A stretch of 64,000 nucleotides of DNA from NCBI RefSeq assembly GCF_000284515.1, contig NC_017668.1, positions 1,922,001-1,986,000 of the forward strand. The letters run 5' to 3'. Position 1 is the stretch's first letter, and the number at the start of each line of letters is the position of its first letter. The stretch is from Halobacillus halophilus DSM 2266. GTDB lineage: Bacteria; Bacillota; Bacilli; Bacillales; Halobacillaceae. Positions 1-64,000 of this stretch are shown piece after piece. The position numbers and the translations under genes are program-made. The notes below the pieces were generated by a model. It was not told where the DNA came from, searched no databases, and worked only from the letters and a program-made list of their open reading frames with translations.

Positions 1-102
1 GAATAAAAGCGCACCTGAAATCACTCCCGTGTCATATCCATACAGCAAACCGCCTAAGGCGCCGAAGAAAAATATCCAGCCCTTACTTAAGTTCTTATTC
101 AT
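1..102 (-). CDS. Sugar-proton symporter, MFS sugar porter family (5' part only)
   Basis: The gene reads leftward and runs off the window; only the first 34 codons are present. The visible residues include GALGGLLYGYDTGVISG, the first transmembrane helix signature of MFS sugar porters (AraE, XylE, YwtG type), which import pentoses, hexoses or inositol with protons. A good ribosome site (AAGAGGTGGT) lies 8 bases before the ATG. The substrate cannot be judged from this piece. Confidence 0.85.
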   Translation of the reverse strand, partial: MNKNLSKGWIFFFGALGGLLYGYDTGVISGALLF

Positions 103-481
103 AGAATGTAACCACCTCTTTACAATTTGTGTGTCCAAATATTTTCCACCTAAATGGAAATCGCAAACATAGTTGTATGAATTTAACATAAATGTTGGTA
201 AACTAAGTAAAAGTTGAACAATAGTAACGGGGCGAGTTTTTAATAGATGCTTGGAAATTTCGAGAGTAATAGGAAGAAGTAATTTTATAGGATGATAGCA
301 TTTTATTTCTATTTTTGTCTGGTCCTGTTCTTGAATAAACCTCTTCTGCTTAGCCAGCAGTTTGAATAGCTCGGTAATAAAAGTTTCTTTGGATGTAAGT
401 CCTAACATTTGCCTTATAGTGAACGGGGAGGGTTATGATAAGAGGGAATCACATATCATAAAAGATGCAGGAGGATTTTAT
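103..481. other. Intergenic region between divergent genes
   Basis: This region must hold the promoter of the leftward sugar permease and that of the rightward dehydrogenase. I see no convincing sigma-A hexamer pair, riboswitch or repeat. Codons in phase upstream of the dehydrogenase look non-coding and precede a strong ribosome site, so I do not treat them as part of that gene. Confidence 0.4.
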
Positions 482-1249
482 ATGAAGTACACAGTTATCA
501 CAGGAGCCAGCTCAGGTATAGGTTATGAAGCAGCTCATGCCTTTGCAGCGCGCGGGAGACATGTAATCGTAGTCGCACGAAGAGAAGAAAAACTGGAAGA
601 ATTAAAAAGTGAGATCCAGAAAAATCAACCTGATGTAAATGTGATTGTCAGGCCAGCAGATCTATCAGTATCAGAAAATGTTTATCAATTATACGAAGAC
701 CTTAGTGAGTATGAAATAGAAACATGGATCAATAATGCTGGATTTGGTAATTTCGATCCTATAGCTGAACACGACCTCTCAAAAATAGAGAAGATGCTTC
801 GATTAAACAACGAAGCTCTAACGATTCTCTCATCCTTATTTGTGCGGGATTACGAAAATAAAGCAGGAACCCAGCTTATTAATGTCTCCTCAGGTGGAGG
901 ATACACCATTGTGGCTGACGCAGTAACCTATTGTGCAACGAAGTTTTTTGTGAGTGCGTTTACGGAGGGACTAGCACAGGAGTTATCTGGTAAAGGTGCT
1001 GCTATGCAGGCGAAAGTACTCGCACCGGCAGCTACTGAGACGGAATTTATAAATCGTTCGTTTGATAATGATGAGCTGAAATACGAAGGAAATGTACCTC
1101 AATACCATACGGCTAAGGAAATGGCTCAATTTCTATTAGAATTATATGATAGTGATCAAATAGTTGGAATCGTAGATGGAAAAACCTACGAGTTTCATTT
1201 GCAAGATCCCATTTATCCGTATGTTTCCCGCTCAAGTGATTCAGATTAA
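482..1249 (+). CDS. Short-chain dehydrogenase/reductase (SDR), YqjQ-like
   Basis: A 255-residue cytosolic NAD(P)-dependent oxidoreductase. It has the cofactor motif TGASSGIG at residues 7-14, NNAG at 84-87, catalytic Ser near 136 and YxxxK at 150-154, the full classical SDR set. Length is normal for the family. The ATG is chosen because AGGAGG lies 7 bases upstream and the glycine motif then sits at the usual distance from the N-terminus. A terminator follows directly, so it seems to be a single-gene unit. The substrate is unknown; resemblance to Bacillus YqjQ is by general sequence character only. Confidence 0.88.
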   Translation: MKYTVITGASSGIGYEAAHAFAARGRHVIVVARREEKLEELKSEIQKNQPDVNVIVRPADLSVSENVYQLYEDLSEYEIETWINNAGFGNFDPIAEHDLSKIEKMLRLNNEALTILSSLFVRDYENKAGTQLINVSSGGGYTIVADAVTYCATKFFVSAFTEGLAQELSGKGAAMQAKVLAPAATETEFINRSFDNDELKYEGNVPQYHTAKEMAQFLLELYDSDQIVGIVDGKTYEFHLQDPIYPYVSRSSDSD

Positions 1250-1258
1250 TGATTAAAA

Positions 1259-1298
1259 GAAAAGCGCAATACAAACTCTGGATTGCGCTTTTTTTTTA
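1259..1298 (+). terminator. Intrinsic terminator after the SDR gene
   Basis: A 10-bp stem (AAAGCGCAAT / ATTGCGCTTT) with an 11-base loop is followed by a run of T. Confidence 0.9.
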
Positions 1299-1320
1299 CA
1301 TACGAATAGGGGAGATAAGG

Positions 1321-2361
1321 ATGATGAATAGCAAGTTAGCCAGTATCTACCGTACATTTGCTCAAGAAGAATGCAGAGGAGTAAGCCGTTTATATGAAGT
1401 ACTAGCTAGGAATATTGCTGAAGATGAGGATGTTATGAACTTCTCTGTAAAAGTAAAGGAAGGACAGCCGGTACCTAATTTACTTTTTGGAGCAGTACAT
1501 TATTTATTACTTCAAGGCAAGCCGCATAAACTTAAGCATTTTTATAGAAGTATGACGGATCATCCTATGGAGCCTGAAAAATCATTTCCATATTTTAAAA
1601 ATTTCTGCAGACTATACTCGAAGGAAATTGGATCACTATTGCAGACAAAATTAGTACAGACAAATGAAGTGCGGAGATGCGCCTATCTTTACCCGGTTTT
1701 TTGCGAAGTTCACCGTTTAACCAAGAAGCCACTGGCTATGATCGAGCTTGGCTCAAGTGCTGGGTTACAACTGTTATGGGATCAATATTCATACGCATAT
1801 GAAGGAGAAGAGGTATATGGAAACAGAAACTCATCGCTTCTTTTGTCTTCAGAAGTAAGGACAAATACAGCTCCTTTTTTATTAAAAACATCACCGCCTG
1901 CTGGTAAACGAATCGGAGTGGATCTGAATATTTCAGATCTAACTAATGAAGAAGAATACCTGTGGTTAAAAGCCCTCATTTGGCCAGAGCATCATGAACG
2001 AAGGGTTCTGTTTGAGAAAGCTGCCTTGCATTATGCGAAAAATCCTCCCCAGCTTGTAGAAGGAAACGCTCTCGAACTGCTGGAAACTCTTGCTGCAAAC
2101 GTACCAGCAAATGAAACCCTATGTATTTTTCATACCCATGTAGCCAACCAGTTTTCGCCTTCGATGAAAAAGGACTTACTTAATAAAATCCGACAGATTG
2201 GTAAGCGAAGGAATGTTTTTCATATTTATAATAATATGGATGATCAGAAACTTCATGTAGACGCTGTTATTAATCAGAAGGAACAGAGGCATACCATTGG
2301 ACGGACCGATGGACACGGCCGCTGGTTTGAGTGGCAGCCTCCCCGTATCATATTCGACTAA
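1321..2361 (+). CDS. DUF2332 family protein
   Basis: A roughly 346-residue cytosolic protein matching DUF2332 by overall character, including a central IELGSSAGLQLLWD segment that resembles a Rossmann/SAM-type glycine loop. No biochemical function is established for the family to my knowledge. The ATG follows AGGGGAG by 6 bases; a second ATG one codon later is equally possible. It is followed by the Hsp20 gene about 90 bases downstream with no terminator seen between them. Confidence 0.75.
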   Translation: MMNSKLASIYRTFAQEECRGVSRLYEVLARNIAEDEDVMNFSVKVKEGQPVPNLLFGAVHYLLLQGKPHKLKHFYRSMTDHPMEPEKSFPYFKNFCRLYSKEIGSLLQTKLVQTNEVRRCAYLYPVFCEVHRLTKKPLAMIELGSSAGLQLLWDQYSYAYEGEEVYGNRNSSLLLSSEVRTNTAPFLLKTSPPAGKRIGVDLNISDLTNEEEYLWLKALIWPEHHERRVLFEKAALHYAKNPPQLVEGNALELLETLAANVPANETLCIFHTHVANQFSPSMKKDLLNKIRQIGKRRNVFHIYNNMDDQKLHVDAVINQKEQRHTIGRTDGHGRWFEWQPPRIIFD

Positions 2362-2450
2362 TCATTCTTTCACTTAAATTAGTGAACCTGCCCAGAACAC
2401 TCGGCATCCCCCAACATAGATTGTTAGGGAAAGCAGGGGGGATGAGTGTG

Positions 2451-2894
2451 ATGAGTCAGCAGGATGAGCAATTTCCAAAACTATTGAATGATGCCTTCCA
2501 TAAAATCGTTCGATCAATGGATTCGTACTTTAGTCAGTCCATAAAACAACTGGGGGATTTTTTACATGAGCATACCTTTCCAGTCTCACTACAGGAAATC
2601 AATAACGAGGTCATTATTCAAGCACAGCTTCCTGAAGCTGATCGGAGTCAGATTGAAGTAGAAATTATAGGGAACCATATACGGATTGCTGTCCAACATA
2701 CAGAAGTTACCGAAATGAGGAGTGACCAGCATCATCAATATCACAGGCAGCAGACCCGGCAGGTAATGGAACGAACGGTTACTCTGCCTTTCACCATTTC
2801 GGAAAAAGACACACTTGCACATTTCGAAAATGGCATTTTGACGATTAAAACGCCAAAAAGATACCCAAACAGTGGGTATATAGATATTAAGTAA
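2451..2894 (+). CDS. Hsp20/alpha-crystallin family small heat shock protein
   Basis: A 147-residue ATP-independent holdase-type chaperone. The C-terminal half carries the alpha-crystallin fold, ending in the family signature NGILTIKTPK. The N-terminal part is polar and the middle is His/Gln-rich. I chose this ATG because AGGGGGG lies 9 bases upstream; the ATG three codons earlier abuts the ribosome site. No CIRCE inverted repeat was seen. Two hairpin terminators follow. Confidence 0.88.
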   Translation: MSQQDEQFPKLLNDAFHKIVRSMDSYFSQSIKQLGDFLHEHTFPVSLQEINNEVIIQAQLPEADRSQIEVEIIGNHIRIAVQHTEVTEMRSDQHHQYHRQQTRQVMERTVTLPFTISEKDTLAHFENGILTIKTPKRYPNSGYIDIK

Positions 2895-2922
2895 AGCTTT
2901 TCCTCGGGGGAAAGCTTTTTAT
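2893..2922 (+). terminator. Terminator hairpin after Hsp20 gene
   Basis: AAAGCTTT and AAAGCTTT arms enclose a CC/GG-rich loop and are followed by T residues. Confidence 0.7.
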
Positions 2923-2940
2923 CATGGGCTCCAGATCTTA

Positions 2941-2984
2941 AAAAAGCCCGATTTTGGAAATTCATTTCCAAAATCGGGCTTTTT
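2941..2984. terminator. Perfect 20-bp bidirectional terminator
   Basis: Two perfect 20-base arms (AAAAAGCCCGATTTTGGAAA and its complement) surround a 4-base loop. It has A-tracts and T-tracts on both sides, so it can end the Hsp20 transcript and the converging DUF420 transcript. Confidence 0.92.
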
Positions 2985-2992
2985 CGTTATGA

Positions 2993-3523
2993 TTAGTAGT
3001 ATGGAGAGATCATCAGGTACACAATAACTCCTGTTAAACTCACATACAGCCAAATAGGCATAGTCCACCTTGCAATTTTACGATGCTTGTCTACTTTCAT
3101 AGCGAGACCGCGGAACAGAGTAATCAACGCCAGTGGAACAATGACAATAGCCAGTAAAATATGAGAGATGAGGATGAAGTAGTAAATATACTGTAAAACC
3201 CCTTCACCTCCATAGGATGTGGACGAAGACATAGAGTGATACGTTAGGTATGAAACCAGAAAAAGGGCTGTAGTTGTAAACGCTGCAAGAATAAAACGCT
3301 TATGCCACGTCACATTTTTACGAATGATCATAAACAGCGCAGCCAGTAAGAAGACAAAAGTAAATGAATTTAATATCGCATTCAAAAGGGGAAGAAGCTT
3401 AATGTTGAAACCAGTCCCACTTTCTATTTCAGGAACAAACAATAAAGCTAACACAATGAGATTGATCGCTACGGAAAGACCAATCACCCATGGAACATAA
3501 TTAAAATCTTTTTTTAACTCCAC
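2993..3523 (-). CDS. DUF420 membrane protein, YozB/CtaM-like
   Basis: A 176-residue protein with about five transmembrane helices. DUF420 members include Bacillus YozB and staphylococcal CtaM; CtaM is reported to be needed to make active heme-copper terminal oxidase. Conserved His residues in membrane segments (for example in SYLTYHS and ISHILL) fit that family. The start is GTG, preceded by GAGGTGGTG. It stands alone here; cta genes are not nearby. Confidence 0.8.
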   Translation of the reverse strand: MELKKDFNYVPWVIGLSVAINLIVLALLFVPEIESGTGFNIKLLPLLNAILNSFTFVFLLAALFMIIRKNVTWHKRFILAAFTTTALFLVSYLTYHSMSSSTSYGGEGVLQYIYYFILISHILLAIVIVPLALITLFRGLAMKVDKHRKIARWTMPIWLYVSLTGVIVYLMISPYY

Positions 3524-3758
3524 TATGATTCACCACCTCAAAAAACAAGTCATGTTAAGTATATCGAAATATAGCATTCACTTCATTAAGGAAAGGGCGG
3601 AAAAGGTGACGATAATGTTACATAACAGCATTTAATGAAGAATTTTTTAGAAGGATTGGTTATCCAATATACAATTTTGAACATAAAGAACCGAAAAATA
3701 GAACTTAAAAAACGACTGCGGATAATTATCTCTTGTTTGCAGGCGAAGGGGGCGGAGT

Positions 3759-4024
3759 ATGAAATTTGAAAAGAAAACCAATACCTTTATATGGCACTGG
3801 GTCATTTAGGGATGATCCTTGTGGGCTTAGGAGTTATGAGAATGATGTCTGTAATAAACGATTCAGCCGGGTTTGCGTTCACTTTTTTTGGATTTTTATT
3901 AATGAATATTTATATAAACGATTTAGAAAAGAAAATGGGATTTAGCAAGAAAGAGAAAGGGGCTTTCACTGCTGTATTTATCACAGTATTTGCAGGTTTA
4001 TCTTTGTGGCTGTACGTAGTGTAA
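3759..4024 (+). pseudogene. Small two-helix membrane protein, start and body in different frames
   Basis: The body (from an ATG at base 3791) encodes about 77 residues with two hydrophobic helices and a charged linker (NDLEKKMGFSKKEK). That ATG lacks a ribosome site. A strong site (AAGGGGGCGGAG) instead precedes an ATG at 3759 whose frame stops after 16 codons. Adding one A in the A-rich stretch around 3768-3777 would join them into one reading frame, beginning MKFEKENQYLYMALG. So either a one-base deletion, a sequencing error, or a leaderless short form. Function unknown. Confidence 0.5.
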
Positions 4025-4138
4025 AGCTGTAAATAAGGGCATCCTGTTTTTCTGCGTTCTTTTAATCAGGTGTTCATACCTTACATAATCTATGCGGGTT
4101 CGCAGAAACTAAGTTAAAAATGAACTGGGTGATGGCAG

Positions 4139-5110
4139 ATGACATTATACAGGCTGGGCTATGTGGCCATGAGCGTAAATCTTCAAAATGCTTCCCCCTC
4201 TCAAACCATGACGTATAAACGGTTTTCAGCGGTTCGAGACCGCGAAGCGGCGATTAGAAAACTTGAGCGTCTTGCTCAATCCAATATACAGAATTGTATA
4301 AGGCTCTTAAAGCATAATAAAACTCATCATATTGAATTCTTCAGGTTAAGCTCCCGCCTGGTACCGCTTGCTACTCACGAAGCATTAGAAAAGTGGGGTT
4401 ACCTGTCAGCCATTAAAGAGGATCTTAGCGAGCTTGGAGCTTTAGCTAAAAAAGGGGGGATAAGACTTGATTTCCATCCCGATCATTTCGTGGTCATAAA
4501 TTCAATCGATAAAGAAATTTTTAAAACGTCGATGAAGGTTTTAAAGTATCACTACCTTTTACTGTACCAAATGGGCCTTGATCCAACTCATCGATGTGTG
4601 ATTCACCTTGGAGGAAGGTACCAGGACAAAGAAAAATCGCTGGAACGCTTTATTGACAACTGGGCCTTCGTTCCCAAGGGGATTCAGAAGATGATTATGA
4701 TTGAAAATGACGATACATCCTACACATTGGATAATTGTTTGTACGTTTGTGAGAAGTTAAATATCCCCCTTGTTTTTGATATCCATCATCATCTTGCCAA
4801 TTATGACAACGAACAATGGGATCCCAACTGGGAACGTGTTTTACATACATGGTCCCGTTCACCCTTACCCGTAAAAATGCACATATCCAGTCCGAAAAGT
4901 CAGCACGAATTTAAAAGTCATGCAGATTTTGTGGATGTTGAATTATTTCTTGATTTTGTCAAAAAAACTACCGGCTCAACTGATCAAATTGATTGCATGA
5001 TCGAAGCTAAAAAGAAGGACGAAGCACTTTTTGTATTAGTAGAAGAATTGAAGAAACATCCGAATGTAATTATGGAGAGCGAAAGTACATTTAGGTGGAA
5101 AGCAGATTGA
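4139..5110 (+). CDS. uvsE: UV DNA damage endonuclease UvsE/UVDE
   Basis: A 323-residue TIM-barrel repair nuclease. UVDE enzymes nick DNA 5' to UV photoproducts as an alternative to UvrABC. Visible family marks are the N-terminal RLGYVAMS, then FRLSSRLVP, DFHPDHF, IHLGG, IENDD, FDIHHH and HISSP, which hold the metal-binding His, Asp and Glu residues. Length is normal. The ribosome site (GGGTGATGG) is modest. A terminator shared with rlmN follows. Confidence 0.92.
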   Translation: MTLYRLGYVAMSVNLQNASPSQTMTYKRFSAVRDREAAIRKLERLAQSNIQNCIRLLKHNKTHHIEFFRLSSRLVPLATHEALEKWGYLSAIKEDLSELGALAKKGGIRLDFHPDHFVVINSIDKEIFKTSMKVLKYHYLLLYQMGLDPTHRCVIHLGGRYQDKEKSLERFIDNWAFVPKGIQKMIMIENDDTSYTLDNCLYVCEKLNIPLVFDIHHHLANYDNEQWDPNWERVLHTWSRSPLPVKMHISSPKSQHEFKSHADFVDVELFLDFVKKTTGSTDQIDCMIEAKKKDEALFVLVEELKKHPNVIMESESTFRWKAD

Positions 5111-5191
5111 GATAAGTATAGAGCAGCTAAAGAAACGTAATAGAGGAATGGGGGGCTTTTTTTAGAAGATAGGAAACACCGAACCCTGATT

Positions 5192-5224
5192 AAAAAAGCA
5201 TGAGGCCGAGGCCTCATGCTTTTA
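5192..5224. terminator. Bidirectional terminator between uvsE and rlmN
   Basis: A stem of AAAGCATGAGGC with its complement has flanking A- and T-runs. It overlaps the rlmN stop codon. Confidence 0.88.
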
Positions 5225-6307
5225 ATTGGTTTGTAATTTTTTCTGTTTGCGCGCTTTTTCTTTTTCAATTTGTTTACTTCTAAGCTGACCGCAAGCTGCA
5301 TCTATATCTGTGCCATGTTCGGTACGGACACCGCATCTAATTCCGCGATCCATCAATGTCTGATAAAAGGTAAGAATGGATTCTTTTTCACTACGTTCAT
5401 ACGGGTTATCCGCTACAGGATTGTAAGGAATCAAGTTGACGTAAGAGAGATGCTTTTTATTTTGCAGAAGATCAGCGAGTTCTTCAGCTTCTTTCTTATG
5501 ATCATTAACATCTTTAAGCAAAATGTATTCAAACGTAATCCGCCGGTTTGTTTTTTCAAGGTAGTAGTCAATGGCCGGCATTAGCTTTTCAAGGGGATAC
5601 GCCCGGTTAATTTTCATAATCTGAGTCCGAAGATCGTTGTTTGGCGCATGAATGGAAAGCGCTAAGTTGATCTGGATACCTTCGTCGGCAAACTCGTACA
5701 TTTTCGGTGCAATCCCACTTGTAGAAACAGTAATGTGACGAGCACCGATAGATAGACCTTTTTGATCGTTGACAACCTTAAGGAAGTCGATCAAGTTATC
5801 ATAGTTATCGAATGGTTCACCTATTCCCATTACCACAATGTGGCTGACACGTTCATCATTTTGTTGTTTGTCAAGGTGCTGCTGCACTTGCATAATCTGC
5901 TCGACAATCTCACCGCCTGATAAATCACGGTTTTTTTTCAGTACGCCACTCGCACAGAAGGAACACCCAATATTACATCCTACCTGTGTCGTAACGCATA
6001 CTGATAATCCATAGTTAAATCTCATAAGAACAGTTTCTATAATATTTCCATCATGTAATTTAAACAGAAATTTGACCGTTCCATCTTGTGATTCTTGTTT
6101 TATTTCCTCGGTTAACGTTTCAATTGTAAAATGTTCCTGTAGAAGATCAATACAAGATTGGTTCACATTCTTCATCTGAGAAAAATCAGTTATACGCTTT
6201 TGGTAAAGCCAATTCCAAATTTGTTTGGCTCGGAACTTTTTCTCACCATGCTCTGTGACCCAGTCCGTCAGTTGATCAAACGTTAAACCATAAATGGATG
6301 GTTTCAT
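5222..6307 (-). CDS. rlmN: 23S rRNA (adenine-2503-C2)-methyltransferase RlmN
   Basis: A 361-residue radical-SAM enzyme that methylates A2503 of 23S rRNA and A37 of some tRNAs. The CxxxCxxC cluster motif is at C111, C115 and C118 ([12 protein letters not shown]). GEPFDNYDN and SIHAPND match the family, and a C-terminal Cys in AACGQL is the likely covalent-intermediate residue. The C-terminus is Lys-rich. The start has GAGGAGCG upstream. Not Cfr-like in any obvious way. Confidence 0.95.
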
Positions 6308-6407
6308 AAATACGCTCCTCTATAAAAAAGTTCACTATTTCTATCATAATGGATACAGCTTCAACTTACAACCTTCCACTGAATGTTCTAATTTTTGCTT
6401 AATTAAA

Positions 6408-7022
6408 GACTCTATTAAACCTCCGTGTTGATCCTAAAGTAAAGCTCCCGTTTGTGTAAGACTCAGTTTCGAGATAAATGGGTCCTTTACGTTAGATGGA
6501 CAAGGGCTGGTGGGGAAATAACTCGCTTTCCTATGGGGGAACGGTAAGCTTCCTCGCTCGTTTCACTCCTTGCGGGATCTCACCTAGTCCCTTCTCCCAT
6601 GGGAGTCTCGCCATTTCCCCACCAACCCCGCTATAATGTTGCGAACGGACCCTTCCAGAAGATGAAAGTTCTTCTCCTTAATCTGCATTAAACGCTTTTA
6701 TAACAGGCTATTGTGCATCGTTATACCCTTAAAAATAGGTACAGAACCACCTGGTCTAATTCCTTACGAGTTAAAGTGGTTTCGAGCTTCTGATTTGGCC
6801 AGGTCCGGAGGGGGATGATGAAGACTCCTGCGGGATAAACATGATCGGTGAGACCCCGGAAGTCGAAGACTGAGGAGGCTCAGCACATGCCCGCGGAAAG
6901 CGAATCATCCCCCGCAGGACCTTTCTTGTCATAAAAGTATCTCGAAACTGAGTCTTCCACAATCCGGCCCTTTAGCGTAATAAGCTTCTTGTGAAAAATC
7001 TATTATAAACTTTAACAAAGCA
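6408..7022 (+). repeat. Compound palindromic repeat, copy 1 (module A then B)
   Basis: An ORF-less element of about 615 bp. The outer arms AAGACTCAGTTTCGAGATA and TATCTCGAAACTGAGTCTT are inverted. Module A is a long hairpin with arms GGGCTGGTGGGGAAAT (6504) and ATTTCCCCACCAACCC (6613). Module B has arms GGTCCGGAGGGGGATGAT (6802) and ATCATCCCCCGCAGGACC (6904). The extreme ends GACTCTATTAAA and TTTAACAAAGC are imperfect terminal inverted repeats. AT-rich near-repeats TAATTAAA and TAATTATA lie just outside. Three other copies in the window show it is a family. It fills the gap between rlmN and the stress protein gene. Confidence 0.85.
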
Positions 7023-7313
7023 TAATTATAAGAATTGTAGTAAGAAGATTAAAGGGCTTTCTACTTATAACTTCCGCATTACTGCCTTAGAAACGCTATT
7101 CACTATTCAGATTTTAAGAGAAAATCTTTGGGAAAGGAAATAAAAGACTAGGGCTGATTAACATTAGAGGTTAAAGTTTTACATAATCTGTTAAGTAATT
7201 GTTATCAAACTATAAAATTAATTCAGGATACAGCGGGTATATATTAAACAAGCCCTTTAAGGCATGGGTGATGCTGGATATTCCTTATTCAATAATGGAA
7301 AGGATGAAGTTTA

Positions 7314-7820
7314 ATGTATAAAAAAGTAGTCGTAGCATATGATGGCTCAGAAGGAAGCGAGAAAGCTTTGACTCATGCAGTAGAATTAAGCAGAACCCAG
7401 CAATCACAAATCTCCGTGGTATTTGTAGAGAAAGAAAAGGATAAATACAAAAATAATACAGGTTTTAACATGACCATGCGTAATGACATGACGCTTGAAG
7501 AAGGAGGCGCGTACGTCGGGGGGTCTGAAGAGCGAATCAATGAAAAAGAAGTGGTGCAAAGTGAGCCAAGAGCTTACGCAGGAAACCACCCCATTTTTCT
7601 AGAGGTCAAAAGAAAACTTGAAGGTGAACAGATTCCCATTCAATATGAATGGCTGGAAGGCGATCCAGTGAATCAATTATGTAATTTTGCTTCCACTCAT
7701 GAAGCAGATTTAATTGTAATTGGAAGTCGCGGTCACAGCGGCATCAAGAAATTTGTGATTGGCAGTGTGAGTGAAAAAGTAGCTAAAGGATCGGATATCC
7801 CCGTATTAATTGTAAAATAA
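7314..7820 (+). CDS. Universal stress protein, UspA family
   Basis: A 168-residue cytosolic protein starting KKVVVAYDGSEGSEKAL and ending with the nucleotide-binding GSRGHSGIKKFVIGSVSEKV pattern (GxxG-x9-GS), so it is an ATP-binding type Usp. A hydrophilic insert of about 40 residues lies in the middle. The family helps survival in stress and stasis; the exact role varies. The ribosome site (AAAGGATGAAG) precedes the ATG, and a terminator follows, so it is monocistronic. Confidence 0.88.
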   Translation: MYKKVVVAYDGSEGSEKALTHAVELSRTQQSQISVVFVEKEKDKYKNNTGFNMTMRNDMTLEEGGAYVGGSEERINEKEVVQSEPRAYAGNHPIFLEVKRKLEGEQIPIQYEWLEGDPVNQLCNFASTHEADLIVIGSRGHSGIKKFVIGSVSEKVAKGSDIPVLIVK

Positions 7821-7857
7821 AAAAGAAGTCCGGGCAGATTGCCTGGACTTCTTTTTT
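7819..7857 (+). terminator. Terminator after universal stress gene
   Basis: Arms AAAAAAGAAGTCC and GGACTTCTTTTTT form a long stem with a T-tail. Confidence 0.9.
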
Positions 7858-7921
7858 GATATAGTGCCGCCTTATAATGGGTTTTCTAAGAAGGTCTTAT
7901 AATAAAAGATTTAAAATTAAA

Positions 7922-7970
7922 TTGAATTATTCACAAGGTAAAGGGTAAAATGAGTATGAAACTGATTTCA
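7922..7970 (+). promoter_or_regulatory. Promoter and LacI-type operator of the regulator gene
   Basis: A likely sigma-A promoter, TTGAAT-N18-TAAAAT, is followed at 7957-7970 by TGAAACTGATTTCA. This matches the three operators before the downstream lipoprotein gene (TGAAA-N4-TTCA/ATCA pattern), so the regulator probably represses itself. Confidence 0.65.
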
Positions 7971-7999
7971 TAAAAGGATTAACAGAGGGGAGAATTGGA

Positions 8000-8992
8000 A
8001 TGCCAACGATTTCAGATGTAGCAAGGATTACTGGACTTTCAAAATCGACGATTTCACGTGTGATTAATAATCATCCTTATATATCAAGTGATAAACGAGA
8101 AAAAGTATTAAAGGCCATGGAAGAAATCGGGTACTATCCAAATCCCTCCGCTAGAAGATTAAGAGGCCACACAACGAATACAATAGGGGTGATTGTCCCC
8201 CGGATTGTGAATCCTTTTTTTTCTTATTTAGTAAACTCTATTGAGCAGGAAGCATTTAAAAACAATTATCAAGTTATTATATTCCAAAGTAATGATCTCA
8301 AAGATAAGGAATTATATTTTCTTAACTTATTAAAAAACAGACAGGTAGACGGGATCATTATGACGTCAATAGAAAATGATTGGGAGACAATAGAACCTTA
8401 CATGCAATATGGTCCCATCCTGCTTTGCAATGAGTACGTAAATCAATCTTCTGTATCTAAAGTGAGATTGGATCAGATGAAGGGTGCGTATATGGGTACG
8501 GAGCATCTAATTAACAAAGGACATCAAAAAATCGCGTATTGTACTGGGGGATTGTTTGCTGGATACGGTCGTGACCTTGATCGAAATACAGGCTACCAAA
8601 AAGCTATGGATAAACACCAATTAAGTCCTAACCCCAGCTGGATTTTTATTAAGAGACATTCCATTGAGGATGGAAAAAAAGTTGTGAAGGAAATCTTATC
8701 TATGAACGATAAACCTACAGCAATTTTCTCAGGCAGTGATGAAGTAGCGGCAGGAATTATTAGCGAAGCAAAAGAAAATGGTTTAAAGATTCCGGATGAT
8801 TTAGCCGTGATTGGTTTTGATGATCAGCCTCTGGCCGAAATCGTAGAACCCAAACTGACCACGATTAAACAGCCAATTGATGAAATGGGAATCAAATCTG
8901 TAGAACTGTTGATCAAGATGATGAATAATAAAGATAGTATGGTTGAAGAGGTTCAACTGCCCATTCAATTAATAGAGAGAGAATCTACGTAA
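8000..8992 (+). CDS. LacI/GalR family transcriptional repressor
   Basis: A 330-residue repressor. Residues 1-50 form the LacI helix-turn-helix and hinge (ISDVARITGLSKSTISRVINN, then SARRLRGHTTN). The rest is a periplasmic-binding-protein-like sensor for a sugar or sugar phosphate. RBS AGAGGGGAGA. Palindromes of one type lie before its own gene and before the sugar-binding lipoprotein gene, so it very likely controls both. The inducer is unknown; the partner suggests an oligosaccharide or glucoside. Confidence 0.9.
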   Translation: MPTISDVARITGLSKSTISRVINNHPYISSDKREKVLKAMEEIGYYPNPSARRLRGHTTNTIGVIVPRIVNPFFSYLVNSIEQEAFKNNYQVIIFQSNDLKDKELYFLNLLKNRQVDGIIMTSIENDWETIEPYMQYGPILLCNEYVNQSSVSKVRLDQMKGAYMGTEHLINKGHQKIAYCTGGLFAGYGRDLDRNTGYQKAMDKHQLSPNPSWIFIKRHSIEDGKKVVKEILSMNDKPTAIFSGSDEVAAGIISEAKENGLKIPDDLAVIGFDDQPLAEIVEPKLTTIKQPIDEMGIKSVELLIKMMNNKDSMVEEVQLPIQLIEREST

Positions 8993-9016
8993 TTTTATAT
9001 ATATTTAAATTTTGTC

Positions 9017-9045
9017 TTGAAAACGATTTCACAGTACCGTATAAT
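9017..9045 (+). promoter_or_regulatory. Sigma-A promoter with overlapping operator O1
   Basis: TTGAAA-N17-TATAAT is a near-consensus promoter. The operator TGAAAACGATTTCA occupies 9018-9031 across the -35 element, a classic repressor-blocked layout. Confidence 0.8.
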
Positions 9046-9098
9046 ACAAATTAATTCTTGATTAGCAATTTATCAGGAATTAGTATTTCGGATAAATG

Positions 9099-9112
9099 TG
9101 AAACCGATATCA
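9099..9112 (+). promoter_or_regulatory. LacI-type operator O2
   Basis: TGAAACCGATATCA lies in the leader of the lipoprotein gene, 81 bases after O1. It is identical to O3. Confidence 0.7.
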
Positions 9113-9202
9113 GATCTGATAATTCCGTTATAATCCTACGCAGAATCCCTAAAAAGACTGGAATAATAAGCAATGGAGAAACAAAAAAATTTTTAAGATT
9201 TA

Positions 9203-9216
9203 TGAAACCGATATCA
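9203..9216 (+). promoter_or_regulatory. LacI-type operator O3
   Basis: TGAAACCGATATCA is identical to O2 and lies 104 bases further on, just before the ribosome site. Spacing near multiples of ten bases could allow DNA looping between bound dimers (inference). Confidence 0.7.
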
Positions 9217-9237
9217 TATAAAGGGAGGATGAAAGCT

Positions 9238-10524
9238 ATGAAAACTTTTAAGTTATTAGCTCCAATTGTGTTATCAGGTACCTTGCTTGCGGGGTGCTCA
9301 TTCTCATCAGGTGGCAGTTCGGATAATTCAGAAGATAAAATGACCATTGAAATTTTTCAAGGAAAAGTAGAATTCAATGATCAGTTTGAAGACTTGGCTG
9401 AACAATACGAGGAAAAGAATCCGAAGATTGATATTAAGATAAACAGTGTAGGCGGAGGATCTGATTATGCCAGTGCACTTAAAACACAATTTGCTTCTGG
9501 GGAGGAACCGGAAATATTCAGTATTGCTGGCCCGACAGAAGCGGCTAATTACGAACAGTATTTGGCTGATTTATCGGATACAAAAGCAAAGGAACTCGCT
9601 CTAAAGGGTTCATTGGAACCAGTCACTAAAAATGGGGAAATACATGGTCTTCCTTTTAATCAGGAAGGATACGGTTTCATCTATAATAAGAAAGTATTTG
9701 AAGAAGCAGGCGTCGATGCAAAATCGATTAAATCCTATGAAGATCTAGAGAAAGCTGTAAAAACACTCGATAGCCAAAAAGATCAATTAGGCATTAAAGA
9801 AGTTTTCGCCTTTCCGGGAAAGGAAAAATGGGTCCCGGGTAATCACTTATCAAATGTTTATTTAGCGCCTGAGTTCAATCAATCTGTTTTAGAAGCTTAT
9901 GAATCAGATTCTGTAGAGTTTACAAAAGGAGAAGAATTTCAGAGAATGATCGACTTACAGGTGGATTATTCGATTCAACCAACACTGAATTTAGACTATT
10001 CCCAACAAGTAGAGAAATACTTTGCGCTTGAAGAGGTAGCCATGATTCAGCAGGGGAACTGGATTTATCCTTCTGTTCATCAACTTGCCCCAGAATTCGC
10101 TGAAAGTAATATGGGGATTATTCCTATTCCGGTGGATGGACAAGAAGGTAAACTGCCTGTAGGAATTCCAAACTACTGGGCTGTAAACAAAAACAGCAAT
10201 GATGAAATCATTCAGGCATCTAAAGATTTTATTGACTGGATGTACACTTCAGAAGCGGGTAAAGAAGCTGTTCTGCAAGACTTTAAATTTATTCCTGCTT
10301 ATAAAGAATTTGATACCTCAAAAATCGCTGATCCAATTTCAAAAGAAATCTATCAGTATGCATCAGAAGAAAAAACCACAGGGTGGGTATTTCTTGGATA
10401 TCCGGGCACATGGGGAGATTATCTCGGGGGAAATGTACAAAAATATTTAAGTGACAAAATCACCTGGGAGGAACTTGAATCCGACTCCAAGAAGGAATGG
10501 GAAAAAATGGACCAACAACAATAA
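9238..10524 (+). CDS. Sugar ABC transporter substrate-binding lipoprotein (orphan)
   Basis: A 428-residue extracytoplasmic lipoprotein of the family-1 solute-binding type (MalE/MsmE-like). The signal peptide ends in the lipobox LLAGC, with Cys at about residue 20. A Ser/Gly/Asp linker, then the two-lobed fold with TQFASGEEPEIF, LPFNQEGYGFIYNKKVFEEAG and IPNYWAVNKNS, is typical of sugar binders. The ATG follows AGGGAGG by 9 bases. No permease or ATPase gene is next to it: a terminator and then csoR follow. It must share a permease coded elsewhere, or it is the remnant of a larger operon. Confidence 0.9.
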   Translation: MKTFKLLAPIVLSGTLLAGCSFSSGGSSDNSEDKMTIEIFQGKVEFNDQFEDLAEQYEEKNPKIDIKINSVGGGSDYASALKTQFASGEEPEIFSIAGPTEAANYEQYLADLSDTKAKELALKGSLEPVTKNGEIHGLPFNQEGYGFIYNKKVFEEAGVDAKSIKSYEDLEKAVKTLDSQKDQLGIKEVFAFPGKEKWVPGNHLSNVYLAPEFNQSVLEAYESDSVEFTKGEEFQRMIDLQVDYSIQPTLNLDYSQQVEKYFALEEVAMIQQGNWIYPSVHQLAPEFAESNMGIIPIPVDGQEGKLPVGIPNYWAVNKNSNDEIIQASKDFIDWMYTSEAGKEAVLQDFKFIPAYKEFDTSKIADPISKEIYQYASEEKTTGWVFLGYPGTWGDYLGGNVQKYLSDKITWEELESDSKKEWEKMDQQQ

Positions 10525-10536
10525 AATAGGCTTATT

Positions 10537-10571
10537 GATCATTCAGTTATATACTGGATGGTCTTTTTTTA
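10537..10571 (+). terminator. Terminator after the binding lipoprotein gene
   Basis: GATCATTCAG pairs with CTGGATGGTC (two mismatches or GU pairs), followed by seven T. Confidence 0.75.
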
Positions 10572-10746
10572 TGTAATTAAGGAAAAAGTTGAAAAATAAA
10601 CCTTCAATATTTGTCGAAACTTATCCTAACGACTATTATTGGGGTAGGGAAATAAACAATTCCTTTCACAATTAAAAGGAAGCTAATTGAATTTGGTAAT
10701 AATGAAAAATAAAAGAAATCATCCTCTTATATTTAGAGTTAATTTG

Positions 10747-10776
10747 TTGACTGTAAATACCTATAAGGGGTATATT
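10747..10776 (+). promoter_or_regulatory. csoR-copA promoter with CsoR box 1
   Basis: TTGACT-N18-TATATT forms the promoter. Between and over its elements lies TACCTATAAGGGGTA (10758-10772), a TACC-N7-GGTA palindrome of CsoR type. The same 4-7-4 layout recurs before the two other copper genes. Confidence 0.75.
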
Positions 10777-10798
10777 GATTAAGAAGGAGCGAGAAAAA

Positions 10799-11116
10799 AT
10801 GGAAGACAATACCTTACCAGAAAATAGTGGGAAAAAGCCGGTTACACCTAGGACAGATGAAGAAAAACAATCTGTCATTAATCGATTAAAGCGAATCGAA
10901 GGTCAAGTTCGCGGTGTACAAAAGATGGTGGAAGAAGACCGGTACTGTGTGGATACCCTTATTCAAATATCGGCTATTAACAAAGCTTTGAACCGAGTAG
11001 GCTATTCATTAATGGAACGTCATACGCATCATTGTGTAGCCAGTGCGATTAGAAAAGGGGAAGGCGAAGAAGCCATTGATGAATTGATGAAGGTTGTCCA
11101 ACAGTTCTCCAAATAA
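10799..11116 (+). CDS. csoR: Copper-sensing transcriptional repressor CsoR
   Basis: A 105-residue all-helical repressor that leaves DNA when it binds Cu(I). The Cu ligands C50, H75 and C79 keep the spacing of Bacillus CsoR (25 and 4). The [16 protein letters not shown] core is diagnostic of the CsoR/RcnR family. The ATG is chosen over an earlier TTG because AAGGAG lies at the right distance. copA starts 13 bases after its stop, with the copA ribosome site overlapping the csoR stop, so they form one operon that CsoR represses. Confidence 0.94.
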
Positions 11117-11129
11117 GGAGGATCAATGC

Positions 11130-13535
11130 ATGAGTGAACGAAAAGAAATGAACTTGGGAATTACGGGAATGACTTGTTCCGCTTGTTCTGCCCGTATAGA
11201 GAAAGTTCTCAATAAAATGGATGGAGTCGAGGCAAGCGTTAATTTAACGATGGAAAATGCGACCATCACTTATAACAACGAGCAAGCGCAGCCTCAAGAT
11301 ATTAAAGAAAGAATTGAAAAGTTAGGCTATGGTGTACAGACAGATAAAGTAGAACTTGATATCCACGGAATGACGTGTGCTGCCTGTTCCACTCGTATTC
11401 AAAAAGGGTTAAGTCGTATGAACGGCATTGAAGAAGCTTCGGTGAACTTAACAACGGAAGCCGGCGTAATTGAATATCAGCCAGGGCTCGTCTCTACGGA
11501 TCAGGTTATAGAAAAAATCAAAGATTTAGGCTACGACGCCGTAATTAAAAAAGACCGTAATGAACAGAAAGATTATAAAGAGGAAGAGCTTAAAAGGAAA
11601 AAACGCCAGCTGTTCCTGTCTATCATCCTTTCTTTACCCCTTCTTTATACGATGATCGGTCACTTGCCATGGGATTTGGGCTTTCCTGTTCCAGAACTAA
11701 TGATGAATCCATGGTTTCAGTTTGTTCTGGCTACACCGGTTCAATTTTATATCGGAGCTCCTTTCTATGTTGGGGCTTACCGGGCCTTGAAGAATAAAAG
11801 TGCCAATATGGATGTGCTTGTAGCTTTAGGTACGTCCGCTGCTTATTTTTATAGTGTGGCGGAAGGGATTAGATGGCAGTTGAATCCGGATATTATGCCG
11901 GAATTGTATTTTGAAACCAGTGCCGTTCTGATTACATTAATCCTGGTTGGTAAATTATTTGAATCTCTCGCAAAAGGAAGGACTACCCAGGCGCTGACGA
12001 AACTTTTGAACCTGCAAGCGAAGGAAGCTACTGTGCTGCGAAGTGGAACGGAAGAGAAAGTTCCAGTGGATCAAGTAGAAGTAGGAGATGTACTCCTTGT
12101 TAAACCAGGTGAGAAAATACCGGTAGATGGTAAGATAATAAAAGGTACCACGTCTGTAGATGAATCGATGATTACTGGTGAATCCCTGCCTGTAGAGAAG
12201 TATGAGAAAGAAACAGTGATTGGTTCTACCATCAATAAAAATGGAACGATCCAAATGAAGGCTGAAAAAGTAGGGAAAGACACAGCCCTCGCTGGGATTG
12301 TGAAAATAGTGGAAGAAGCCCAAGGATCTAAAGCCCCTATTCAACGGACAGCGGATGTTATTTCCGGTATTTTTGTTCCGATTGTAGTTGGTATTGCGGT
12401 GCTTACGTTTGTGGTTTGGTTCGCATTCGTTTCTCCCGGGGAGCTTCCTCCTGCGCTTGAAGCAGCCATAGCGGTACTGGTTATTGCATGCCCATGTGCG
12501 CTTGGTCTTGCTACACCTACATCCATCATGGTGGGTACAGGTAAAGGAGCCGAGCAGGGGATCCTCTTTAAAGGGGGAGAATATTTGGAAGGTACTCAAG
12601 GACTGACGACTATTCTGCTTGATAAAACGGGTACGGTTACTAAAGGTAAACCGGAAGTCACGAACTTTGACACTGTCGAGCCCCATCAAACAGATGTCCT
12701 TGGTTATTTGGCAGCTGCTGAAAAAGCTTCTGAACATCCACTCGCCGAAGCTATAGTAAATTATGGGGAAGAGAATGGCGTCACGCCGCAGGAAGCGGAG
12801 GAATTCGAAGCCATCCCCGGGTATGGAATCAAAGCTAGAGTAGGTGGAAAACAGGTCTTCGTCGGTACAAGAAAACTAATGAATCGCGAAACCATTGATT
12901 ACACCAAGCTTGAGGATATTCTTACTAAACATGAGAGTGAAGGAAAAACAGCCATGCTTATTGCTATAGAAGGAGAGCTTGCTGGTTATGTTGCGGTGGC
13001 AGACACGATCAAAGAAACTTCAAAGCAAGCGATCCAGGACCTCAAAGAATTAGGACTTAGCATTTACATGGTAACAGGCGATAACGAACGAACGGCTCAG
13101 GCGATAGCTTCCCAGGTGGAAATTGACGGGGTCTATGCCGAAGTTCTTCCTGAAGAAAAAGCTGAGAAGGTAAAAGAACTACAGGAAAAAGGAGAGAAAG
13201 TGGCTATGGTGGGAGATGGAATCAATGATGCTCCTTCTCTTGCTACAGCAGACATTGGTATTGCGATTGGCACAGGTTCAGATGTAGCCATTGAAACTGC
13301 TGATCTTACTTTAATCGGCGGCGATCTTGAGAACTTGAGCAAAGCGATCAAGCTCAGTCGTAAAACCATGGCCAATATTAAACAAAATATGTTTTGGGCA
13401 TTAGCTTATAACTCTGCCGGAATTCCGGTTGCTGCTATCGGCTTACTCGCACCATGGGTAGCTGGAGCGGCTATGGCTTTCAGTTCGGTCAGCGTGGTCA
13501 GCAATGCTCTTCGGCTGAAAAGAGTAAAAATATAA
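11130..13535 (+). CDS. copA: Cu(I)-exporting P1B-type ATPase CopA
   Basis: An 801-residue inner-membrane pump that exports Cu(I) with ATP. There are two N-terminal heavy-metal domains with GMTCxxC motifs (C16/C19 and C83/C86). Then come the actuator TGES, the transmembrane CPC ([14 protein letters not shown]), the phosphorylation DKTGT, the SEHPLA nucleotide motif and GDGINDAP. This is the full Bacillus CopA layout. AAGGAGG precedes the ATG by 8 bases. No copZ chaperone gene lies in the operon; the Cys-rich protein gene downstream may take a buffering role. Confidence 0.96.
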
Positions 13536-13551
13536 GTGTGAAAATTTATGA

Positions 13552-13580
13552 AGAAACTCGCCTTTGGGCGGGTTTTTTTT
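13552..13580 (+). terminator. Terminator after copA
   Basis: AACTCGCC pairs with GGCGGGTT and eight T follow. Confidence 0.88.
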
Positions 13581-13630
13581 ATGTATTTTTACAAATTTGG
13601 ATGTTTTATGGAAAAAATAGTTTAATGGGA

Positions 13631-13645
13631 TACGGGTATAGGGTA
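13631..13645 (+). promoter_or_regulatory. CsoR-type box 2
   Basis: TACGGGTATAGGGTA fits TACN-N7-GGTA and lies 41 bases before the Cys-rich protein gene. The left arm has one mismatch to TACC. Confidence 0.6.
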
Positions 13646-13686
13646 ATTGAATTTATGTAATCAATTTTAAGGAGGATGTATAATTT

Positions 13687-14013
13687 ATGTCTCATGAACA
13701 GTACCAGTCCGTAATTGAATCTCTCCACGAATGTATGGAGGCATGTAATCACTGCTATGATGCTTGTCTAAAAGAAGACAATGTAGCTCATATGGTGGAT
13801 TGCATCCGTCTTGATCGCGAATGTGCAGATATGTGCGGGTTCCTTGAGCAGGCCTTAGTAAGAGATAATCCTTTTGCTAAAGAGCTAGCGAGTGTATGCG
13901 CTCAAATGTGTGAAGCATGCGGAAATGAATGCAAAAAACACGATCATGACCACTGCCAGAAGTGTGCAGAAGCGTGCTTCAAATGTGCAGACGCTTGTAA
14001 AAGCATAGCTTAA
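13687..14013 (+). CDS. Four-helix-bundle copper-binding protein (DUF326, Csp-like)
   Basis: A 108-residue protein with 16 cysteines, most in CxxxC or CxxC pairs along predicted amphipathic helices (HECMEACNHCYDAC, SVCAQMCEACGNEC, QKCAEACFKCADAC). A His/Asp/Lys patch lies near residue 85. This is the DUF326 pattern; family members include copper storage proteins (Csp) that pack many Cu(I) ions inside a four-helix bundle. There is no signal peptide, so it would be cytosolic like Csp3. It has its own CsoR-type box and terminator and lies between two copper ATPase genes, so copper storage or buffering is the natural reading. Confidence 0.88.
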   Translation: MSHEQYQSVIESLHECMEACNHCYDACLKEDNVAHMVDCIRLDRECADMCGFLEQALVRDNPFAKELASVCAQMCEACGNECKKHDHDHCQKCAEACFKCADACKSIA

Positions 14014-14035
14014 TAAAATTGGTACATGCTAAAGG

Positions 14036-14070
14036 TCACAAGTTCTTTAAAAAAGAGCTTGTGATTTTTT
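14036..14070 (+). terminator. Terminator after the Cys-rich copper protein gene
   Basis: TCACAAG and CTTGTGA arms with a run of T. Confidence 0.85.
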
Positions 14071-14103
14071 GTGCAGTCATAATAATTATTTTAAGTTTAT
14101 AAA

Positions 14104-14118
14104 TACCCCTACACGGTA
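14104..14118 (+). promoter_or_regulatory. CsoR-type box 3
   Basis: TACCCCTACACGGTA is an exact TACC-N7-GGTA match and lies 41 bases before the CopB-type ATPase start, the same distance as box 2 from its gene. Confidence 0.7.
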
Positions 14119-14159
14119 AATGTATATATGTGCTATTTTTTTACGAGGAGGAATAAGCG

Positions 14160-16190
14160 ATGGCTCATCAACATAATCACACAGATGCTCAAGATGAAGA
14201 ACAGCATCATCATGAACATGGAAACCACGACGGACATGAAGGTCACGATCATGGCAGTATGATTGAGGATTTTAAACGCAGATTTTATATTTCCTTATTA
14301 GTTACTATACCTATTCTTATATTGTCACCTATGATCCAGGACTTCATTAGATTAGAATTTTCTTTTCCTTATGACCAATATGTATTGTTTGGATTAGCTA
14401 CGTTCGTCTTCTTTTATGGGGGGTGGCCATTTCTTACAGGTTCTATTGATGAACTAAAGAATAAAAACCCAGGAATGATGACTCTAATAGGTTTGGCTAT
14501 TGTCGTTGCATATGGATATAGTTCACTTGTTATTTTTGGTTGGTCAGGCCGGAACTTCTTCTGGGAACTGGCGACTCTGATCGATATCATGCTCCTTGGC
14601 CATTGGATTGAAATGAAATCCGTGATGGGCGCATCAAATGCGCTTCAAGAGTTAGTAAAACTCATGCCTAACGAAGCTCACCGACTCAACGCTGACGGAA
14701 AAACAGAAGATGTGCCACTTAGTGAACTTGGCGCAGAGGACTTGGTACTTGTAAAACCAGGAGAGAAAATACCGGTGGATGGCATTATTACTGAGGGGAA
14801 ATCAGCCATAGACGAATCCATGTTGACGGGCGAATCCGTGCCGGTAGAAAAAGGGAAGGATCATGAAGTTATAGGGGGCTCCATAAATAAGGAAGGCAGC
14901 TTGACCATTCAAGTTCAAAAAACGGGAGATGACACTTATTTATCCCAGGTTATTACGCTGGTTCAAGAAGCTCAGAACTCTAAGTCAAGAGCGCAGGACT
15001 TCGCGAACCGGGCTGCTAAGTGGTTGTTTTATTTAGCACTTGGATCTGGAATCAGTACGTTTATTATATGGATGGCTCTAGGCTTTCCTTTTGATACAGC
15101 TGTCGAGAGAATGGTCACCGTAATGGTTATAACCTGTCCACATGCTCTGGGGCTTGCTGCTCCTCTTGTTGTAGCCGTTTCCACCTCCTTGTCAGCCAAG
15201 CAGGGTCTGCTCATTAGAAATCGTACTCAATTCGAAAATGCGAGAAATATTGATGCCGTTATTTTTGATAAAACAGGGACCCTGACAAAAGGGGAATTCG
15301 GCGTTACAGACATTGTGCCTCAGGAAAGCTACGAAACGAACCAGTTGCTGTACTGGGCGGCAAGTGTTGAACAAAACTCCGAGCACCCTCTTGCGCAAGG
15401 AATATTGGATAAAGCTCAAGAAGAAAGTGTTTCTTTAAGTAAAGTGGAAGAGTTTGAGTCCATGACTGGACAAGGACTTCAAGGAAAAGTAGAAAATAGA
15501 GTTGTAAAAGTGGTTAGTCCAGGCTACGTGCAGGATGAGGGGTATTCTTACGATACGGATACATTTAATGAGTTATCGGAAGAAGGCAAGACGGTTGTCT
15601 TTGTTTTAATTGATCAAAACTATGCAGGAATGATTGCTCTGGCTGATATGGTACGAGAGTCTGCGAAAGAAACCGTAGCGGAATTAAAGAAAAACAACAT
15701 TCGCTCCGTTATGCTTACAGGTGATAATCAAAAGGTAGCAGACTGGGTAGCTAAGCAAATCGGGATAGACGAAGTATATGCGGAAGTTATGCCAGATCAT
15801 AAATCCGATCAAGTGAAGAAAATTCAGGCTGAAGGGCGAAAGGTCGCTATGACAGGAGATGGAATAAATGATGCTCCGGCTCTGGCTACAGCTGATGTAG
15901 GAATTGCTATTGGGAGTGGCACAGATGTTGCAGTGGAAACGGCTGATATTGTTCTTGTGAAAAGCAATCCAAAAGATATCCTTTCCATTCTTAATCTATC
16001 GAAAAACACGTATAAGAAAATGGTCCAGAATCTATGGTGGGCTGCTGGCTATAATATTTTCGCCATTCCACTTGCGGCAGGTGTTCTTGCTCCAATCGGA
16101 ATAGTTCTAAGCCCAGCTGTTGGAGCTATCTTAATGAGCTTCAGTACCGTTGTAGTAGCAATCAATGCAAAGTTATTAAAAGCGGAGTAG
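14160..16190 (+). CDS. copB: CopB-type copper/silver-translocating P1B ATPase
   Basis: A 676-residue membrane pump. In place of GMTCxxC domains it has a His-rich N-terminus (about 34 residues with many HH and HxH pairs). The transmembrane motif is CPH (ITCPHALGLAAPLV), which marks the CopB class (P1B-3), linked in studied members to Cu(II), Cu(I) or Ag(I) export. TGES, DKTGT, SEHPLA and GDGINDAP are all present. RBS GAGGAGG. With copA it gives two non-identical copper pumps under likely common CsoR control. Confidence 0.92.
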   Translation: MAHQHNHTDAQDEEQHHHEHGNHDGHEGHDHGSMIEDFKRRFYISLLVTIPILILSPMIQDFIRLEFSFPYDQYVLFGLATFVFFYGGWPFLTGSIDELKNKNPGMMTLIGLAIVVAYGYSSLVIFGWSGRNFFWELATLIDIMLLGHWIEMKSVMGASNALQELVKLMPNEAHRLNADGKTEDVPLSELGAEDLVLVKPGEKIPVDGIITEGKSAIDESMLTGESVPVEKGKDHEVIGGSINKEGSLTIQVQKTGDDTYLSQVITLVQEAQNSKSRAQDFANRAAKWLFYLALGSGISTFIIWMALGFPFDTAVERMVTVMVITCPHALGLAAPLVVAVSTSLSAKQGLLIRNRTQFENARNIDAVIFDKTGTLTKGEFGVTDIVPQESYETNQLLYWAASVEQNSEHPLAQGILDKAQEESVSLSKVEEFESMTGQGLQGKVENRVVKVVSPGYVQDEGYSYDTDTFNELSEEGKTVVFVLIDQNYAGMIALADMVRESAKETVAELKKNNIRSVMLTGDNQKVADWVAKQIGIDEVYAEVMPDHKSDQVKKIQAEGRKVAMTGDGINDAPALATADVGIAIGSGTDVAVETADIVLVKSNPKDILSILNLSKNTYKKMVQNLWWAAGYNIFAIPLAAGVLAPIGIVLSPAVGAILMSFSTVVVAINAKLLKAE

Positions 16191-16653
16191 ATGGATCTTG
16201 TCAGGTTAAAGCTTTGTAAGTGCTATCTCCTTCTATTATTCATAAGCAAAAAACTATAGTAGGAAGCCAGGGGGCGTGCAGAATCATTCTTCCGTGATAC
16301 TGTTCGCCCCCTGTGGCATTCTGTACGGCAGAAAAATAAGGTGCACCTCCCAAAAAGGTTCTAAAAAATGCGGCGTATCTTATCCTTTTGAGTTTGGTTC
16401 TACTAGAGCTATCACTCTGGTCCATCTGTCTTAAATCTTATTTCATACAAGTCTTTCCTTCAGCAGATGCATTTGAACACTTATATTTATTAAATTTCGT
16501 AGTTTTTCTACCTCAATCACGTTCTTCGTGTAAATATTTAATAGGATTAACATGAAAAGATGCCAAAATTAGTCAGACTTTTTAAACAACTATAATCTAT
16601 AATTATATTAAATAGATAAACAGAATAGTTAAACTTAAAGAGGAGGAGGTCAA
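16191..16653. other. Intergenic region with a GC-rich hairpin
   Basis: No gene is supported. The main feature is a stable stem, CAGGGGGCG at 16268 with CGCCCCCTG at 16305, whose 28-base loop holds a weaker inner stem. A self-complementary AGGTGCACCT follows near 16340. No U-tract follows, so it is not an ordinary terminator. It could be the end of a decayed mobile element or a structured RNA. The last 100 bases are AT-rich and probably hold the Nudix promoter. Confidence 0.35.
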
Positions 16654-17148
16654 TTGACTACGATTCATGTTAATTGGGGAGCATCGAGAGTGAATTTAAC
16701 CTGGAGATATGCTAAGCAGCTGCCTGCCAGAAATTTGATTACTAGTGTTCACGGTCTTTGTTTTAAAGGGGATCGGTTGCTTTTAGTCAATCTCAATTAC
16801 AGAGGATGGAACTTCCCAGGTGGACATTTGGAGCCAGAAGAGACCCCTCTGGAGTGTTTTAAACGTGAAGTAATGGAAGAGGGATATGTCTCCGGGGAAT
16901 GTAAACACTTAGGTCATATCGTGGTTGATCACTGTAATACACCAAAATGGAATGATTACAGTCTTTATCCTAAAGTGGGTTACCAGGTTTTTTACCGGAT
17001 GGAAATCGAAAATCTTTACGTATTCAGAGGAGAGTATGAATCGGTAGAAAGAATGTTTGTAGATCCCAGGGAAGTACATCATTACTACTACGACTGGAAT
17101 GAAATCTGCCAGGAAATTCTGGATTATGCTTCTTATATTAAAAATTAA
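16654..17148 (+). CDS. Nudix hydrolase
   Basis: A 164-residue cytosolic pyrophosphohydrolase. The Nudix box runs GGHLEPEETPLECF then KREVMEEGYV, giving the metal-binding Glu residues of G-x5-E-x7-REUxEExGU. The glycine near the box end is replaced by Tyr (EEGYV), a mild deviation. The start is TTG, chosen for the strong AGGAGGAGG just upstream and the lack of an in-phase ATG near it. The substrate (nucleotide sugar, oxidised NTP or RNA cap-like end) cannot be told. Confidence 0.85.
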   Translation: MTTIHVNWGASRVNLTWRYAKQLPARNLITSVHGLCFKGDRLLLVNLNYRGWNFPGGHLEPEETPLECFKREVMEEGYVSGECKHLGHIVVDHCNTPKWNDYSLYPKVGYQVFYRMEIENLYVFRGEYESVERMFVDPREVHHYYYDWNEICQEILDYASYIKN

Positions 17149-17204
17149 TGGATTAACAGAATACACCGTTATTCTTAAGTGCTGCCTTTCCAGAAAACGC
17201 CCGA

Positions 17205-17375
17205 TACTGTTAGACTCAGCTTCAAAATAAATGAAGCCTCTGTACAGAAGAGGTTCGACTAAGAACGCCACGTCGTGTGGCAACGTCGTACGACCCTGCG
17301 TCGTGTAGGGCCGGAAAGCGAACTGTCCCCTGCAGGACTTCACCACAAACTAAAATCTCAAAACTTAGTCTTAAC
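17205..17375. repeat. Decayed copy of the compound palindromic repeat
   Basis: The outer arms remain as TTAGACTCAGCTTCAAAAT and ATCTCAAAACTTAGTCTTAA. Inside, CCGGAAAGCGAACTGTCCCC and then TGCAGGACTT recall the right half of module B, next to a different set of CGTCGTGT-type short repeats. Only about 170 bp remain, so it is a deleted or variant member. Confidence 0.55.
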
Positions 17376-17447
17376 TATCGGGACCTACGGTTTAATAACA
17401 ATCATGGCAAATCAATACTATCGCCGGCCGGAACCTCGCAATAAAAT

Positions 17448-17501
17448 ATCCATTAGAATACAGGCTTTCTCAGAGGCGGAAAAGCCTGTATTCTAATGGA
17501 T
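17448..17501. repeat. Perfect 21-bp inverted repeat hairpin
   Basis: ATCCATTAGAATACAGGCTT plus one T (17448-17468) is perfectly complementary to 17481-17501 with a 12-base loop. No T-tract follows on either strand, so it is unlikely to be a normal intrinsic terminator. Confidence 0.8.
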
Positions 17502-17648
17502 TCTATTACAAATAGGTTACAAATAGTCTAGAAGGGTTTGATGAGCTTCAAAAAAAGAAATAGACAAATAGTATTTACCTGTACCTATTTTTCCAGATTA
17601 CGAAATTGTTACTGCAATTTAGCGGCAGGTTAAAGGAGGAATTGATCC

Positions 17649-18260
17649 ATGCGTTATCTTGTAGTTTCTGATATACATGGAGATATTGAAAAGTTTGAGG
17701 ATGTCTTACAAGAGGCTTCCTACAATCCTCAGGAAGATCAGTTGATTCTGCTTGGGGATTATGTGGATAGGGGTCCTTGCTCTAGAGATGTAGTTGCAAA
17801 AGTCATTGATCTTGTTAAGAATGATGGAGCCATTGCAATTAAAGGAAACCACGACGATTTATTTATACGTTCTAAATATGAAAAGGAAGCCAAGAAACTT
17901 TGGGATTTGAACGGCGCTTCCACAACTTTTAAGTCTTATAATGGAAACATGGAAGAACTTCGGAAACACCAGGAATGGATGGAAAATAATCTGAGGCTCT
18001 ATTATGAAACGGAAGAATATATTTTTGTACATGCCGGATTAATGCCGCATATTCCCCTTCAGGAACAGGAAGAACAAACGATGCTTTGGACGCGTCAAAC
18101 GGCAAGGGTAGGTCTTGGTAAAACCGTTATTCACGGACACACACCTGTAAGACACATTGCTTACTATGAAGATCAGGTAGATATAGATACCGGAGCCGTA
18201 TATGGAGGTAAGTTATCCCTGTTAGAACTTCCGTCCCATGAAGTGTATACGGCCACATAA
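17649..18260 (+). CDS. Metallophosphoesterase, PrpE/ApaH-like protein phosphatase family
   Basis: A 203-residue calcineurin-like phosphoesterase. The metal and phosphate motifs are in order: SDIHGD (residues 7-12), GDYVDRGP, KGNHDD and a C-terminal HGHTP. This set fits bacterial PPP-type Ser/Thr phosphatases and symmetrical diadenosine tetraphosphatases; the sequence cannot choose between them. The ribosome site is GGAGGAATTG. It is transcribed alone, with a terminator shared with convergent guaC. Confidence 0.85.
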   Translation: MRYLVVSDIHGDIEKFEDVLQEASYNPQEDQLILLGDYVDRGPCSRDVVAKVIDLVKNDGAIAIKGNHDDLFIRSKYEKEAKKLWDLNGASTTFKSYNGNMEELRKHQEWMENNLRLYYETEEYIFVHAGLMPHIPLQEQEEQTMLWTRQTARVGLGKTVIHGHTPVRHIAYYEDQVDIDTGAVYGGKLSLLELPSHEVYTAT

Positions 18261-18262
18261 AG

Positions 18263-18299
18263 AAAGGAATGAGCTTGAATCAGCTCATTCCTTTTTTTC
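18263..18299. terminator. Bidirectional terminator between phosphatase gene and guaC
   Basis: AAAGGAATGAGCT and AGCTCATTCCTTT arms with flanking A and T runs. Confidence 0.9.
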
Positions 18300-18301
18300 A
18301 T

Positions 18302-19285
18302 TTAATAGGCACGATCTCCATTAAATATAGAGTTTTTAACAATCACATAATCCACCGTTCTTAATGCTTCCAGCTTGTTTCCACCTGCATAGGAAATGGA
18401 GGATTGAAGGTCCTGCTCCATTTCCTCAAGAGTATCACCCAGGCTGCCTTTATGCTCCACATACATTTTCTTGCCTTCTACATTTTTCTTTTCGCCTTTT
18501 TGGTATTCAGATGCAGACCCAAAGTATTCCTTAAAGCGTTTGCCGTCTTTCTCAAATGTTTCTCCTGGAGATTCTTCATGACCGGCAAATAGTGAACCAA
18601 TCATGACCATAGTGGCACCGAATCGAATGGATTTTGCTATATCGCCATGGGTTCGAATGCCTCCATCTGCGATAATTGGTTTACTGGCTGCCTTGGCACA
18701 CCAGCGCAGTGCAGCCAGCTGCCACCCACCTGTACCAAATCCGGTTTTAATTTTAGTAATACATACTTTACCTGGACCGATTCCAACTTTAGTTGCGTCT
18801 GCGCCAGCATGTTCAAGTTCTCTGACCGCTTCCGGTGTTCCGACGTTTCCAGCGATTACAAAGCTTTCAGGAAGATGGTGCTTAATATGCTGGATCATTT
18901 CTATAACGGCATTGGAATGACCATGAGCAATATCAATGGTTATATAATCTGGTATCAATTTCTCACATGCCAACTGCTCGATAAATTGGTATTCTTCAGT
19001 TTTTACCCCGACACTAATGGAAGTGAACAAATCTCGTTCCATCATATCTTTGATAAACGTGTATCTGGCCTCAGGATCAAAACGATGCATAATATAAAAA
19101 TACCCATTTTCAGCTAGGAAAAGAGCAATTTTCTCATCAATAATCGTTTGCATATTCGCGGGTACTACCGGTAACTTAAACTGTCTGCTGCCCAGCATAA
19201 CGGTTGGATTACACTCTGACCGGCTGTTTACTACGCATTTAGCAGGGACTAGTTGAATATCTTCATAGTCAAATACATTTTCCAT
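18302..19285 (-). CDS. guaC: GMP reductase
   Basis: A 327-residue enzyme that turns GMP into IMP with NADPH, part of purine salvage. It has the IMPDH/GMPR TIM barrel without a CBS insert. The catalytic Cys lies in [11 protein letters not shown], and [11 protein letters not shown] plus the flap region follow. ATG is chosen with AGGAG 8 bases upstream; an earlier GTG overlaps that site. CGAA-containing motifs upstream (near 19305 and 19330 on the other strand) loosely resemble PurR boxes, which would fit known purine control of guaC, but this is weak. Confidence 0.94.
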
Positions 19286-19612
19286 AATTTTCACTCCTGA
19301 AAACGAATGTTTAAAAATACAAACAAATAATCGTTCGTCTATTAGTTAATTTACAGTATATATTTTACTCTGTCAAAGACTTCAGTTAGTTTTTTATTGT
19401 TTTATTCTGTTGAAAAATAGATAGATTCCTATAATAATATGGGGAAGAGTTACCTTTACATCAGTGGTATGCAGGAATTTACTACATAAAAGTAGAAATA
19501 ACAGGAGAAGTGGATAAATAATGACAGGATTAATGAGGGTTTTACAATGAATAGAGAGAAAGCACGTGTGGATACAGCTGGAAATAGAGAACGGCATGCA
19601 GGAGGGGGAACT
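19286..19612. other. Intergenic region between guaC and the EAL gene
   Basis: Promoters of both divergent genes must lie here. TTGAAA (19410) and TAATAA (19432) are a weak rightward pair. I see no riboswitch fold and no repeat. Codons in phase before the EAL gene precede a strong ribosome site and look non-coding. Confidence 0.35.
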
Positions 19613-20827
19613 ATGGATCCATTGGATATTGTAGGGAATCTGGATCAAATTAAGCCTGTTTATCACCCTGTAGTAAGTGCGATAAGACATGATGTGGTCG
19701 GTTATGAAGTACTGGGAAGATATTATAATGGCCATGAATGGCTAAGTTTAGGGTTCTTTTTCCATGATGACGATGTGCCTGAGGAGTTTAAAGTAGAAGT
19801 TGACCAGCATTTGTTGAAATTAGCCCTTTCACAGATGGTTGAATCTAATCGGGACGGGTTATTATTCATCAATCGAAATGCGAAACAATTAATGGTGAAT
19901 AATGGAGAGGATCTATTAGACACGCTTCTCAAGTTCCAAAACCAAGGGTTTTCTATGGAAAGAGTTGTGCTTGAAGTGACAGAACATGATTTTGATGAGG
20001 AATTTGAAGTGTTAAGCAATTTGCTGCTTTATTACAAAACATATGGCATCCAAATTGCAGTTGACAACGTAGGTGCGAGGAGCTCAAATATTGACCGCAT
20101 TCGTCAGCTGGAACCTCATATTTTAAAGATCAATACTGCCATAATCAGGCAGCACAATTCTGATGGATTTCAGGATATTATGTACTCTTTATCCATGCTT
20201 GGAAGACGTATAGGAGCTGCTTTACTTTTTGAAAACATTGAAGATGAATCTCAGCTATACTTCGCATGGAAACATGGAGGGAGATATTACCAGGGCCACT
20301 ATTTGGCGAGGCCGGAATTTTCACTTATTGATACAAAATCCCTTTCTTTAAATGTGAGTACTAAAATAGCCCATTATATTAAACGTGAAAAATCGCTCGT
20401 GGAGCAAAGGCTGAAGTATATCCTGTTATGGGAAAAGAAAATTAAAGAATTACTTCCTAAATGGGAAGGTCAGAAGAAAGTAGATGCATTTATCCAAACG
20501 GCAACCTCTGAATTTAATGAGGAGAGCTTTCGTATGTTCGTGTGCAACAGTGATGGTCAGCAAGTTTCCTCAAACTTTAATAAGCACGAAAACACCTGGG
20601 AGATCGATCCGTATAAGCGAGGTTCCAACTGGGCATTCCGGCCTTATTTCTTAGAAAACGTTATGCAAATGCAAACATGGAACAAAGGCATTCTCTCTGA
20701 GATTTATTCGGATATTGAAACGAAGGATATGATTCGGACATTCAGCTTTCCTCTATCAGCCGAGCATTTTCTATTTATTGATATTCGTTATTCCTATTTG
20801 TATGATCACGAATGTTTACTAATATAA
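19613..20827 (+). CDS. ykuI: YkuI-like EAL domain protein, probably catalytically inactive
   Basis: A 404-residue cytosolic protein: an EAL domain (about 15-250), a helical linker, then a PAS-like YkuI C-terminal domain (about 285-400, with FRPYFLENVMQM and MIRTFSFP). Bacillus YkuI binds cyclic di-GMP. EVLGR (32-36) and the ExTE-type EVTEHDF are kept. The metal-binding DD of the DDFG loop reads DNVG (151-154), and LKID reads LKIN. Loss of the second Asp suggests no phosphodiesterase activity, so a c-di-GMP receptor is more likely. ATG chosen for AGGAGGGGG upstream. Confidence 0.88.
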   Translation: MDPLDIVGNLDQIKPVYHPVVSAIRHDVVGYEVLGRYYNGHEWLSLGFFFHDDDVPEEFKVEVDQHLLKLALSQMVESNRDGLLFINRNAKQLMVNNGEDLLDTLLKFQNQGFSMERVVLEVTEHDFDEEFEVLSNLLLYYKTYGIQIAVDNVGARSSNIDRIRQLEPHILKINTAIIRQHNSDGFQDIMYSLSMLGRRIGAALLFENIEDESQLYFAWKHGGRYYQGHYLARPEFSLIDTKSLSLNVSTKIAHYIKREKSLVEQRLKYILLWEKKIKELLPKWEGQKKVDAFIQTATSEFNEESFRMFVCNSDGQQVSSNFNKHENTWEIDPYKRGSNWAFRPYFLENVMQMQTWNKGILSEIYSDIETKDMIRTFSFPLSAEHFLFIDIRYSYLYDHECLLI

Positions 20828-20858
20828 AATGGATGCCGTCAGGGCACAAAGGGTAGAG

Positions 20859-20888
20859 ATGCTGAGCCTACAGGGGTTCAGCATTTTT
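20859..20888 (+). terminator. Terminator after the EAL gene
   Basis: ATGCTGAGCC and GGGTTCAGCAT arms with a short T-run. Confidence 0.82.
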
Positions 20889-21005
20889 GTGTTTTATTAG
20901 ATTCAATTACACTTTGGATGGTTTGGATATAAACAGATTGCTTTCTTTCGCTTCATGTATTTGCCATAATACTCTTTGCAAGAACGAAAGAGGAGGATTT
21001 GAAAA

Positions 21006-22109
21006 ATGACTAATACGAATCAATCAACCGAACCATTATTCCAAACATTCAATAGCGATAATCTTGTATTAGAAAACCGTACGGTCATGGCACCCATGAC
21101 CCGAGGATATTCACCAGACAACATTCCTGATCAGAACGTAGCTGATTACTATCGCCGTCGTGCTGAAAATGGAGTGGGGCTGATTGTCACAGAAGGAACC
21201 GGCATTAATCATCCAGCTTCCGTTTCAGGAGCCAGTATTCCTGTTTTTCACGGGGAAAAAGCACTGGAAGGCTGGAGCAATGTTGTAAAACAGGTTCATG
21301 ATGCAGGCGGAAAAATTGTACCTCAGCTATGGCATGTAGGTATGACAAGAAGCAAAGGCGATCTGCCAAATGAGGAAGCTCTGCCGGTAGGGCCATCCGG
21401 TTTGAGTCTTGATGGTGAACCAGTAACGGAACCTCTCACAGAGCAGGAAATCAGTGAATTAGTGGAAGCATATGCTCAAGGCGCAGCGGATGCTAAGCGT
21501 CTAGGGTTTGATGGGATAGAGATTCATGGGGCTCATGGCTATCTAATTGACCAATTCTTCTGGGCGAATACGAATCGCCGCACTGATCGTTATGGTGGTG
21601 ACCTTGTAGGCCGTACTCAGTTTGCTGTAGAAATTGTAAAAGCATGTCGTCGTGAAGTCGGTCCTGATTTTCCGATTATTTTTCGTTTTTCTCAATGGAA
21701 AATGAATGATTTCAAAGCTAAACTTGCTGAAACACCGGGTGAATTAGAACGTTTTCTACAGCCTCTTGTGGAAGCGGGTGTCGATATTTTCCATTGTTCT
21801 ACCCGCCGGTTCTGGGAAGCAGAGTTTGAAGGCTCTGATTTAAACTTAGCAGGATGGACGAAGAAATTAACAGGCAAGCCTGTGATTTCAGTGGGATCCG
21901 TTGGGTTGGACGGAGAGTTTACGAATTTTTCTGGTGCCAATACCACCAGTCTAGATGGTCTTGTTGAAAAACTTGATCAGGAAGAATTCGATCTCGTAGC
22001 TATAGGCCGTTCTTTATTAATGGACCCTGAATGGGTAAGGAAAGTGCGCGAAGGTCAGGAGAATGATTTATTGCCTTTTGATAAAGAAGCGCTCCAAAAA
22101 TTATATTAA
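21006..22109 (+). CDS. NADH:flavin oxidoreductase, old yellow enzyme family
   Basis: A 367-residue FMN-binding TIM-barrel reductase of activated alkenes, nitro compounds or nitrate esters. NRTVMAPMTRGYS near the N-terminus, the substrate loop QLWHVGM, HGAHGYLIDQFFWANTNRRTDRYGG and the phosphate-binding VAIGRSLLMDP near the end are all canonical. It looks closest to classical bacterial OYEs (NemA/PETNR type) rather than the YqjM type (impression only). RBS GAGGAGGATT. A terminator shared with the ferredoxin gene follows. Confidence 0.92.
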   Translation: MTNTNQSTEPLFQTFNSDNLVLENRTVMAPMTRGYSPDNIPDQNVADYYRRRAENGVGLIVTEGTGINHPASVSGASIPVFHGEKALEGWSNVVKQVHDAGGKIVPQLWHVGMTRSKGDLPNEEALPVGPSGLSLDGEPVTEPLTEQEISELVEAYAQGAADAKRLGFDGIEIHGAHGYLIDQFFWANTNRRTDRYGGDLVGRTQFAVEIVKACRREVGPDFPIIFRFSQWKMNDFKAKLAETPGELERFLQPLVEAGVDIFHCSTRRFWEAEFEGSDLNLAGWTKKLTGKPVISVGSVGLDGEFTNFSGANTTSLDGLVEKLDQEEFDLVAIGRSLLMDPEWVRKVREGQENDLLPFDKEALQKLY

Positions 22110-22130
22110 ATCTTTAGATTTTTCTCTAAT

Positions 22131-22168
22131 AAAAGCGCCAAATCCACACGGGGATTTGGCGCTTTTTT
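22131..22168. terminator. Bidirectional terminator between OYE and ferredoxin genes
   Basis: AAAAGCGCCAAATCC and GGATTTGGCGCTTTTTT arms. Confidence 0.92.
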
Positions 22169-22408
22169 CTATATATTACCGAAAAATTTTTCTGCTTTAT
22201 CCAAATAAGGCTCTTCGTCAGGTGTCATTTCATATTCTTCTACAATTGCGTCTACAGGGCAGGCTGCCACACATGCTCCGCAGTCGATACAAACATCCGG
22301 ATTAATATAAAATTGATCCGGACCTTCTGCAATACAATCTACAGGACAAACGGTAACACATTCACCTGCTTTTTCTGATTCGCACGGGCTGGTTATAACA
22401 AAAGCCAT
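22169..22408 (-). CDS. fdxA: Ferredoxin (FdxA-type, two-cluster)
   Basis: A 79-residue soluble electron carrier. The second motif, CIDCGACVAACP, is a full 4Fe-4S site. The first reads PCESEKAGECVTVCPVDCI, in which the spacing after the first Cys departs from CxxCxxC, as in 7Fe (3Fe-4S plus 4Fe-4S) ferredoxins. The C-terminus is acidic. AGGAGGG precedes the ATG. No dedicated partner is adjacent. Confidence 0.92.
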   Translation of the reverse strand: MAFVITSPCESEKAGECVTVCPVDCIAEGPDQFYINPDVCIDCGACVAACPVDAIVEEYEMTPDEEPYLDKAEKFFGNI

Positions 22409-22449
22409 AATAGCCCTCCTTTCCTTTTATTTTTAGTTCTTTAAATTTT

Positions 22450-23015
22450 ACAGTAAAGCTCCCATTACTGGAAGACTTGATTTCGAGACATTTGTTGAGC
22501 GGAAGGTCCTACGGGGGACGATTTCGCTTTCCGCGGGCATGAGGTGAGCTTCCTCGGGCTTAACAGCCCTGCGGGATCTCACCGATCATGTTCATCCCGC
22601 AGGAGTCTACATCGTCCCCCTCCGGACCTGGCCAAATAAGAAACTCGAAACAGCTTCGTTCTTCACCCGCTTGAGAAGAAATAACAACATGGGCGTATAT
22701 CCTTTTCAGGCTGGAACTACGCTGTATAGCCTGTTATATAAGCATTTCAGGCGGGATAAGGAGATAGGATACTCTCTTTCCGAAGGGGCCGTTCGCCCTA
22801 ATACAGTTGGGCTGGTGGGGAAATGGCGAGACTCCCATGGGAGAAGGGACTAGGTGAGATCCCGCAGGGAGTGAAACGAGCGAGGAAGCTTACCGTTCCC
22901 CCATAGGAAAGCGAGCTATTTCCCCACCAGCCCTTCTCCAAATATCGTAATGGACCAGAATTATCTCGAAATTGAGTATTCAACTAAACGGCCCTTTAGC
23001 TTAATAAGCCCCATA
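22450..23015 (-). repeat. Compound palindromic repeat, copy 2 (module B then A)
   Basis: Same family as the element at 6408-7022 but in the opposite orientation. Module B lies on the left (GGTCCTACGGGGGACGAT and ATCGTCCCCCTCCGGACC). Module A lies on the right (GGGCTGGTGGGGAAAT and ATTTCCCCACCAGCCC). The outer arms are GAAGACTTGATTTCGAGA and TCTCGAAATTGAGTATTC, and the spacer between modules is also related. The extreme ends are less well kept than in copies 1 and 3, so the borders are approximate. No ORF is supported. Confidence 0.8.
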
Positions 23016-23077
23016 TAAAAAAACTGCAATAACGTGTACCATAACCTAATTATTGAAAAGTTTACATTCAAGGCGTT

Positions 23078-23953
23078 TTATTCAGCAGGTGGGCCGAACT
23101 TGCCTTGATTGAAATCAAGATAAGCCTGCTTGATCTCATCCATTGAATTCATAACAAATGGACCATAAGGAACAATGTTCTCTCTTATTGGAGCACCAGA
23201 ATAGACGAGGATTTTAGTTTGACGCTGGTTAGCTCTGATTTTTAGTTCACTGGATTGATGCTCGTTTCCTTTGTCCTTATAGGTAAGTGTTGCCACACCA
23301 TGTTTATTTAGTTCGGTGCTGCTTGTCCCGACGGATATACTGCCGGCTAACACGTAAAGAAATGCGTTATGGTTCTCAGGTATATAATGAGAAAGTTCGG
23401 CATCCTCAGCCAGATTAATCTCACTTAATGTAAAAGGAACAATAGATTCCAAAGGACCTTCAACTCCTGCAATGTTTCCGGAAAAAACCTTTATGGAACC
23501 ACCCTCAAACGGAACAACCGGGGCCTTTTCAGAGTACACATTCTGATAGATCGTATCCGTATTTCTTTTATCTTTAGGAAGGTTTAACCAAAGCTGGAGG
23601 GTGTGCGCGATATCATCTTCCACACCATCTTCTGCATGACGAGCGGCCCAGCCTGCATTCATGTACTGAACGTCACCTGGTTCAAGAATATCACGTCCCC
23701 CGCCATTATCAATATGTTCAAGACGCCCATCCACTACATAGGTGACGGTTTGAAAACCACGATGCGGGTGGTCAGGAAACGTGCCTTTTTTAAACCAGTC
23801 CTCCGCCATCAGGATGAACGGATCGAATTCTGCCCAGCGGTCTACAGGTAATACCCATCCTTTTTGAATAGCCGGGAAGCCCATTTCGTTATATTTCACA
23901 TACCATGAATCTTTCACATCTCTTTTAAAGTGTGTTTCATCCAATTCTATCAT
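23078..23953 (-). CDS. Pirin family protein
   Basis: A 291-residue bicupin. The first cupin holds the iron-binding set beginning HPHRGFQTVTYV and ending in the LEHID strand. The C-terminal part matches the pirin C domain. Some pirins have quercetin 2,3-dioxygenase activity; others bind transcription factors, so the role is open. A MarR gene lies 53 bases upstream in the same direction with no terminator between, so they are probably co-transcribed. Ribosome site AGAAAGGATG. Confidence 0.9.
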   Translation of the reverse strand: MIELDETHFKRDVKDSWYVKYNEMGFPAIQKGWVLPVDRWAEFDPFILMAEDWFKKGTFPDHPHRGFQTVTYVVDGRLEHIDNGGGRDILEPGDVQYMNAGWAARHAEDGVEDDIAHTLQLWLNLPKDKRNTDTIYQNVYSEKAPVVPFEGGSIKVFSGNIAGVEGPLESIVPFTLSEINLAEDAELSHYIPENHNAFLYVLAGSISVGTSSTELNKHGVATLTYKDKGNEHQSSELKIRANQRQTKILVYSGAPIRENIVPYGPFVMNSMDEIKQAYLDFNQGKFGPPAE

Positions 23954-24006
23954 CCTTTCTAATTGATTTGCTATTGCTGTTATTTAATAAAATTACATAC
24001 ATGATA

Positions 24007-24444
24007 TTATTCGGGGATTTCATTGAAGTTCTGGTCTATCTTGCTAAGAAGATCTTCTAATTGCTCTTTCTCTCTACTCGTTAGATTTTTAGTGGCAATC
24101 TTATTGAACTCTTCGGTCACGGGCAGTATTTCTTCGCGTAACTCGCTGCCGGTTGGCGTTAGATAAAGCTCCAATGAACGACGATCTTCACTTGAGTAGT
24201 TCCTAGTAATAAACCCTTTATTCTCCAGGTTGGAAGCCATACGGGCAATATTCGTTTTATCTTTATTTAACTTCCTGGAGATCTGCCTCTGGTTTAGTCC
24301 ATCTTCCTCCCAGAGAAGCATCATAATGAGATTCTGTTCAGGAGCAAGGTTATAGGGTTCAAGTCTTGATTTAATGTAATTTGTCAACTTTAAATCCGTA
24401 CGGTGGATTTTAATGCTGATATAATCTTCAAAAGATAACTTCAT
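24007..24444 (-). CDS. MarR family transcriptional regulator
   Basis: A 145-residue dimeric winged-helix regulator. LNQRQISRKLNKDKTNIARMASNLENKG is split here as LNQRQISRKL and NKDKTNIARMASNLE (recognition helix), and the wing contains RNYSSEDRRSLELYLT, all typical. It precedes the pirin gene and probably controls that operon in response to phenolic or oxidant compounds (inference from family). The AT-rich region just upstream (TAATTAAATTAATT) could hold its operator. Confidence 0.88.
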   Translation of the reverse strand: MKLSFEDYISIKIHRTDLKLTNYIKSRLEPYNLAPEQNLIMMLLWEEDGLNQRQISRKLNKDKTNIARMASNLENKGFITRNYSSEDRRSLELYLTPTGSELREEILPVTEEFNKIATKNLTSREKEQLEDLLSKIDQNFNEIPE

Positions 24445-24737
24445 GGTCTATCCCTCTCTATGGTATGCCACCAGAAAAATAGTTGCTATACATACTAATT
24501 AAATTAATTTTAGATTAAAAAATAAAGACAGGTTTGTCAAATGAAGGGCTTTGGGACTTTTAAGCTAGTTAAGTCAAATCGTCGGAAACAGGTTTCTACT
24601 AAAACTACGAGTTTATGTTCTTGAACCATTCCATTCAATTCATATAAAATGAAGCGGTTAGATTCTGTATCTTCGCATATAAGTGTTATGGTAAAAAATA
24701 GTATTCTATTGAAATCTACTAAATAAGGAGTACATGT

Positions 24738-25019
24738 ATGAGGAAAACGAAACGATTCGAGGAGGATGCAAGGTATCGAGTAGCTAATCGAGAAGCCTTA
24801 ATCGGGATTGTTCTGGTCATGATCAATTTTGCATTATGGTTCGGGTTTGCCTACGGACTGGGTTCAAAACCTGTAGAAGAGTATAGTTATATCTGGGGAC
24901 TGCCGGCTTGGTTTTTCTACAGCTGCATCGCATCGACTATTGTGGTCGTTATATTAGTGATGCTGGCTGTTAAGTATCTGTACAAAGAAGTGTCGTTTGA
25001 AGAGGAGGATGAGGAATGA
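24738..25019 (+). CDS. yhdT: YhdT family membrane protein (DUF997)
   Basis: A 93-residue protein with two transmembrane helices and acidic C-terminus. DUF997/YhdT proteins are regularly coded just before the sodium/pantothenate symporter and may be an accessory subunit. Here its stop overlaps the panF start by four bases (ATGA), showing tight coupling. The ribosome site is AAGGAG. Confidence 0.88.
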   Translation: MRKTKRFEEDARYRVANREALIGIVLVMINFALWFGFAYGLGSKPVEEYSYIWGLPAWFFYSCIASTIVVVILVMLAVKYLYKEVSFEEEDEE

Positions 25020-26482
25020 ATGGGGAGGTAATTATACCGCTTTTATTATTTCTGGTGATTATTTTCTTTGTAGGCTTCTATGCCTCAAAGCATATTAGAT
25101 CCACCTCCAATTTTCTACAAGAATATTTTCTTGGCAGTAGACAGCTTGGGGGATTTATCCTTGCCATGACGATGACAGCTACATATGGAAGTGCAAGCAG
25201 TTTTGTAGGAGGACCGGGAGTTGCATACACAATGGGACTCGGATGGGTTTTACTCTCTATGTCTCAACTGGCAACAGGGTACTTTGTACTTTCTGTGCTT
25301 GGCAAAAAGTTTGCCATCATGGCGAGGAAAATTAGAGCGGTTACTTTGATTGATTTCTTAAAAGAAAGGTATCAAAGTAAATGGGTAGTCATTTTATCAG
25401 CAGCAAGCATTATTATTTTTCTATTTTCGGCAATGGCTGCTCAATGGGTTGGCGGAGCCCGATTAATCGAATCACTCACTGGCCTATCATATACAACGGC
25501 ATTGTTTATATTTGCCGTGTCCGTATTGGTTTATGTCATTATTGGAGGCTTTCGTGCGGTAGCGATTACGGATACCATTCAAGGTGTAGTCATGTTTCTG
25601 GGTACACTGGTCATTTTAATAGGAACCATTATTGCCGGTGATGGCATAGGGAATATTATTTCTGATTTAACTGCAGAAAACCCGGCTCTTATATCACCAT
25701 TTGGTTCCGATCAATCTCTTACTCCGCTATACGTATCTTCATTCTGGATACTAGTTGGAGTAGGTGTGGTCGGGCTGCCTCAGGTAGCTGTACGAGCGAT
25801 GTCTTATAAAAATTCCAGAGGCATGCATAAAGCTCTTATTATAGGTACCATTGTAGTTGGTTTCATCATGCTTGGTATGCATCTTACGGGGGTATTTGCA
25901 CGCTCAGTACTTCCGGGTATAGAAGTAGGGGATACCGTCATGCCTAAGATTGCGATGGAAGTTCTCCCTAACTGGCTGGCTGGAATTGTGCTGGCAGCAC
26001 CCATGGCCGCCATTATGTCTACGGTTGACTCTCTACTGCTGCTGGTTAGTTCGGCGGTTGTAAAAGATGTTTATCTAAACTATGTAAAGCCGGAAGCAGA
26101 TGATCAGAGGATTAAACGATTCAGTATAGGTGTAACAGCTGTTATTGGGATACTTGTTTTCGCTATGGCTGTTAATCCCCCAGAACTGTTAATATGGCTG
26201 AATCTCTTTTCATTTGGAGGGTTGGAAGCTGCTTTTATCTGGCCAGTAATTATGGGGCTTTATTGGCAGAAAGGAAACGCGAGTGGCGCCCTTGCTTCTA
26301 TACTCACAGGAGTAGGGAGTTATATTCTGTTTCATTCGTTTATGCCGAACGCTTTTGGTATGCATACGGTGGTCCTGCCAGTAATTTTATCCCTGTTGGC
26401 TTATGTAGGTGTGAGTCTGGTTACAGCTCGTCACCATGAAGATGTGCAAGCTGAAGTATATGAAAAACTTTGGAGCGCTTAG
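25016..26482 (+). CDS. panF: Sodium/pantothenate symporter PanF
   Basis: A 488-residue sodium/solute symporter (SSS family) with about 13 transmembrane helices that imports pantothenate for CoA synthesis. ATYGSASSFVGGPGVAY, GGFRAVAITDTIQGVVM and MAAIMSTVDSLLLL are characteristic. Pairing with yhdT supports PanF rather than a proline symporter. It has an internal ribosome site within the end of yhdT. A strong terminator follows. Confidence 0.9.
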   Translation: MNGEVIIPLLLFLVIIFFVGFYASKHIRSTSNFLQEYFLGSRQLGGFILAMTMTATYGSASSFVGGPGVAYTMGLGWVLLSMSQLATGYFVLSVLGKKFAIMARKIRAVTLIDFLKERYQSKWVVILSAASIIIFLFSAMAAQWVGGARLIESLTGLSYTTALFIFAVSVLVYVIIGGFRAVAITDTIQGVVMFLGTLVILIGTIIAGDGIGNIISDLTAENPALISPFGSDQSLTPLYVSSFWILVGVGVVGLPQVAVRAMSYKNSRGMHKALIIGTIVVGFIMLGMHLTGVFARSVLPGIEVGDTVMPKIAMEVLPNWLAGIVLAAPMAAIMSTVDSLLLLVSSAVVKDVYLNYVKPEADDQRIKRFSIGVTAVIGILVFAMAVNPPELLIWLNLFSFGGLEAAFIWPVIMGLYWQKGNASGALASILTGVGSYILFHSFMPNAFGMHTVVLPVILSLLAYVGVSLVTARHHEDVQAEVYEKLWSA

Positions 26483-26497
26483 CAATAAGTAAACAAG

Positions 26498-26537
26498 AAG
26501 CGGAAATTTCAGTTAACCTGAAATTTCCGCTTTTTAC
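26498..26537. terminator. Bidirectional terminator after panF
   Basis: AAGCGGAAATTTCAG and CTGAAATTTCCGCTT arms with five T; it also serves the converging lipoprotein gene. Confidence 0.93.
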
Positions 26538-27058
26538 TGAGTTTTTGGAGGTACTAGAAAAACAAATTTGACCGACGCTGTAGTTACCGTTGAACTTCCC
26601 CAGGAAGCATCAATGATGTAAGTCATATTCTTATCCTTTTCACCTTTAATCGTAATGGACTGATTGGTTACTTTTTCTTCAATAGCCGTACCGCCTTGAA
26701 TTTTTTGATAAGAGAGAAAATCAGGTTCAGAAAAGCTTTCCGGAAACTTTATTTGTACTTTATCTCCTATGTCCGCATTGATTAACCCGGGCTTAATGGC
26801 TTCTTTTAACTGGTCAAGACTGTCGGTTACTTTAATTTCCTTTTGACGAAAATCTTCACACTCAGCCTGTGCCAGACATTCAATATAGTATTTGGCCTGA
26901 TAGTCCTGACTTTTGTACGTGAACACAACCTCATCTAATTTCCTCTCGGTTATATTTACGGGTGAAGTATCATTCTCCTGGTTGGATTGTGTTGTATCCT
27001 GACTCGAACATCCCGCTATTATGACGGCTACGATCAAGAAACGAATGAAAAGACTCAT
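26534..27058 (-). CDS. Small lipoprotein of unknown function
   Basis: A 174-residue exported protein with a short signal peptide and lipobox VIIAGCSSQ (Cys at residue 17). A Gln/Asn/Asp-rich linker follows, then a beta-rich domain with two cysteines in CLAQAECEDF. I do not recognise a family. It reads toward panF and shares its terminator. A membrane-tethered surface domain is the most that can be said. Confidence 0.7.
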   Translation of the reverse strand: MSLFIRFLIVAVIIAGCSSQDTTQSNQENDTSPVNITERKLDEVVFTYKSQDYQAKYYIECLAQAECEDFRQKEIKVTDSLDQLKEAIKPGLINADIGDKVQIKFPESFSEPDFLSYQKIQGGTAIEEKVTNQSITIKGEKDKNMTYIIDASWGSSTVTTASVKFVFLVPPKTQ

Positions 27059-27246
27059 AAACGAACCTACTTTCTGCTGAACTTTTATCCTATCTTGGAT
27101 TTTACAATGTTCCCGCTCGCATCACAAACTAGAAGGGAGGAGACTTTGCGTTTTTAAAACTTTCTTAATGACAGGTGAAAAGAGGCAGGTTAACGAATAC
27201 ACATAACCGTTGGGTTAAGTTGATATAGCAGAATTACTTTATAAAA

Positions 27247-27869
27247 GGCTTTGTTATAGTGTATTGTTGATTTTTCATAAGATGCTTATTACGCAATAGG
27301 GCCGGATTGTGGAAGACTCAGTTTCGAGATATTTTGTAGAGAAAGGGGCTCCAGGGAACGACTCGCTTTCCGCGGGCATGTGGTGAGCTTCCTCAGGCTT
27401 TGCCTTCCGGGATCTCACCGATCATGTTCATCCCGCAGGAGTCTTCGCCGTTCCCTTCCGCCCCTTTGCGATCATTGAGAGCTCGAAGTTCTCTGCATAC
27501 ACACCTTCCAATGAACAAGGATCATCTATAATCTACCTTGATTTTTACTGTTTTGTTTACGTGTAGGAACCCTGTTATAGAAGCATTTGAGGCAGATACA
27601 GCTTGGCTCCTGTCTTCTATAGCAGGGTCCGTTCACTATATCGTTGGGGTGGCGGAGGAAACGACGAGACTCCCGCGGGAGAAGGAGCTAGGCGAGACCC
27701 CACAAGGAGTGTTAACGACTGAGGAGGCTTGCCAGTTCCCCCGCAGGAAAGCGAGTTGTTTCCTTAGCCGCCCTATCCTTTTTTAGCAATGGCCCCGAGT
27801 TATCTCGAAACTGAGTCTTCAACAAACGGGAGCTTTACCTTAAAATCAACACGGGAACTTAACAGAGCA
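27247..27869 (-). repeat. Compound palindromic repeat, copy 3 (module B then A)
   Basis: About 623 bp, same orientation as copy 2. It starts GGCTTTGTTATAG and ends CTTAACAGAGCA, imperfect terminal inverted repeats. The outer arms are GAAGACTCAGTTTCGAGATA and TATCTCGAAACTGAGTCTTC. Module A has diverged (GGGGTGGCGGAGGAAACGAC). The 8-mer TTATAAAA directly flanks both ends (27239-27246 and 27870-27877), consistent with a target-site duplication. The right edge abuts the T-tract of the yfiY terminator. Confidence 0.85.
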
Positions 27870-27871
27870 TT

Positions 27872-27912
27872 ATAAAAAAGGAATGGACGGATTTCCCGGC
27901 CATTCCTTTTCA
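27872..27912 (-). terminator. Terminator of yfiY
   Basis: AAAAGGAATGG and CCATTCCTTTT arms. On the minus strand the stem is followed by TTTTTTATAA, where repeat copy 3 begins. Confidence 0.88.
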
Positions 27913-27914
27913 GC

Positions 27915-28904
27915 TTACTCTTCATTTTCTAAGAAGTATTTTTCCAAATCATCTACCATCTCATTAGCGGCAATATATCCGCCTGCTGTGTTCCAAATCG
28001 CATCACTTACTTCATGAACGTCTCCGGATTTTACAACATCAAGGTTTTGGAAGAGGGGATCGTTTAACCATTCTTCTTGCAGATTGCTTGCTGCTCCATC
28101 TCCTGTTTCATACGTGAAGTAGAAGAGGACGTCTCCATCCATGGCTGGAATTCTTTCTTTAGTCGCTTTTTCCATAAAATCATTTACATCCTGGGATTCA
28201 GGTCGCTCGAACCCGATTTGTTCCAAAATGACACCTGAGAAAGAATCCTTATGATAGATTCGTACATGGTCCGGCAAGAAACGGATGACTGATACTTTTT
28301 GATTTAATTTATCTCCGGCTTGATCGGCAAAATCTTGTAGTCGCTGATCATATTCGTCGATCAGCTGTTGACCTTTGTCTTCCATATTTAGAGCTTCAGC
28401 GTAGGTCATGAAATTACTTTGCCACTCGCCACGTAGTTTTTCAGAGAAAATCGTAGGGGCAATTTTGTTTAACTTTTCATAGATATCTTCCTGACGCTGT
28501 TTGTTACCGATGATCAAGTCAGGCTCCAGTTCAAGGATTTTTTCAATATTTACGTTAGATTCGTCCCCGACAACCTCTACGCCTTCCATTTGATCGCTGA
28601 TATGATCGTACCATGGATCGCCTGTCCAGGATTTAACTGCTCCTACAGGTTTAACATCCATAGCTAGAAGGGCTTCTGTACCTTCATTAGTAAGGATGAC
28701 GACACGCTCTGGCTTTTCCTCAACCGTTGTTTCTCCCATTGCATGTTCGATTGTGTATGGCTCAAAGTTTTCAGATCCAGAATCATTAGAATTATCTTCG
28801 CTGTCCTGGGTGGTATCTTCTTCAGATGAAGAATTTCCGCAAGCAGATAAAACCAATGAAAGAACCATCAATAGAGCTAATGGTGCTAAGAACCTTTTTA
28901 ACAT
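27915..28904 (-). CDS. yfiY: Iron-siderophore ABC transporter substrate-binding lipoprotein
   Basis: A 329-residue FhuD/FecB-type lipoprotein (lipobox VLSACG, Cys near residue 22) that captures ferric siderophores. After a Ser/Asp/Glu-rich linker come TIEHAMGETTVEEKPERVVIL and LEPDLIIGNK, the usual helical-backbone binding protein marks. Divergent FecCD permease genes and Fur boxes match Bacillus yfiY-yfiZ-yfhA, a hydroxamate (schizokinen/arthrobactin) system. Ligand assignment rests on that analogy only. Confidence 0.88.
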   Translation of the reverse strand: MLKRFLAPLALLMVLSLVLSACGNSSSEEDTTQDSEDNSNDSGSENFEPYTIEHAMGETTVEEKPERVVILTNEGTEALLAMDVKPVGAVKSWTGDPWYDHISDQMEGVEVVGDESNVNIEKILELEPDLIIGNKQRQEDIYEKLNKIAPTIFSEKLRGEWQSNFMTYAEALNMEDKGQQLIDEYDQRLQDFADQAGDKLNQKVSVIRFLPDHVRIYHKDSFSGVILEQIGFERPESQDVNDFMEKATKERIPAMDGDVLFYFTYETGDGAASNLQEEWLNDPLFQNLDVVKSGDVHEVSDAIWNTAGGYIAANEMVDDLEKYFLENEE

Positions 28905-28921
28905 AATAGCAACTCCCTAAT

Positions 28922-28936
28922 TGAATATGATTATCA
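28922..28936 (-). promoter_or_regulatory. Fur box before yfiY
   Basis: TGAATATGATTATCA closely fits the 7-1-7 Fur consensus (TGATAATNATTATCA) and lies 18 bases before the yfiY start. Confidence 0.8.
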
Positions 28937-29005
28937 TTTACAATAAGAGATTATATAAAATCGAGGAAGAAGTCAATAGATTTTGTCATATTTTTGTAGT
29001 TAAAT

Positions 29006-29055
29006 TGAAAATGATTCTCAAATTCGTTGACACTCATACGTTCTACAAATAGACT
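29006..29055 (+). promoter_or_regulatory. Fur box and promoter before yfiZ
   Basis: TGAAAATGATTCTCA (29006-29020) is a second Fur box. It sits just before a sigma-A promoter TTGACA-N17-TAGACT (29027-29055). Both transcription units should be repressed when iron is plentiful. Confidence 0.78.
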
Positions 29056-29099
29056 TATTACTAGGATTTGGGAAGTATAAGTTTGAAAGGATAAGGTTT

Positions 29100-30104
29100 A
29101 TGGTATTACATTCAACAGTCTGGAAAGGAATAGGGATCTTCATAGGGGTACTGGTACTCCTCCTGTCCACCTTAGCCAGTGTTATTTTAGGATACACAGA
29201 TGTTCATTTCGCTGATGTTTACAAGGCATTTTTTCATTTTAATCAATCCAATAAACACATCATTATTACGGATGTAAGGTTTCCGAGAGCCATTATTGCA
29301 GCTTGTGTAGGTGCTTCTTTGGCCATGGCTGGAGTATTAATGCAAGCTTTAACAAGAAATGCTTTAGCCTCACCAGGAATCTTTGGAGTTAATGCTGGAG
29401 CCTCCTTTTTAGTGGTCCTTGCTATCGCTTATTTACCTGCTGTACCTATAGGCGGACTAACGTGGATCTCGTTTGCCGGAGCCACGCTCGCGGCCATCAC
29501 CGTTTATGCGATTGGTTCAATAGGGAGAGAAGGGCTGACACCTATGCGGCTGACACTTGCTGGAGCGGCCATAGCAGCTCTTTTCTCTTCTTTCACTCAA
29601 GGAATGTTGGTATTAAATGAAAAAGCACTGGATGAAGTTTTATTCTGGCTGGCAGGATCTGTCCAGGGCAGAGATCTTGAGCATTTAATTCCAGTGCTCC
29701 CTTATTTAGCTGCTGCCTGGCTTGGTGCCTTATTTATTGCCCGGCATATTAACATTCTTCTTATGGGAGAAGACGTGGCCCAGGGCTTAGGTCAGCGAAC
29801 GGTTTGGATCAAAGCTGTAACAGGAATCATTATTATCCTTTTAGCTGGAGGTGCTGTAGCGGTTGCGGGCCCCATCGGATTTGTAGGAATTGTGGTTCCA
29901 CACTTCGCCAGGTGGATGGTTGGCCAGGATCACCGATGGGTCGTACCCTATTCAGGGATTATGGGCGCTGTATTACTTTTGTTAGCTGATGTAGGCGCCC
30001 GGTACGTAATCATGCCGGAAGAAGTACCGGTAGGAGTTATGACGGCCGTTATAGGAACGCCTTTCTTCTTCTATATAGCGCGTAAAGGGGGAGAAAGCTC
30101 ATGA
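29100..30104 (+). CDS. yfiZ: FecCD-family iron-siderophore permease
   Basis: A 334-residue membrane protein with about nine or ten helices. RFPRAIIAACVGASLAMAGVLMQ and NALASPGIFGVNAGAS are FecCD signatures, and GPIGFVGIVVPHFARWMVG is the cytoplasmic loop that docks the ATPase. It pairs with the next gene, which starts inside its stop codon. RBS AAAGGATAAGG. No ATPase gene is present; in Bacillus this system borrows YusV, coded elsewhere. Confidence 0.9.
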   Translation: MVLHSTVWKGIGIFIGVLVLLLSTLASVILGYTDVHFADVYKAFFHFNQSNKHIIITDVRFPRAIIAACVGASLAMAGVLMQALTRNALASPGIFGVNAGASFLVVLAIAYLPAVPIGGLTWISFAGATLAAITVYAIGSIGREGLTPMRLTLAGAAIAALFSSFTQGMLVLNEKALDEVLFWLAGSVQGRDLEHLIPVLPYLAAAWLGALFIARHINILLMGEDVAQGLGQRTVWIKAVTGIIIILLAGGAVAVAGPIGFVGIVVPHFARWMVGQDHRWVVPYSGIMGAVLLLLADVGARYVIMPEEVPVGVMTAVIGTPFFFYIARKGGESS

Positions 30105-31144
30105 GTAAAGAAACTTCTATTCGACATACAAGAAACAGATATGACTCTAAAACGTTAACGATTTTAGGAGTGCTAACAGTAGTGTTGCTGGTTGTTTTTC
30201 TATTTTCGGCTTCATTGGGACAACTCTTTGTTCATCCTGTGGACGTATTAAAGGTTTTTGCCGGACAGGGCGAAAGCTCAAACCAGATGATTGTGAATTC
30301 CTTTCGAATGCCGCGAATTCTGAATGCCTTGTTTGTAGGTATGGCACTTGCTGTAAGCGGAGCCATTCTTCAGGGGATGATACGAAATCCGCTGGCTTCG
30401 CCAGATTTTATCGGTCTTACGGGTGGTGCAGGCGTTGGAGTGGTTGCGTTTCTGGCGGTTTTCAGTAACGAAGATAATGCTTTAACTGTTAGTATAAGCT
30501 GGATGCCTCTTGCTTCTTTTGCAGGTGCTACTCTTGTAGGCGTTATGCTTTATGTTCTAGCCTATAAGAATGGGATTTCCCCTATGAGATTAATCATCAT
30601 TGGAGTCGGCATATCTGCTCTTACACAAGCCATCATCACTACTCTTATGATTGTAGGTCCTATTTACCGGGCTTCCCAGGCAAACATATGGCTTACAGGC
30701 AGTGTGTACGGTTCTAATTGGGAAGAGGTGAGGATCATTATACCCGTCGTGATGCTATTATTGTTCCTTTCATTAGTGGTAGCGAGAAGGATTAACGCTC
30801 ATGAACTTGGAGACGAAACGGCTGCCGGTATTGGTGCTAACTTGAATAGGGACCGGCTTATCTTCCTGATACTAGCTACCGCACTCACAGGTATCGCTGT
30901 AGCATTTGCTGGCGGAATTGGCTTTGTAGGGTTAATGGCTCCGCACATTTCCAGACGTCTGGTAGGGTCCTCCTATGGAGCGCTAATTCCTATATCAGCT
31001 TTAATCGGCGCTATTCTCGTTATGGGAGCAGACTTAATCGGCCGCACTGTATTCTTACCTTTAGAAGTGCCGGCGGGTGTGTTTACAGCCACTATAGGAG
31101 CCCCTTATTTTATTTTCCTTTTGTTTACAAGTAAACGTTCTTAA
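30101..31144 (+). CDS. yfhA: FecCD-family iron-siderophore permease
   Basis: A 347-residue partner permease with the same signatures (RMPRILNALFVGMALAVSGA, NPLASPDFIGLTGGAG, GIGFVGLMAPHISRRLVG). It overlaps the previous gene by four bases (ATGA), which implies translational coupling and a heterodimeric channel. A strong terminator follows. Confidence 0.9.
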   Translation: MSKETSIRHTRNRYDSKTLTILGVLTVVLLVVFLFSASLGQLFVHPVDVLKVFAGQGESSNQMIVNSFRMPRILNALFVGMALAVSGAILQGMIRNPLASPDFIGLTGGAGVGVVAFLAVFSNEDNALTVSISWMPLASFAGATLVGVMLYVLAYKNGISPMRLIIIGVGISALTQAIITTLMIVGPIYRASQANIWLTGSVYGSNWEEVRIIIPVVMLLLFLSLVVARRINAHELGDETAAGIGANLNRDRLIFLILATALTGIAVAFAGGIGFVGLMAPHISRRLVGSSYGALIPISALIGAILVMGADLIGRTVFLPLEVPAGVFTATIGAPYFIFLLFTSKRS

Positions 31145-31174
31145 AAAAGAAGTCCATCAGGGCTTCTTTTTTTA
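31143..31174 (+). terminator. Terminator after yfhA
   Basis: AAAAAAGAAGTCC and GGGCTTCTTTTTTT arms. Confidence 0.88.
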
Positions 31175-31184
31175 TTTGGATCGG

Positions 31185-31340
31185 TAAAACGTAGGGGCTC
31201 TATTTTCCATAAACGGTTTACCAAACCGAGATTTCGTAGACTAAGATCCCCAGTTTCGAGAGTGTTCATGAAACCATCCGCCCCGGTGAACAAGTCAGCA
31301 GAATGGAACTATCTCTAAGACACGATTGCTACTCTGAACA
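31185..31340. repeat. Very decayed fragment of the palindromic repeat family
   Basis: Between yfhA and the next small gene, only AGACTAAGATCCCCAGTTTC followed by GAGAG and a nearby ACCATCCGCCCCGG recall the outer arm and a module. Without alignment this is tentative. The remaining bases to 31488 show no gene; GGAGGATA near the end is the ribosome site of the next CDS. Confidence 0.3.
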
Positions 31341-31488
31341 AAATGAGCAGACATGATCTAACACAATCGGAAGATTCTCGGTAAAATGAATCTATAAGCA
31401 AATGTAAGGGGTATTAATTTAACCAATTATTAGATTATGAGAAACTATTTGTGAAAAGTTTAAAGAAAAAAAGGAGGATACTATTATA

Positions 31489-31713
31489 ATGATCAACGGG
31501 TTTTGGTTTTTAATGATAATTATTTCTTTACTCGTATTGCCATTGCTTTATGGTATGCTTCGGGATTTCTTTGGCGGAAACACCAATCGGTTCTATGGAG
31601 ATGAACTGAATAAGCAGCGGAGAACGAAAAAGGAAGCAGCATATGACAAAGCACATGAGAAAACGGCAAGATACTATGAAAGAGGGGGAGCTGGAGGGGA
31701 TGGGACCCCTTAA
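31489..31713 (+). CDS. Small single-helix membrane protein
   Basis: A 74-residue protein with one N-terminal transmembrane helix (FWFLMIIISLLVLPLLYGML), then a basic, Lys/Arg/Tyr-rich cytoplasmic tail ending in GGAGGDG. A strong AAGGAGGATA ribosome site supports translation. I do not recognise a family, and no functional clue comes from the neighbours. Confidence 0.65.
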   Translation: MINGFWFLMIIISLLVLPLLYGMLRDFFGGNTNRFYGDELNKQRRTKKEAAYDKAHEKTARYYERGGAGGDGTP

Positions 31714-31937
31714 AGATGAGCTCTAAGTTGGGAAAGTCAAAATCATTATTAATCATAATATTATTATGTTAACTAGTTAATCTGGAACTGTAGCTGCAGC
31801 GCGGTTAATGTGTCGCTTTTTTTTATAGTGAGAGGAATATATGCAGGTCGTTTCATTTACTATGGAACGGGGGGATGGGAGAAAAAAGATGCGGTTTATT
31901 AATAAGAATGTAGCTATACAGTAAAGGAGGAATTTCA

Positions 31938-32813
31938 ATGGATAAGGAATTTGAAAACCGTCAGTCAGCAGACTATGCAGATGTAAAGCAGCTGGAGCAG
32001 CGTCTGTTACAAACTAAAACATCAGTTGAGGATATCTTGAAAGATCAAAAATTGTATTATGACCCAGGTAAGTCCGAGCAATCAATAAAAAGCTACTATA
32101 GGAACATCAACTTTCAAGAAGCGAATCGTAAAGCATTAGGCGAACTCGTCCAGTCCACCCACAGGGAAAAGGTTCGCTATGATCCTAGCGAATATGTATA
32201 TCCTTGGGTCGATTTAAGACCGGATGGAAAGCTAAGAAGCATTTACTCAGGCGAAGCAAGAGAACCTGAATATGTCATTCAGGAAGATTTCGAAACTTAT
32301 TTGAAAATGAAAGCGGCCTCTGCAGAACCTGAAATCCCGGGTGAATTCTCAAGTCTTTTGAAATATAACTGTGAACACGTTGTTCCACAATCCTGGTATG
32401 ATAAAAAAGAACCAATGCGAGGCGATCTTCATCATCTGTTTACATGTGACCCTCGATGTAATTCAATCAGAAGCAACTATCCTTATTACGATTTTGAAAA
32501 TTACCCCATTCAAGAGGCAGCAGTAAACCGTGTTGAAAGCCAGTGTGGAAAAGCAGAGAATGAATATTTTGAGCCCGAGTATGCAAAAGGTGCAGTTGCT
32601 CGTTCCATGCTGTATTTCTTATTAAGATATCCCGAAGAAATTGAACCCGGATACAGAAAGAAAGTGGACGAAGAGCTACTCCTTCAATGGCATCAGGCAG
32701 AACCTCCAGGTTTATATGAGCAGCATAGAAATCAGGCGATTTATTCCATTCAGGGGAATCGGAATCCTTTTATTGACTTTCCTGAACAAATGAGGCAAGT
32801 ATATAACACTTAA
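31938..32813 (+). CDS. Endonuclease I family (NucM/EndA-type) nuclease
   Basis: A 291-residue non-specific nuclease. The central YNCEHVVPQSWYDKKEPMRG, then DLHHLFTCDPRCNSIRSNYPY, is the Endonuclease_I active region, a beta-beta-alpha metal finger with His and Asn ligands. Unlike secreted relatives it has no signal peptide; the N-terminus is polar. So it may act in the cytosol, leave by another route, or be annotated with a short start. AAAGGAGGAATTTC lies well placed before the ATG. Confidence 0.88.
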   Translation: MDKEFENRQSADYADVKQLEQRLLQTKTSVEDILKDQKLYYDPGKSEQSIKSYYRNINFQEANRKALGELVQSTHREKVRYDPSEYVYPWVDLRPDGKLRSIYSGEAREPEYVIQEDFETYLKMKAASAEPEIPGEFSSLLKYNCEHVVPQSWYDKKEPMRGDLHHLFTCDPRCNSIRSNYPYYDFENYPIQEAAVNRVESQCGKAENEYFEPEYAKGAVARSMLYFLLRYPEEIEPGYRKKVDEELLLQWHQAEPPGLYEQHRNQAIYSIQGNRNPFIDFPEQMRQVYNT

Positions 32814-32817
32814 CGAT

Positions 32818-32856
32818 AACCCCCCTTTTGCAGCAGGGAGCTGTTAAGGGGTGTTT
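32818..32856. terminator. Possible hairpin between convergent genes
   Basis: ACCCCCCTT pairs with AAGGGGTGT, with an inner CAGC/GCTG stem. There is no clear T-run, so the terminator call is weak. Confidence 0.45.
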
Positions 32857-33689
32857 ACTCGTTTTAATCCAAATTTAGCCAGGGCTTGCTGGAGGGTGGC
32901 ACACGTATGAATATTGCTAAAGTCGATTCCTAATGATGTGATGGTCTGAGCAATAGAAGGGCGGATCCCTGTAATACTTGTCTCAATGCCGAGTAGTTTT
33001 AATGACTGAATAATGTTAAAGAGTTCATTACTTACCATAGTATCTAAGATAGGGACCCCCGATATATCAAATATGACCTGCTCTATGTTGGTTCCACTTG
33101 TTTCGGTTAAAGTAACTTCTTTAATAAGTTCCGCTCTACTCGTATCGATTTCCCCTACCAGGGGTATGACTACTAGTCCTTCCGCAACGGGGACTACGGG
33201 CACTGATAATTCTTCCATCGCACTATAAGCGGTAGCAGCTAGTTGTCTATTATGGTTTTCGTGTACTTCTCCAAACACTCTGACCACTAAGTCCACTAGA
33301 CGGTCTATTTTTTTAGTAGTCTCAATTACGGTTTTCGGAGATATTTTCTCTAGTTCCAGCTCCTCTTGGAAGAAATCCCAAATGATAGGTTGATAGGCTG
33401 AAATAATTCGCAGGGATTCAGTTAAAGATATCCCGTATTCAATGGTAAGAGAGGAAACCTTCCTTGCCCAACTCTGAACCTTTTCGTATACCTCATCTTC
33501 TTCTTTGAATAGTATTTCACCTGAAAACTCCACAAGCTCTTCTCGCACGCTCATATATTCTTTTTCGTCCATCCCTCGTTTTTCCAAATTTGCCTGAGAA
33601 ATAGTAGGTATATGATTACTATATGTTTTAGCCAACTGGTATTTGTGATTAATGATCTTTTCGCCAATATATTTAAATTCTCTCTGCAT
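32844..33689 (-). CDS. RsbR-type STAS-domain protein (stressosome component)
   Basis: A 281-residue protein: an N-terminal helical sensor region (about 1-160) and a C-terminal STAS domain (about 165-275). The pattern VVIPLVGEIDTSRAELI and IFDISGVPILDTMVSN keeps the two Thr sites that RsbT phosphorylates in Bacillus RsbR proteins. Such paralogues build the stressosome that triggers sigma-B. No rsb genes are adjacent, so it would be a stand-alone paralogue adding its own input. AAGGAGAATTAG precedes the ATG. Confidence 0.85.
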   Translation of the reverse strand: MQREFKYIGEKIINHKYQLAKTYSNHIPTISQANLEKRGMDEKEYMSVREELVEFSGEILFKEEDEVYEKVQSWARKVSSLTIEYGISLTESLRIISAYQPIIWDFFQEELELEKISPKTVIETTKKIDRLVDLVVRVFGEVHENHNRQLAATAYSAMEELSVPVVPVAEGLVVIPLVGEIDTSRAELIKEVTLTETSGTNIEQVIFDISGVPILDTMVSNELFNIIQSLKLLGIETSITGIRPSIAQTITSLGIDFSNIHTCATLQQALAKFGLKRVNTP

Positions 33690-34285
33690 CTAATTCTCCT
33701 TAGGATTAAATAATGGAATCGCTCACCCATAATAAGGGAATTATACCATTAAAACTTATCGTAATATAAGTTAATTTTTATTGATTTCAATACTAAAATA
33801 TGGATATTAATTATTTATCCTTTCACATGTGGATTTAGCCGGGCAAAGATTTTTCTAATTATTAGTGTAGACATTCAAGTTGCGGAAAGATTAATATACT
33901 ACACTTCTCAGAACAAGATAGATTAAGAGCCTATCTTTTGATTATATTGGGGGAACTGGCTATGGATTTAAATTATAAAATTATGAGAACTTTTTCCTTA
34001 ATTAAGCGCATGTTTAGCAGGGGTAATTAAATTAAGGAATTCTGTACCTGTAAAAAAACAGAATGACAGATGGGAGATCCCTGGCTAAAAGCTATAATAC
34101 TTTCAAAGGAAATATGAGAGGTTTTTCATTGAGAAGAGTATTCTGTAAGGTGAGAAATTCAAAGGAAAATTTTAAAATAAATATATTAAATTGTGAAACT
34201 TTACCCGGTACGAATTCGTTACGGAATGGTGAACTTATTTTTTTATAATAAAAATAAGTGAAAAATAGAAAAAGGGGTTGTAAAT
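33690..34285. other. AT-rich intergenic region
   Basis: About 600 bases with no convincing gene. A short hairpin ATTCTGT/ACAGAAT lies near 34039-34063. TGAAAC (34194) with CGTTA 17 bases later resembles the sigma-W type ECF promoter (TGAAAC-N16-CGTA) in the right place for the flotillin gene. Short phases without stop codons around 34063-34310 have no ribosome sites and low-complexity translations. Confidence 0.4.
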
Positions 34286-35770
34286 TTGCTGGAGAATACT
34301 TTACTCGCAATCATCCTAATCGTCTTAGGAATCGTCGTACTAATAGGGGGAATTACCGCTTTTGTGATTTTTCGCCTGCGTTACAAAACGGCAAGCTCCA
34401 ACGAAGCTTTAATCGTGACAGGTCCGAAACTTGGAGATCCGCAGCAGGAAAAAAATGTGTTCGAAGATGAAAATGGACGATCTGTTAAAATCATTCGCGG
34501 CGGTGGATATCGCTTGAGAATGTTTCAAACAGCCACACCGATTGACTTAACTTCTTTTCAGCTGCAAGTGAATTCAGAAAAAGCTTATACTAAAGAAGGA
34601 ATTCCGGTAAGAGTAGCTAGTACGGCTGTAATCAGCATAGGCAGTGAACTGGAAATTATGGCTAACTTTGCTGAAAAATTCTTAGGAAAGAAACAAAACG
34701 AGCGTGAATCAGAATTGAAAGATGTGCTCAATGGACATCTCCGTTCTATTATAGCTTCTCTTCCTATTGAAAAGATCTATAACGACTTTAAAGAAGTGAA
34801 TACGCAAGTAAAAAAAATAGCAGAAGCTGATTTAAAAGGAATGGGCTTCGAAATCACTTCATTCGCTTTAAACGATGTAGAAGACGTTGACCAGGAAAAT
34901 GGATATATTGATGCTCTCGGTCGCCCGCACATCGCTGAGGTTCAGAAAAAAGCGAACATGGCTGAATCGGATGCAACAAAAGAGACTCGCATTTATCAGG
35001 CGAAAAATGACCAGGAAGCACAAGATGAAGAAAACAGAAGACTTACGGCTGTAGCCGAATCAACTAAGGAAAAGGACATTAAGGAAGCAGAATTCCAGAA
35101 AGATACTAACCGTGCGAAAGAAAACGCGAATCAAGCGGGCGAGTTAGAACGTCAAAAGCTTGCTCAGCAAATTAAAGAAGAGGAACTTAAGGTTCAGTAC
35201 ATAGAGAAACAGCGAGCCGTTGAGCTGGAAGAGGAGGAAAATAAACGACGCCGTTCCATTGCCGACGCGGAAGCTTATGAAGTAACCAAACGAGCCGAAG
35301 CTGAAGCAGATACGGAGAGAATAAAAGGGGAGTCCGAAGCGGAAGTTATCCGTCAGCGAGGAATTGCGCAAGCAGAATCTAAAGAACGGATGGCTAAAGC
35401 TATGGAACACTATGGTGAAGCAGCTATTGTAGAAATGTTGATTAATGTATTACCTGAATATGCTGAGAAAGTGTCAGCTCCTCTATCACAAATTAAGGAT
35501 ATGAAGGTAATCGATATGGGAGGATCCAATTCCAATGGCGGATCAGCGAAAGTAGCAAACAGTGTTACTTCAACCATGTTGGGTATCCAGGAATCATTAA
35601 AGGAAACTACAGGAATGGACTTGAAAGCTATGCTTGAAAGTTATGTTTCTAGAGGTAATGTTACGAACTTCTCTTCTGAAGCGTCCAAGCAGTTTGATGA
35701 AGCTTCTGCAACTATGGAAGAAGAGGAGTCGGAAAATACGACGGAAGTTGAACAGGACCCAAAAGAATAA
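34286..35770 (+). CDS. floT: Flotillin (FloT/YuaG-like)
   Basis: A 494-residue membrane-scaffold protein. It has an N-terminal helix (about 5-30), an SPFH/PHB domain, then a long Glu/Ala/Lys-rich coiled coil (about 205-380), the flotillin domain. Flotillins organise functional membrane microdomains and fluidity. The start is TTG after AAAAGGGG; no ATG lies close. In Bacillus subtilis yuaG follows the NfeD-like yuaF; no NfeD gene is present here. An ECF-like promoter may lie upstream. Confidence 0.9.
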   Translation: MLENTLLAIILIVLGIVVLIGGITAFVIFRLRYKTASSNEALIVTGPKLGDPQQEKNVFEDENGRSVKIIRGGGYRLRMFQTATPIDLTSFQLQVNSEKAYTKEGIPVRVASTAVISIGSELEIMANFAEKFLGKKQNERESELKDVLNGHLRSIIASLPIEKIYNDFKEVNTQVKKIAEADLKGMGFEITSFALNDVEDVDQENGYIDALGRPHIAEVQKKANMAESDATKETRIYQAKNDQEAQDEENRRLTAVAESTKEKDIKEAEFQKDTNRAKENANQAGELERQKLAQQIKEEELKVQYIEKQRAVELEEEENKRRRSIADAEAYEVTKRAEAEADTERIKGESEAEVIRQRGIAQAESKERMAKAMEHYGEAAIVEMLINVLPEYAEKVSAPLSQIKDMKVIDMGGSNSNGGSAKVANSVTSTMLGIQESLKETTGMDLKAMLESYVSRGNVTNFSSEASKQFDEASATMEEEESENTTEVEQDPKE

Positions 35771-35779
35771 CGAACTAAA

Positions 35780-35822
35780 TGAGCAGCATGAGAGGGAAAG
35801 TCCCCTCCATGCTGCTTTTTTC
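35780..35822 (+). terminator. Terminator after flotillin gene
   Basis: GAGCAGCATG and CATGCTGCTT arms with an inner GC stem and six T. Confidence 0.9.
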
Positions 35823-35902
35823 ATTCAAAGAAGGAAGTAAAGTTGGTCCTTAATAGGATAAAAACAGCTAAAACCCTCAAACTACGTAAAGAGGTGATGG
35901 AT

Positions 35903-36103
35903 GTGAAAAAACGAGAGGATAAACCTAAAATTCATGAATCGTCCTATCCAAATGAAGTTGTAGTGGAAGCGGGGTTGAAGTCAGACAAGCCTCTTTCAAA
36001 CGAACGCTATGAAGGGGATTCTGTTAATGAACACGAAAGGTTAGAATCGGCAAATGAGTATCTCGGAGAAAAGGAACTAAAGCAGACCCTTACTAACTCT
36101 TGA
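35903..36103 (+). CDS. Small hydrophilic protein of unknown function
   Basis: A 66-residue, highly charged (Glu, Lys, Asn) protein with no membrane segment. I chose GTG because AGAGGTG lies 6 bases upstream; an ATG two codons earlier abuts that site. Its stop codon lies inside the shared terminator palindrome. No family recognised; it resembles small spore or stress-associated proteins only in composition. Confidence 0.5.
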   Translation: MKKREDKPKIHESSYPNEVVVEAGLKSDKPLSNERYEGDSVNEHERLESANEYLGEKELKQTLTNS

Positions 36104-36147
36104 ATGTAAAAAAATGGGGGACCAGGTCCCCCATTTTTTTACATTCG
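36102..36147. terminator. Perfect bidirectional terminator palindrome
   Basis: A 22-base arm from 36102, containing AAAAAAATGGGGGACC, is perfectly complementary to the following arm ending TTTTTTTACATTC. It serves both convergent genes. Confidence 0.93.
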
Positions 36148-36151
36148 ACAC

Positions 36152-37204
36152 TTATAGATGGTCTGATTCTTTGTTTACCAGAAACGGAACGAGCATTGGA
36201 ATAATTAATATGATGACCAGCAATCGAATGACCTGCATGGCAGCTACAATACTTGCGTCTAAATTAAGCGAAGATGCGACGGATGCCATCTGCGGGGCGC
36301 CTGCGGGTACAATGGCTATTAAGCTGGTTATAAAGTCAAGTGGCGTCAAAATATAAAATACAAAGGTGATGACAAAAGTAAGTAAGAAGAAGGCTAGTAG
36401 TACAGCCAGGCTCATCCAGCCAATCTGTTTAATTTCTAACAGCGATTCCCTATCAAAGCGAGAACCAATGATCACTCCAAGTAAAGCCATACCTGCGCCA
36501 ACCATCAGATTTGGCATAGAGGGTAAGGGGTGCACCAACGTAATGAACAAAAATCCTAACACAATGGAATATAAGAAAGGAGCAATAGGAATTGCCCATT
36601 TCCGTGCCAGTAATAGAGTTAAAACCGTAAGCAGTAAGTAAAATAAAATGGCGGTCCCCATAGACAGGCTGCTTTCATTTCCTGTGGCTAAGTTTGTCCC
36701 TTGAGCATCTGTAGTAGATATAAAGGACGTCATGAAACCGGCGACAATAGGAATAGTAGAAACAAGCATCATAATCCTTACCGTTTGAAAAGCGGCCACC
36801 ATGCTCATATTCGCATTATATTCTCTGCTCAGAGCCATCATTACGGAAGCTCCCGCTGGTAAGCAGCAAAACAAGGCTGTTTTCTCATCAAGGTTTGAAT
36901 ATTTGGCAAGGAGCTTACCTAAGAACCAGCTTGCTGCAAGTAGCGTAACCAGTGTTAAAGCTAGTGGCAGCAAGTAGTTGGCAGCTTCTTGAAACATCGA
37001 AACTTGAATACTTAAGCTGATGCTTATTCCAATAACGGCAAGAGAAAGATTAAACAAATAATTGGGATAGCTAACCTCATTAATGAACAGACGATAAAAA
37101 GCACCAACGAGCATAGCTCCAAGCAGCCATCCCGCTGGTACACTCATTAAGTCAAATAGATAACCGGCTGCAAAACCAGCCAGTAATAATAGCACTTTCT
37201 TCAT
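36152..37204 (-). CDS. AbrB-duplication family membrane protein (putative transporter)
   Basis: A 350-residue protein with about ten transmembrane helices and two repeats of the AbrB-duplication/ammonia-monooxygenase-like Pfam type, each with a Pro-Ala-Gly turn (SVPAGWLLGAML and IVPAGAPQMASVASSL). Despite the name, this family is unrelated to the DNA-binding AbrB; a transport role is presumed. ATG chosen with AGGTG 8 bases upstream. A terminator-like hairpin lies in its leader. Confidence 0.8.
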   Translation of the reverse strand: MKKVLLLLAGFAAGYLFDLMSVPAGWLLGAMLVGAFYRLFINEVSYPNYLFNLSLAVIGISISLSIQVSMFQEAANYLLPLALTLVTLLAASWFLGKLLAKYSNLDEKTALFCCLPAGASVMMALSREYNANMSMVAAFQTVRIMMLVSTIPIVAGFMTSFISTTDAQGTNLATGNESSLSMGTAILFYLLLTVLTLLLARKWAIPIAPFLYSIVLGFLFITLVHPLPSMPNLMVGAGMALLGVIIGSRFDRESLLEIKQIGWMSLAVLLAFFLLTFVITFVFYILTPLDFITSLIAIVPAGAPQMASVASSLNLDASIVAAMQVIRLLVIILIIPMLVPFLVNKESDHL

Positions 37205-37225
37205 GTTCTCAACACCTAATTTAGG

Positions 37226-37272
37226 ATCGGTAAAAAAATAAAAGCGTCTATTCAAAAGGTATGAATAGACGC
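37226..37272 (-). terminator. Hairpin plus U-tract in the leader of the AbrB-type gene
   Basis: On the minus strand GCGTCTATTC and GAATAGACGC pair around a 9-base loop, followed by TTTTATTTTTTT. It sits about 20 bases before the ribosome site. It may end the Spo0E transcript from upstream or act as an attenuator for the gene. Confidence 0.7.
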
Positions 37273-37594
37273 CGCAATTTTTAACTCATTAAAGCTTAGC
37301 ACAAGTGGACAAAAGGTGCATTGAAACTGCTCAATTAAAAGGAAAACATCCAGTTTCCTGAATATGCTCACAAATAGTAGATATGATCATTTTAATCTAT
37401 AAAGCAGGTGACCAATGGAATTTTTGTAAACAAACATGAGCATTACTTACCCGAATTGTTAGACAGTAGAATCATGAAAAATATGGACCCGATTAAGCTT
37501 TGAAGTTATTAGGGTTAAAGCTGTGTTAAGTCATTGATAATAGGGTGTATTCACCTAAGATTTAGCGGATGCTATATCAAATACTTCTAAGCTT
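37273..37594. other. Intergenic region between Spo0E-like and AbrB-type genes
   Basis: About 320 bases, AT-rich. I see no gene. No riboswitch core was recognised, though a terminator-like stem lies at its downstream (left) end. Confidence 0.3.
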
Positions 37595-37783
37595 TTATAT
37601 AAGGATAGGGAGCAGAAGTAAAACAAACTTACAATTACTCTTGATCTTTACCATTTTGTTTAGTAAATCGTCCAGCTGCTGAGAGATGTTAACAACTTTA
37701 TTGTAATCCTCACCTTGATTGTAAGCTTCATACATATATTTTCTTGTTTCTTCAATTTTAGTTTGTAAATCTTCTTTATTCAT
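37595..37783 (-). CDS. Spo0E-like aspartyl-phosphate phosphatase
   Basis: A 62-residue helical-hairpin protein. The NISQQLDDLLN segment holds the SxxLD signature of Spo0E-family phosphatases, which remove phosphate from Spo0A~P and so restrain sporulation. The C-terminal dozen residues are unusually hydrophobic (FVLLLLPILI). AGGAGGCATT precedes the ATG. Supports an endospore-forming host. Confidence 0.85.
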   Translation of the reverse strand: MNKEDLQTKIEETRKYMYEAYNQGEDYNKVVNISQQLDDLLNKMVKIKSNCKFVLLLLPILI

Positions 37784-38137
37784 CGATAATGCCTCCTAAA
37801 TACATTGGCATTTAATGTACATAAGGTAAATTAACATTAAATGCCTTTTATATGCATTATGTTCGGAAAAAATTCATTGAATTATCATATTTTACATTTA
37901 TAACGTACCAAGTGCAAGATGATAAATACTAAATAGAAATGAGAAAATATGTTTAGGTAATTGTGCCAATCTTTTCTAAAAATTGTCATATTAACTTAAA
38001 AACTCTCCAATTTATGTTATATTTTTCTTTGAAAGCGTTTTAAATTAACGCTTCCATTTTTTTATTCTCGTGGTTAAACGTTTAATCATTATGTTGTTTA
38101 TAATTTTTAGGTTTTTAAAATTTAAGGAGGGGTAAAT
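37784..38137. promoter_or_regulatory. Leader of pullulanase gene with cre-like and palindromic sites
   Basis: TGAAAGCGTTTTAA (38030-38043) resembles a CcpA cre site with a mismatch at the end. TTAAACGTTTAA (38074-38085) is a perfect 12-base palindrome with the central CG of LacI-family operators. Together they suggest catabolite repression and sugar-specific control of the pullulanase. I could not place a clear promoter. Confidence 0.5.
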
Positions 38138-40873
38138 TTGAGTAAATTGCAATGTTTCATTGTTGGAGGGATTTGTTTCTTTATGTTTCTATTTATGAGT
38201 TTTTTTCCCACACCATCCTTTGCAGGTGGAGAAGATATGAGCGAATCAATCATTCCTGAGGATCATATCAGAGTGCATTATAAACGTATGGATGAAGAGT
38301 ATAAAGACTGGGGCTTGCACTTATGGAATCAAGATGATCAGAACCCCGCGATCAATTACGTTGTGGATTGGGGTAACCCCGTACTTTTTGAGAACAGTTC
38401 CGATTGGGGAGCTTATGCTGACATACCGGTAGAAAATATTGAAAATGGACTTAATTTTATCGTACATAAAGGTGATGATAAGGACACACCTGGAGACAGA
38501 AGCTTTCCAAGTTCAGGTGAAAGAGAATTCTGGCTTGTTCAGGGTGACGCCGATGTGTATGTAGAACAACCGGAAATTTCTACAGAACTGACTTATGCTG
38601 AAATTACAGACGATCATCAAGTAGAAGTTAATGTAAGTAATGTACCGGCCGACTGGACAAAAGGGGATTTTTCAATTGAGCAGCCCGATGGCACGACATT
38701 AACGATCGAAGAGGTTCAGGTAGAAGGTCAAACGGTTCAATTAACTATAAAGCAAGTCCTGGAGGTAACGAAAGCCTACACGGTAAAGTTCAATGATCAG
38801 GAAACAGAAGCGAAGGCGTCCTGGCAATTGATTGATAAGAAATTTTCCTATGATGGAAACGATCTTGGAGCTACCCTTTACAAAGATGGATCAACTAAAC
38901 TCAAAGTATGGTCTCCTGTAGCTGAACAGGTATCGGTTACTCTCTACGATAAACAGGACCAGAATGATGTTGTACAAAAGTCAGTCCCTATGACTAAAGG
39001 TGAAAAAGGGGTCTTTGAAATAACCCTAAATGAGCAGAACACTGGAGTTCAAGATTTAACTGGTTATTACTACCAGTATGAAGTGAAAGCATACGGTAAG
39101 ACCAGGACAGCACTTGATCCTTACGCCAAGTCGATGGCTGCCTCCAGAGATGATGATGAAGACACAGTAGGTAAAGCGGCAATAGTAGATCCTTCATCTA
39201 TTGGTCCAAAGCTTAACTACGCTAAAATTAAAGGATTTGAAAAAAGAGAAGATGCCATTATCTGGGAAGCGCATGTACGGGATATTACCTCGGACCCGGA
39301 TCTTGAATCTGAGCTGGATAGCCAATTTGGCACGTTTGAAGCATTTGGTGAAAAGTTAGATTACTTGAAGGAATTAGGTGTAACGCACATACAGCTTCTT
39401 CCCGTCATGAAATATTATTTTGGCGATGAATTTGAAGCTGATGAACGGGAGCTGGAGTATTCTTCAAAGGACAATAACTATAACTGGGGCTATGACCCCC
39501 ACAGCTACTTCTCTCTGACAGGGATGTATTCCGAACGTCCTACAGACCCTGAAGCCCGTATTGCAGAATTTAAAGAATTGGTAAAAGAAATTCATAAACA
39601 TAAAATGGGTGTAGTATTGGATGTCGTTTATAACCATACAGCCAAGGTAAGTATCCTCGAGGATCTGGTCCCAGATTATTATCATTTTATGGATGAAGAA
39701 GGGAACGCTAAAATCGGTTATGGCGGCGGTAAAGTCGGCACAACTCATGCGATGTCCAGAAAACTTATGGTAGATTCCATAAAATATTGGGTTGACGAAT
39801 TTAAGATTGATGGTTTTCGCTTTGATTTAATGGGTGATCTGGATGCAGAAAGCGTCCAAAAAGCTTACGATGAAGCCAAACAAATCAACCCGGATATCCT
39901 CATGCTTGGGGAAGGATGGCGCACGTTTGTAGGAGATGGAAGTTCAGAGAATGAAGTTACGCCCGCTGATCAGGACTGGATGGACGAGACTAACGGCGCA
40001 GCGGTTTTTTCAGATGAAATAAGAAATGAGTTAAAATCCGGATTTGGCAGTGAAGGTGAACCCAGGTTCATAACCGGAGGCGCTAGAGATATTGACACGA
40101 TTTTTAACAATATTAAAGCCCAGCCTGGAAATGTGTCAGAAGATGATCCGGGAGATATCGTTCAATATATTGCAGCCCATGATAATTTACCGCTGCATGA
40201 TGTGATTGCCCAATCCATTAAAAAAGATCCTGCAGAACACGAAGAAGAGATTCAGAAAAGGATCCGAATTGGTAACTCTATGATTTTAACAAGTCAAGGC
40301 ATCTCTTTCCTTCATGCTGGTCAAGAATACGGAAGAACGAAGCAATGGAAGGGAGACGGCGTGCCAGAAGAAAAATCCACTTATATGGTAGATGAAAATG
40401 GTGAACCGTTCGATAACCCTTACTTCATACACGATTCCTATGATTCTTCTGATGCAGTCAACATGTTTGACTGGGATAAAGTTAAGGAAGAAGGAATTCA
40501 TAAAGAAACCATGGAATACACGAAAGGTTTGATTGAGCTTAGAAAATCCACTAATGCTTTCCGTTTAGGCACGGAGGAGCTGGTAAATGAAAATGTAAGC
40601 TTAATCAAAGCACCTGAAATCGAATCCTCTGACCTTCTGATTGGCTACAGGAATGAGTCCACAGATCATACAGGCACCTACTACGTTTTCATAAACGCGG
40701 ACAGCGAGAAACGTTCGCTTTCGCTTGAAGAAGATCTTAGAAAAGAAAAGGTTCTGGTGGATAGAGACGAAGCAGGTACGAAAAAAGTAAAAGACCCGTC
40801 TGGTTTTACACTGGATAAAGACAGCATCACGCTAGAGCCACTGACGACCGTAGTGGTTAAAGTGAAAAACTAA
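38138..40873 (+). CDS. Secreted type I pullulanase (GH13)
   Basis: A 911-residue exported enzyme that hydrolyses alpha-1,6 branches in pullulan and starch. A signal peptide (about 1-30, ending PSFAGG) is followed by a CBM41-like starch-binding module (about 40-150), a linker domain, a CBM48 module (about 240-345) and the catalytic barrel. YNWGYDP is the type I pullulanase signature; GFRFDLMGDLD holds the nucleophile, LGEGW the acid/base Glu, and AAHDN the stabilising Asp. The start is TTG after AAGGAGGGG. No cell-wall anchor is seen, so it should be released. Confidence 0.93.
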   Translation: MSKLQCFIVGGICFFMFLFMSFFPTPSFAGGEDMSESIIPEDHIRVHYKRMDEEYKDWGLHLWNQDDQNPAINYVVDWGNPVLFENSSDWGAYADIPVENIENGLNFIVHKGDDKDTPGDRSFPSSGEREFWLVQGDADVYVEQPEISTELTYAEITDDHQVEVNVSNVPADWTKGDFSIEQPDGTTLTIEEVQVEGQTVQLTIKQVLEVTKAYTVKFNDQETEAKASWQLIDKKFSYDGNDLGATLYKDGSTKLKVWSPVAEQVSVTLYDKQDQNDVVQKSVPMTKGEKGVFEITLNEQNTGVQDLTGYYYQYEVKAYGKTRTALDPYAKSMAASRDDDEDTVGKAAIVDPSSIGPKLNYAKIKGFEKREDAIIWEAHVRDITSDPDLESELDSQFGTFEAFGEKLDYLKELGVTHIQLLPVMKYYFGDEFEADERELEYSSKDNNYNWGYDPHSYFSLTGMYSERPTDPEARIAEFKELVKEIHKHKMGVVLDVVYNHTAKVSILEDLVPDYYHFMDEEGNAKIGYGGGKVGTTHAMSRKLMVDSIKYWVDEFKIDGFRFDLMGDLDAESVQKAYDEAKQINPDILMLGEGWRTFVGDGSSENEVTPADQDWMDETNGAAVFSDEIRNELKSGFGSEGEPRFITGGARDIDTIFNNIKAQPGNVSEDDPGDIVQYIAAHDNLPLHDVIAQSIKKDPAEHEEEIQKRIRIGNSMILTSQGISFLHAGQEYGRTKQWKGDGVPEEKSTYMVDENGEPFDNPYFIHDSYDSSDAVNMFDWDKVKEEGIHKETMEYTKGLIELRKSTNAFRLGTEELVNENVSLIKAPEIESSDLLIGYRNESTDHTGTYYVFINADSEKRSLSLEEDLRKEKVLVDRDEAGTKKVKDPSGFTLDKDSITLEPLTTVVVKVKN

Positions 40874-40879
40874 TCTGAT

Positions 40880-40914
40880 TACCCCCTCAGCGACTTCCAG
40901 AGGGGGTTTTTTTG
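40880..40914 (+). terminator. Terminator after pullulanase gene
   Basis: ACCCCCTC and GAGGGGGT arms with seven T. Confidence 0.9.
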
Positions 40915-41007
40915 ATTCTTACTGGCAAAATCGATACGAAACCACTCCAAGATATGCTACTATTTAAAACATAATAAATGATTAGTTCCATGCGGAGGTT
41001 TCCAAAC

Positions 41008-42033
41008 GTGCTGCCAAAAGAAGTAACGATCAAGTATATTGCAGAGAAAGCGAATGTTTCGATAGCTACGGTATCCAATGTGATTAATGATAAAGGAAGA
41101 GTATCCGAAAAAACGGCTGAACGAGTTCGCTCGGTCATTCAGCAATACCAATATCAAGGTAATTTAGCGGCGAAAAATTTGCGGACGAACAAATCATATT
41201 TATTCGGTGTGGTGGTTTCTGTAACTCAGCCTGAACGAAAGCTTAAAGATAATCCATTCTACTGGGAATTGATCTCAGGAATTGAAGCAGAAGCGAGCGG
41301 TTATGAATTTTCCATCGTATTGAAGGGTATCGATTCAGCTGAAGAATTATCGGCATTTATTAATCAAAGAAACCTCGATGGTGTGATTATCGTTGGAGCT
41401 GAAGAGAACTCCTCTTTTGTAAAAGTAGCTGAAGAATCCAATATTCCCGCTGTGTATATCGACAGTTATCTAGAGGATGTAAGTCTATATCAGGTGCGTA
41501 TTGATGACAAACAAGGAGGCGCCGCTGCTGCTAAGCATCTACTTCAACTAGGACATCGAAAGGTAGCCCTTCTGTCAGGGAAGCTAACCTATAATTCGGT
41601 CAACCACTTTAGGTGGGAGGGTTGCAAAGAAGAATTATCAGCCTTCGACAGTTATGATGAATCCCTCCTAATCGAAACAGATACTTCAGCCGAAGGTGGC
41701 TATGCAGCTGCCGATGATATAATCGAGAAATTCCCGGAAATCACAGCGGTCATATGCTTCTCCGATATTACTGCTCTCGGCCTATACAAGCGTCTGAATG
41801 AAAAAGGGTATGAGATCCCGAAAGATCTTTCCATTACTGGATTTGATGGAGTTTATTTTACTAACTACATGATTCCGGAGCTTACTACAATTAAGCAGGA
41901 TGTAGGTAAGAAGGGAGTAACTGCAGTGAATTTGCTTTTTGAACAGATAAAAAGCAACGCATGGCCGGTTGAGAATCGCCGAATCTCACTACCGGTTTAC
42001 CTGGTGGAAGGAGAAAGCACAGCCCCTCTTTAA
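41008..42033 (+). CDS. LacI/GalR family transcriptional regulator
   Basis: A 341-residue repressor. VTIKYIAEKANVSIATVSNVIN is read as the helix-turn-helix in two parts (IKYIAEKANVS, IATVSNVIN), then a hinge and a sugar-sensing domain (GHRKVALLSG, ITGFDGVYFTNYMIPELTTIKQ). The start is GTG, with CGGAGG 9 bases upstream; earlier ATG codons lack sites. It directly follows the pullulanase gene, so it is a candidate regulator of it, perhaps through the TTAAACGTTTAA palindrome. Confidence 0.88.
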   Translation: MLPKEVTIKYIAEKANVSIATVSNVINDKGRVSEKTAERVRSVIQQYQYQGNLAAKNLRTNKSYLFGVVVSVTQPERKLKDNPFYWELISGIEAEASGYEFSIVLKGIDSAEELSAFINQRNLDGVIIVGAEENSSFVKVAEESNIPAVYIDSYLEDVSLYQVRIDDKQGGAAAAKHLLQLGHRKVALLSGKLTYNSVNHFRWEGCKEELSAFDSYDESLLIETDTSAEGGYAAADDIIEKFPEITAVICFSDITALGLYKRLNEKGYEIPKDLSITGFDGVYFTNYMIPELTTIKQDVGKKGVTAVNLLFEQIKSNAWPVENRRISLPVYLVEGESTAPL

Positions 42034-42038
42034 TAAAC

Positions 42039-42076
42039 CAAAGAGCACCCTTCATTATTCAGAAGGATGCTCTTTT
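42039..42076. terminator. Bidirectional terminator between LacI gene and sspH
   Basis: AAAGAGCACCCTTC and GAAGGATGCTCTTTT arms. Confidence 0.9.
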
Positions 42077-42079
42077 AGT

Positions 42080-42262
42080 TTAGATCAGTTCATGCAATTC
42101 ATTAAGCGAAACTTCCAACTCATTTTCTGGCTGGTCAATCGGATAAATTCGCGCTGTGCCATTTGTTTCATCCACATGTTGGATGTATATTGGCTGATTA
42201 TTAAAGGTAACATGAGCCATTACAGGAGATACAGCTATTTGCTGGGCACGTTGTTTGTTCAT
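42080..42262 (-). CDS. sspH: Small acid-soluble spore protein, H type
   Basis: A 60-residue forespore protein. MNKQRAQQIAVSPVMAHVTF, PIYIQHVDETNGTARIYP and the C-terminal L-rich end match Bacillus SspH closely in length and sequence. The ATG is set by that N-terminus; AAGGAGG lies 12 bases before it, a little long. It would be made under sigma-G in the forespore. This is the clearest marker of an endospore former here. Confidence 0.92.
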   Translation of the reverse strand: MNKQRAQQIAVSPVMAHVTFNNQPIYIQHVDETNGTARIYPIDQPENELEVSLNELHELI

Positions 42263-42466
42263 TTGGCAGCACAACCTCCTTTTTGATAGCTTGTGCAGCC
42301 AGGGGAAGACTATTCTTAAAGGAAAGGACAGTTCAACAATACGTTTGGGTCGTAGCTTAGCCTGAAAAAATTTTATAAAAGTAAGAAAGCAATAAAACGG
42401 TTTAACTAATGATTCGTAAAGGAAAAGAGAAACAGAATAAATTATTAATTAGTAGGAGTCGGTTAG

Positions 42467-42652
42467 ATGGAAAATCGTAAGTTTATGTATTGGCTGGGTG
42501 TAGTTCCTATTGTCTCGTGGCTACTTTATTTTCTAGGATACTCGAATAAATATAAAATGGAAAAAATTGTGGAAGCTGTTATTCTGATTGTTATTTTGAC
42601 CGTAGTTTATTATATTTCAGTAATGCTTTACTTTAAGCTTCTGAAACGATAA
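42467..42652 (+). CDS. Small two-helix membrane protein
   Basis: A 61-residue protein with two transmembrane helices joined by a short basic loop (SNKYKMEK). A ribosome site (TAGGAGTC) precedes the ATG. No family recognised. It is the first of three small hydrophobic protein genes in a row and is 11 bases from the next. Confidence 0.6.
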   Translation: MENRKFMYWLGVVPIVSWLLYFLGYSNKYKMEKIVEAVILIVILTVVYYISVMLYFKLLKR

Positions 42653-42663
42653 GGGGGAGGGGG

Positions 42664-42942
42664 GTGTCTGGACTTGCTAAGGCTTCATTTAGTTTGTGTT
42701 TCATAACATTTTTCTTCGTTAGTATAGCCGCCGTCTTTTTTTATACAATATCATGGATTTCCTATGGGCTCATTTTTTTAGTTATTCCTGTTTCGCTCGC
42801 GGGTATTATTTTGGCTGCTCAAGGATTTTTTAAGGAAAAAGAAAGAGGGAACAAAGTTGTGCACGGATTATGTCTTGTCTTATTATCTTTACTGTTCCTT
42901 ACTCCGGTGGTTCTTATGTTAGTGATGAATATAAGTCCATAA
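42664..42942 (+). CDS. Small three-helix membrane protein
   Basis: A 92-residue hydrophobic protein with about three transmembrane helices and a charged loop (KEKERGNK). The start is GTG with a G-rich ribosome site (GGGGGAGGGG) directly before it. No family recognised; resembles the DUF-type small membrane proteins common in Bacillaceae. Confidence 0.55.
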   Translation: MSGLAKASFSLCFITFFFVSIAAVFFYTISWISYGLIFLVIPVSLAGIILAAQGFFKEKERGNKVVHGLCLVLLSLLFLTPVVLMLVMNISP

Positions 42943-43048
42943 TTTGATGCTTAATTAAGATGAATATCTTATTAGGAGTGGACAGGTAAACTTAACGTTG
43001 TAGACCTTGAAGATTTTAGAAGAAATCTTCTTAAAAAGGAGAAGTTTT

Positions 43049-43237
43049 ATGAAAAAGTTATTATCTTATATTTCAGCTTTGTTTGGAGTTTTCTATATTG
43101 TATCATTCGTCTATGCGATCCTTGAATATGGAGAAATCAGGGTGCTTGACCTTGCTGCTATCATCATCTTGTTCTGGGTTTCCTCACTGCTTCAACGAAA
43201 ACACTCTTCTGAGCAAGAGGTACATGCTCGAGAATAG
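43049..43237 (+). CDS. Small two-helix membrane protein
   Basis: A 62-residue protein with two helices and a polar, His/Glu-rich tail. AAAAAGGAG lies well placed before the ATG, which is why I prefer it to an earlier phase-compatible start. Unknown function. Confidence 0.55.
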   Translation: MKKLLSYISALFGVFYIVSFVYAILEYGEIRVLDLAAIIILFWVSSLLQRKHSSEQEVHARE

Positions 43238-43304
43238 GTTACCGATCTATTCTTTAAAATTCTAAAAAGCCATAAGTGTTGTAAGCATAAATTATAAGGC
43301 TGAC

Positions 43305-43955
43305 TTAGGTTATGAAGGGAAGGATAGATACGACCGCTTTATAGGCAAAATAAATTCCTAAACCCAGTAAAAATAGACTCGAACATACTGAGATTGCTCT
43401 AAGTATTCGTGGTTTCAGAATACCTTTGCTAAAGTGAACGGTAAGCGCTAAATTTAAATTCCATAATCCTACTCCAATAAAAATGGCACTGCTTATATAG
43501 AAAGCTTTTATTACATTATCTTCTTGAAAAGTTTCACTTAAAACGGAACCGTAGATCCCAAGCCAGAACAGGATATTTAATGGATTAAAAGCTGCCAGGG
43601 ATAGACCGGTAAGGTAAGGGCCAAGGAGTCCAATGCGTAAATCTTTTTCCCTCTTAGATGAAACGGTAATATCATCATCCTTGCTAAAGAGGCTTTGGAA
43701 CCCCGTGTAAGTTAAGACAAGAGCGCCAAGGACTAATAGAAAGACTTGAACTGAACCTAAAGTTAAGTATTCGGATAATCCCTTATACATCAGAAACATA
43801 AGTGTTAGGTCAGCTGTCATTCCTCCTGCTCCTACAAATAGGGAGGGCCAGAATCCCTGGTAAATTCCCCTTCTGATAATTTCTAAATTTATCGGTCCAA
43901 TAGGAGCGGCAATTGATAAACCTAGAAAGATTTGTCTGATCAATAGTAAAAACAT
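43305..43955 (-). CDS. LysE family amino-acid exporter
   Basis: A 216-residue membrane protein with six predicted helices. The N-terminal GLSIAAPIGPINLEIIRRG is the LysE/RhtB signature loop. Family members export lysine, threonine, homoserine lactones or cadmium; the substrate here is unknown. AAGGAGGACATG precedes the start. Confidence 0.88.
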   Translation of the reverse strand: MFLLLIRQIFLGLSIAAPIGPINLEIIRRGIYQGFWPSLFVGAGGMTADLTLMFLMYKGLSEYLTLGSVQVFLLVLGALVLTYTGFQSLFSKDDDITVSSKREKDLRIGLLGPYLTGLSLAAFNPLNILFWLGIYGSVLSETFQEDNVIKAFYISSAIFIGVGLWNLNLALTVHFSKGILKPRILRAISVCSSLFLLGLGIYFAYKAVVSILPFIT

Positions 43956-44082
43956 GGCATGTCCTCCTTCTTTACATTAAATGAAAGAACCATGTAATTT
44001 AGAAGGATTAAAAGTGGTGGTCAACACATCTTTTTTGAGAATTAATCGGACGAACAGTAAAAGGATGGAGAATTCTTTAAAA

Positions 44083-44705
44083 GTAGGCTCTATTAAACTT
44101 CCGTATTGATTTTAAGGTAAAGCTCCCATTTGTTGAAAACTTGATTTCGAGATGAATGGGTCCGTTACGTTAAAGGGAAGAGGGCTGGTGAGGAAATAAC
44201 TCGCTTTCCTGTGGGGGAACTGGTGAGCCTCCTCAGTCGTTTCACTCCCTGTGGGGTCTCACCTAGATCCTTCTCCCACGGGAGTCTCGCCATTTCCCCA
44301 CCAGCCCAGCCGAGTCAGAATAACGGACGCTATTATAAGAAAGGATGCTCTCCTTCTTAATCGGTCCTAAATGCTTTTGTGACAGTCTATTTCACATCGT
44401 TATAGCATGAAAATAGCCTCTTGATCCCATGCTTTTTTCATGAACCCATCGATGTCTTAAATGATTTCGAGTTTCTGATTTTGGGCAGGTCCGAAGGGGG
44501 ACGATGCAGACTCCTGCGGGTTGAACATGATCGGTGAGACCCCGCAGAGCTTGCTCTAGGAGGCTCAGCACATGCCCGCGGAAAGCGAAATCGTCCCCCG
44601 AAGGGCCTACAGACTAACACGATATCTCGAAATTGAGTCTTACAGTATACGGCCCTATTGCGTAATAAGCCTCTTATGAAAATTTCATAATAAACTAAAC
44701 AGAGC
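44083..44705 (+). repeat. Compound palindromic repeat, copy 4 (module A then B)
   Basis: About 623 bp, same orientation as copy 1. Module A has arms GGGCTGGTGAGGAAAT and ATTTCCCCACCAGCCC. Module B has arms GGTCCGAAGGGGGACGAT and ATCGTCCCCCGAAGGGCC. The ends GGCTCTATTAAAC and AACTAAACAGAGC are terminal inverted repeats. TTAAAA occurs just outside both ends (44077 and 44706). The right flank is the T-tract of the terminator of the next leftward gene. The spacer aligns by eye with that of copy 1. Confidence 0.85.
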
Positions 44706-44712
44706 TTAAAAT

Positions 44713-44758
44713 AAAAAAGGTTTTCACAAGTTTAAATATACTCGTGAAAACCTTTTAG
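44713..44758 (-). terminator. Terminator for the downstream leftward gene
   Basis: AAAAGGTTTTCAC and GTGAAAACCTTTT arms; on the minus strand it ends the HExxY protein gene. Confidence 0.88.
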
Positions 44759-44777
44759 TATTTATCGGGATGACTAA

Positions 44778-45209
44778 TTACAGACCTTTAATAAGCATTT
44801 TGTCCAATTCACGAACTTGATCGTAAGACTCAACAAGTTCTTCGGGCACAAGGGTTCTTCCATAATCCCATGCATTGGTTTCTATGATGGATTTTAATTC
44901 TGCAATTTCTTCATCGCCACCGTACATGAGTGTTCTCAGGTCGTGTTTGTGCTTCTTAAAAGTAAGGTAGTAGCCAATCTCGTGATATAAAATAATTTTC
45001 ACAAGATTTTCTTCGCTCTCTTTTATTTTCACCTTACTCATGTAACCATTTACTTCCAGGTAATGAAAGCGGATAGTATTTGTAGAAACATTGTAACTCA
45101 TTGGTGCTGAGAGACTATTGTTAGATTCGTAGTTTATATCTAAGCGATGCTGCTCTAAAGTAGTTTTAATGATTTCCTCGATATCCCATATGTATAGCAT
45201 TTTGTTCAC
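44778..45209 (-). CDS. Hypothetical zincin-like protein with HExxY in place of HExxH
   Basis: A roughly 143-residue cytosolic protein. IILYHEIGYYLTF looks like the metal-binding helix of ImmA/IrrE-type minimal metallopeptidases, but the second His is Tyr (HEIGY). An acidic Glu pair about 25 residues later (GGDEEIAELKS) could supply a third ligand. Strand-helix order before it also fits the family. The start is ambiguous among two GTG codons and an ATG; I use the GTG with best spacing to AAAGGG. It stands alone beside the insertion sequence. Confidence 0.6.
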   Translation of the reverse strand: MNKMLYIWDIEEIIKTTLEQHRLDINYESNNSLSAPMSYNVSTNTIRFHYLEVNGYMSKVKIKESEENLVKIILYHEIGYYLTFKKHKHDLRTLMYGGDEEIAELKSIIETNAWDYGRTLVPEELVESYDQVRELDKMLIKGL

Positions 45210-45394
45210 CACAACCCTTTCAAGTCATATTTCGATTCACTATATAAAATTTACCCTATAATTTCTTAATATAATCGAAATTCGTATCAATTGAAACTAT
45301 GACAGATCTCATCCGAAAATTCAAAGTACAGCTATTCTAAAGGTTCTTTTCTGAGGGCGAAACGCTAAGGTCTAATACGGACTCCATGAAGGAA

Positions 45395-45402
45395 ACAAAA
45401 AT
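45395..45402 (+). repeat. Target-site duplication, left copy
   Basis: ACAAAAAT is repeated exactly at 46779-46786 just outside the other end of the insertion sequence. Confidence 0.9.
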
Positions 45403-46778
45403 GGTTCTAAGTCAATTGTTGGGGTAGGAGGCAAGCTCCTGCCCCTTAACCAACTTGAAAATTTCTTATATGTTTGTATTGATGATGAAGGAGGACCTTC
45501 AATCGAAGACGATCATATCTCCTGAAACCAAAGGCATTTCGTTTAATAACCTTCGTCTGATTGTTTAGTCCCTCCACGAATCCATTGCTATAATTGAAAG
45601 TAAAGCTATTCAAGATTTCTTTCTGCCAATTCTTCAAAGTATTAATCCCCTGCATAAACTCCCATACACCTGCTTTTTCTACCTGCTTATAGAAGTTATG
45701 TAACTCTTTCTTAACCTGAGACGGTTGTTCAACTCCAATGTTCTTCGCTCTCTCAAACCATTCTCTAAAAGATTCCTTCAATTCATAGGAGGTACGCATG
45801 TCTTCCGACATGCTTAGGTAGCGTTCTAGATGCCAGCGTTGCCTTTCCGTTAAGTTCTCTTCACGCTTATAAAAGACATGCTTTTTTCGCTTACACTGCT
45901 TCCTATCGTAATGATGAAATTCTTTCTGAACACGCCTTCTCACTCGTTCGAGAGCCCAGTAGATGTAGCGACAGAAGTGAAAACGATCAGCCACAATGAT
46001 AGGGCTGCCCAAGGCTTTTTGGACGGCCGATTTGAAGGCGTGACTCATATCCATAATCACCATCTCGACCTCCGATCCCTTCTCGCGAAGATAATCTCGC
46101 ACGGTATCCACGGAACGATCCGGAAGAATATCCAAGAGTTGACCGGTGTCTCCGTCGGCAATGACGACTTGGTACTTTCCTGCACTCGTATCTCCTTTGT
46201 ATTCATCAATCGCAATCACAGGCGGAAGGGTTTCCACCTTCTCCAACATAGGCATGGCCAACTCATCAAAGCGGCGCATAACTGTGGTTGGAGAAGTACG
46301 AAATAAGTCAGCTGTATCTTTGAAGTTCTTTCCCTGAATGACTCGAAGGCCTAAGGCCTGGTTCCACTCCTTCGAGTGACGCTGATACCGCTCAACCAGG
46401 TCGTTATCTTCAAAAAATCGTTTCCCGCACCTACAACGGTAACGACGTTTTCGGTAGAAGAGGGAGGTGGTACGTTCAAAGATTTTAAGGTGTTGGATTT
46501 TCTGTATTCTGTAGTCGTGGATGCGATCGGTCCATTCTCCGCAATCCTTACACCTGTGATTCTTTCTCGGCAATTCCACATGAAGATGAAATCCCCCTTC
46601 TACTTCTTCACTTTTCTTTATTATCGCCTTTTGTAGTCCTGGTATGGGCATGTTAGAATACACGTACACGCAACTCCTTTACTGCTTGTTTCTCGACAAT
46701 TCAAGTGTAGTAAAGATTGGAGCTTGCGTGTTTTTTTATACCAAATTTTTTATCTACCCCAACAAATATTCTAGAGCC
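45403..46778 (-). mobile_element. ISL3-family insertion sequence, complete
   Basis: A 1,376-bp element. The left end GGTTCTAAGTCAATTGTTGG continues GGTAG and matches the reversed right end GGCTCTAGAATATTTGTTGG, also continuing GGTAG, so the terminal inverted repeats span about 25 bp with few mismatches. Exact 8-bp direct repeats flank it, as expected of ISL3 elements. The only gene is an intact transposase. Ends, duplication and gene are all intact, so insertion is probably recent. Confidence 0.93.
45446..46669 (-). CDS. tnpA: ISL3 family transposase
   Basis: A 407-residue transposase. The N-terminal zinc finger (CKDCGEWT and RCRCGKRFF) and helix-turn-helix (DTADLFRTSPTTVMRRFDEL) are followed by the DDE domain: VIAIDEYKG, VIMDMSHAF with DRFHFCRY, and YSNGFVEGLNNQTKVIKR holding the Glu. 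No frameshift or stop is seen, so the enzyme should be active. It fills the element from end to end. Confidence 0.95.
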   Translation of the reverse strand: MYVYSNMPIPGLQKAIIKKSEEVEGGFHLHVELPRKNHRCKDCGEWTDRIHDYRIQKIQHLKIFERTTSLFYRKRRYRCRCGKRFFEDNDLVERYQRHSKEWNQALGLRVIQGKNFKDTADLFRTSPTTVMRRFDELAMPMLEKVETLPPVIAIDEYKGDTSAGKYQVVIADGDTGQLLDILPDRSVDTVRDYLREKGSEVEMVIMDMSHAFKSAVQKALGSPIIVADRFHFCRYIYWALERVRRRVQKEFHHYDRKQCKRKKHVFYKREENLTERQRWHLERYLSMSEDMRTSYELKESFREWFERAKNIGVEQPSQVKKELHNFYKQVEKAGVWEFMQGINTLKNWQKEILNSFTFNYSNGFVEGLNNQTKVIKRNAFGFRRYDRLRLKVLLHHQYKHIRNFQVG

Positions 46779-46786
46779 ACAAAAAT
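46779..46786 (+). repeat. Target-site duplication, right copy
   Basis: ACAAAAAT, identical to the left copy. Confidence 0.9.
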
Positions 46787-46803
46787 TTTAGATATTTTCA
46801 TAT

Positions 46804-46842
46804 AAAAAAAGCCTGTTATCCGTTATTGGATAACAGGCTTTA
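46804..46842. terminator. Strong intrinsic terminator
   Basis: AAAAGCCTGTTATCC and GGATAACAGGCTTT arms around a 6-base loop. On the minus strand it would end transcripts coming from the decayed region to its right. Confidence 0.85.
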
Positions 46843-46917
46843 GTAGTGAACAACTTAGGTGACCCAACCATGTAAGAATCATCCTAGATCCTACATATTT
46901 AATTAACTTGCTCATAC

Positions 46918-47137
46918 TCAGAAGAATGATTCTAAGGAGAATTCGTTTCCTTCTTCATCTTGGTTAAGTCCAATTTGTAAAAATGGTAACAGGTTGTTTC
47001 AACAGGTTGACTACCTCTTCAAAAAAGTCTCCTAACTGTCTTGAAGGGTCATGGTCTGACGAGTGAAACGCAGTGGCTTTAATCCACCCATAATTGAGCG
47101 CAGTTTCGGACTCGACCTTAGTTTGGGCTGATTGCAT
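46918..47137 (-). pseudogene. Possible decayed small gene or structured RNA
   Basis: On the minus strand an ATG opens about 57 codons (MQSAQTKVESETALNYGWIK...). Just before that frame ends, a second frame reads plausibly as LPFLQIGLNQDEEGNEF and stops after SLESFF. The junction holds AACCTGTTGAAAC followed by AACCTGTT, a 13-base tandem duplication that would cause such a shift. Alternatively, the stretch upstream is rich in short stems (GTGG-ATTAAAG-CCAC, AAGCGAACC region) and might be an RNA or transposon end. TATAAT near 47268 on that strand could be a promoter. No family recognised. Confidence 0.35.
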
Positions 47138-47334
47138 CCTTTACACAGGAAATGTGTTCCCTTTACTGTCAGTCTGAGTCAAGGTTCGCTTGGAAACGAA
47201 CTCGCGATGGTTGAGCCACCTAAATTGTTTAAGTTTTTTTCTTATCTTCTTTACACTTTTATTATACCACTACTTCAGTGATCTTGAAAAGGTAATTTGT
47301 GTCGTATTTGTTAACGTTTACATTAGCTTGAGAA

Positions 47335-47368
47335 AACGAAGCAGAATCCAGGCAGGAACCTGCTTCGC
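47335..47368 (-). terminator. Terminator of the pfl operon
   Basis: On the minus strand CGAAGCAG and CTGCTTCG pair, with TTTTCT following, directly after the pflA stop. Confidence 0.8.
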
Positions 47369-47371
47369 TGG

Positions 47372-48106
47372 TTAGTGAGAGATATGATTTAAAATCTGAC
47401 GAGCATGGGTCACGTGCTCTTGAGAGGGAGGTTCAATTCCGTCTAGCTTATATGACAGCCCTAGATCCCTCCATTTATAGACTCCCATAAGATGGTAAGG
47501 AAGAACTTCAACCTTTTCTACATTGGATAGTGTTTGAATGAAATCAGCTAAGCCATGTAAATATTCCTCCTGGTCATTAATTGTAGGGACCAGTACATGC
47601 CGAATCCAAACGGGTACTTGATTCTCAGATAAATAGGTGGCAAAATCCAGAATATGAGCGTTGGAAACCCCTGTTAAATCTTTGTGCCGTTCTTGGTGAA
47701 TATGTTTCAAGTCAAGCAGCACCAGGTCGGTATAGGTACGTACTTCATCCAGTTTCTTAAGAAAGTGGGGAGCACGATTAAAGCAGCCTCCTGAAGTATC
47801 AATGGCTGTATGAACATTCATCTTTTTCAACTCTTTAAATAGTTCGGCTAAAAAATCAATTTGAAGCAATGGTTCTCCTCCGCTCACTGTCACGCCTCCT
47901 CCGGTAGCCTTGAAAAAGGGGAGGAAATCCTTAATATCCTGAAGGATTTCCTGGACAGTCATTTCTTTTCCACTCCTTATCTTCCAGGTGTCAGGATTGT
48001 GACAGTACTGACATCTAAGCAGACAGCCTTGAGTGAAAATAATGTAACGGAGGCCGGGTCCATCAACAGCTCCACAAGTTTCTATAGAATGAATACGTCC
48101 TCTCAT
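47372..48106 (-). CDS. pflA: Pyruvate formate-lyase activating enzyme
   Basis: A 244-residue radical-SAM enzyme that installs the glycyl radical on PflB. The cluster motif is CLLRCQYCHNPDTW (CxxxCxxC), followed by GGGVTVSGGEPLLQ. Length is standard. It is the last gene of the pflB-adh-pflA operon, 31 bases after adh. AGGAGGCTGATCCC precedes the ATG. Confidence 0.94.
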   Translation of the reverse strand: MRGRIHSIETCGAVDGPGLRYIIFTQGCLLRCQYCHNPDTWKIRSGKEMTVQEILQDIKDFLPFFKATGGGVTVSGGEPLLQIDFLAELFKELKKMNVHTAIDTSGGCFNRAPHFLKKLDEVRTYTDLVLLDLKHIHQERHKDLTGVSNAHILDFATYLSENQVPVWIRHVLVPTINDQEEYLHGLADFIQTLSNVEKVEVLPYHLMGVYKWRDLGLSYKLDGIEPPSQEHVTHARQILNHISH

Positions 48107-48137
48107 GGGATCAGCCTCCTTTCCAGAAATGGGGTGG

Positions 48138-49172
48138 TTAATCGTTCACTAATACAATTCTTCCATTGATTTTACCTGCTTCAAGCTCAGCAAATATTTC
48201 ATTAATATCTTCTAATCTTTTTGTCTCAACGATAGTTTTTACTTTTCCTTCAGCTGCAAACTGTAAAGTCTCTTGTAAATCCTTTCTGGTTCCGACAATG
48301 GATCCTTCAATACTGACTCCATTTAACACCGTATCGAATATTGGAACTTCCATCGTTTCCGGAGGCAGTCCAACCGCTACGCATTTACCACCACGTTTAA
48401 CTGCCCTGTAGGCCTCACCGAAGGCTTGTTTAGAAACAGCCGTACAGATAGAAGCCTGGACGCCTCCGATTTCGCGTTGGATAAACTCTGCAGAGTTTTC
48501 AGTTAGCGGGTTAATGGTCCTATCTGCACCTAATTGTTGTGCCAATTCTAATTTTTCATCAAACGGATCAACGGCTATAACGTTAAATCCCATAGCCTTG
48601 GCGTATTGAACAGCTACATGTCCAAGGCCGCCAATTCCATAAATGGCTACCCAATCTCCAGGATTGGCATTTCCTACCTTTAAAGCCTTGTAAGTGGTCA
48701 CCCCTGCACAGAATAGAGGAGCAGCTTCAACGTAAGTTAAATTATCTGGAATTTTGACAATGTAATCTGCATGAGCGAGACAGTACTCAGCATAACTGCC
48801 ATTAACAGAATATCCTGCATTCTGTTGATCTTTACAAAGTGTTTCGCGTCCTGAAAGGCAGTATTCACAGTGTCCGCATGCGGAATAAAGCCACGGAATA
48901 CCTACCCGATCGCCAACTTTTACATGGGTGACACCGGGGCCGGCCTCTACAATCTCACCGACGCCTTCATGGCCGGGGATTAAAGGAAGGTTAGGCTTTA
49001 CTGGCCAATCTCCATGGGCTGCATGTAAGTCTGTATGACATACTCCACTGGCTTTAACTTTCACCAGTACTTGGCCATGTTCGACTTTTGGTACAGGTAC
49101 ATCCTGCATTTCTAAATCTTGTTTAAAATCATGCACAACAGCTGCCTTCATTGTATGGTTGAAGTGGGGCAT
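48138..49172 (-). CDS. adhA: Zinc-dependent alcohol dehydrogenase
   Basis: A 344-residue medium-chain dehydrogenase. The catalytic zinc site starts at [14 protein letters not shown], with HEGVG next. The structural zinc Cys set is in [16 protein letters not shown], and the NAD motif is [15 protein letters not shown]. It is close in character to AdhP/AdhA ethanol dehydrogenases. AAGGAGGAACCAAA precedes the ATG. Its place between pflB and pflA suggests it reoxidises NADH by making ethanol during anaerobic growth. Confidence 0.93.
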
Positions 49173-49207
49173 TTTGGTTCCTCCTTATGAGCTCATTCAC
49201 ATTATTT

Positions 49208-51460
49208 TTATAAGCTGTTATGAAAAGTGCGGGAGATAACATCCTGCTGCTGCTCCCGAGTTAGTTTGATAAAGTTGACAGCATATCCCGAAACGCGAAC
49301 GGTAAGCTGTGGATATAGTTCAGGATGATCCATCGCATCCATAAGCGTTTCCTTATTAAAGACGTTCACGTTTAAATGATGGCCACCTTTTATGATATAA
49401 CCGTCAAGCAAGCCTGCGAGATTAGAGTATTGTGTGTCTTCTTCTTTTCCTAAAGCATGAGGGACAATAGAAAATGTATTAGAAATACCATCGAGCGCAT
49501 ATTCAAACGGAAGCTTTGCGACTGAGCTTAAAGAAGCAAGTGATCCGTGAGAATCCCGGCCGTGAAGAGGGTTTGCTCCTGGAGCAAAGGGTTCGCCTGC
49601 TTTGCGACCGTCTGGTGTACTTCCGGTCAGTTTACCGTAAACGACATTGGAAGTAATGGTTAAGATGGACTGAGTCGGTTCAGCTTTTCTATATGTGTGA
49701 TGAGTTTTAATTTTATTCATAAACTGCTTTGTTAGACTTACGGCAATTTGATCAACCCGGTCATCATTATTTCCATATTGGGGATAGTCCCCTTCGACAA
49801 CATAATCGACTGCCACTCCTTGTTCATCGCGTATCACTTTTACTTTTGAGTATTTAATTGCACTTAAAGCATCAGCTACTACGGATAAACCTGCGATACC
49901 GCAAGCCATTGTACGGTGGACATCACGGTCATGAAGCGCCATTTCGATACGTTCGTAGCTGTATTTATCATGCATGTAGTGAATAACATTCAACGTGTTT
50001 ACATAAAGACCTCCTAACCATTCAAGTATGTTATTGAACCTTGACATTACTTCATCATAATCCAAGTACTCTGTAGTGATCGGTTTGTAAGGAGGGGCAA
50101 CTTGGATTTTTAACCGTTCATCGATCCCACCGTTAATGGCATAAAGCAGGGCTTTAGCAAGATTTGCCCGGGCTCCGAAAAATTGCATTTGCTTGCCAAT
50201 TGCCATCGGGGACACACAACAGGCAATGCCGTAATCGTCACCATACCGTTCTCTCATTACATCGTCATTTTCATATTGAATAGAACTCGTCTGAATCGAC
50301 ATTTTTGCACAGTATTTTTTAAAGTGTTCTGGCAGTCTTACTGACCACAGGACAGTTAAATTCGGTTCAGGTGCCGCTCCTAAATTAGTTAACGTATGGA
50401 GAAATCGATAAGAATTTTTAGTAACCAGAGGCCGTCCATCAAGCGTAACCCCCGCTAATGATTCGGTTACCCAGGTCGGATCTCCGCTAAATAATTCATT
50501 ATACTCAGGAGTTCTCGAAAACTTCACAAGCCGGAGTTTCATTATAAAATGGTCTACGAGTTCCTGGGCTTCTTGTTCAGTTAAGAGACCTTCCTCTAAG
50601 TCTCTTTCAATATAGATATCAAGAAAAGTAGATACACGTCCCAGACTCATAGCTGCACCGTTTTGTTCTTTAATCGCTGCTAGATATCCTAGATACAACC
50701 ATTGGAAAGCTTCTTGAGCGTTCTCAGCAGGGCGTGATATATCGAAACCATAGGCGGATCCTAGTTGTTTTAACTCCTTAAGCGCTCTAATCTGCTCACT
50801 TGTTTCTTCGCGATCACGAATGATTTCTTCGGTCATAGTGTTTCCCATCAGTAGTAAATCCTGTTTTTTGCCTGCAATAAGACGGTCAACACCATAAAGA
50901 GCCACTCTCCGGTAATCCCCTATAATTCTCCCACGCCCATATGAATCAGGGAGACCAGTAACGATTCCAGCTTTCCTTGCAAGTTTCATTTCAGGGGTAT
51001 AGGCATCAAAAACGCCTTGATTATGTGTTTTCCGATACGTGGTGAAAATGGTTTCTACTTCTTTATCCAACTGAAAACCATAAGATTCTGCTGCTGCGGA
51101 AGCCATTCGAATTCCGCCATAAGGCTGTAACGAACGTTTAAAAGGAGCGTCTGTTTGAAGACCTGTCACTTTCTCTACGGATTTATTTAAGTAACCAGGT
51201 CCATGGGAGGTAATGGAAGATACGATTGAAGTGTCTAAATCTAAGACGCCGCCATTTTCTCTTTCCAGTTTTGCTAAGTCCAATACTTGATCCCATAAAC
51301 TTATCGTATCTGCTGTCGGCTCTGTTAAAAACTTCTCATTTCCCTCATAGAGAGCAAAATTCTTCATTATAAAATCACGTACATTAATTTCATCCTGCCA
51401 CTTGCCAACTTGAAAACTGTGCCATGGATCTCCTTTTTTCCTATCAAAGAGAATCTTCAT
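49208..51460 (-). CDS. pflB: Formate acetyltransferase (pyruvate formate-lyase)
   Basis: A 750-residue glycyl-radical enzyme converting pyruvate and CoA to acetyl-CoA and formate. The active-site Cys pair is in [13 protein letters not shown] and the radical Gly is in RVSGYAV near residue 725. Length fits PflB. AAAGGTGGTTAC precedes the ATG. It heads a three-gene operon with adh and pflA. No formate transporter or adhE lies here. Upstream I could not find a convincing Rex or Fnr box. Confidence 0.96.
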
Positions 51461-51567
51461 TTCAAGTAACCACCTTTCTAATTAGAAATTACATAATAGT
51501 GGTGAAATATACTTGTGCAATGGTGAGCAATCACTTTCTTACTTTGATTATATACCAACTAATTCCA

Positions 51568-51717
51568 TTAAGAATCTTTTTTTGCAAACGTTCTCAAAAT
51601 GTTCAATTCTATTTCTGAAGGAGCAGAAGGAATAGGTCCAAGCGAATTTTCTGAAACAGAAAAAGTTAATCCTTTATAATGAAGCTGGACGTCAACCGAT
51701 GTTTTGGAAACAATCAT
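51568..51717 (-). CDS. Doubtful small protein
   Basis: A 49-residue reading frame (VDVQLHYKGLTFSVSENSLG and on) has protein-like composition and lies alone between pflB and the GrpB gene. There is no ribosome site before the ATG. It may be real or chance. Confidence 0.25.
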   Translation of the reverse strand: MIVSKTSVDVQLHYKGLTFSVSENSLGPIPSAPSEIELNILRTFAKKDS

Positions 51718-51747
51718 GTATATACATAGAAATGGAGGGATGGTCTG

Positions 51748-52263
51748 ATGAGGAGGGTGCAAGTCAACTTATATGATGAAACATGGCCTCTCAGATATGA
51801 AGCAGAAAGAAAAAAATTAGAGCGGATCTTTCAATCTGAAGTAATCGATATTTTTCATATCGGCAGTACGTCTGTTGCAGGTCTAAAAGCGAAGCCTGTT
51901 ATTGACATAATGCTGATCGTTAAAGATATAGAACGGGTTGACCAGCGTAATCAACAAATGAGAATGATAAATTACGAGCCCAAGGGAGAGCACGGAATGA
52001 TAGGCCGTAGATTTTTTCAAAAAGGAGGGAATCAGCGAACGCATCATGTGCATGTGTTTGAGCAGGGAGACTCGAATGTTACCCGTCACCTTGCATTTCG
52101 AGATTATCTTTGCTCTCATTCAGAAGTAAGAAAAGAGTATGGAAACTTAAAGCACCGTTTAGCCATGCAGTTTCCTAATGATTTCGATTCATATATAGAA
52201 GGTAAATCACAATTTGTGAGCGAGATAGAAAAGAAAGCTATGAAATGGTGTGAGTCTCACTAA
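51748..52263 (+). CDS. GrpB/UPF0157 family nucleotidyltransferase-like protein
   Basis: A 171-residue protein of the nucleotidyltransferase superfamily. IFHIGSTSVAGLKAKPVIDIMLIV holds the GS...D-x-D-like core, split here as HIGSTSVAGL and KPVIDIML; THHVHVFEQG is the conserved His motif and LAFRDYL follows. The GrpB family has no settled role; some members are fused to CoaE (dephospho-CoA kinase). GGAGGGATGG precedes the ATG. Confidence 0.88.
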   Translation: MRRVQVNLYDETWPLRYEAERKKLERIFQSEVIDIFHIGSTSVAGLKAKPVIDIMLIVKDIERVDQRNQQMRMINYEPKGEHGMIGRRFFQKGGNQRTHHVHVFEQGDSNVTRHLAFRDYLCSHSEVRKEYGNLKHRLAMQFPNDFDSYIEGKSQFVSEIEKKAMKWCESH

Positions 52264-52354
52264 TTTGAATGACAATTCTATAGCAGTGGTAGGAGTTTAT
52301 TTATGATCCCATTAAGGAAAACAATTAAAGATACCGCAATATCCCCAATGAGGA

Positions 52355-53131
52355 GTGATCTACATTAATTTATTTTCAAATCAAGGAAAAGTAGCAATCG
52401 TAACAGGTGGAGGAAGCGGCATTGGCTGGGTAATGGCTGAGACGCTAGCCGAAAGCAGCGCCGTTGTTGTTCTGCTCGGAAGAACGAAAGAGAAATTAGA
52501 AAAAGCGGCAAGTAAAATAGAAGAGAAAACCGGGGTTCGTACAGACTTAATGGTCTGCGATGTGACGGATAATGAATCGATTAAAATGACAATAGAGAAA
52601 ATACATAAGGAGTACGGTCAGATTGACATCTTAGTAAATAATGCCGGCACCACCTCACAGGGAACGGTTCATACACTTAGTGAAAATGATTGGAATCATG
52701 TGATGGATACGAATTTGAAGTCAGTATTCTTCATGAGTCAGGCCGTTGTTCCTTATATGAAAGAACAAGAGTATGGTCGGATTATTAATACGGCCTCTGT
52801 AGCCGGCGATGTGAGTTTGTATTTCAGTTCTGTCTACGGAACTAGTAAAGCAGGCGTAATTCACCTGACCAAACAACTGGCTGGTGAATTAGCGGGGAGT
52901 AACATTACAGTGAATGCGATTAGCCCCTGGTTCTTCAAAACAGATTTTAATCGTGAAAAATTGGAGAATGATGAATTTAGATCTATGATTGAAAACAGGA
53001 CTCCTATGAAGCGACTCGGTCAGTTAGAGGAACTCAAGACATCAATTCTCTACTTTGCTTCAAGAGGATCCAGTTATACGACAGGCCAGAATATGTTTAT
53101 CGATGGAGGCATGACGACCTTCGGCTTGTAA
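52355..53131 (+). CDS. Short-chain dehydrogenase/reductase (SDR), FabG-like
   Basis: A roughly 258-residue NAD(P)-dependent oxidoreductase: VTGGGSGIG cofactor motif, NNAG, Ser in NTASVAG, YGTSK and the C-terminal FIDGGMTTF. The start is unclear. The GTG used here overlaps the AGGAG ribosome site. The best-spaced codon is an ATT at 52364 (8 bases), which would be a rare start; no in-phase ATG exists nearby. Substrate unknown; related enzymes act on gluconate or 3-oxoacyl substrates. Confidence 0.82.
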   Translation: MIYINLFSNQGKVAIVTGGGSGIGWVMAETLAESSAVVVLLGRTKEKLEKAASKIEEKTGVRTDLMVCDVTDNESIKMTIEKIHKEYGQIDILVNNAGTTSQGTVHTLSENDWNHVMDTNLKSVFFMSQAVVPYMKEQEYGRIINTASVAGDVSLYFSSVYGTSKAGVIHLTKQLAGELAGSNITVNAISPWFFKTDFNREKLENDEFRSMIENRTPMKRLGQLEELKTSILYFASRGSSYTTGQNMFIDGGMTTFGL

Positions 53132-53147
53132 AATTCTGTTTTCATAG

Positions 53148-53179
53148 AACTGGAAGGATTACTATCCTTCCAGTTTTTT
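53148..53179 (+). terminator. Terminator after the second SDR gene
   Basis: AACTGGAAGGAT and ATCCTTCCAGTT arms with six T. Confidence 0.93.
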
Positions 53180-53289
53180 GACGTCCTTAAAAAGAATGGA
53201 AAATATAAAATGTTTGAGGTAAAATAAATTCATGTTAGAAAATTCTGACATTAATTTCATAACTAACCAAATAAGGGAGGAAGCAGAGT

Positions 53290-54596
53290 ATGGGTTTACG
53301 TATGTTTACATGCGTGGCGGTTTTTTTCGTGGTTTTATTTGGGTTTTACGGAGAGAGTTCAGAGGCAGCAGAAAGTACGAGCTACTTTGTAGATAAGGAA
53401 AAACTGCCATTTGATGCACCTAGTGGGATAGAAACAGATAGGTATTGGGGTGTACATAGGGGAGCAGGTTATAGAATTGAAGTCCCTGAAAAATGGAATG
53501 GGGAGCTTGTTCTTTACGCTCATGGGTATCGAAATGCAGAGGTTAAAGAGTTAACGGTAGATAATCCAGAAAATTTAAGGAAATACCTTCTGGAAAAAGG
53601 GTATGCGTGGGGGCGTCCAGCTATAGCACCAATGGTTATGATGTGAAACAAGGAGTCATAGACACCCATGCTCTTGGAAAGTTCTTCAACGGAAAAATCG
53701 CGAAGCCGAAGCGCACTTATATAGTGGGGCATTCTATGGGGGGACATATTACAGGGGTTCTAATTGAACAATTTCGCAATGAATATGATGGAGCCATGAC
53801 TATGTGCGGTGTGATGGGGGATAACGAATTATTTGACTTTTTTGCAGATTTTAATCTTGCTTCCCAGGTTCTAGCAGGAATCGACCCTATTTTCCCAGCG
53901 GGAGAAAACTATCAAACCACTGTAGTTCCTAAAATAAAACAAGCGATCGGGCTTAATACAGGCGTACTGACTTCAGAAGGAGAAATGCTTCAAGATCTAA
54001 CGATGTATTTATCAGGCGGTGAGCGGCCCTTGTTCGATCTTGCGTTTTCAAGCTGGAATAATTTTCTATTTACCCTATACCGATCGGACTTCTCCTATGG
54101 AACACCAGGCAATATCATCGATAACACAGATTCTATCTACCAACTTGATTCCAATTCAGAATTATCGGTGGAAGAGATGTACTTAGCTGAGAAGATACCT
54201 GAGATTACTGCTGACCCTCAAGCTCGAAATAAGAATGGGCTTTCAAAAATACCTAGAATATCAGGGGAACTTCATCAGCCTGTACTTACACTTCATACTT
54301 TAGGTGATCTATTTGTACCTTTCTCTATGGAACAGTTATATGCTGAGAAAGTAGCTGCAAATGGAGATTCAGATTTACTTGTCAGCAGGGCTGTTCGAGC
54401 TGTAGGTCACTGCGAGTTTACTCCCGCAGAAGAAACAGAAGCTTTTGCTGATTTAACAGATTGGGTTGAAAACGGAATAAGACCTGAAGGTGATGCTATA
54501 TTGGATCCGGAAGTGGTTAGTCAGGCTGATTTTGGAATAAAGTTTACGAATCCTATACGTATGTATGATCCGCTATTCTCATTAAATGAAGAATAA
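53290..54596 (+). pseudogene. Secreted alpha/beta hydrolase, frameshifted at a G-run
   Basis: The first frame codes a signal peptide (about 1-29, ending SSEAAE) and the hydrolase N-terminus with the oxyanion-type YAHGYRN, up to GYAWGRP, then soon stops at 53646. The second frame continues with GASSYSTNGYDVKQGV and holds the nucleophile elbow GHSMGG and the C-terminal catalytic His in VGHCEF. One extra G in the GGGGG run near 53609-53613 would restore one protein of about 435 residues. So the gene is either recently inactivated, phase-variable, or miscalled. RBS GGGAGGAAG. A terminator follows. Confidence 0.85.
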
Positions 54597-54600
54597 TTTC

Positions 54601-54634
54601 AAAAAACAGTCAGCATAATGCTGACTGTTTTTTT
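54601..54634. terminator. Terminator after hydrolase gene
   Basis: AAAAAACAGTCAGCAT and ATGCTGACTGTTTTTTT arms. Confidence 0.93.
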
Positions 54635-54652
54635 ATCGATAGAGAATGATGT

Positions 54653-54790
54653 TTAGTTCTCATTATCCATGTTCCTTAAATCTGAAAGACCTTTTTTATC
54701 TCTGGATCCTCGACCATTCATCACGCTGTATGCTGCAAAACCAATACCAATTGAACCGGCCAGCGGCCACCATTGTACATTTCTTCTCAT
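54653..54790 (-). CDS. Small membrane protein, DUF3918/YrzQ-like
   Basis: A 45-residue protein (MRRNVQWWPLAGSIGIGFAA start) with one short helix and a polar tail. The RRNxxWWP...G pattern recalls DUF3918 proteins of Bacillaceae; the match is from memory. AGGGGAGA lies 10 bases before the ATG. It is easily missed because of its size. Function unknown. Confidence 0.65.
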   Translation of the reverse strand: MRRNVQWWPLAGSIGIGFAAYSVMNGRGSRDKKGLSDLRNMDNEN

Positions 54791-54933
54791 TAAACTCAAC
54801 TCTCCCCTTTAACACTTGGCTTTTCAAGCCTTTCCTATTATGAATAGGGCAGGCTTGACTTATGTGTGGGAACTTTTCTCATACCCAAGGAGAGATATTG
54901 AATCCATGAACACGTTGTACAAAAAATCTGTGC

Positions 54934-55281
54934 TTATTGATCGCGTCTTTCTTCAGAAGGCTCTTCATCTACGTCTGGTTCTTCCTCATCCATATTAAAA
55001 GGAGTGTCTCGTTCACCAGGCTCCCTTACATCACGGGGGTCTGCTCCCATGTCTGGTCCGCGATTCTCATTCATACGATTCTCATCCATACGACCGTTAT
55101 CCATACGGTCATCCATACGATCGTAATTCATACGGTTTTGATTGTCTCCATAACGCATTGGGTCGTAATTTACGTCCTCAGGCTGGTTATTCATCTGATT
55201 ATCGTCGTCCATTGCACAAGCAGTTAGAAGTCCAGTAGACATAACGATAGACAACGCTAATAACATTAATTTCTTTTTCAT
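54934..55281 (-). CDS. Acidic repetitive lipoprotein
   Basis: A 115-residue exported lipoprotein. The signal peptide ends in the lipobox LLTACA (Cys near residue 22). The mature part is almost wholly Asp, Asn, Glu, Arg and Met, with imperfect repeats of the RMDxxRMDENRMNEN type, then an acidic tail (DEEEPDVDEEPSEE). It is likely disordered. The DNA shows matching repeats of CATACG-containing units. AAAGGAGGTTACGAC precedes the ATG. Function unknown; a surface or spore-cortex role is possible. Confidence 0.78.
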   Translation of the reverse strand: MKKKLMLLALSIVMSTGLLTACAMDDDNQMNNQPEDVNYDPMRYGDNQNRMNYDRMDDRMDNGRMDENRMNENRGPDMGADPRDVREPGERDTPFNMDEEEPDVDEEPSEERRDQ

Positions 55282-55397
55282 GTCGTAACCTCCTTTTCTC
55301 AATTAGTTTGAAGCATATTTAATATCTGCACATTCACCCATTTTTACTCGTAACTTTGATGAAAACTACATGAATATGAGTCCTTACAGTCCGTTTC

Positions 55398-55456
55398 TTG
55401 ACATATGACACAGTGTCACTTATAGTGGCTCTTGTGCTGAATGTGACATGGTGTCA
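55398..55456 (+). promoter_or_regulatory. Promoter with two TetR-type operators
   Basis: TTGACA-N17-TATAGT is a strong promoter. Operator TGACACAGTGTCA (55406-55418) lies between its two elements, and TGACATGGTGTCA (55444-55456) follows the start site. The two are near-identical palindromes 38 bases apart. Confidence 0.85.
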
Positions 55457-55481
55457 TTTTGTTGAGTAAGGAGTTAGAGGA

Positions 55482-56093
55482 ATGCCTAAACAAACATTTT
55501 TTAATTTGAACGATGATAAAAAAAATAAGCTGGTTGAAGCTGCGCGGGAAGAGTTCTCACGTGTGTCTTTATACGAGGCTTCTATCGCCAATATTTTAAA
55601 GAGAGCTGAGATTCCACGAGGGAGTTTTTATCAATATTTTAGGGATAAGGAAGATGCTTTTTTCTATTTGTTAAATGAGCATGCTGAAGAACGTCATAAG
55701 AATTTTATTGAAAACTTAAAGGCGTTTAACGGAGACCTGTTTCAAGCGATGACAGAGGTTTATAAAACGGTTTTCCAATTCTCAAGAGAAAACGGGAATA
55801 GTAATTTTATCAGGAATGTACTAATGAATATGAATTACAAAATTGAACATGCGTTTACAAAAAATTTAACGAAGCAGAATATTGAACACCGTTTCCATGA
55901 TATTTATCAACTCGTAGATATGGAAGCTCTTCATGTTTCTAATGAAAAAGAATTTTATCATCTAATGCAGATTCTCATTGCGGTAACGTTTCATAATTTA
56001 GTTCATTGTGTATCCAATGAATTCTCAGAGACGGAATCGCTGGATAAATATATTTCTGAACTCAGTTTATTAAAAAAAGGACTTGTTAAATAA
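55482..56093 (+). CDS. TetR/AcrR family transcriptional regulator
   Basis: A 203-residue repressor. The N-terminal helix-turn-helix reads ASIANILKRAEIPRGSFYQYF. The C-terminal ligand domain is divergent, as usual. AAGGAG precedes the ATG by a good distance. It lies 33 bases before an MFS efflux gene and downstream of twin palindromes, so it likely represses itself and the pump and is released by a toxic ligand. Confidence 0.9.
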   Translation: MPKQTFFNLNDDKKNKLVEAAREEFSRVSLYEASIANILKRAEIPRGSFYQYFRDKEDAFFYLLNEHAEERHKNFIENLKAFNGDLFQAMTEVYKTVFQFSRENGNSNFIRNVLMNMNYKIEHAFTKNLTKQNIEHRFHDIYQLVDMEALHVSNEKEFYHLMQILIAVTFHNLVHCVSNEFSETESLDKYISELSLLKKGLVK

Positions 56094-56126
56094 TCGTCAT
56101 CTATTGAATGGAAAGAAGGAAATTAT

Positions 56127-57581
56127 ATGTCTAATCAACAAGGAACAGGACCGGAAAATATAAATAAAGTTCCATTGATTATCGTACTTCTCTCTGGTGC
56201 TTTTGCTGCAATATTAAATCAGACGTTACTAGGAACGGCTTTGCCTCATATAATGAGGGATTTGAACCTGGAAGCCAGTACAGCTCAGTGGCTGACATCC
56301 ATTTTTATGCTGGTAAATGGGGTCATGATTCCCATCACTGCTTTTCTCATTGAACGTTTTACTACTAGAAAGTTATTCCTTACAGCGATGGGTTTATTTG
56401 CAGCTGGAACGCTTGTGTGTGCAGCAGCCCCCAATTTCTCTATATTAATGCTGGGACGAATTATCCAGGCTTCTGGTGCTGGAATTATTATCCCGCTCAT
56501 GCAAACCATTTTGTTCCTCATATACCCTGTTGAAAAACGTGGGTCAGCAATGGGAATGTTCGGACTGGTGATCTCATTCGCTCCAGCCATCGGACCTACT
56601 CTATCCGGCTGGCTCGTCGAACAGTTCCCATGGAGAAGTTTATTTTTTGTTATATTGCCAATTGTAATTATTGATTTTATTCTTGCTTACTTCATATTAA
56701 AAAATGTAACCAAGCAGTCATATCCGAAACTGGATGTATCCTCCATTATTCTTTCCTCTTTAGGGTTTGGAGGACTGTTATATGGATTCAGTGTGGCCGG
56801 CACAAACGGATGGGGGAGTCAGCAGGTACTTATATCCATGGTAGTTGGGGCCGTTACATTGACGATGTTTATCCTTCGTCAGTTCAAGTTGAAACAGCCG
56901 ATTCTTGAATTCAGGGTATTTAAGTTCAATATATTTACGCTTACGACAGCACTCGGGATGGTCGTATTTATCGCCATGATTGGAGCCGCCACCGTGCTGC
57001 CCATCCTGATGCAGGATATGCTGGGGTACAGTGCACTCGAATCAGGACTGGTGCTCCTGCCAGGAGCCTTAATTATGGGATTTATGAATCCAATTACAGG
57101 TAGACTTTTCGATAAGTTTGGTGCAAGATGGCTTGCTATCATTGGACTGTTTATTCTCACCGTTACGACATTTATGTTTGCAGATTTAACACCGCAAACG
57201 TCTCTAACCTATTTAACAGTGATTAACGCGGTACGCATGCTAGGTGTAGCGATGGTGATGATGCCGGTAACAACGGCTGGTTTAAACCAGCTTCCATCAC
57301 GCTTAATTGCTCATGGTACAGCAATGAATAATACAATGCGTCAGGTTTCAGGTGCAGTAGGAACAGCACTTTTAGTCACAGTAATGACGACCGCGGCGCG
57401 TCCCGGAGAAGGAGTAGAGGGACTTGTTCATGGGGTTAATGTTTCATTCATTGTAGCAGGGATCTCGGCCATCATAGGTCTTGTTCTTTCCTTCTTTATA
57501 AAAAATCCCAGGAGGGACAAGGAAGACCACAATGAAACCACAACGAATGAAAGTGAACAGGATGTTGCTCAAAGCTCATAG
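56127..57581 (+). CDS. MFS multidrug efflux transporter, DHA2 (EmrB/LmrB) type
   Basis: A 484-residue membrane protein with 14 predicted helices. LNQTLLGTALPHIMRDL near the N-terminus and LGRIIQASGAGIIIPLMQT (motif C region: GFGPAIGPTLSGWL-like SFAPAIGPTLSGWL) are the DHA2 signatures. It pumps drugs out with protons. It is co-transcribed with the tetR gene upstream. Confidence 0.92.
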   Translation: MSNQQGTGPENINKVPLIIVLLSGAFAAILNQTLLGTALPHIMRDLNLEASTAQWLTSIFMLVNGVMIPITAFLIERFTTRKLFLTAMGLFAAGTLVCAAAPNFSILMLGRIIQASGAGIIIPLMQTILFLIYPVEKRGSAMGMFGLVISFAPAIGPTLSGWLVEQFPWRSLFFVILPIVIIDFILAYFILKNVTKQSYPKLDVSSIILSSLGFGGLLYGFSVAGTNGWGSQQVLISMVVGAVTLTMFILRQFKLKQPILEFRVFKFNIFTLTTALGMVVFIAMIGAATVLPILMQDMLGYSALESGLVLLPGALIMGFMNPITGRLFDKFGARWLAIIGLFILTVTTFMFADLTPQTSLTYLTVINAVRMLGVAMVMMPVTTAGLNQLPSRLIAHGTAMNNTMRQVSGAVGTALLVTVMTTAARPGEGVEGLVHGVNVSFIVAGISAIIGLVLSFFIKNPRRDKEDHNETTTNESEQDVAQSS

Positions 57582-57590
57582 TTGATTTAA

Positions 57591-57619
57591 AAAAGCGCAG
57601 ATTCGGTTCTGCGCTTTTT
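57591..57619 (+). terminator. Terminator of the tetR-efflux operon
   Basis: AAAAGCGCAG and CTGCGCTTTTT arms. Confidence 0.9.
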
Positions 57620-57811
57620 AAAATTAAGCGAATTAGTGAATCCTACCTTGCCTTTATGGTGGGTAGATACGTAAAACGCTAATAACTTAATAAAAACAAA
57701 AATTAACTATATTGAATTTTCAGAAAAGTATATTTATACTTGAGTTAGTGTTATTGTGCATTTTTTAAATCTTACATACCTACTGGTCAGTATTTACAAA
57801 AGGAGGAAGCT

Positions 57812-59326
57812 ATGGAAAGGAATACAGAAATACTTAGAGAAAAAAAGAGGGAAGCTCAGGAACATCGAGGAAAAAAACAGACGTCTTATAGTGCGAGGGA
57901 AAGAATTGATCTGCTTGCCGATCAAGGATCTTTTCTTGAATTAGGAGCTTTGGCTCATTCTCCGGTTTCTGGAATGGAGGAACGCACCCCTGCTGATGGT
58001 CTGATTGGAGGAATTATCCGCGTCGATGGGAGAGAGGCAGTTGTACAGGCGATGGATATATCGGTATTGTCTGGTACGGAAGGGGAAGTTCATCTTAGAA
58101 AAAGTGAATTCTTTCACTCTTATGCAAAAAAAAGAAGACTTCCACTTTTTAATTTATGTGAAGGCGGAGGCTTAAGAATGCCTGATGGAATGGGCTCTGA
58201 CGGAATTAGCGATAAGCTGTTTCCTTCCAGTCTGTTAGACCATGGCCGTGAAAGTCCAATTATGACAGCGATTCTGGGAGAAAGTTACGGCGGTCCGACG
58301 TGGATGGCTGTGACGTCAGATTTTGTTACACAAGTAAGAGGGACAAGTATGGCTGTAGCTGGTCCACGTATGCTGGAGATTGCAAGTGGAGAAGAGATGT
58401 CCGCTGAGGAGCTCGGGGGTCCGGATATGCATGCCGTTTATACTGGGCAGATTGATCATATTGCTGAAGATGAAAAAGAAGCGATTGCTGCATTAAGAAG
58501 ATTTTTCAGTTATATGCCTTCAAACGCTGATGAAACACCTCCCAGGAAGCCACCCATCGATTCTGCTATGGAGCACTGCAATTTGGAAGAAACTGTGCCT
58601 TCCAATTTAAGGCGGGCTTACGATATGCAATTACTCATTCTGGGTTTATTTGATAAAGATTCATTCATGAATTTTCGACCCTTTTATGGTAAAGCTTTGA
58701 TGACTGGACTGGCTCGATTAAACGGTCGTGTAACAGGAGTGATTGCAAGTCAGCCTCTGCATATGGCAGGGGCATCAGGACCTGAGGAATGTGATAAAGC
58801 CGTGGACTTTATCTGCCTCTGTGATTCTTATCATATTCCACTCATTTTTCTTCACGATACACCTGGATTTAGAATCAGCAGTCGCGCTGAAAAACAGAAA
58901 ATGCCTGCAAAAATTATGAATTGGAATACAGCTTTAGCCAAATCAACGATACCTAAATTTTCAATCATTATCCGAAAGAGCATAGGAGCTGCGTATGGAA
59001 ATATGTGTGGACCAGGAATGGGGGCAGATGTAGTAGCAGCTTGGCCATCAGCTGAAATAAATTTCACGGGTCCGGAAGTAGGGATTAATGTCGTATATGG
59101 AAAGCACATAAGGAAGGCTGAACGACCTGAAAAAGAAAGGTCTAAATACCTTGAGCAATGGAACTTTGATAGTTCCCCCTATAAGGCTGCAGGGAAATTC
59201 TTATTAGAAGATATTATTGAGCCAAACCACACACGCTCTTTTTTAATACGTTTTCTAGAATCGTCGGGAGCTTCAGGCGATTTAAAAAGTAAAAGGCGAC
59301 TGGCTGACTGGCCTATGTCTCATTGA
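57812..59326 (+). CDS. Acyl-CoA carboxylase carboxyltransferase subunit (PccB/YngE-like)
   Basis: A 504-residue biotin-dependent carboxyltransferase with two crotonase-fold halves. ARERIDLLADQGSFLELG is the usual N-terminal mark; the second half has HDTPGFR, RKSIGAAYGNMCG and the WPSAEINFTGPE acyl-CoA site. The first-half oxyanion region reads CEGGGLRMPDG instead of the common SGGARIQEG, so it is a divergent member. No biotin carboxylase or biotin carrier gene is here. AAAGGAGGAAGC precedes the ATG. The next gene's ribosome site overlaps its stop, so it forms an operon with the acyl-CoA ligase. Confidence 0.85.
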   Translation: MERNTEILREKKREAQEHRGKKQTSYSARERIDLLADQGSFLELGALAHSPVSGMEERTPADGLIGGIIRVDGREAVVQAMDISVLSGTEGEVHLRKSEFFHSYAKKRRLPLFNLCEGGGLRMPDGMGSDGISDKLFPSSLLDHGRESPIMTAILGESYGGPTWMAVTSDFVTQVRGTSMAVAGPRMLEIASGEEMSAEELGGPDMHAVYTGQIDHIAEDEKEAIAALRRFFSYMPSNADETPPRKPPIDSAMEHCNLEETVPSNLRRAYDMQLLILGLFDKDSFMNFRPFYGKALMTGLARLNGRVTGVIASQPLHMAGASGPEECDKAVDFICLCDSYHIPLIFLHDTPGFRISSRAEKQKMPAKIMNWNTALAKSTIPKFSIIIRKSIGAAYGNMCGPGMGADVVAAWPSAEINFTGPEVGINVVYGKHIRKAERPEKERSKYLEQWNFDSSPYKAAGKFLLEDIIEPNHTRSFLIRFLESSGASGDLKSKRRLADWPMSH

Positions 59327-59341
59327 GGAGGGATGGAAGTT

Positions 59342-60967
59342 ATGAAAGAACACTTAAAATCATCCGCAGGCGCAAAGCTGTACAGTAGAGGGAAAAAACC
59401 TTTATTTCATTATCTGCAGCAGCATGCTGAAGAACGGCCTGAAGATCCTGCGTACTTCTACTATGGAAGCAGTATAACGTGGCGGGATTTATTCAATCAG
59501 GTTCAAAAAGTGGCAGGATTCTTACGGCAAGCGGGCTTTGAAAAAGAAGATCGAATAGGATTATTTATGCAAAATAGTCCCCAGTACATTATTGGTCATT
59601 ACGCCATCCAGTATATTGGAGCTGTGGTCTGTCCGCTTAACCCTATGTATAAAGCTAATGAGCTTGAATATCTAATTAAAGAAGTTGATATGTCAGGTAT
59701 GTTTGCGGGAGGGGAGCTCCTGTCGGAAGTACGTAAGGTAAATGAACATTTAAAGCGTATTATTGTAATTCGTTATAAAGACTTGATTCCTGATACTCCC
59801 AGTTGGACGATTCCAAAAGATCTTAATAGTCCGGCTCTTGAACTTAATCCTAACGAAACAATGTGGGAAGAGATTATGCAGGAATCTCAATCATGGACCT
59901 ATCCTGAAGATGTAAAGCTTGAAGACACAGCTCTGCTTGCCTTTACATCTGGCACAACCGGCCGTCCAAAGGCAGCCATGTTAACTTATGAAAATGCGCT
60001 GTACAAAACAGCAGCGGCTGTAAAGGTTAATCAAGTAGATGAAAAAGAAACATGGCTTGCTGTCATGCCGCTATGCCATATTGCAGGGATGGTTATGGGG
60101 GTTAATATACCTGTATACACTGGCGCGCCATGTGTACTGTTTGCTCGGTTCGAGCCCATGTCGATATTTAAAGCCCTTCGTAAGTACTGCGTTACCGTAT
60201 GGTATAGTATTGCGCCGATGAATGATGCTATTTTGTCAATTGCCGAAGAGAATCAATTGGAGGACTTGAAGCTGAATCTATGTACAAGTTTTGGCATGCC
60301 GGTTACAGAGAACTTAGCTGAGAGATGGAAGGTAGTCGCACCTAACTGCAAGTTATTTGAAGCTTCATATGGGTTAAGCGAAACCCACACGGTGGATACC
60401 TATATGCCACAGGATAACATCAAATTCGGTTCTGTTGGTGTCCCGATCAGGGGGACATCGATCGAGATTTGCGATCCAGCAACTGGTCAGGTACAGAGAG
60501 CTGGAAAATCCGGCGAGATTGTTATTCAAAGTCCGGGAGTATTTAAAGGTTACTGGGGAAGGCCGGAAGCTACAGCCGAAAGTCTTTCCAATGGGTGGCT
60601 GCGTACAGGAGATATTGGCTATTTGGATGATGAAGGATATTTGTATTTTCAAGGGCGCATAAAAGAAATGATTAAATCGTCAGGTTTTAGCATATTTCCT
60701 GAGGATGTCGAAGCTTTACTGAAAGAACATCCGGCTATAGGACAGGTTGCTGTGATCGGCGTTCCTGACGAACATAAAGGGGAAGTTGTGAAAGCTTTTG
60801 TTATACCAAAGCCAGAGATAGTAATAAACGAAAGTGATTTAAAATTCTGGGCTAAAGAAAACATGGCTGCTTACAAGATACCTATGTACGTGGAATTTCG
60901 TAACTCGCTTCCTCAAACCGGTTCCGGTAAAATACTAAGAAGAGTTCTGAAGGATCAACAGAATTAA
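59342..60967 (+). CDS. Acyl-CoA synthetase (AMP-forming), long/medium-chain type
   Basis: A 541-residue ANL-superfamily ligase. AFTSGTTGRPKAAMLTYEN is the AMP-binding loop, YGLSETHT the adenine motif, GWLRTGDIGYLDDEGYLYF the hinge region, and LPQTGSGKILRR carries the catalytic Lys. The ATG 9 bases after GAGGAGGG is preferred to an earlier one that touches it. It activates a carboxylic acid to acyl-CoA, presumably feeding the adjacent carboxyltransferase. The exact acid is unknown. Confidence 0.9.
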   Translation: MKEHLKSSAGAKLYSRGKKPLFHYLQQHAEERPEDPAYFYYGSSITWRDLFNQVQKVAGFLRQAGFEKEDRIGLFMQNSPQYIIGHYAIQYIGAVVCPLNPMYKANELEYLIKEVDMSGMFAGGELLSEVRKVNEHLKRIIVIRYKDLIPDTPSWTIPKDLNSPALELNPNETMWEEIMQESQSWTYPEDVKLEDTALLAFTSGTTGRPKAAMLTYENALYKTAAAVKVNQVDEKETWLAVMPLCHIAGMVMGVNIPVYTGAPCVLFARFEPMSIFKALRKYCVTVWYSIAPMNDAILSIAEENQLEDLKLNLCTSFGMPVTENLAERWKVVAPNCKLFEASYGLSETHTVDTYMPQDNIKFGSVGVPIRGTSIEICDPATGQVQRAGKSGEIVIQSPGVFKGYWGRPEATAESLSNGWLRTGDIGYLDDEGYLYFQGRIKEMIKSSGFSIFPEDVEALLKEHPAIGQVAVIGVPDEHKGEVVKAFVIPKPEIVINESDLKFWAKENMAAYKIPMYVEFRNSLPQTGSGKILRRVLKDQQN

Positions 60968-61143
60968 AGCATGTACAAAGATGAAATATGCAGTCTTAAC
61001 GGCATGTTGTGCTGCTTTCACTCCAGTTTTCAAATTTCTAAGATGTTTCGATTTGATAAATAAAGGATATATTACGCTATACGAAAGATTAAAATCTATT
61101 TTATTGATCATAAATTGAAAGATGAAAAAAGGAGATATGAAAT

Positions 61144-62568
61144 ATGCGGAATCAATTAAAGCATTTTATAAACGGTGAATGGGTAGAATCAACAGGCTCT
61201 GAAACCTATGATGTAATAAATCCAGCTACGGAAGAAGTAATAGGAACAATTAGTATGGGTACAGAAGAAGATTTAGATAAAGCTGTAGCTGCAGCAAAAC
61301 AAGCACTTCCTTCATTTTCTCAAACTTCTAAACAGGAACGTGTAGAAATGCTGGAACGAATTGCTGCAGAATATGAGAAACGTAAAGATGATATTATTGA
61401 AACCATAACGGATGAGTTAGGATCGCCTCAGAAGATTTCAGAAAAAGTTCATTACACAATGGGCTACAATCATTTCTCACAAGCGGCAGAATCATTGAAG
61501 GATTTTTCTTTCATGGAAGATCGCGGTGGTCATACAGTAGTTAAAGAAACCATAGGTGTAAGTGGTTTAATTACGCCTTGGAATTTCCCTACCAATCAAA
61601 CTTCGACCAAGATTGCCAGTGCATTTGCGGCAGGCAGCCCGGTTATCTTAAAACCAGCAGAAATGACTCCATTTGCTGCTATTATTTTAACAGAAATCTT
61701 TGAAGCAGCAGGAGTTCCAAAAGGTGTATTTAACTTAGTTAATGGCACAGGGGAAGTTATAGGAAATGGGATCAGTTCACACCCTGATATTGACTTTGTT
61801 TCCTTTACTGGATCAGGAGCTGTAGGGAAGAAAATCATGGAGAATGCTTCTGAAACTATTAAGAATTTTGCGCTCGAACTGGGAGGTAAATCTCCACTTG
61901 TTGTGTTGGAAGATGCTGATGTCGAAGTCGCAGCAAGAGCAGCCGTTAATCATATTGCAACGAACACAGGTCAAGTATGCTCAGCTGCTACAAGGGTGCT
62001 TGTTCCTAGTAAAATGAAGAAGTCTTTTGAAGAAGCTGTGCTGAAAGTTCTACCTGAATTCCCTGTAGGGGATCCAAGAGAGGATAACCTGATAGGTCCG
62101 TTGATTTCCAAGAAACAGTGGGATACCGTGCAGTCCTATATTGAAAAAGGTCTAGATGAAGGTGCATCTCTATTAACGGGAGGAACCGGTAAGCCGGATG
62201 GGCTTGACCAAGGCTATTATGCCAAACCTACCGTATTTACAGATGTTCAAAATAATATGGTAATTGCACAAGAGGAAATCTTTGGGCCAGTAACCACTAT
62301 CATCACATATGATACGCTTGATGAAGCTATTGAAATTGCTAATGAAACTATTTATGGTTTAGCTGGTTACGTAATAGGTAATGACCCGGAAAATCTAAGA
62401 AAAGCAGCAACTGGAATTCGTGCAGGTCGTATCAAAGTGAACGACACTGAAGCTGATTTTTCTGCTCCATTCGGAGGGTATAAGCAATCCGGAATAGGAA
62501 GAGAATGGGGCGACTATGGTATTGAAGAATACTTGGAAACCAAAACTATACTTGGATTTCCTTCTTAA
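61144..62568 (+). CDS. NAD(P)-dependent aldehyde dehydrogenase
   Basis: A 474-residue ALDH-superfamily enzyme. WNFPTNQTSTKIASAFAAG, FTGSGAVGKKIM, ELGGKS (general-base Glu) and NTGQVCSAATR (catalytic Cys) are all present. It oxidises aldehydes to acids. It has its own leader of about 175 bases after the ligase gene, with AAAGGAGATATG before the ATG, so it may be separately transcribed. Its product could feed the ligase (inference). Double hairpins follow. Confidence 0.93.
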   Translation: MRNQLKHFINGEWVESTGSETYDVINPATEEVIGTISMGTEEDLDKAVAAAKQALPSFSQTSKQERVEMLERIAAEYEKRKDDIIETITDELGSPQKISEKVHYTMGYNHFSQAAESLKDFSFMEDRGGHTVVKETIGVSGLITPWNFPTNQTSTKIASAFAAGSPVILKPAEMTPFAAIILTEIFEAAGVPKGVFNLVNGTGEVIGNGISSHPDIDFVSFTGSGAVGKKIMENASETIKNFALELGGKSPLVVLEDADVEVAARAAVNHIATNTGQVCSAATRVLVPSKMKKSFEEAVLKVLPEFPVGDPREDNLIGPLISKKQWDTVQSYIEKGLDEGASLLTGGTGKPDGLDQGYYAKPTVFTDVQNNMVIAQEEIFGPVTTIITYDTLDEAIEIANETIYGLAGYVIGNDPENLRKAATGIRAGRIKVNDTEADFSAPFGGYKQSGIGREWGDYGIEEYLETKTILGFPS

Positions 62569-62578
62569 ATTGAAATTA

Positions 62579-62637
62579 TGAGGTGTTAAGGCACACCTCA
62601 TAAGTAAAGAGGCACCCGGATTACTGGGTGCCTCTTT
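62579..62637. terminator. Tandem hairpins and terminator after ALDH gene
   Basis: ATGAGGTGT pairs with ACACCTCAT (first stem). Then AAAGAGGCACCC pairs with GGGTGCCTCTTT, with T residues. Confidence 0.88.
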
Positions 62638-62641
62638 ATTA

Positions 62642-63019
62642 TTACTCTTGATCGAACCATAACGTGTCCTGGATATCTACTGAACCATTGTAATTAATGT
62701 GAATTTCTTCATCAGCTTTAATATCCCGGTAAGCATAGAAGTCAAACGTATCGTTATCAAAGTTAATGACATAGTTCGCGTTCGGCTCATAGGAATGGTT
62801 AAACATCATGCCGTACCCCAATACGAATGCTGTATGGTTTTCGCCGTACTCAAACGCATAATCAGCCAGCCGGGTTTTTTCTATATGAACATGTTCCTCA
62901 TTAGGATAAGGGATAACAGGAGCCTGATGAATGAGTGTATTTTTCGGGATATCCTGATTCGCGAAGACACCTCTGTTTAATTCTTCATCCGTAAGTGTAG
63001 AAGTTCTAATTTCAATCAT
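62642..63019 (-). CDS. SET domain protein
   Basis: A 125-residue minimal SET domain, the fold of protein lysine methyltransferases. GVFANQDIPKNTLI is the first motif, MMFNHSYEPNANYVI the NHS...N SAM-binding motif, and EEIHINYNG the end motif with the catalytic Tyr. Such stand-alone SET proteins occur in Bacillaceae; the target is unknown. AAGGTGATCCC precedes the ATG. Confidence 0.88.
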   Translation of the reverse strand: MIEIRTSTLTDEELNRGVFANQDIPKNTLIHQAPVIPYPNEEHVHIEKTRLADYAFEYGENHTAFVLGYGMMFNHSYEPNANYVINFDNDTFDFYAYRDIKADEEIHINYNGSVDIQDTLWFDQE

Positions 63020-63188
63020 GGGATCACCTTGCTTTCTTTTCAAGATCTAACTTTAACTATCTAAGCCTGACAGAAGTGTGGATGTAAATCAAATGACCAA
63101 AAATTCTGTAAAATTAATAGTTAAAGGAAAATTGAGGAAAAAATGTGTTAAACTTGTGAAAATAAAATCTTACAAAGGAATTGATAGT

Positions 63189-63359
63189 ATGAAGATTTCA
63201 ACTTGTCTATTGTTAATTATCTTCGTTATGCAGCTGTCCACTCTCATCAATAGTACGGTGTTTGATGGAGGGGGGAGCGGTGTCTTGCTTGCCGTACATA
63301 CCACTTCATTTGTAGCAGCAATTGGGTTTTATGCGCAGATAAGGAGCGAAAATGGCTAA
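63189..63359 (+). CDS. Small membrane protein
   Basis: A 56-residue protein with two hydrophobic helices separated by a Gly-rich turn (DGGGSG). AAAGGAATTGATAG precedes the ATG. No family recognised. Confidence 0.5.
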   Translation: MKISTCLLLIIFVMQLSTLINSTVFDGGGSGVLLAVHTTSFVAAIGFYAQIRSENG

Positions 63360-63505
63360 TCTCAAAGGTAGCCTCTATGAATAGGGATCCACTTTTAATT
63401 AATCTATTGATTTACAAAAAGTAATGGTTTATGAACGAAGCATTTTTGCTGAGGGGAGAGGTTACCCTTTACTTAGGGTGAAAAACGATAGCGCCGTTAT
63501 TTCAA

Positions 63506-63562
63506 AATACTTTCATAAGAAAACACACCTCATACAAAGGTGTGTTTTCTTATGAAAGTATT
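63506..63562. terminator. Perfect 25-bp inverted repeat, likely terminator
   Basis: A 25-base arm holding TTTCATAAGAAAACACACCT is perfectly complementary to the following arm around a 7-base loop. It lies just after the glycosylase gene end. Confidence 0.8.
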
Positions 63563-63572
63563 GGCTTAAACG

Positions 63573-64000
63573 TTATCTGGAAATAAACCTGTTTTCTGTG
63601 ATCCAAAATCTCCACGGATAGTCACGGGCTTCTCCAGAGTTGTCAATACCGATTCGTTTCCCTTGGGAAATATGTTCAGGGGAAAAGCCTTTTTTGATAT
63701 ACAGTGGTGATTGGTCCAGAGGATGTCCATAGTCCGATTTGATAATCCCTAAGGCTTTCGTTAATTTTCCGGGTCCATTTGTAAAGTCCTTTTCTTTTTT
63801 ATCTCCTCTTCTTTCCTGTATCAGGTCCAAGCCTTCTTTGGGTTCGACCGCTCTAATTAAAACGGCCTCCGGGTGGTTTAATTCACCGCTTACTACATTC
63901 ACCAGACAGTGTGTATGCATAACGTATGTGTAAACATAACCAGGCAGGCCAAACATTACTTCCGTTCGCTGCGTCCGCTTATTGTTAAAACTATGAGCTG
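63573..64000 (-). CDS. DNA-3-methyladenine glycosylase, MPG/AAG type (5' end cut off)
   Basis: The reading frame stays open to the window edge. Before the internal Met it continues as HSFNNKRTQRTEV, so the true start lies beyond 64000. The visible 140 or so residues (VMFGLPGYVYTYVMHTHCLVNVV, split as VMFGLPGYVYTY and VMHTHCLVNVV; HPEAVLIRAVEP; NGPGKLTKALGI) match the MPG family, which removes alkylated purines by base flipping. The Tyr in YVYTY and the nucleophile-activating Glu of the EAVLIRAVEP strand are typical. Confidence 0.92.
   Translation of the reverse strand, partial: AHSFNNKRTQRTEVMFGLPGYVYTYVMHTHCLVNVVSGELNHPEAVLIRAVEPKEGLDLIQERRGDKKEKDFTNGPGKLTKALGIIKSDYGHPLDQSPLYIKKGFSPEHISQGKRIGIDNSGEARDYPWRFWITENRFISR

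Follow-up and report, generated by a model that had tools for sequence, protein, structure and literature searches.

A 615-bp repeat of Halobacillus halophilus as a probable non-autonomous IS1595-family transposon with a hairpin payload

In the Bacillus cereus group, MIC231 is a transposase-less unit with variable cargo between shared ends of an IS4-type insertion sequence. If a mobile insertion cassette (MIC) is taken to be a transposase-less cargo unit between IS ends, the 615-bp repeats found in Halobacillus halophilus DSM 2266 are MIC-like. They differ from MIC231 in their IS1595 ends and non-coding cargo, and in that the related transposons possess a recurrent site after their genes as well as multi-gene arrays. 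Mobile insertion cassettes are the subject of work cited in the reference list of PMC2266710. With IS1595 insertion sequences and the MITEs derived from them, the repeats have in common a PF12762 transposase, 8-bp target duplications and ends found also in a transposase-bearing relative, but the 615-bp interior consists of two inverted hairpins between half-sites and not of a deleted transposase.

Other described systems show partial similarity. Integron arrays and CALINs resemble some loci related to our repeat in having unidirectional small genes, a palindromic site after each gene, shared segments that end at sites and a group II intron, but at the latter loci the site sequence is different and the recognizable neighbour is a DDE transposase, and no integron integrase exceeds the cut-off in 22 genomes of the genus. 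REP, BIME and REPIN families likewise comprise many intergenic palindromes, at times as inverted pairs, whereas the modules described here are about 125 bp long, have several stems and, in the host, lie inside a transposon with target duplications. According to its description in PMC2267715, Bhal-1 of Bacillus halodurans is an intergenic, structured stem-loop family of 74 bp with tens of copies; it resembles the hairpin module, on the basis of that description only, in being intergenic, structured and from the Bacillus order. In our search of the open-access literature MITEs, MIC231-type cassettes and integrons came closest, with no description of the 615-bp repeat or of IS1595-borne cassette arrays, and a literature text search with the letters of the arm, site and modules returned nothing on such a Bacillales repeat in titles and the first parts of abstracts.

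The window, that is the complete stretch of 64,000 nucleotides that was analysed, contains four copies of the repeat. All are found where the initial annotation had placed them, and its limits for copies 1 (6408–7022) and 3 (27247–27869) were exact to the base; copy 4, put earlier at 44083–44705, is better delimited as 44086–44706, and the ends of copy 2 (22450–23015) are decayed. Two architectures, with hairpin modules in the order A-B (copies 1 and 4) or B-A (copies 2 and 3), had been distinguished, but these are rejected because reverse-complementing copies 2 and 3 gives the arrangement of copies 1 and 4, so that a single element is seen in both orientations. The arms of type AAGACTCAGTTTCGAGATA had been regarded as the outer ends. 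This does not hold either, since the true ends of copy 1 are located 50 and 66 bp beyond the arms; the arms are rejected as transposon ends and the real termini lie outside them. That no protein is encoded was correct: no ORF of at least 100 aa overlaps any of the four copies, and hence no internal transposase gene of that size was found, as expected for a MITE.

Copy 1 (6408–7022, plus strand) is annotated as a complete IS1595-type MITE of 615 bp with the ends GACTCTATTAAA...TTTAACAAAGCA. It starts with the terminal repeat GACTCTATTAAAC, and 50 bp separate this end from the 19-bp arm AAGACTCAGTTTCGAGATA, an exact match that forms the left half-site (A arm, 6458–6476, plus strand). This is followed by the module A hairpin (6504–6632, sense on the minus strand), a central spacer (6633–6800) and, inverted relative to A, the homologous module B hairpin (6801–6922, plus strand). 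The inverted arm, again an exact match, is the right half-site (T arm, 6938–6956, minus strand), after which 66 bp with the terminus TTTAACAAAGCA complete the element. The flanking target duplications TAATTAAA (6400–6407) and TAATTATA (7023–7030) are identical at 7 of 8 positions. Copy 4 (plus strand) is also complete, with two terminal inverted repeats and flanks identical at 6 of 8 positions (TAAAAGTA at 44078–44085 and TAAAATAA at 44707–44714); its modules A and B are at 44182–44311 (minus) and 44485–44608 (plus). On the minus strand, copy 3 is a complete element with a perfect 8-bp duplication, TTATAAAA, at 27239–27246 and 27870–27877, module B at 27344–27466 (minus, approximate limits) and module A at 27642–27773 (plus). 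Copy 2, reversed as well, has arms at 22472–22490 and 22962–22980, module B at 22504–22629 (minus, approximate limits) and module A at 22805–22933 (plus); its left terminal inverted repeat was not found. By eye, modules A and reverse-complemented B are similar in an alignment of 19 copies, with the letters TCGCTTTCC..GGG, TCCTC, GGG.TCTCACC and GGAGTCT retained in both, so that a single hairpin module, present twice in opposite orientation, gives the element the form of a large inverted repeat. The senses of the modules are directed outwards, away from the spacer.

The termini of the elements are the terminal inverted repeats GGCTCTGTTAAAC...GTTTAACAGAGCC, and closely similar ends occur in transposase-bearing relatives of the IS1595 family. 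Flanking sequences were compared for 52 arm-bounded elements from the host and other species, a set for which two recognizable ends were required, the rest being dropped, and in which one locus (L013) is counted twice. In 25 of these elements the two 8-mers beside the ends have at least 6 of 8 positions in common, where shuffled pairing predicts 2.9, and the duplication is perfect in 10, against a shuffled expectation of 0.28. The remaining 27 agree at no more than 5 positions, which counts against reading the elements as MITEs; we read these poorly matching flanks as the result of decay or misplaced ends. An empty site was found for copy 3, the one window copy to which this comparison was applied. 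Its region was searched in 22 genomes of the host genus, among them G002 and G005, which do not have copy 3. In G002 the left flank (window 26950–27246) abuts the right flank (27870–28250) with an overlap of exactly 8 bases, TTATAAAA, and this site with a single TTATAAAA is a clean empty site. In G005, which also is without copy 3, the left flank has diverged. The letters GGCTCTGTT are reminiscent of what we take to be IS6-family ends, but this guess was rejected as the adjoining transposase belongs to IS1595. In view of the above, we consider it very probable (about 0.93) that each 615-bp repeat is a non-autonomous transposon (MITE) of the IS1595 family.

The assignment to this family comes from relatives that do carry a transposase. 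A 349-aa ORF with a PF12762 domain (DDE_Tnp_IS1595, E 2.5e-12) adjoins a 60-bp palindrome composed of two arms. The genome with this ORF, Halobacillus sp. A1, has two complete transposase-bearing elements, and their termini are closely similar to those of the 615-bp repeat. One consists, in this order, of AATTCTTT, GGCTCTGTTAAAG, a half-site, a gene for a small membrane protein, the palindrome, the transposase, CTTTAACAGAGCC and again AATTCTTT; the other is flanked on either side by TTATATTT. Halobacillus sp. A1, if identical with genome G140, is assigned to another genus of the same family. A plasmid transposon of Pontibacillus, with ATTCGAAA on either side, splits a glutamine synthetase gene and contains a transposase, site, gene, site, gene and site in succession. 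The nearest plasmid copy is annotated as 'IS1595 family transposase', and a plasmid search with the whole element retrieved pieces of the modules in only 3 records. Among the transposase loci surveyed across the order, 17 of 27 hold complete transposons with identical 8-bp flanks, right ends being accepted at 7 or more of 8 positions; at the other 10, the sequence retrieved does not contain a complete element. A passenger ORF of at least 50 aa is present in 14 of the 17. Letters of the CAACTAACGGGG type (up to 3 mismatches) directly follow the transposase stop codon in 7 of the 10 complete transposons whose transposase is at least 81% identical to the query, and in none of the 7 in which identity is 61% or lower. 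Four loci (L182, L184, L189 and L201) have further MITE-sized elements with ends of the GGCTCTGTTAAA type and perfect 8-bp duplications but no arms, and may represent a sister family of MITEs that contain remnants of a transposase.

Transposase matches were found in 12 of 22 genomes of the host genus, as pieces of up to about 82 residues, and in 125 of the 299 genomes of the order sample, where some are intact. The host genome itself gave four transposase fragment matches and no match to the PF12762 profile, the IS1595 transposase domain, so that its elements look orphaned, a point against the transposon reading as far as present activity is concerned. The mechanism that we propose is that an IS1595 transposase would act in trans on the repeat ends, cut or copy the element, and insert it at AT-rich 8-bp targets. 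Because the host retains fragments only, the family would have been spread by a transposase that has since been lost or that visited on other elements. The interior occupies the place that passenger genes have in the related transposons, with a half-site, the payload and a second half-site. The payload, probably derived from a cassette, consists of a structured hairpin that occurs throughout the order, present here in two inverted copies. Most likely the 615-bp unit is carried along by IS1595 transposition and has a non-coding cassette as its cargo.

The family is large. The 19-bp arm has 430 matches with up to 3 mismatches in the 4.17-Mb host genome (210 forward, 220 reverse), compared to a single match for the reversed control pattern, which implies roughly 200 arm pairs; the matches include gene-cassette sites and palindromes as well, and the figure of about 215 is therefore an upper guide for arm pairs and does not give the number of 615-bp elements. 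A BLAST search with copy 1 against its own genome gave at least 40 matches longer than 430 bases among the best 40 of 270 candidates. Apart from copy 1 itself, the copies among the matches listed are 78–98% identical to it, and inter-copy identities up to 98% suggest recent spread. As the similarity searches of the own genome scored the best 40 of 259–295 candidates, copy-number figures rest on the arm pattern. Of the 20 host module loci fetched from beyond the window, 19 are flanked by arms on two sides and one on one side. The exact arm occurs in at least 120 stretches of named genomes; of the 80 that were listed, 78 belong to the genera Halobacillus or Thalassobacillus, and the other two go under the name Bacillus.

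The hairpin has a much wider distribution than the arm. As had been supposed for the GC-rich CGCGGAAAGCGA piece, it is common beyond the host: module B was matched in 193 of 299 order-level genomes and in 79 of 116 genera, with the best 2 matches scored per genome. A module was examined at 29 order loci; 26 have no adjacent arm, two have one and a single locus has both. The stems covary, as had been proposed, with compensatory changes in 24 of 38 pairs of module A (alignment A2, 32 sequences selected from a diverse set of 49, itself drawn from 129) and in 14 of 23 pairs of module B (alignment A1, 30 sequences from 26 of the 29 order loci and the four window copies, copies 2 and 3 contributing part of the module). 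In the latter alignment 32 of 134 columns are invariant. The view of the initial annotation that this is a structured repeat stands insofar as the family is genome-wide, covarying and protein-less; neither a lack of further copies nor missing covariation with random boundaries was encountered. Its transposon nature had been missed, and the arms are internal half-sites.

Folding energies of the copy 1 modules were better than those of shuffled sequences on either strand, with z-scores from −5.4 to −7.6 and none of 200 shuffles as good (−7.55 for module A on its sense strand, −5.75 for module B). The sense strands fold more stably than their complements (−66.9 vs −56.6 and −61.6 vs −59.2 kcal/mol), and on the sense strand there are 83 G-U pairs and 13 A-C oppositions in module A, 7 and 3 in module B, a count that leans toward the sense strand since the pairing structure was derived from it. 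The G-U bias gives a weak suggestion that the payload also folds as RNA, read outward from the spacer. A known Rfam RNA is rejected as the identity of the 615-bp copy: Rfam gave no match to the element, either at the gathering threshold over the window or with E-values up to 1 over copy 1.

A different payload is found in a fifth, decayed arm-bounded stretch of the window (17211–17372, plus strand), with arms at 17211–17229 (4 mismatches) and 17354–17372 (3 mismatches) and no recognizable terminal repeat. Between these arms lies the Bacillaceae-1 RNA, which is the Rfam family RF01690 (PMC2864571), at 17243–17309 on the plus strand (55.7 bits, gathering threshold 35). It differs in structure from the payload of copy 1. 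The same RNA is present inside arm-bounded elements at three of 14 loci scanned (L081, L129 and L134), and at L129 it is situated, by eye, within the hairpin module, which means that the palindromes are nested. RF01690 here looks like nested mobile DNA.

At related loci the arm is found at the 3' end of successive single small genes that all have the same direction. The host has two such arrays (L217 and L218), each headed by a 60-bp palindrome beside a transposase remnant. Ten array genes were scanned: two encode GNAT acetyltransferases, one is YesK-like, one has a weak HXXEE match below the cut-off and six were unmatched. The passenger ORFs scanned, 10 of 23, comprise a methyltransferase, two acetyltransferases, a PF00144 serine hydrolase, a GrpB protein, a zinc dehydrogenase, an alpha/beta hydrolase, a HIT protein, a DUF4037 protein and one without a match. 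Outside the module elements 93 sites face the 3' end of a gene, 48 a 5' end, and 74 are ORF-less in the sense that no ORF of at least 60 aa lies within 200 bp. A recognizable transposase end is present alongside 6 of the 28 palindromes of 60 bp and nothing of the kind at the other 22. The ends of segments shared between loci coincide with sites in 43 of 194 cases, counted in two narrow windows, one placed at the outer arm edge and one 27–40 bp beyond it, that were chosen after inspection of the data, while random placement gives 2.8 (at most 9 in 2000 trials); these ends are non-independent, as one junction may recur in several loci, and the set omits two duplicate loci (L090 and L091) and all module-bearing segments. 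At L215 (approximately 6280–8960) a group II intron (RF02004, RF00029) with a 593-aa reverse transcriptase begins at a cassette site, which is reminiscent of introns that target integron attC sites, and this segment, from the site onward, is common to L218 (from 17350) and L142 (1–2047). Another locus, L126 of Bacillus sp. RAR_GA_16, has at 2995–4505 a gene that by eye is metallophosphoesterase-like between two facing arms, possibly a gene-carrying version of the element.

Three other explanations for the repeats can be considered. The hairpins could be structured non-coding RNA genes under selection, the transposon ends being incidental. The strong covariation and the letters that are invariant across the order would agree with this, as would the excess of G-U over A-C, marked in module A and slight in module B, and the presence of Bacillaceae-1 RNA in a like element; however, the G-U count is biased toward the strand that gave the structure. 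Copy 1 has 2 promoter-like sites (0.8 in shuffles, sd 0.8) and no terminators. Target duplications accompany the insertion of whole elements, and copy 3 is missing from a relative. A role as RNA gene may account for the module but not for the 615-bp unit, and as an explanation of the family we regard it as rather unlikely. A second possibility, that mobility belongs to the hairpins and that a Y1 (HUH) transposase moves them in single-stranded form as in REPs and REPINs, finds support in the 26 of 29 order loci at which the module is arm-free and in the second inverted module near some loci. This REPIN-like arrangement, with a second module a few hundred bases off, was seen outside the host at L229, L236 and L251. 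Movement of this kind is difficult to reconcile with the further modules of the host, 19 of 20 of which sit between two arms and the remaining one next to one arm, and with the terminal repeats and 8-bp duplications of the 615-bp unit. To our knowledge, Y1 elements make no target duplications. We therefore hold single-strand movement of the hairpins to be improbable, and transposition as an IS1595-family MITE remains the preferred explanation.

The gene arrays raise the question whether the arms are attC sites, with the units moved as cassettes by an integron integrase. Arrays in which small genes follow one another in one direction, each with a site behind it, would agree with this, as would the coincidence of shared-segment ends with sites and the group II intron within an array. 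The attC core is GTTRRRY, and by eye some sites have GTTGAAG, one letter from it. Yet none of the 22 genus genomes reaches the cut-off for the integron integrase TIGR02249, weaker Xer-like matches being present in all 22, and an integron with IntI was rejected on this ground. The only recognizable neighbour of the palindromes, at 6 of 28, is an IS1595 transposase end, which makes integron cassettes a very improbable explanation. We tentatively propose, at somewhat less than even odds, that in the Bacillales a clade of IS1595 transposons forms the platform for an integrase-free, integron-like system of gene cassettes, in which units are exchanged at the sites. The platform would consist of a terminal repeat, transposase, palindromic site, gene-site units and a second terminal repeat. 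At a site of about 35 bp, TATCTTGAATTCAAGTCTTCnnnTAACGGGGGC in Halobacillus kin and with the core CAACTAACGGGG elsewhere, small genes would be swapped, as would payloads of non-coding hairpins, those of the window elements included, by some recombinase or a side-reaction of the transposase. Homologous recombination at the short repeats may also exchange the cassettes.

With the assignment to IS1595 it becomes clear how a repeat that had gone unannotated, and whose arms number in the hundreds in a single genome, is spread. Its hairpin represents a large structured family that occurs in about two-thirds of the sampled genomes of the order and for which no Rfam entry was found. The cassette system, if true, would give bacteria a second means of accumulating and exchanging single genes, and this in genomes in which our search found no integron integrase.
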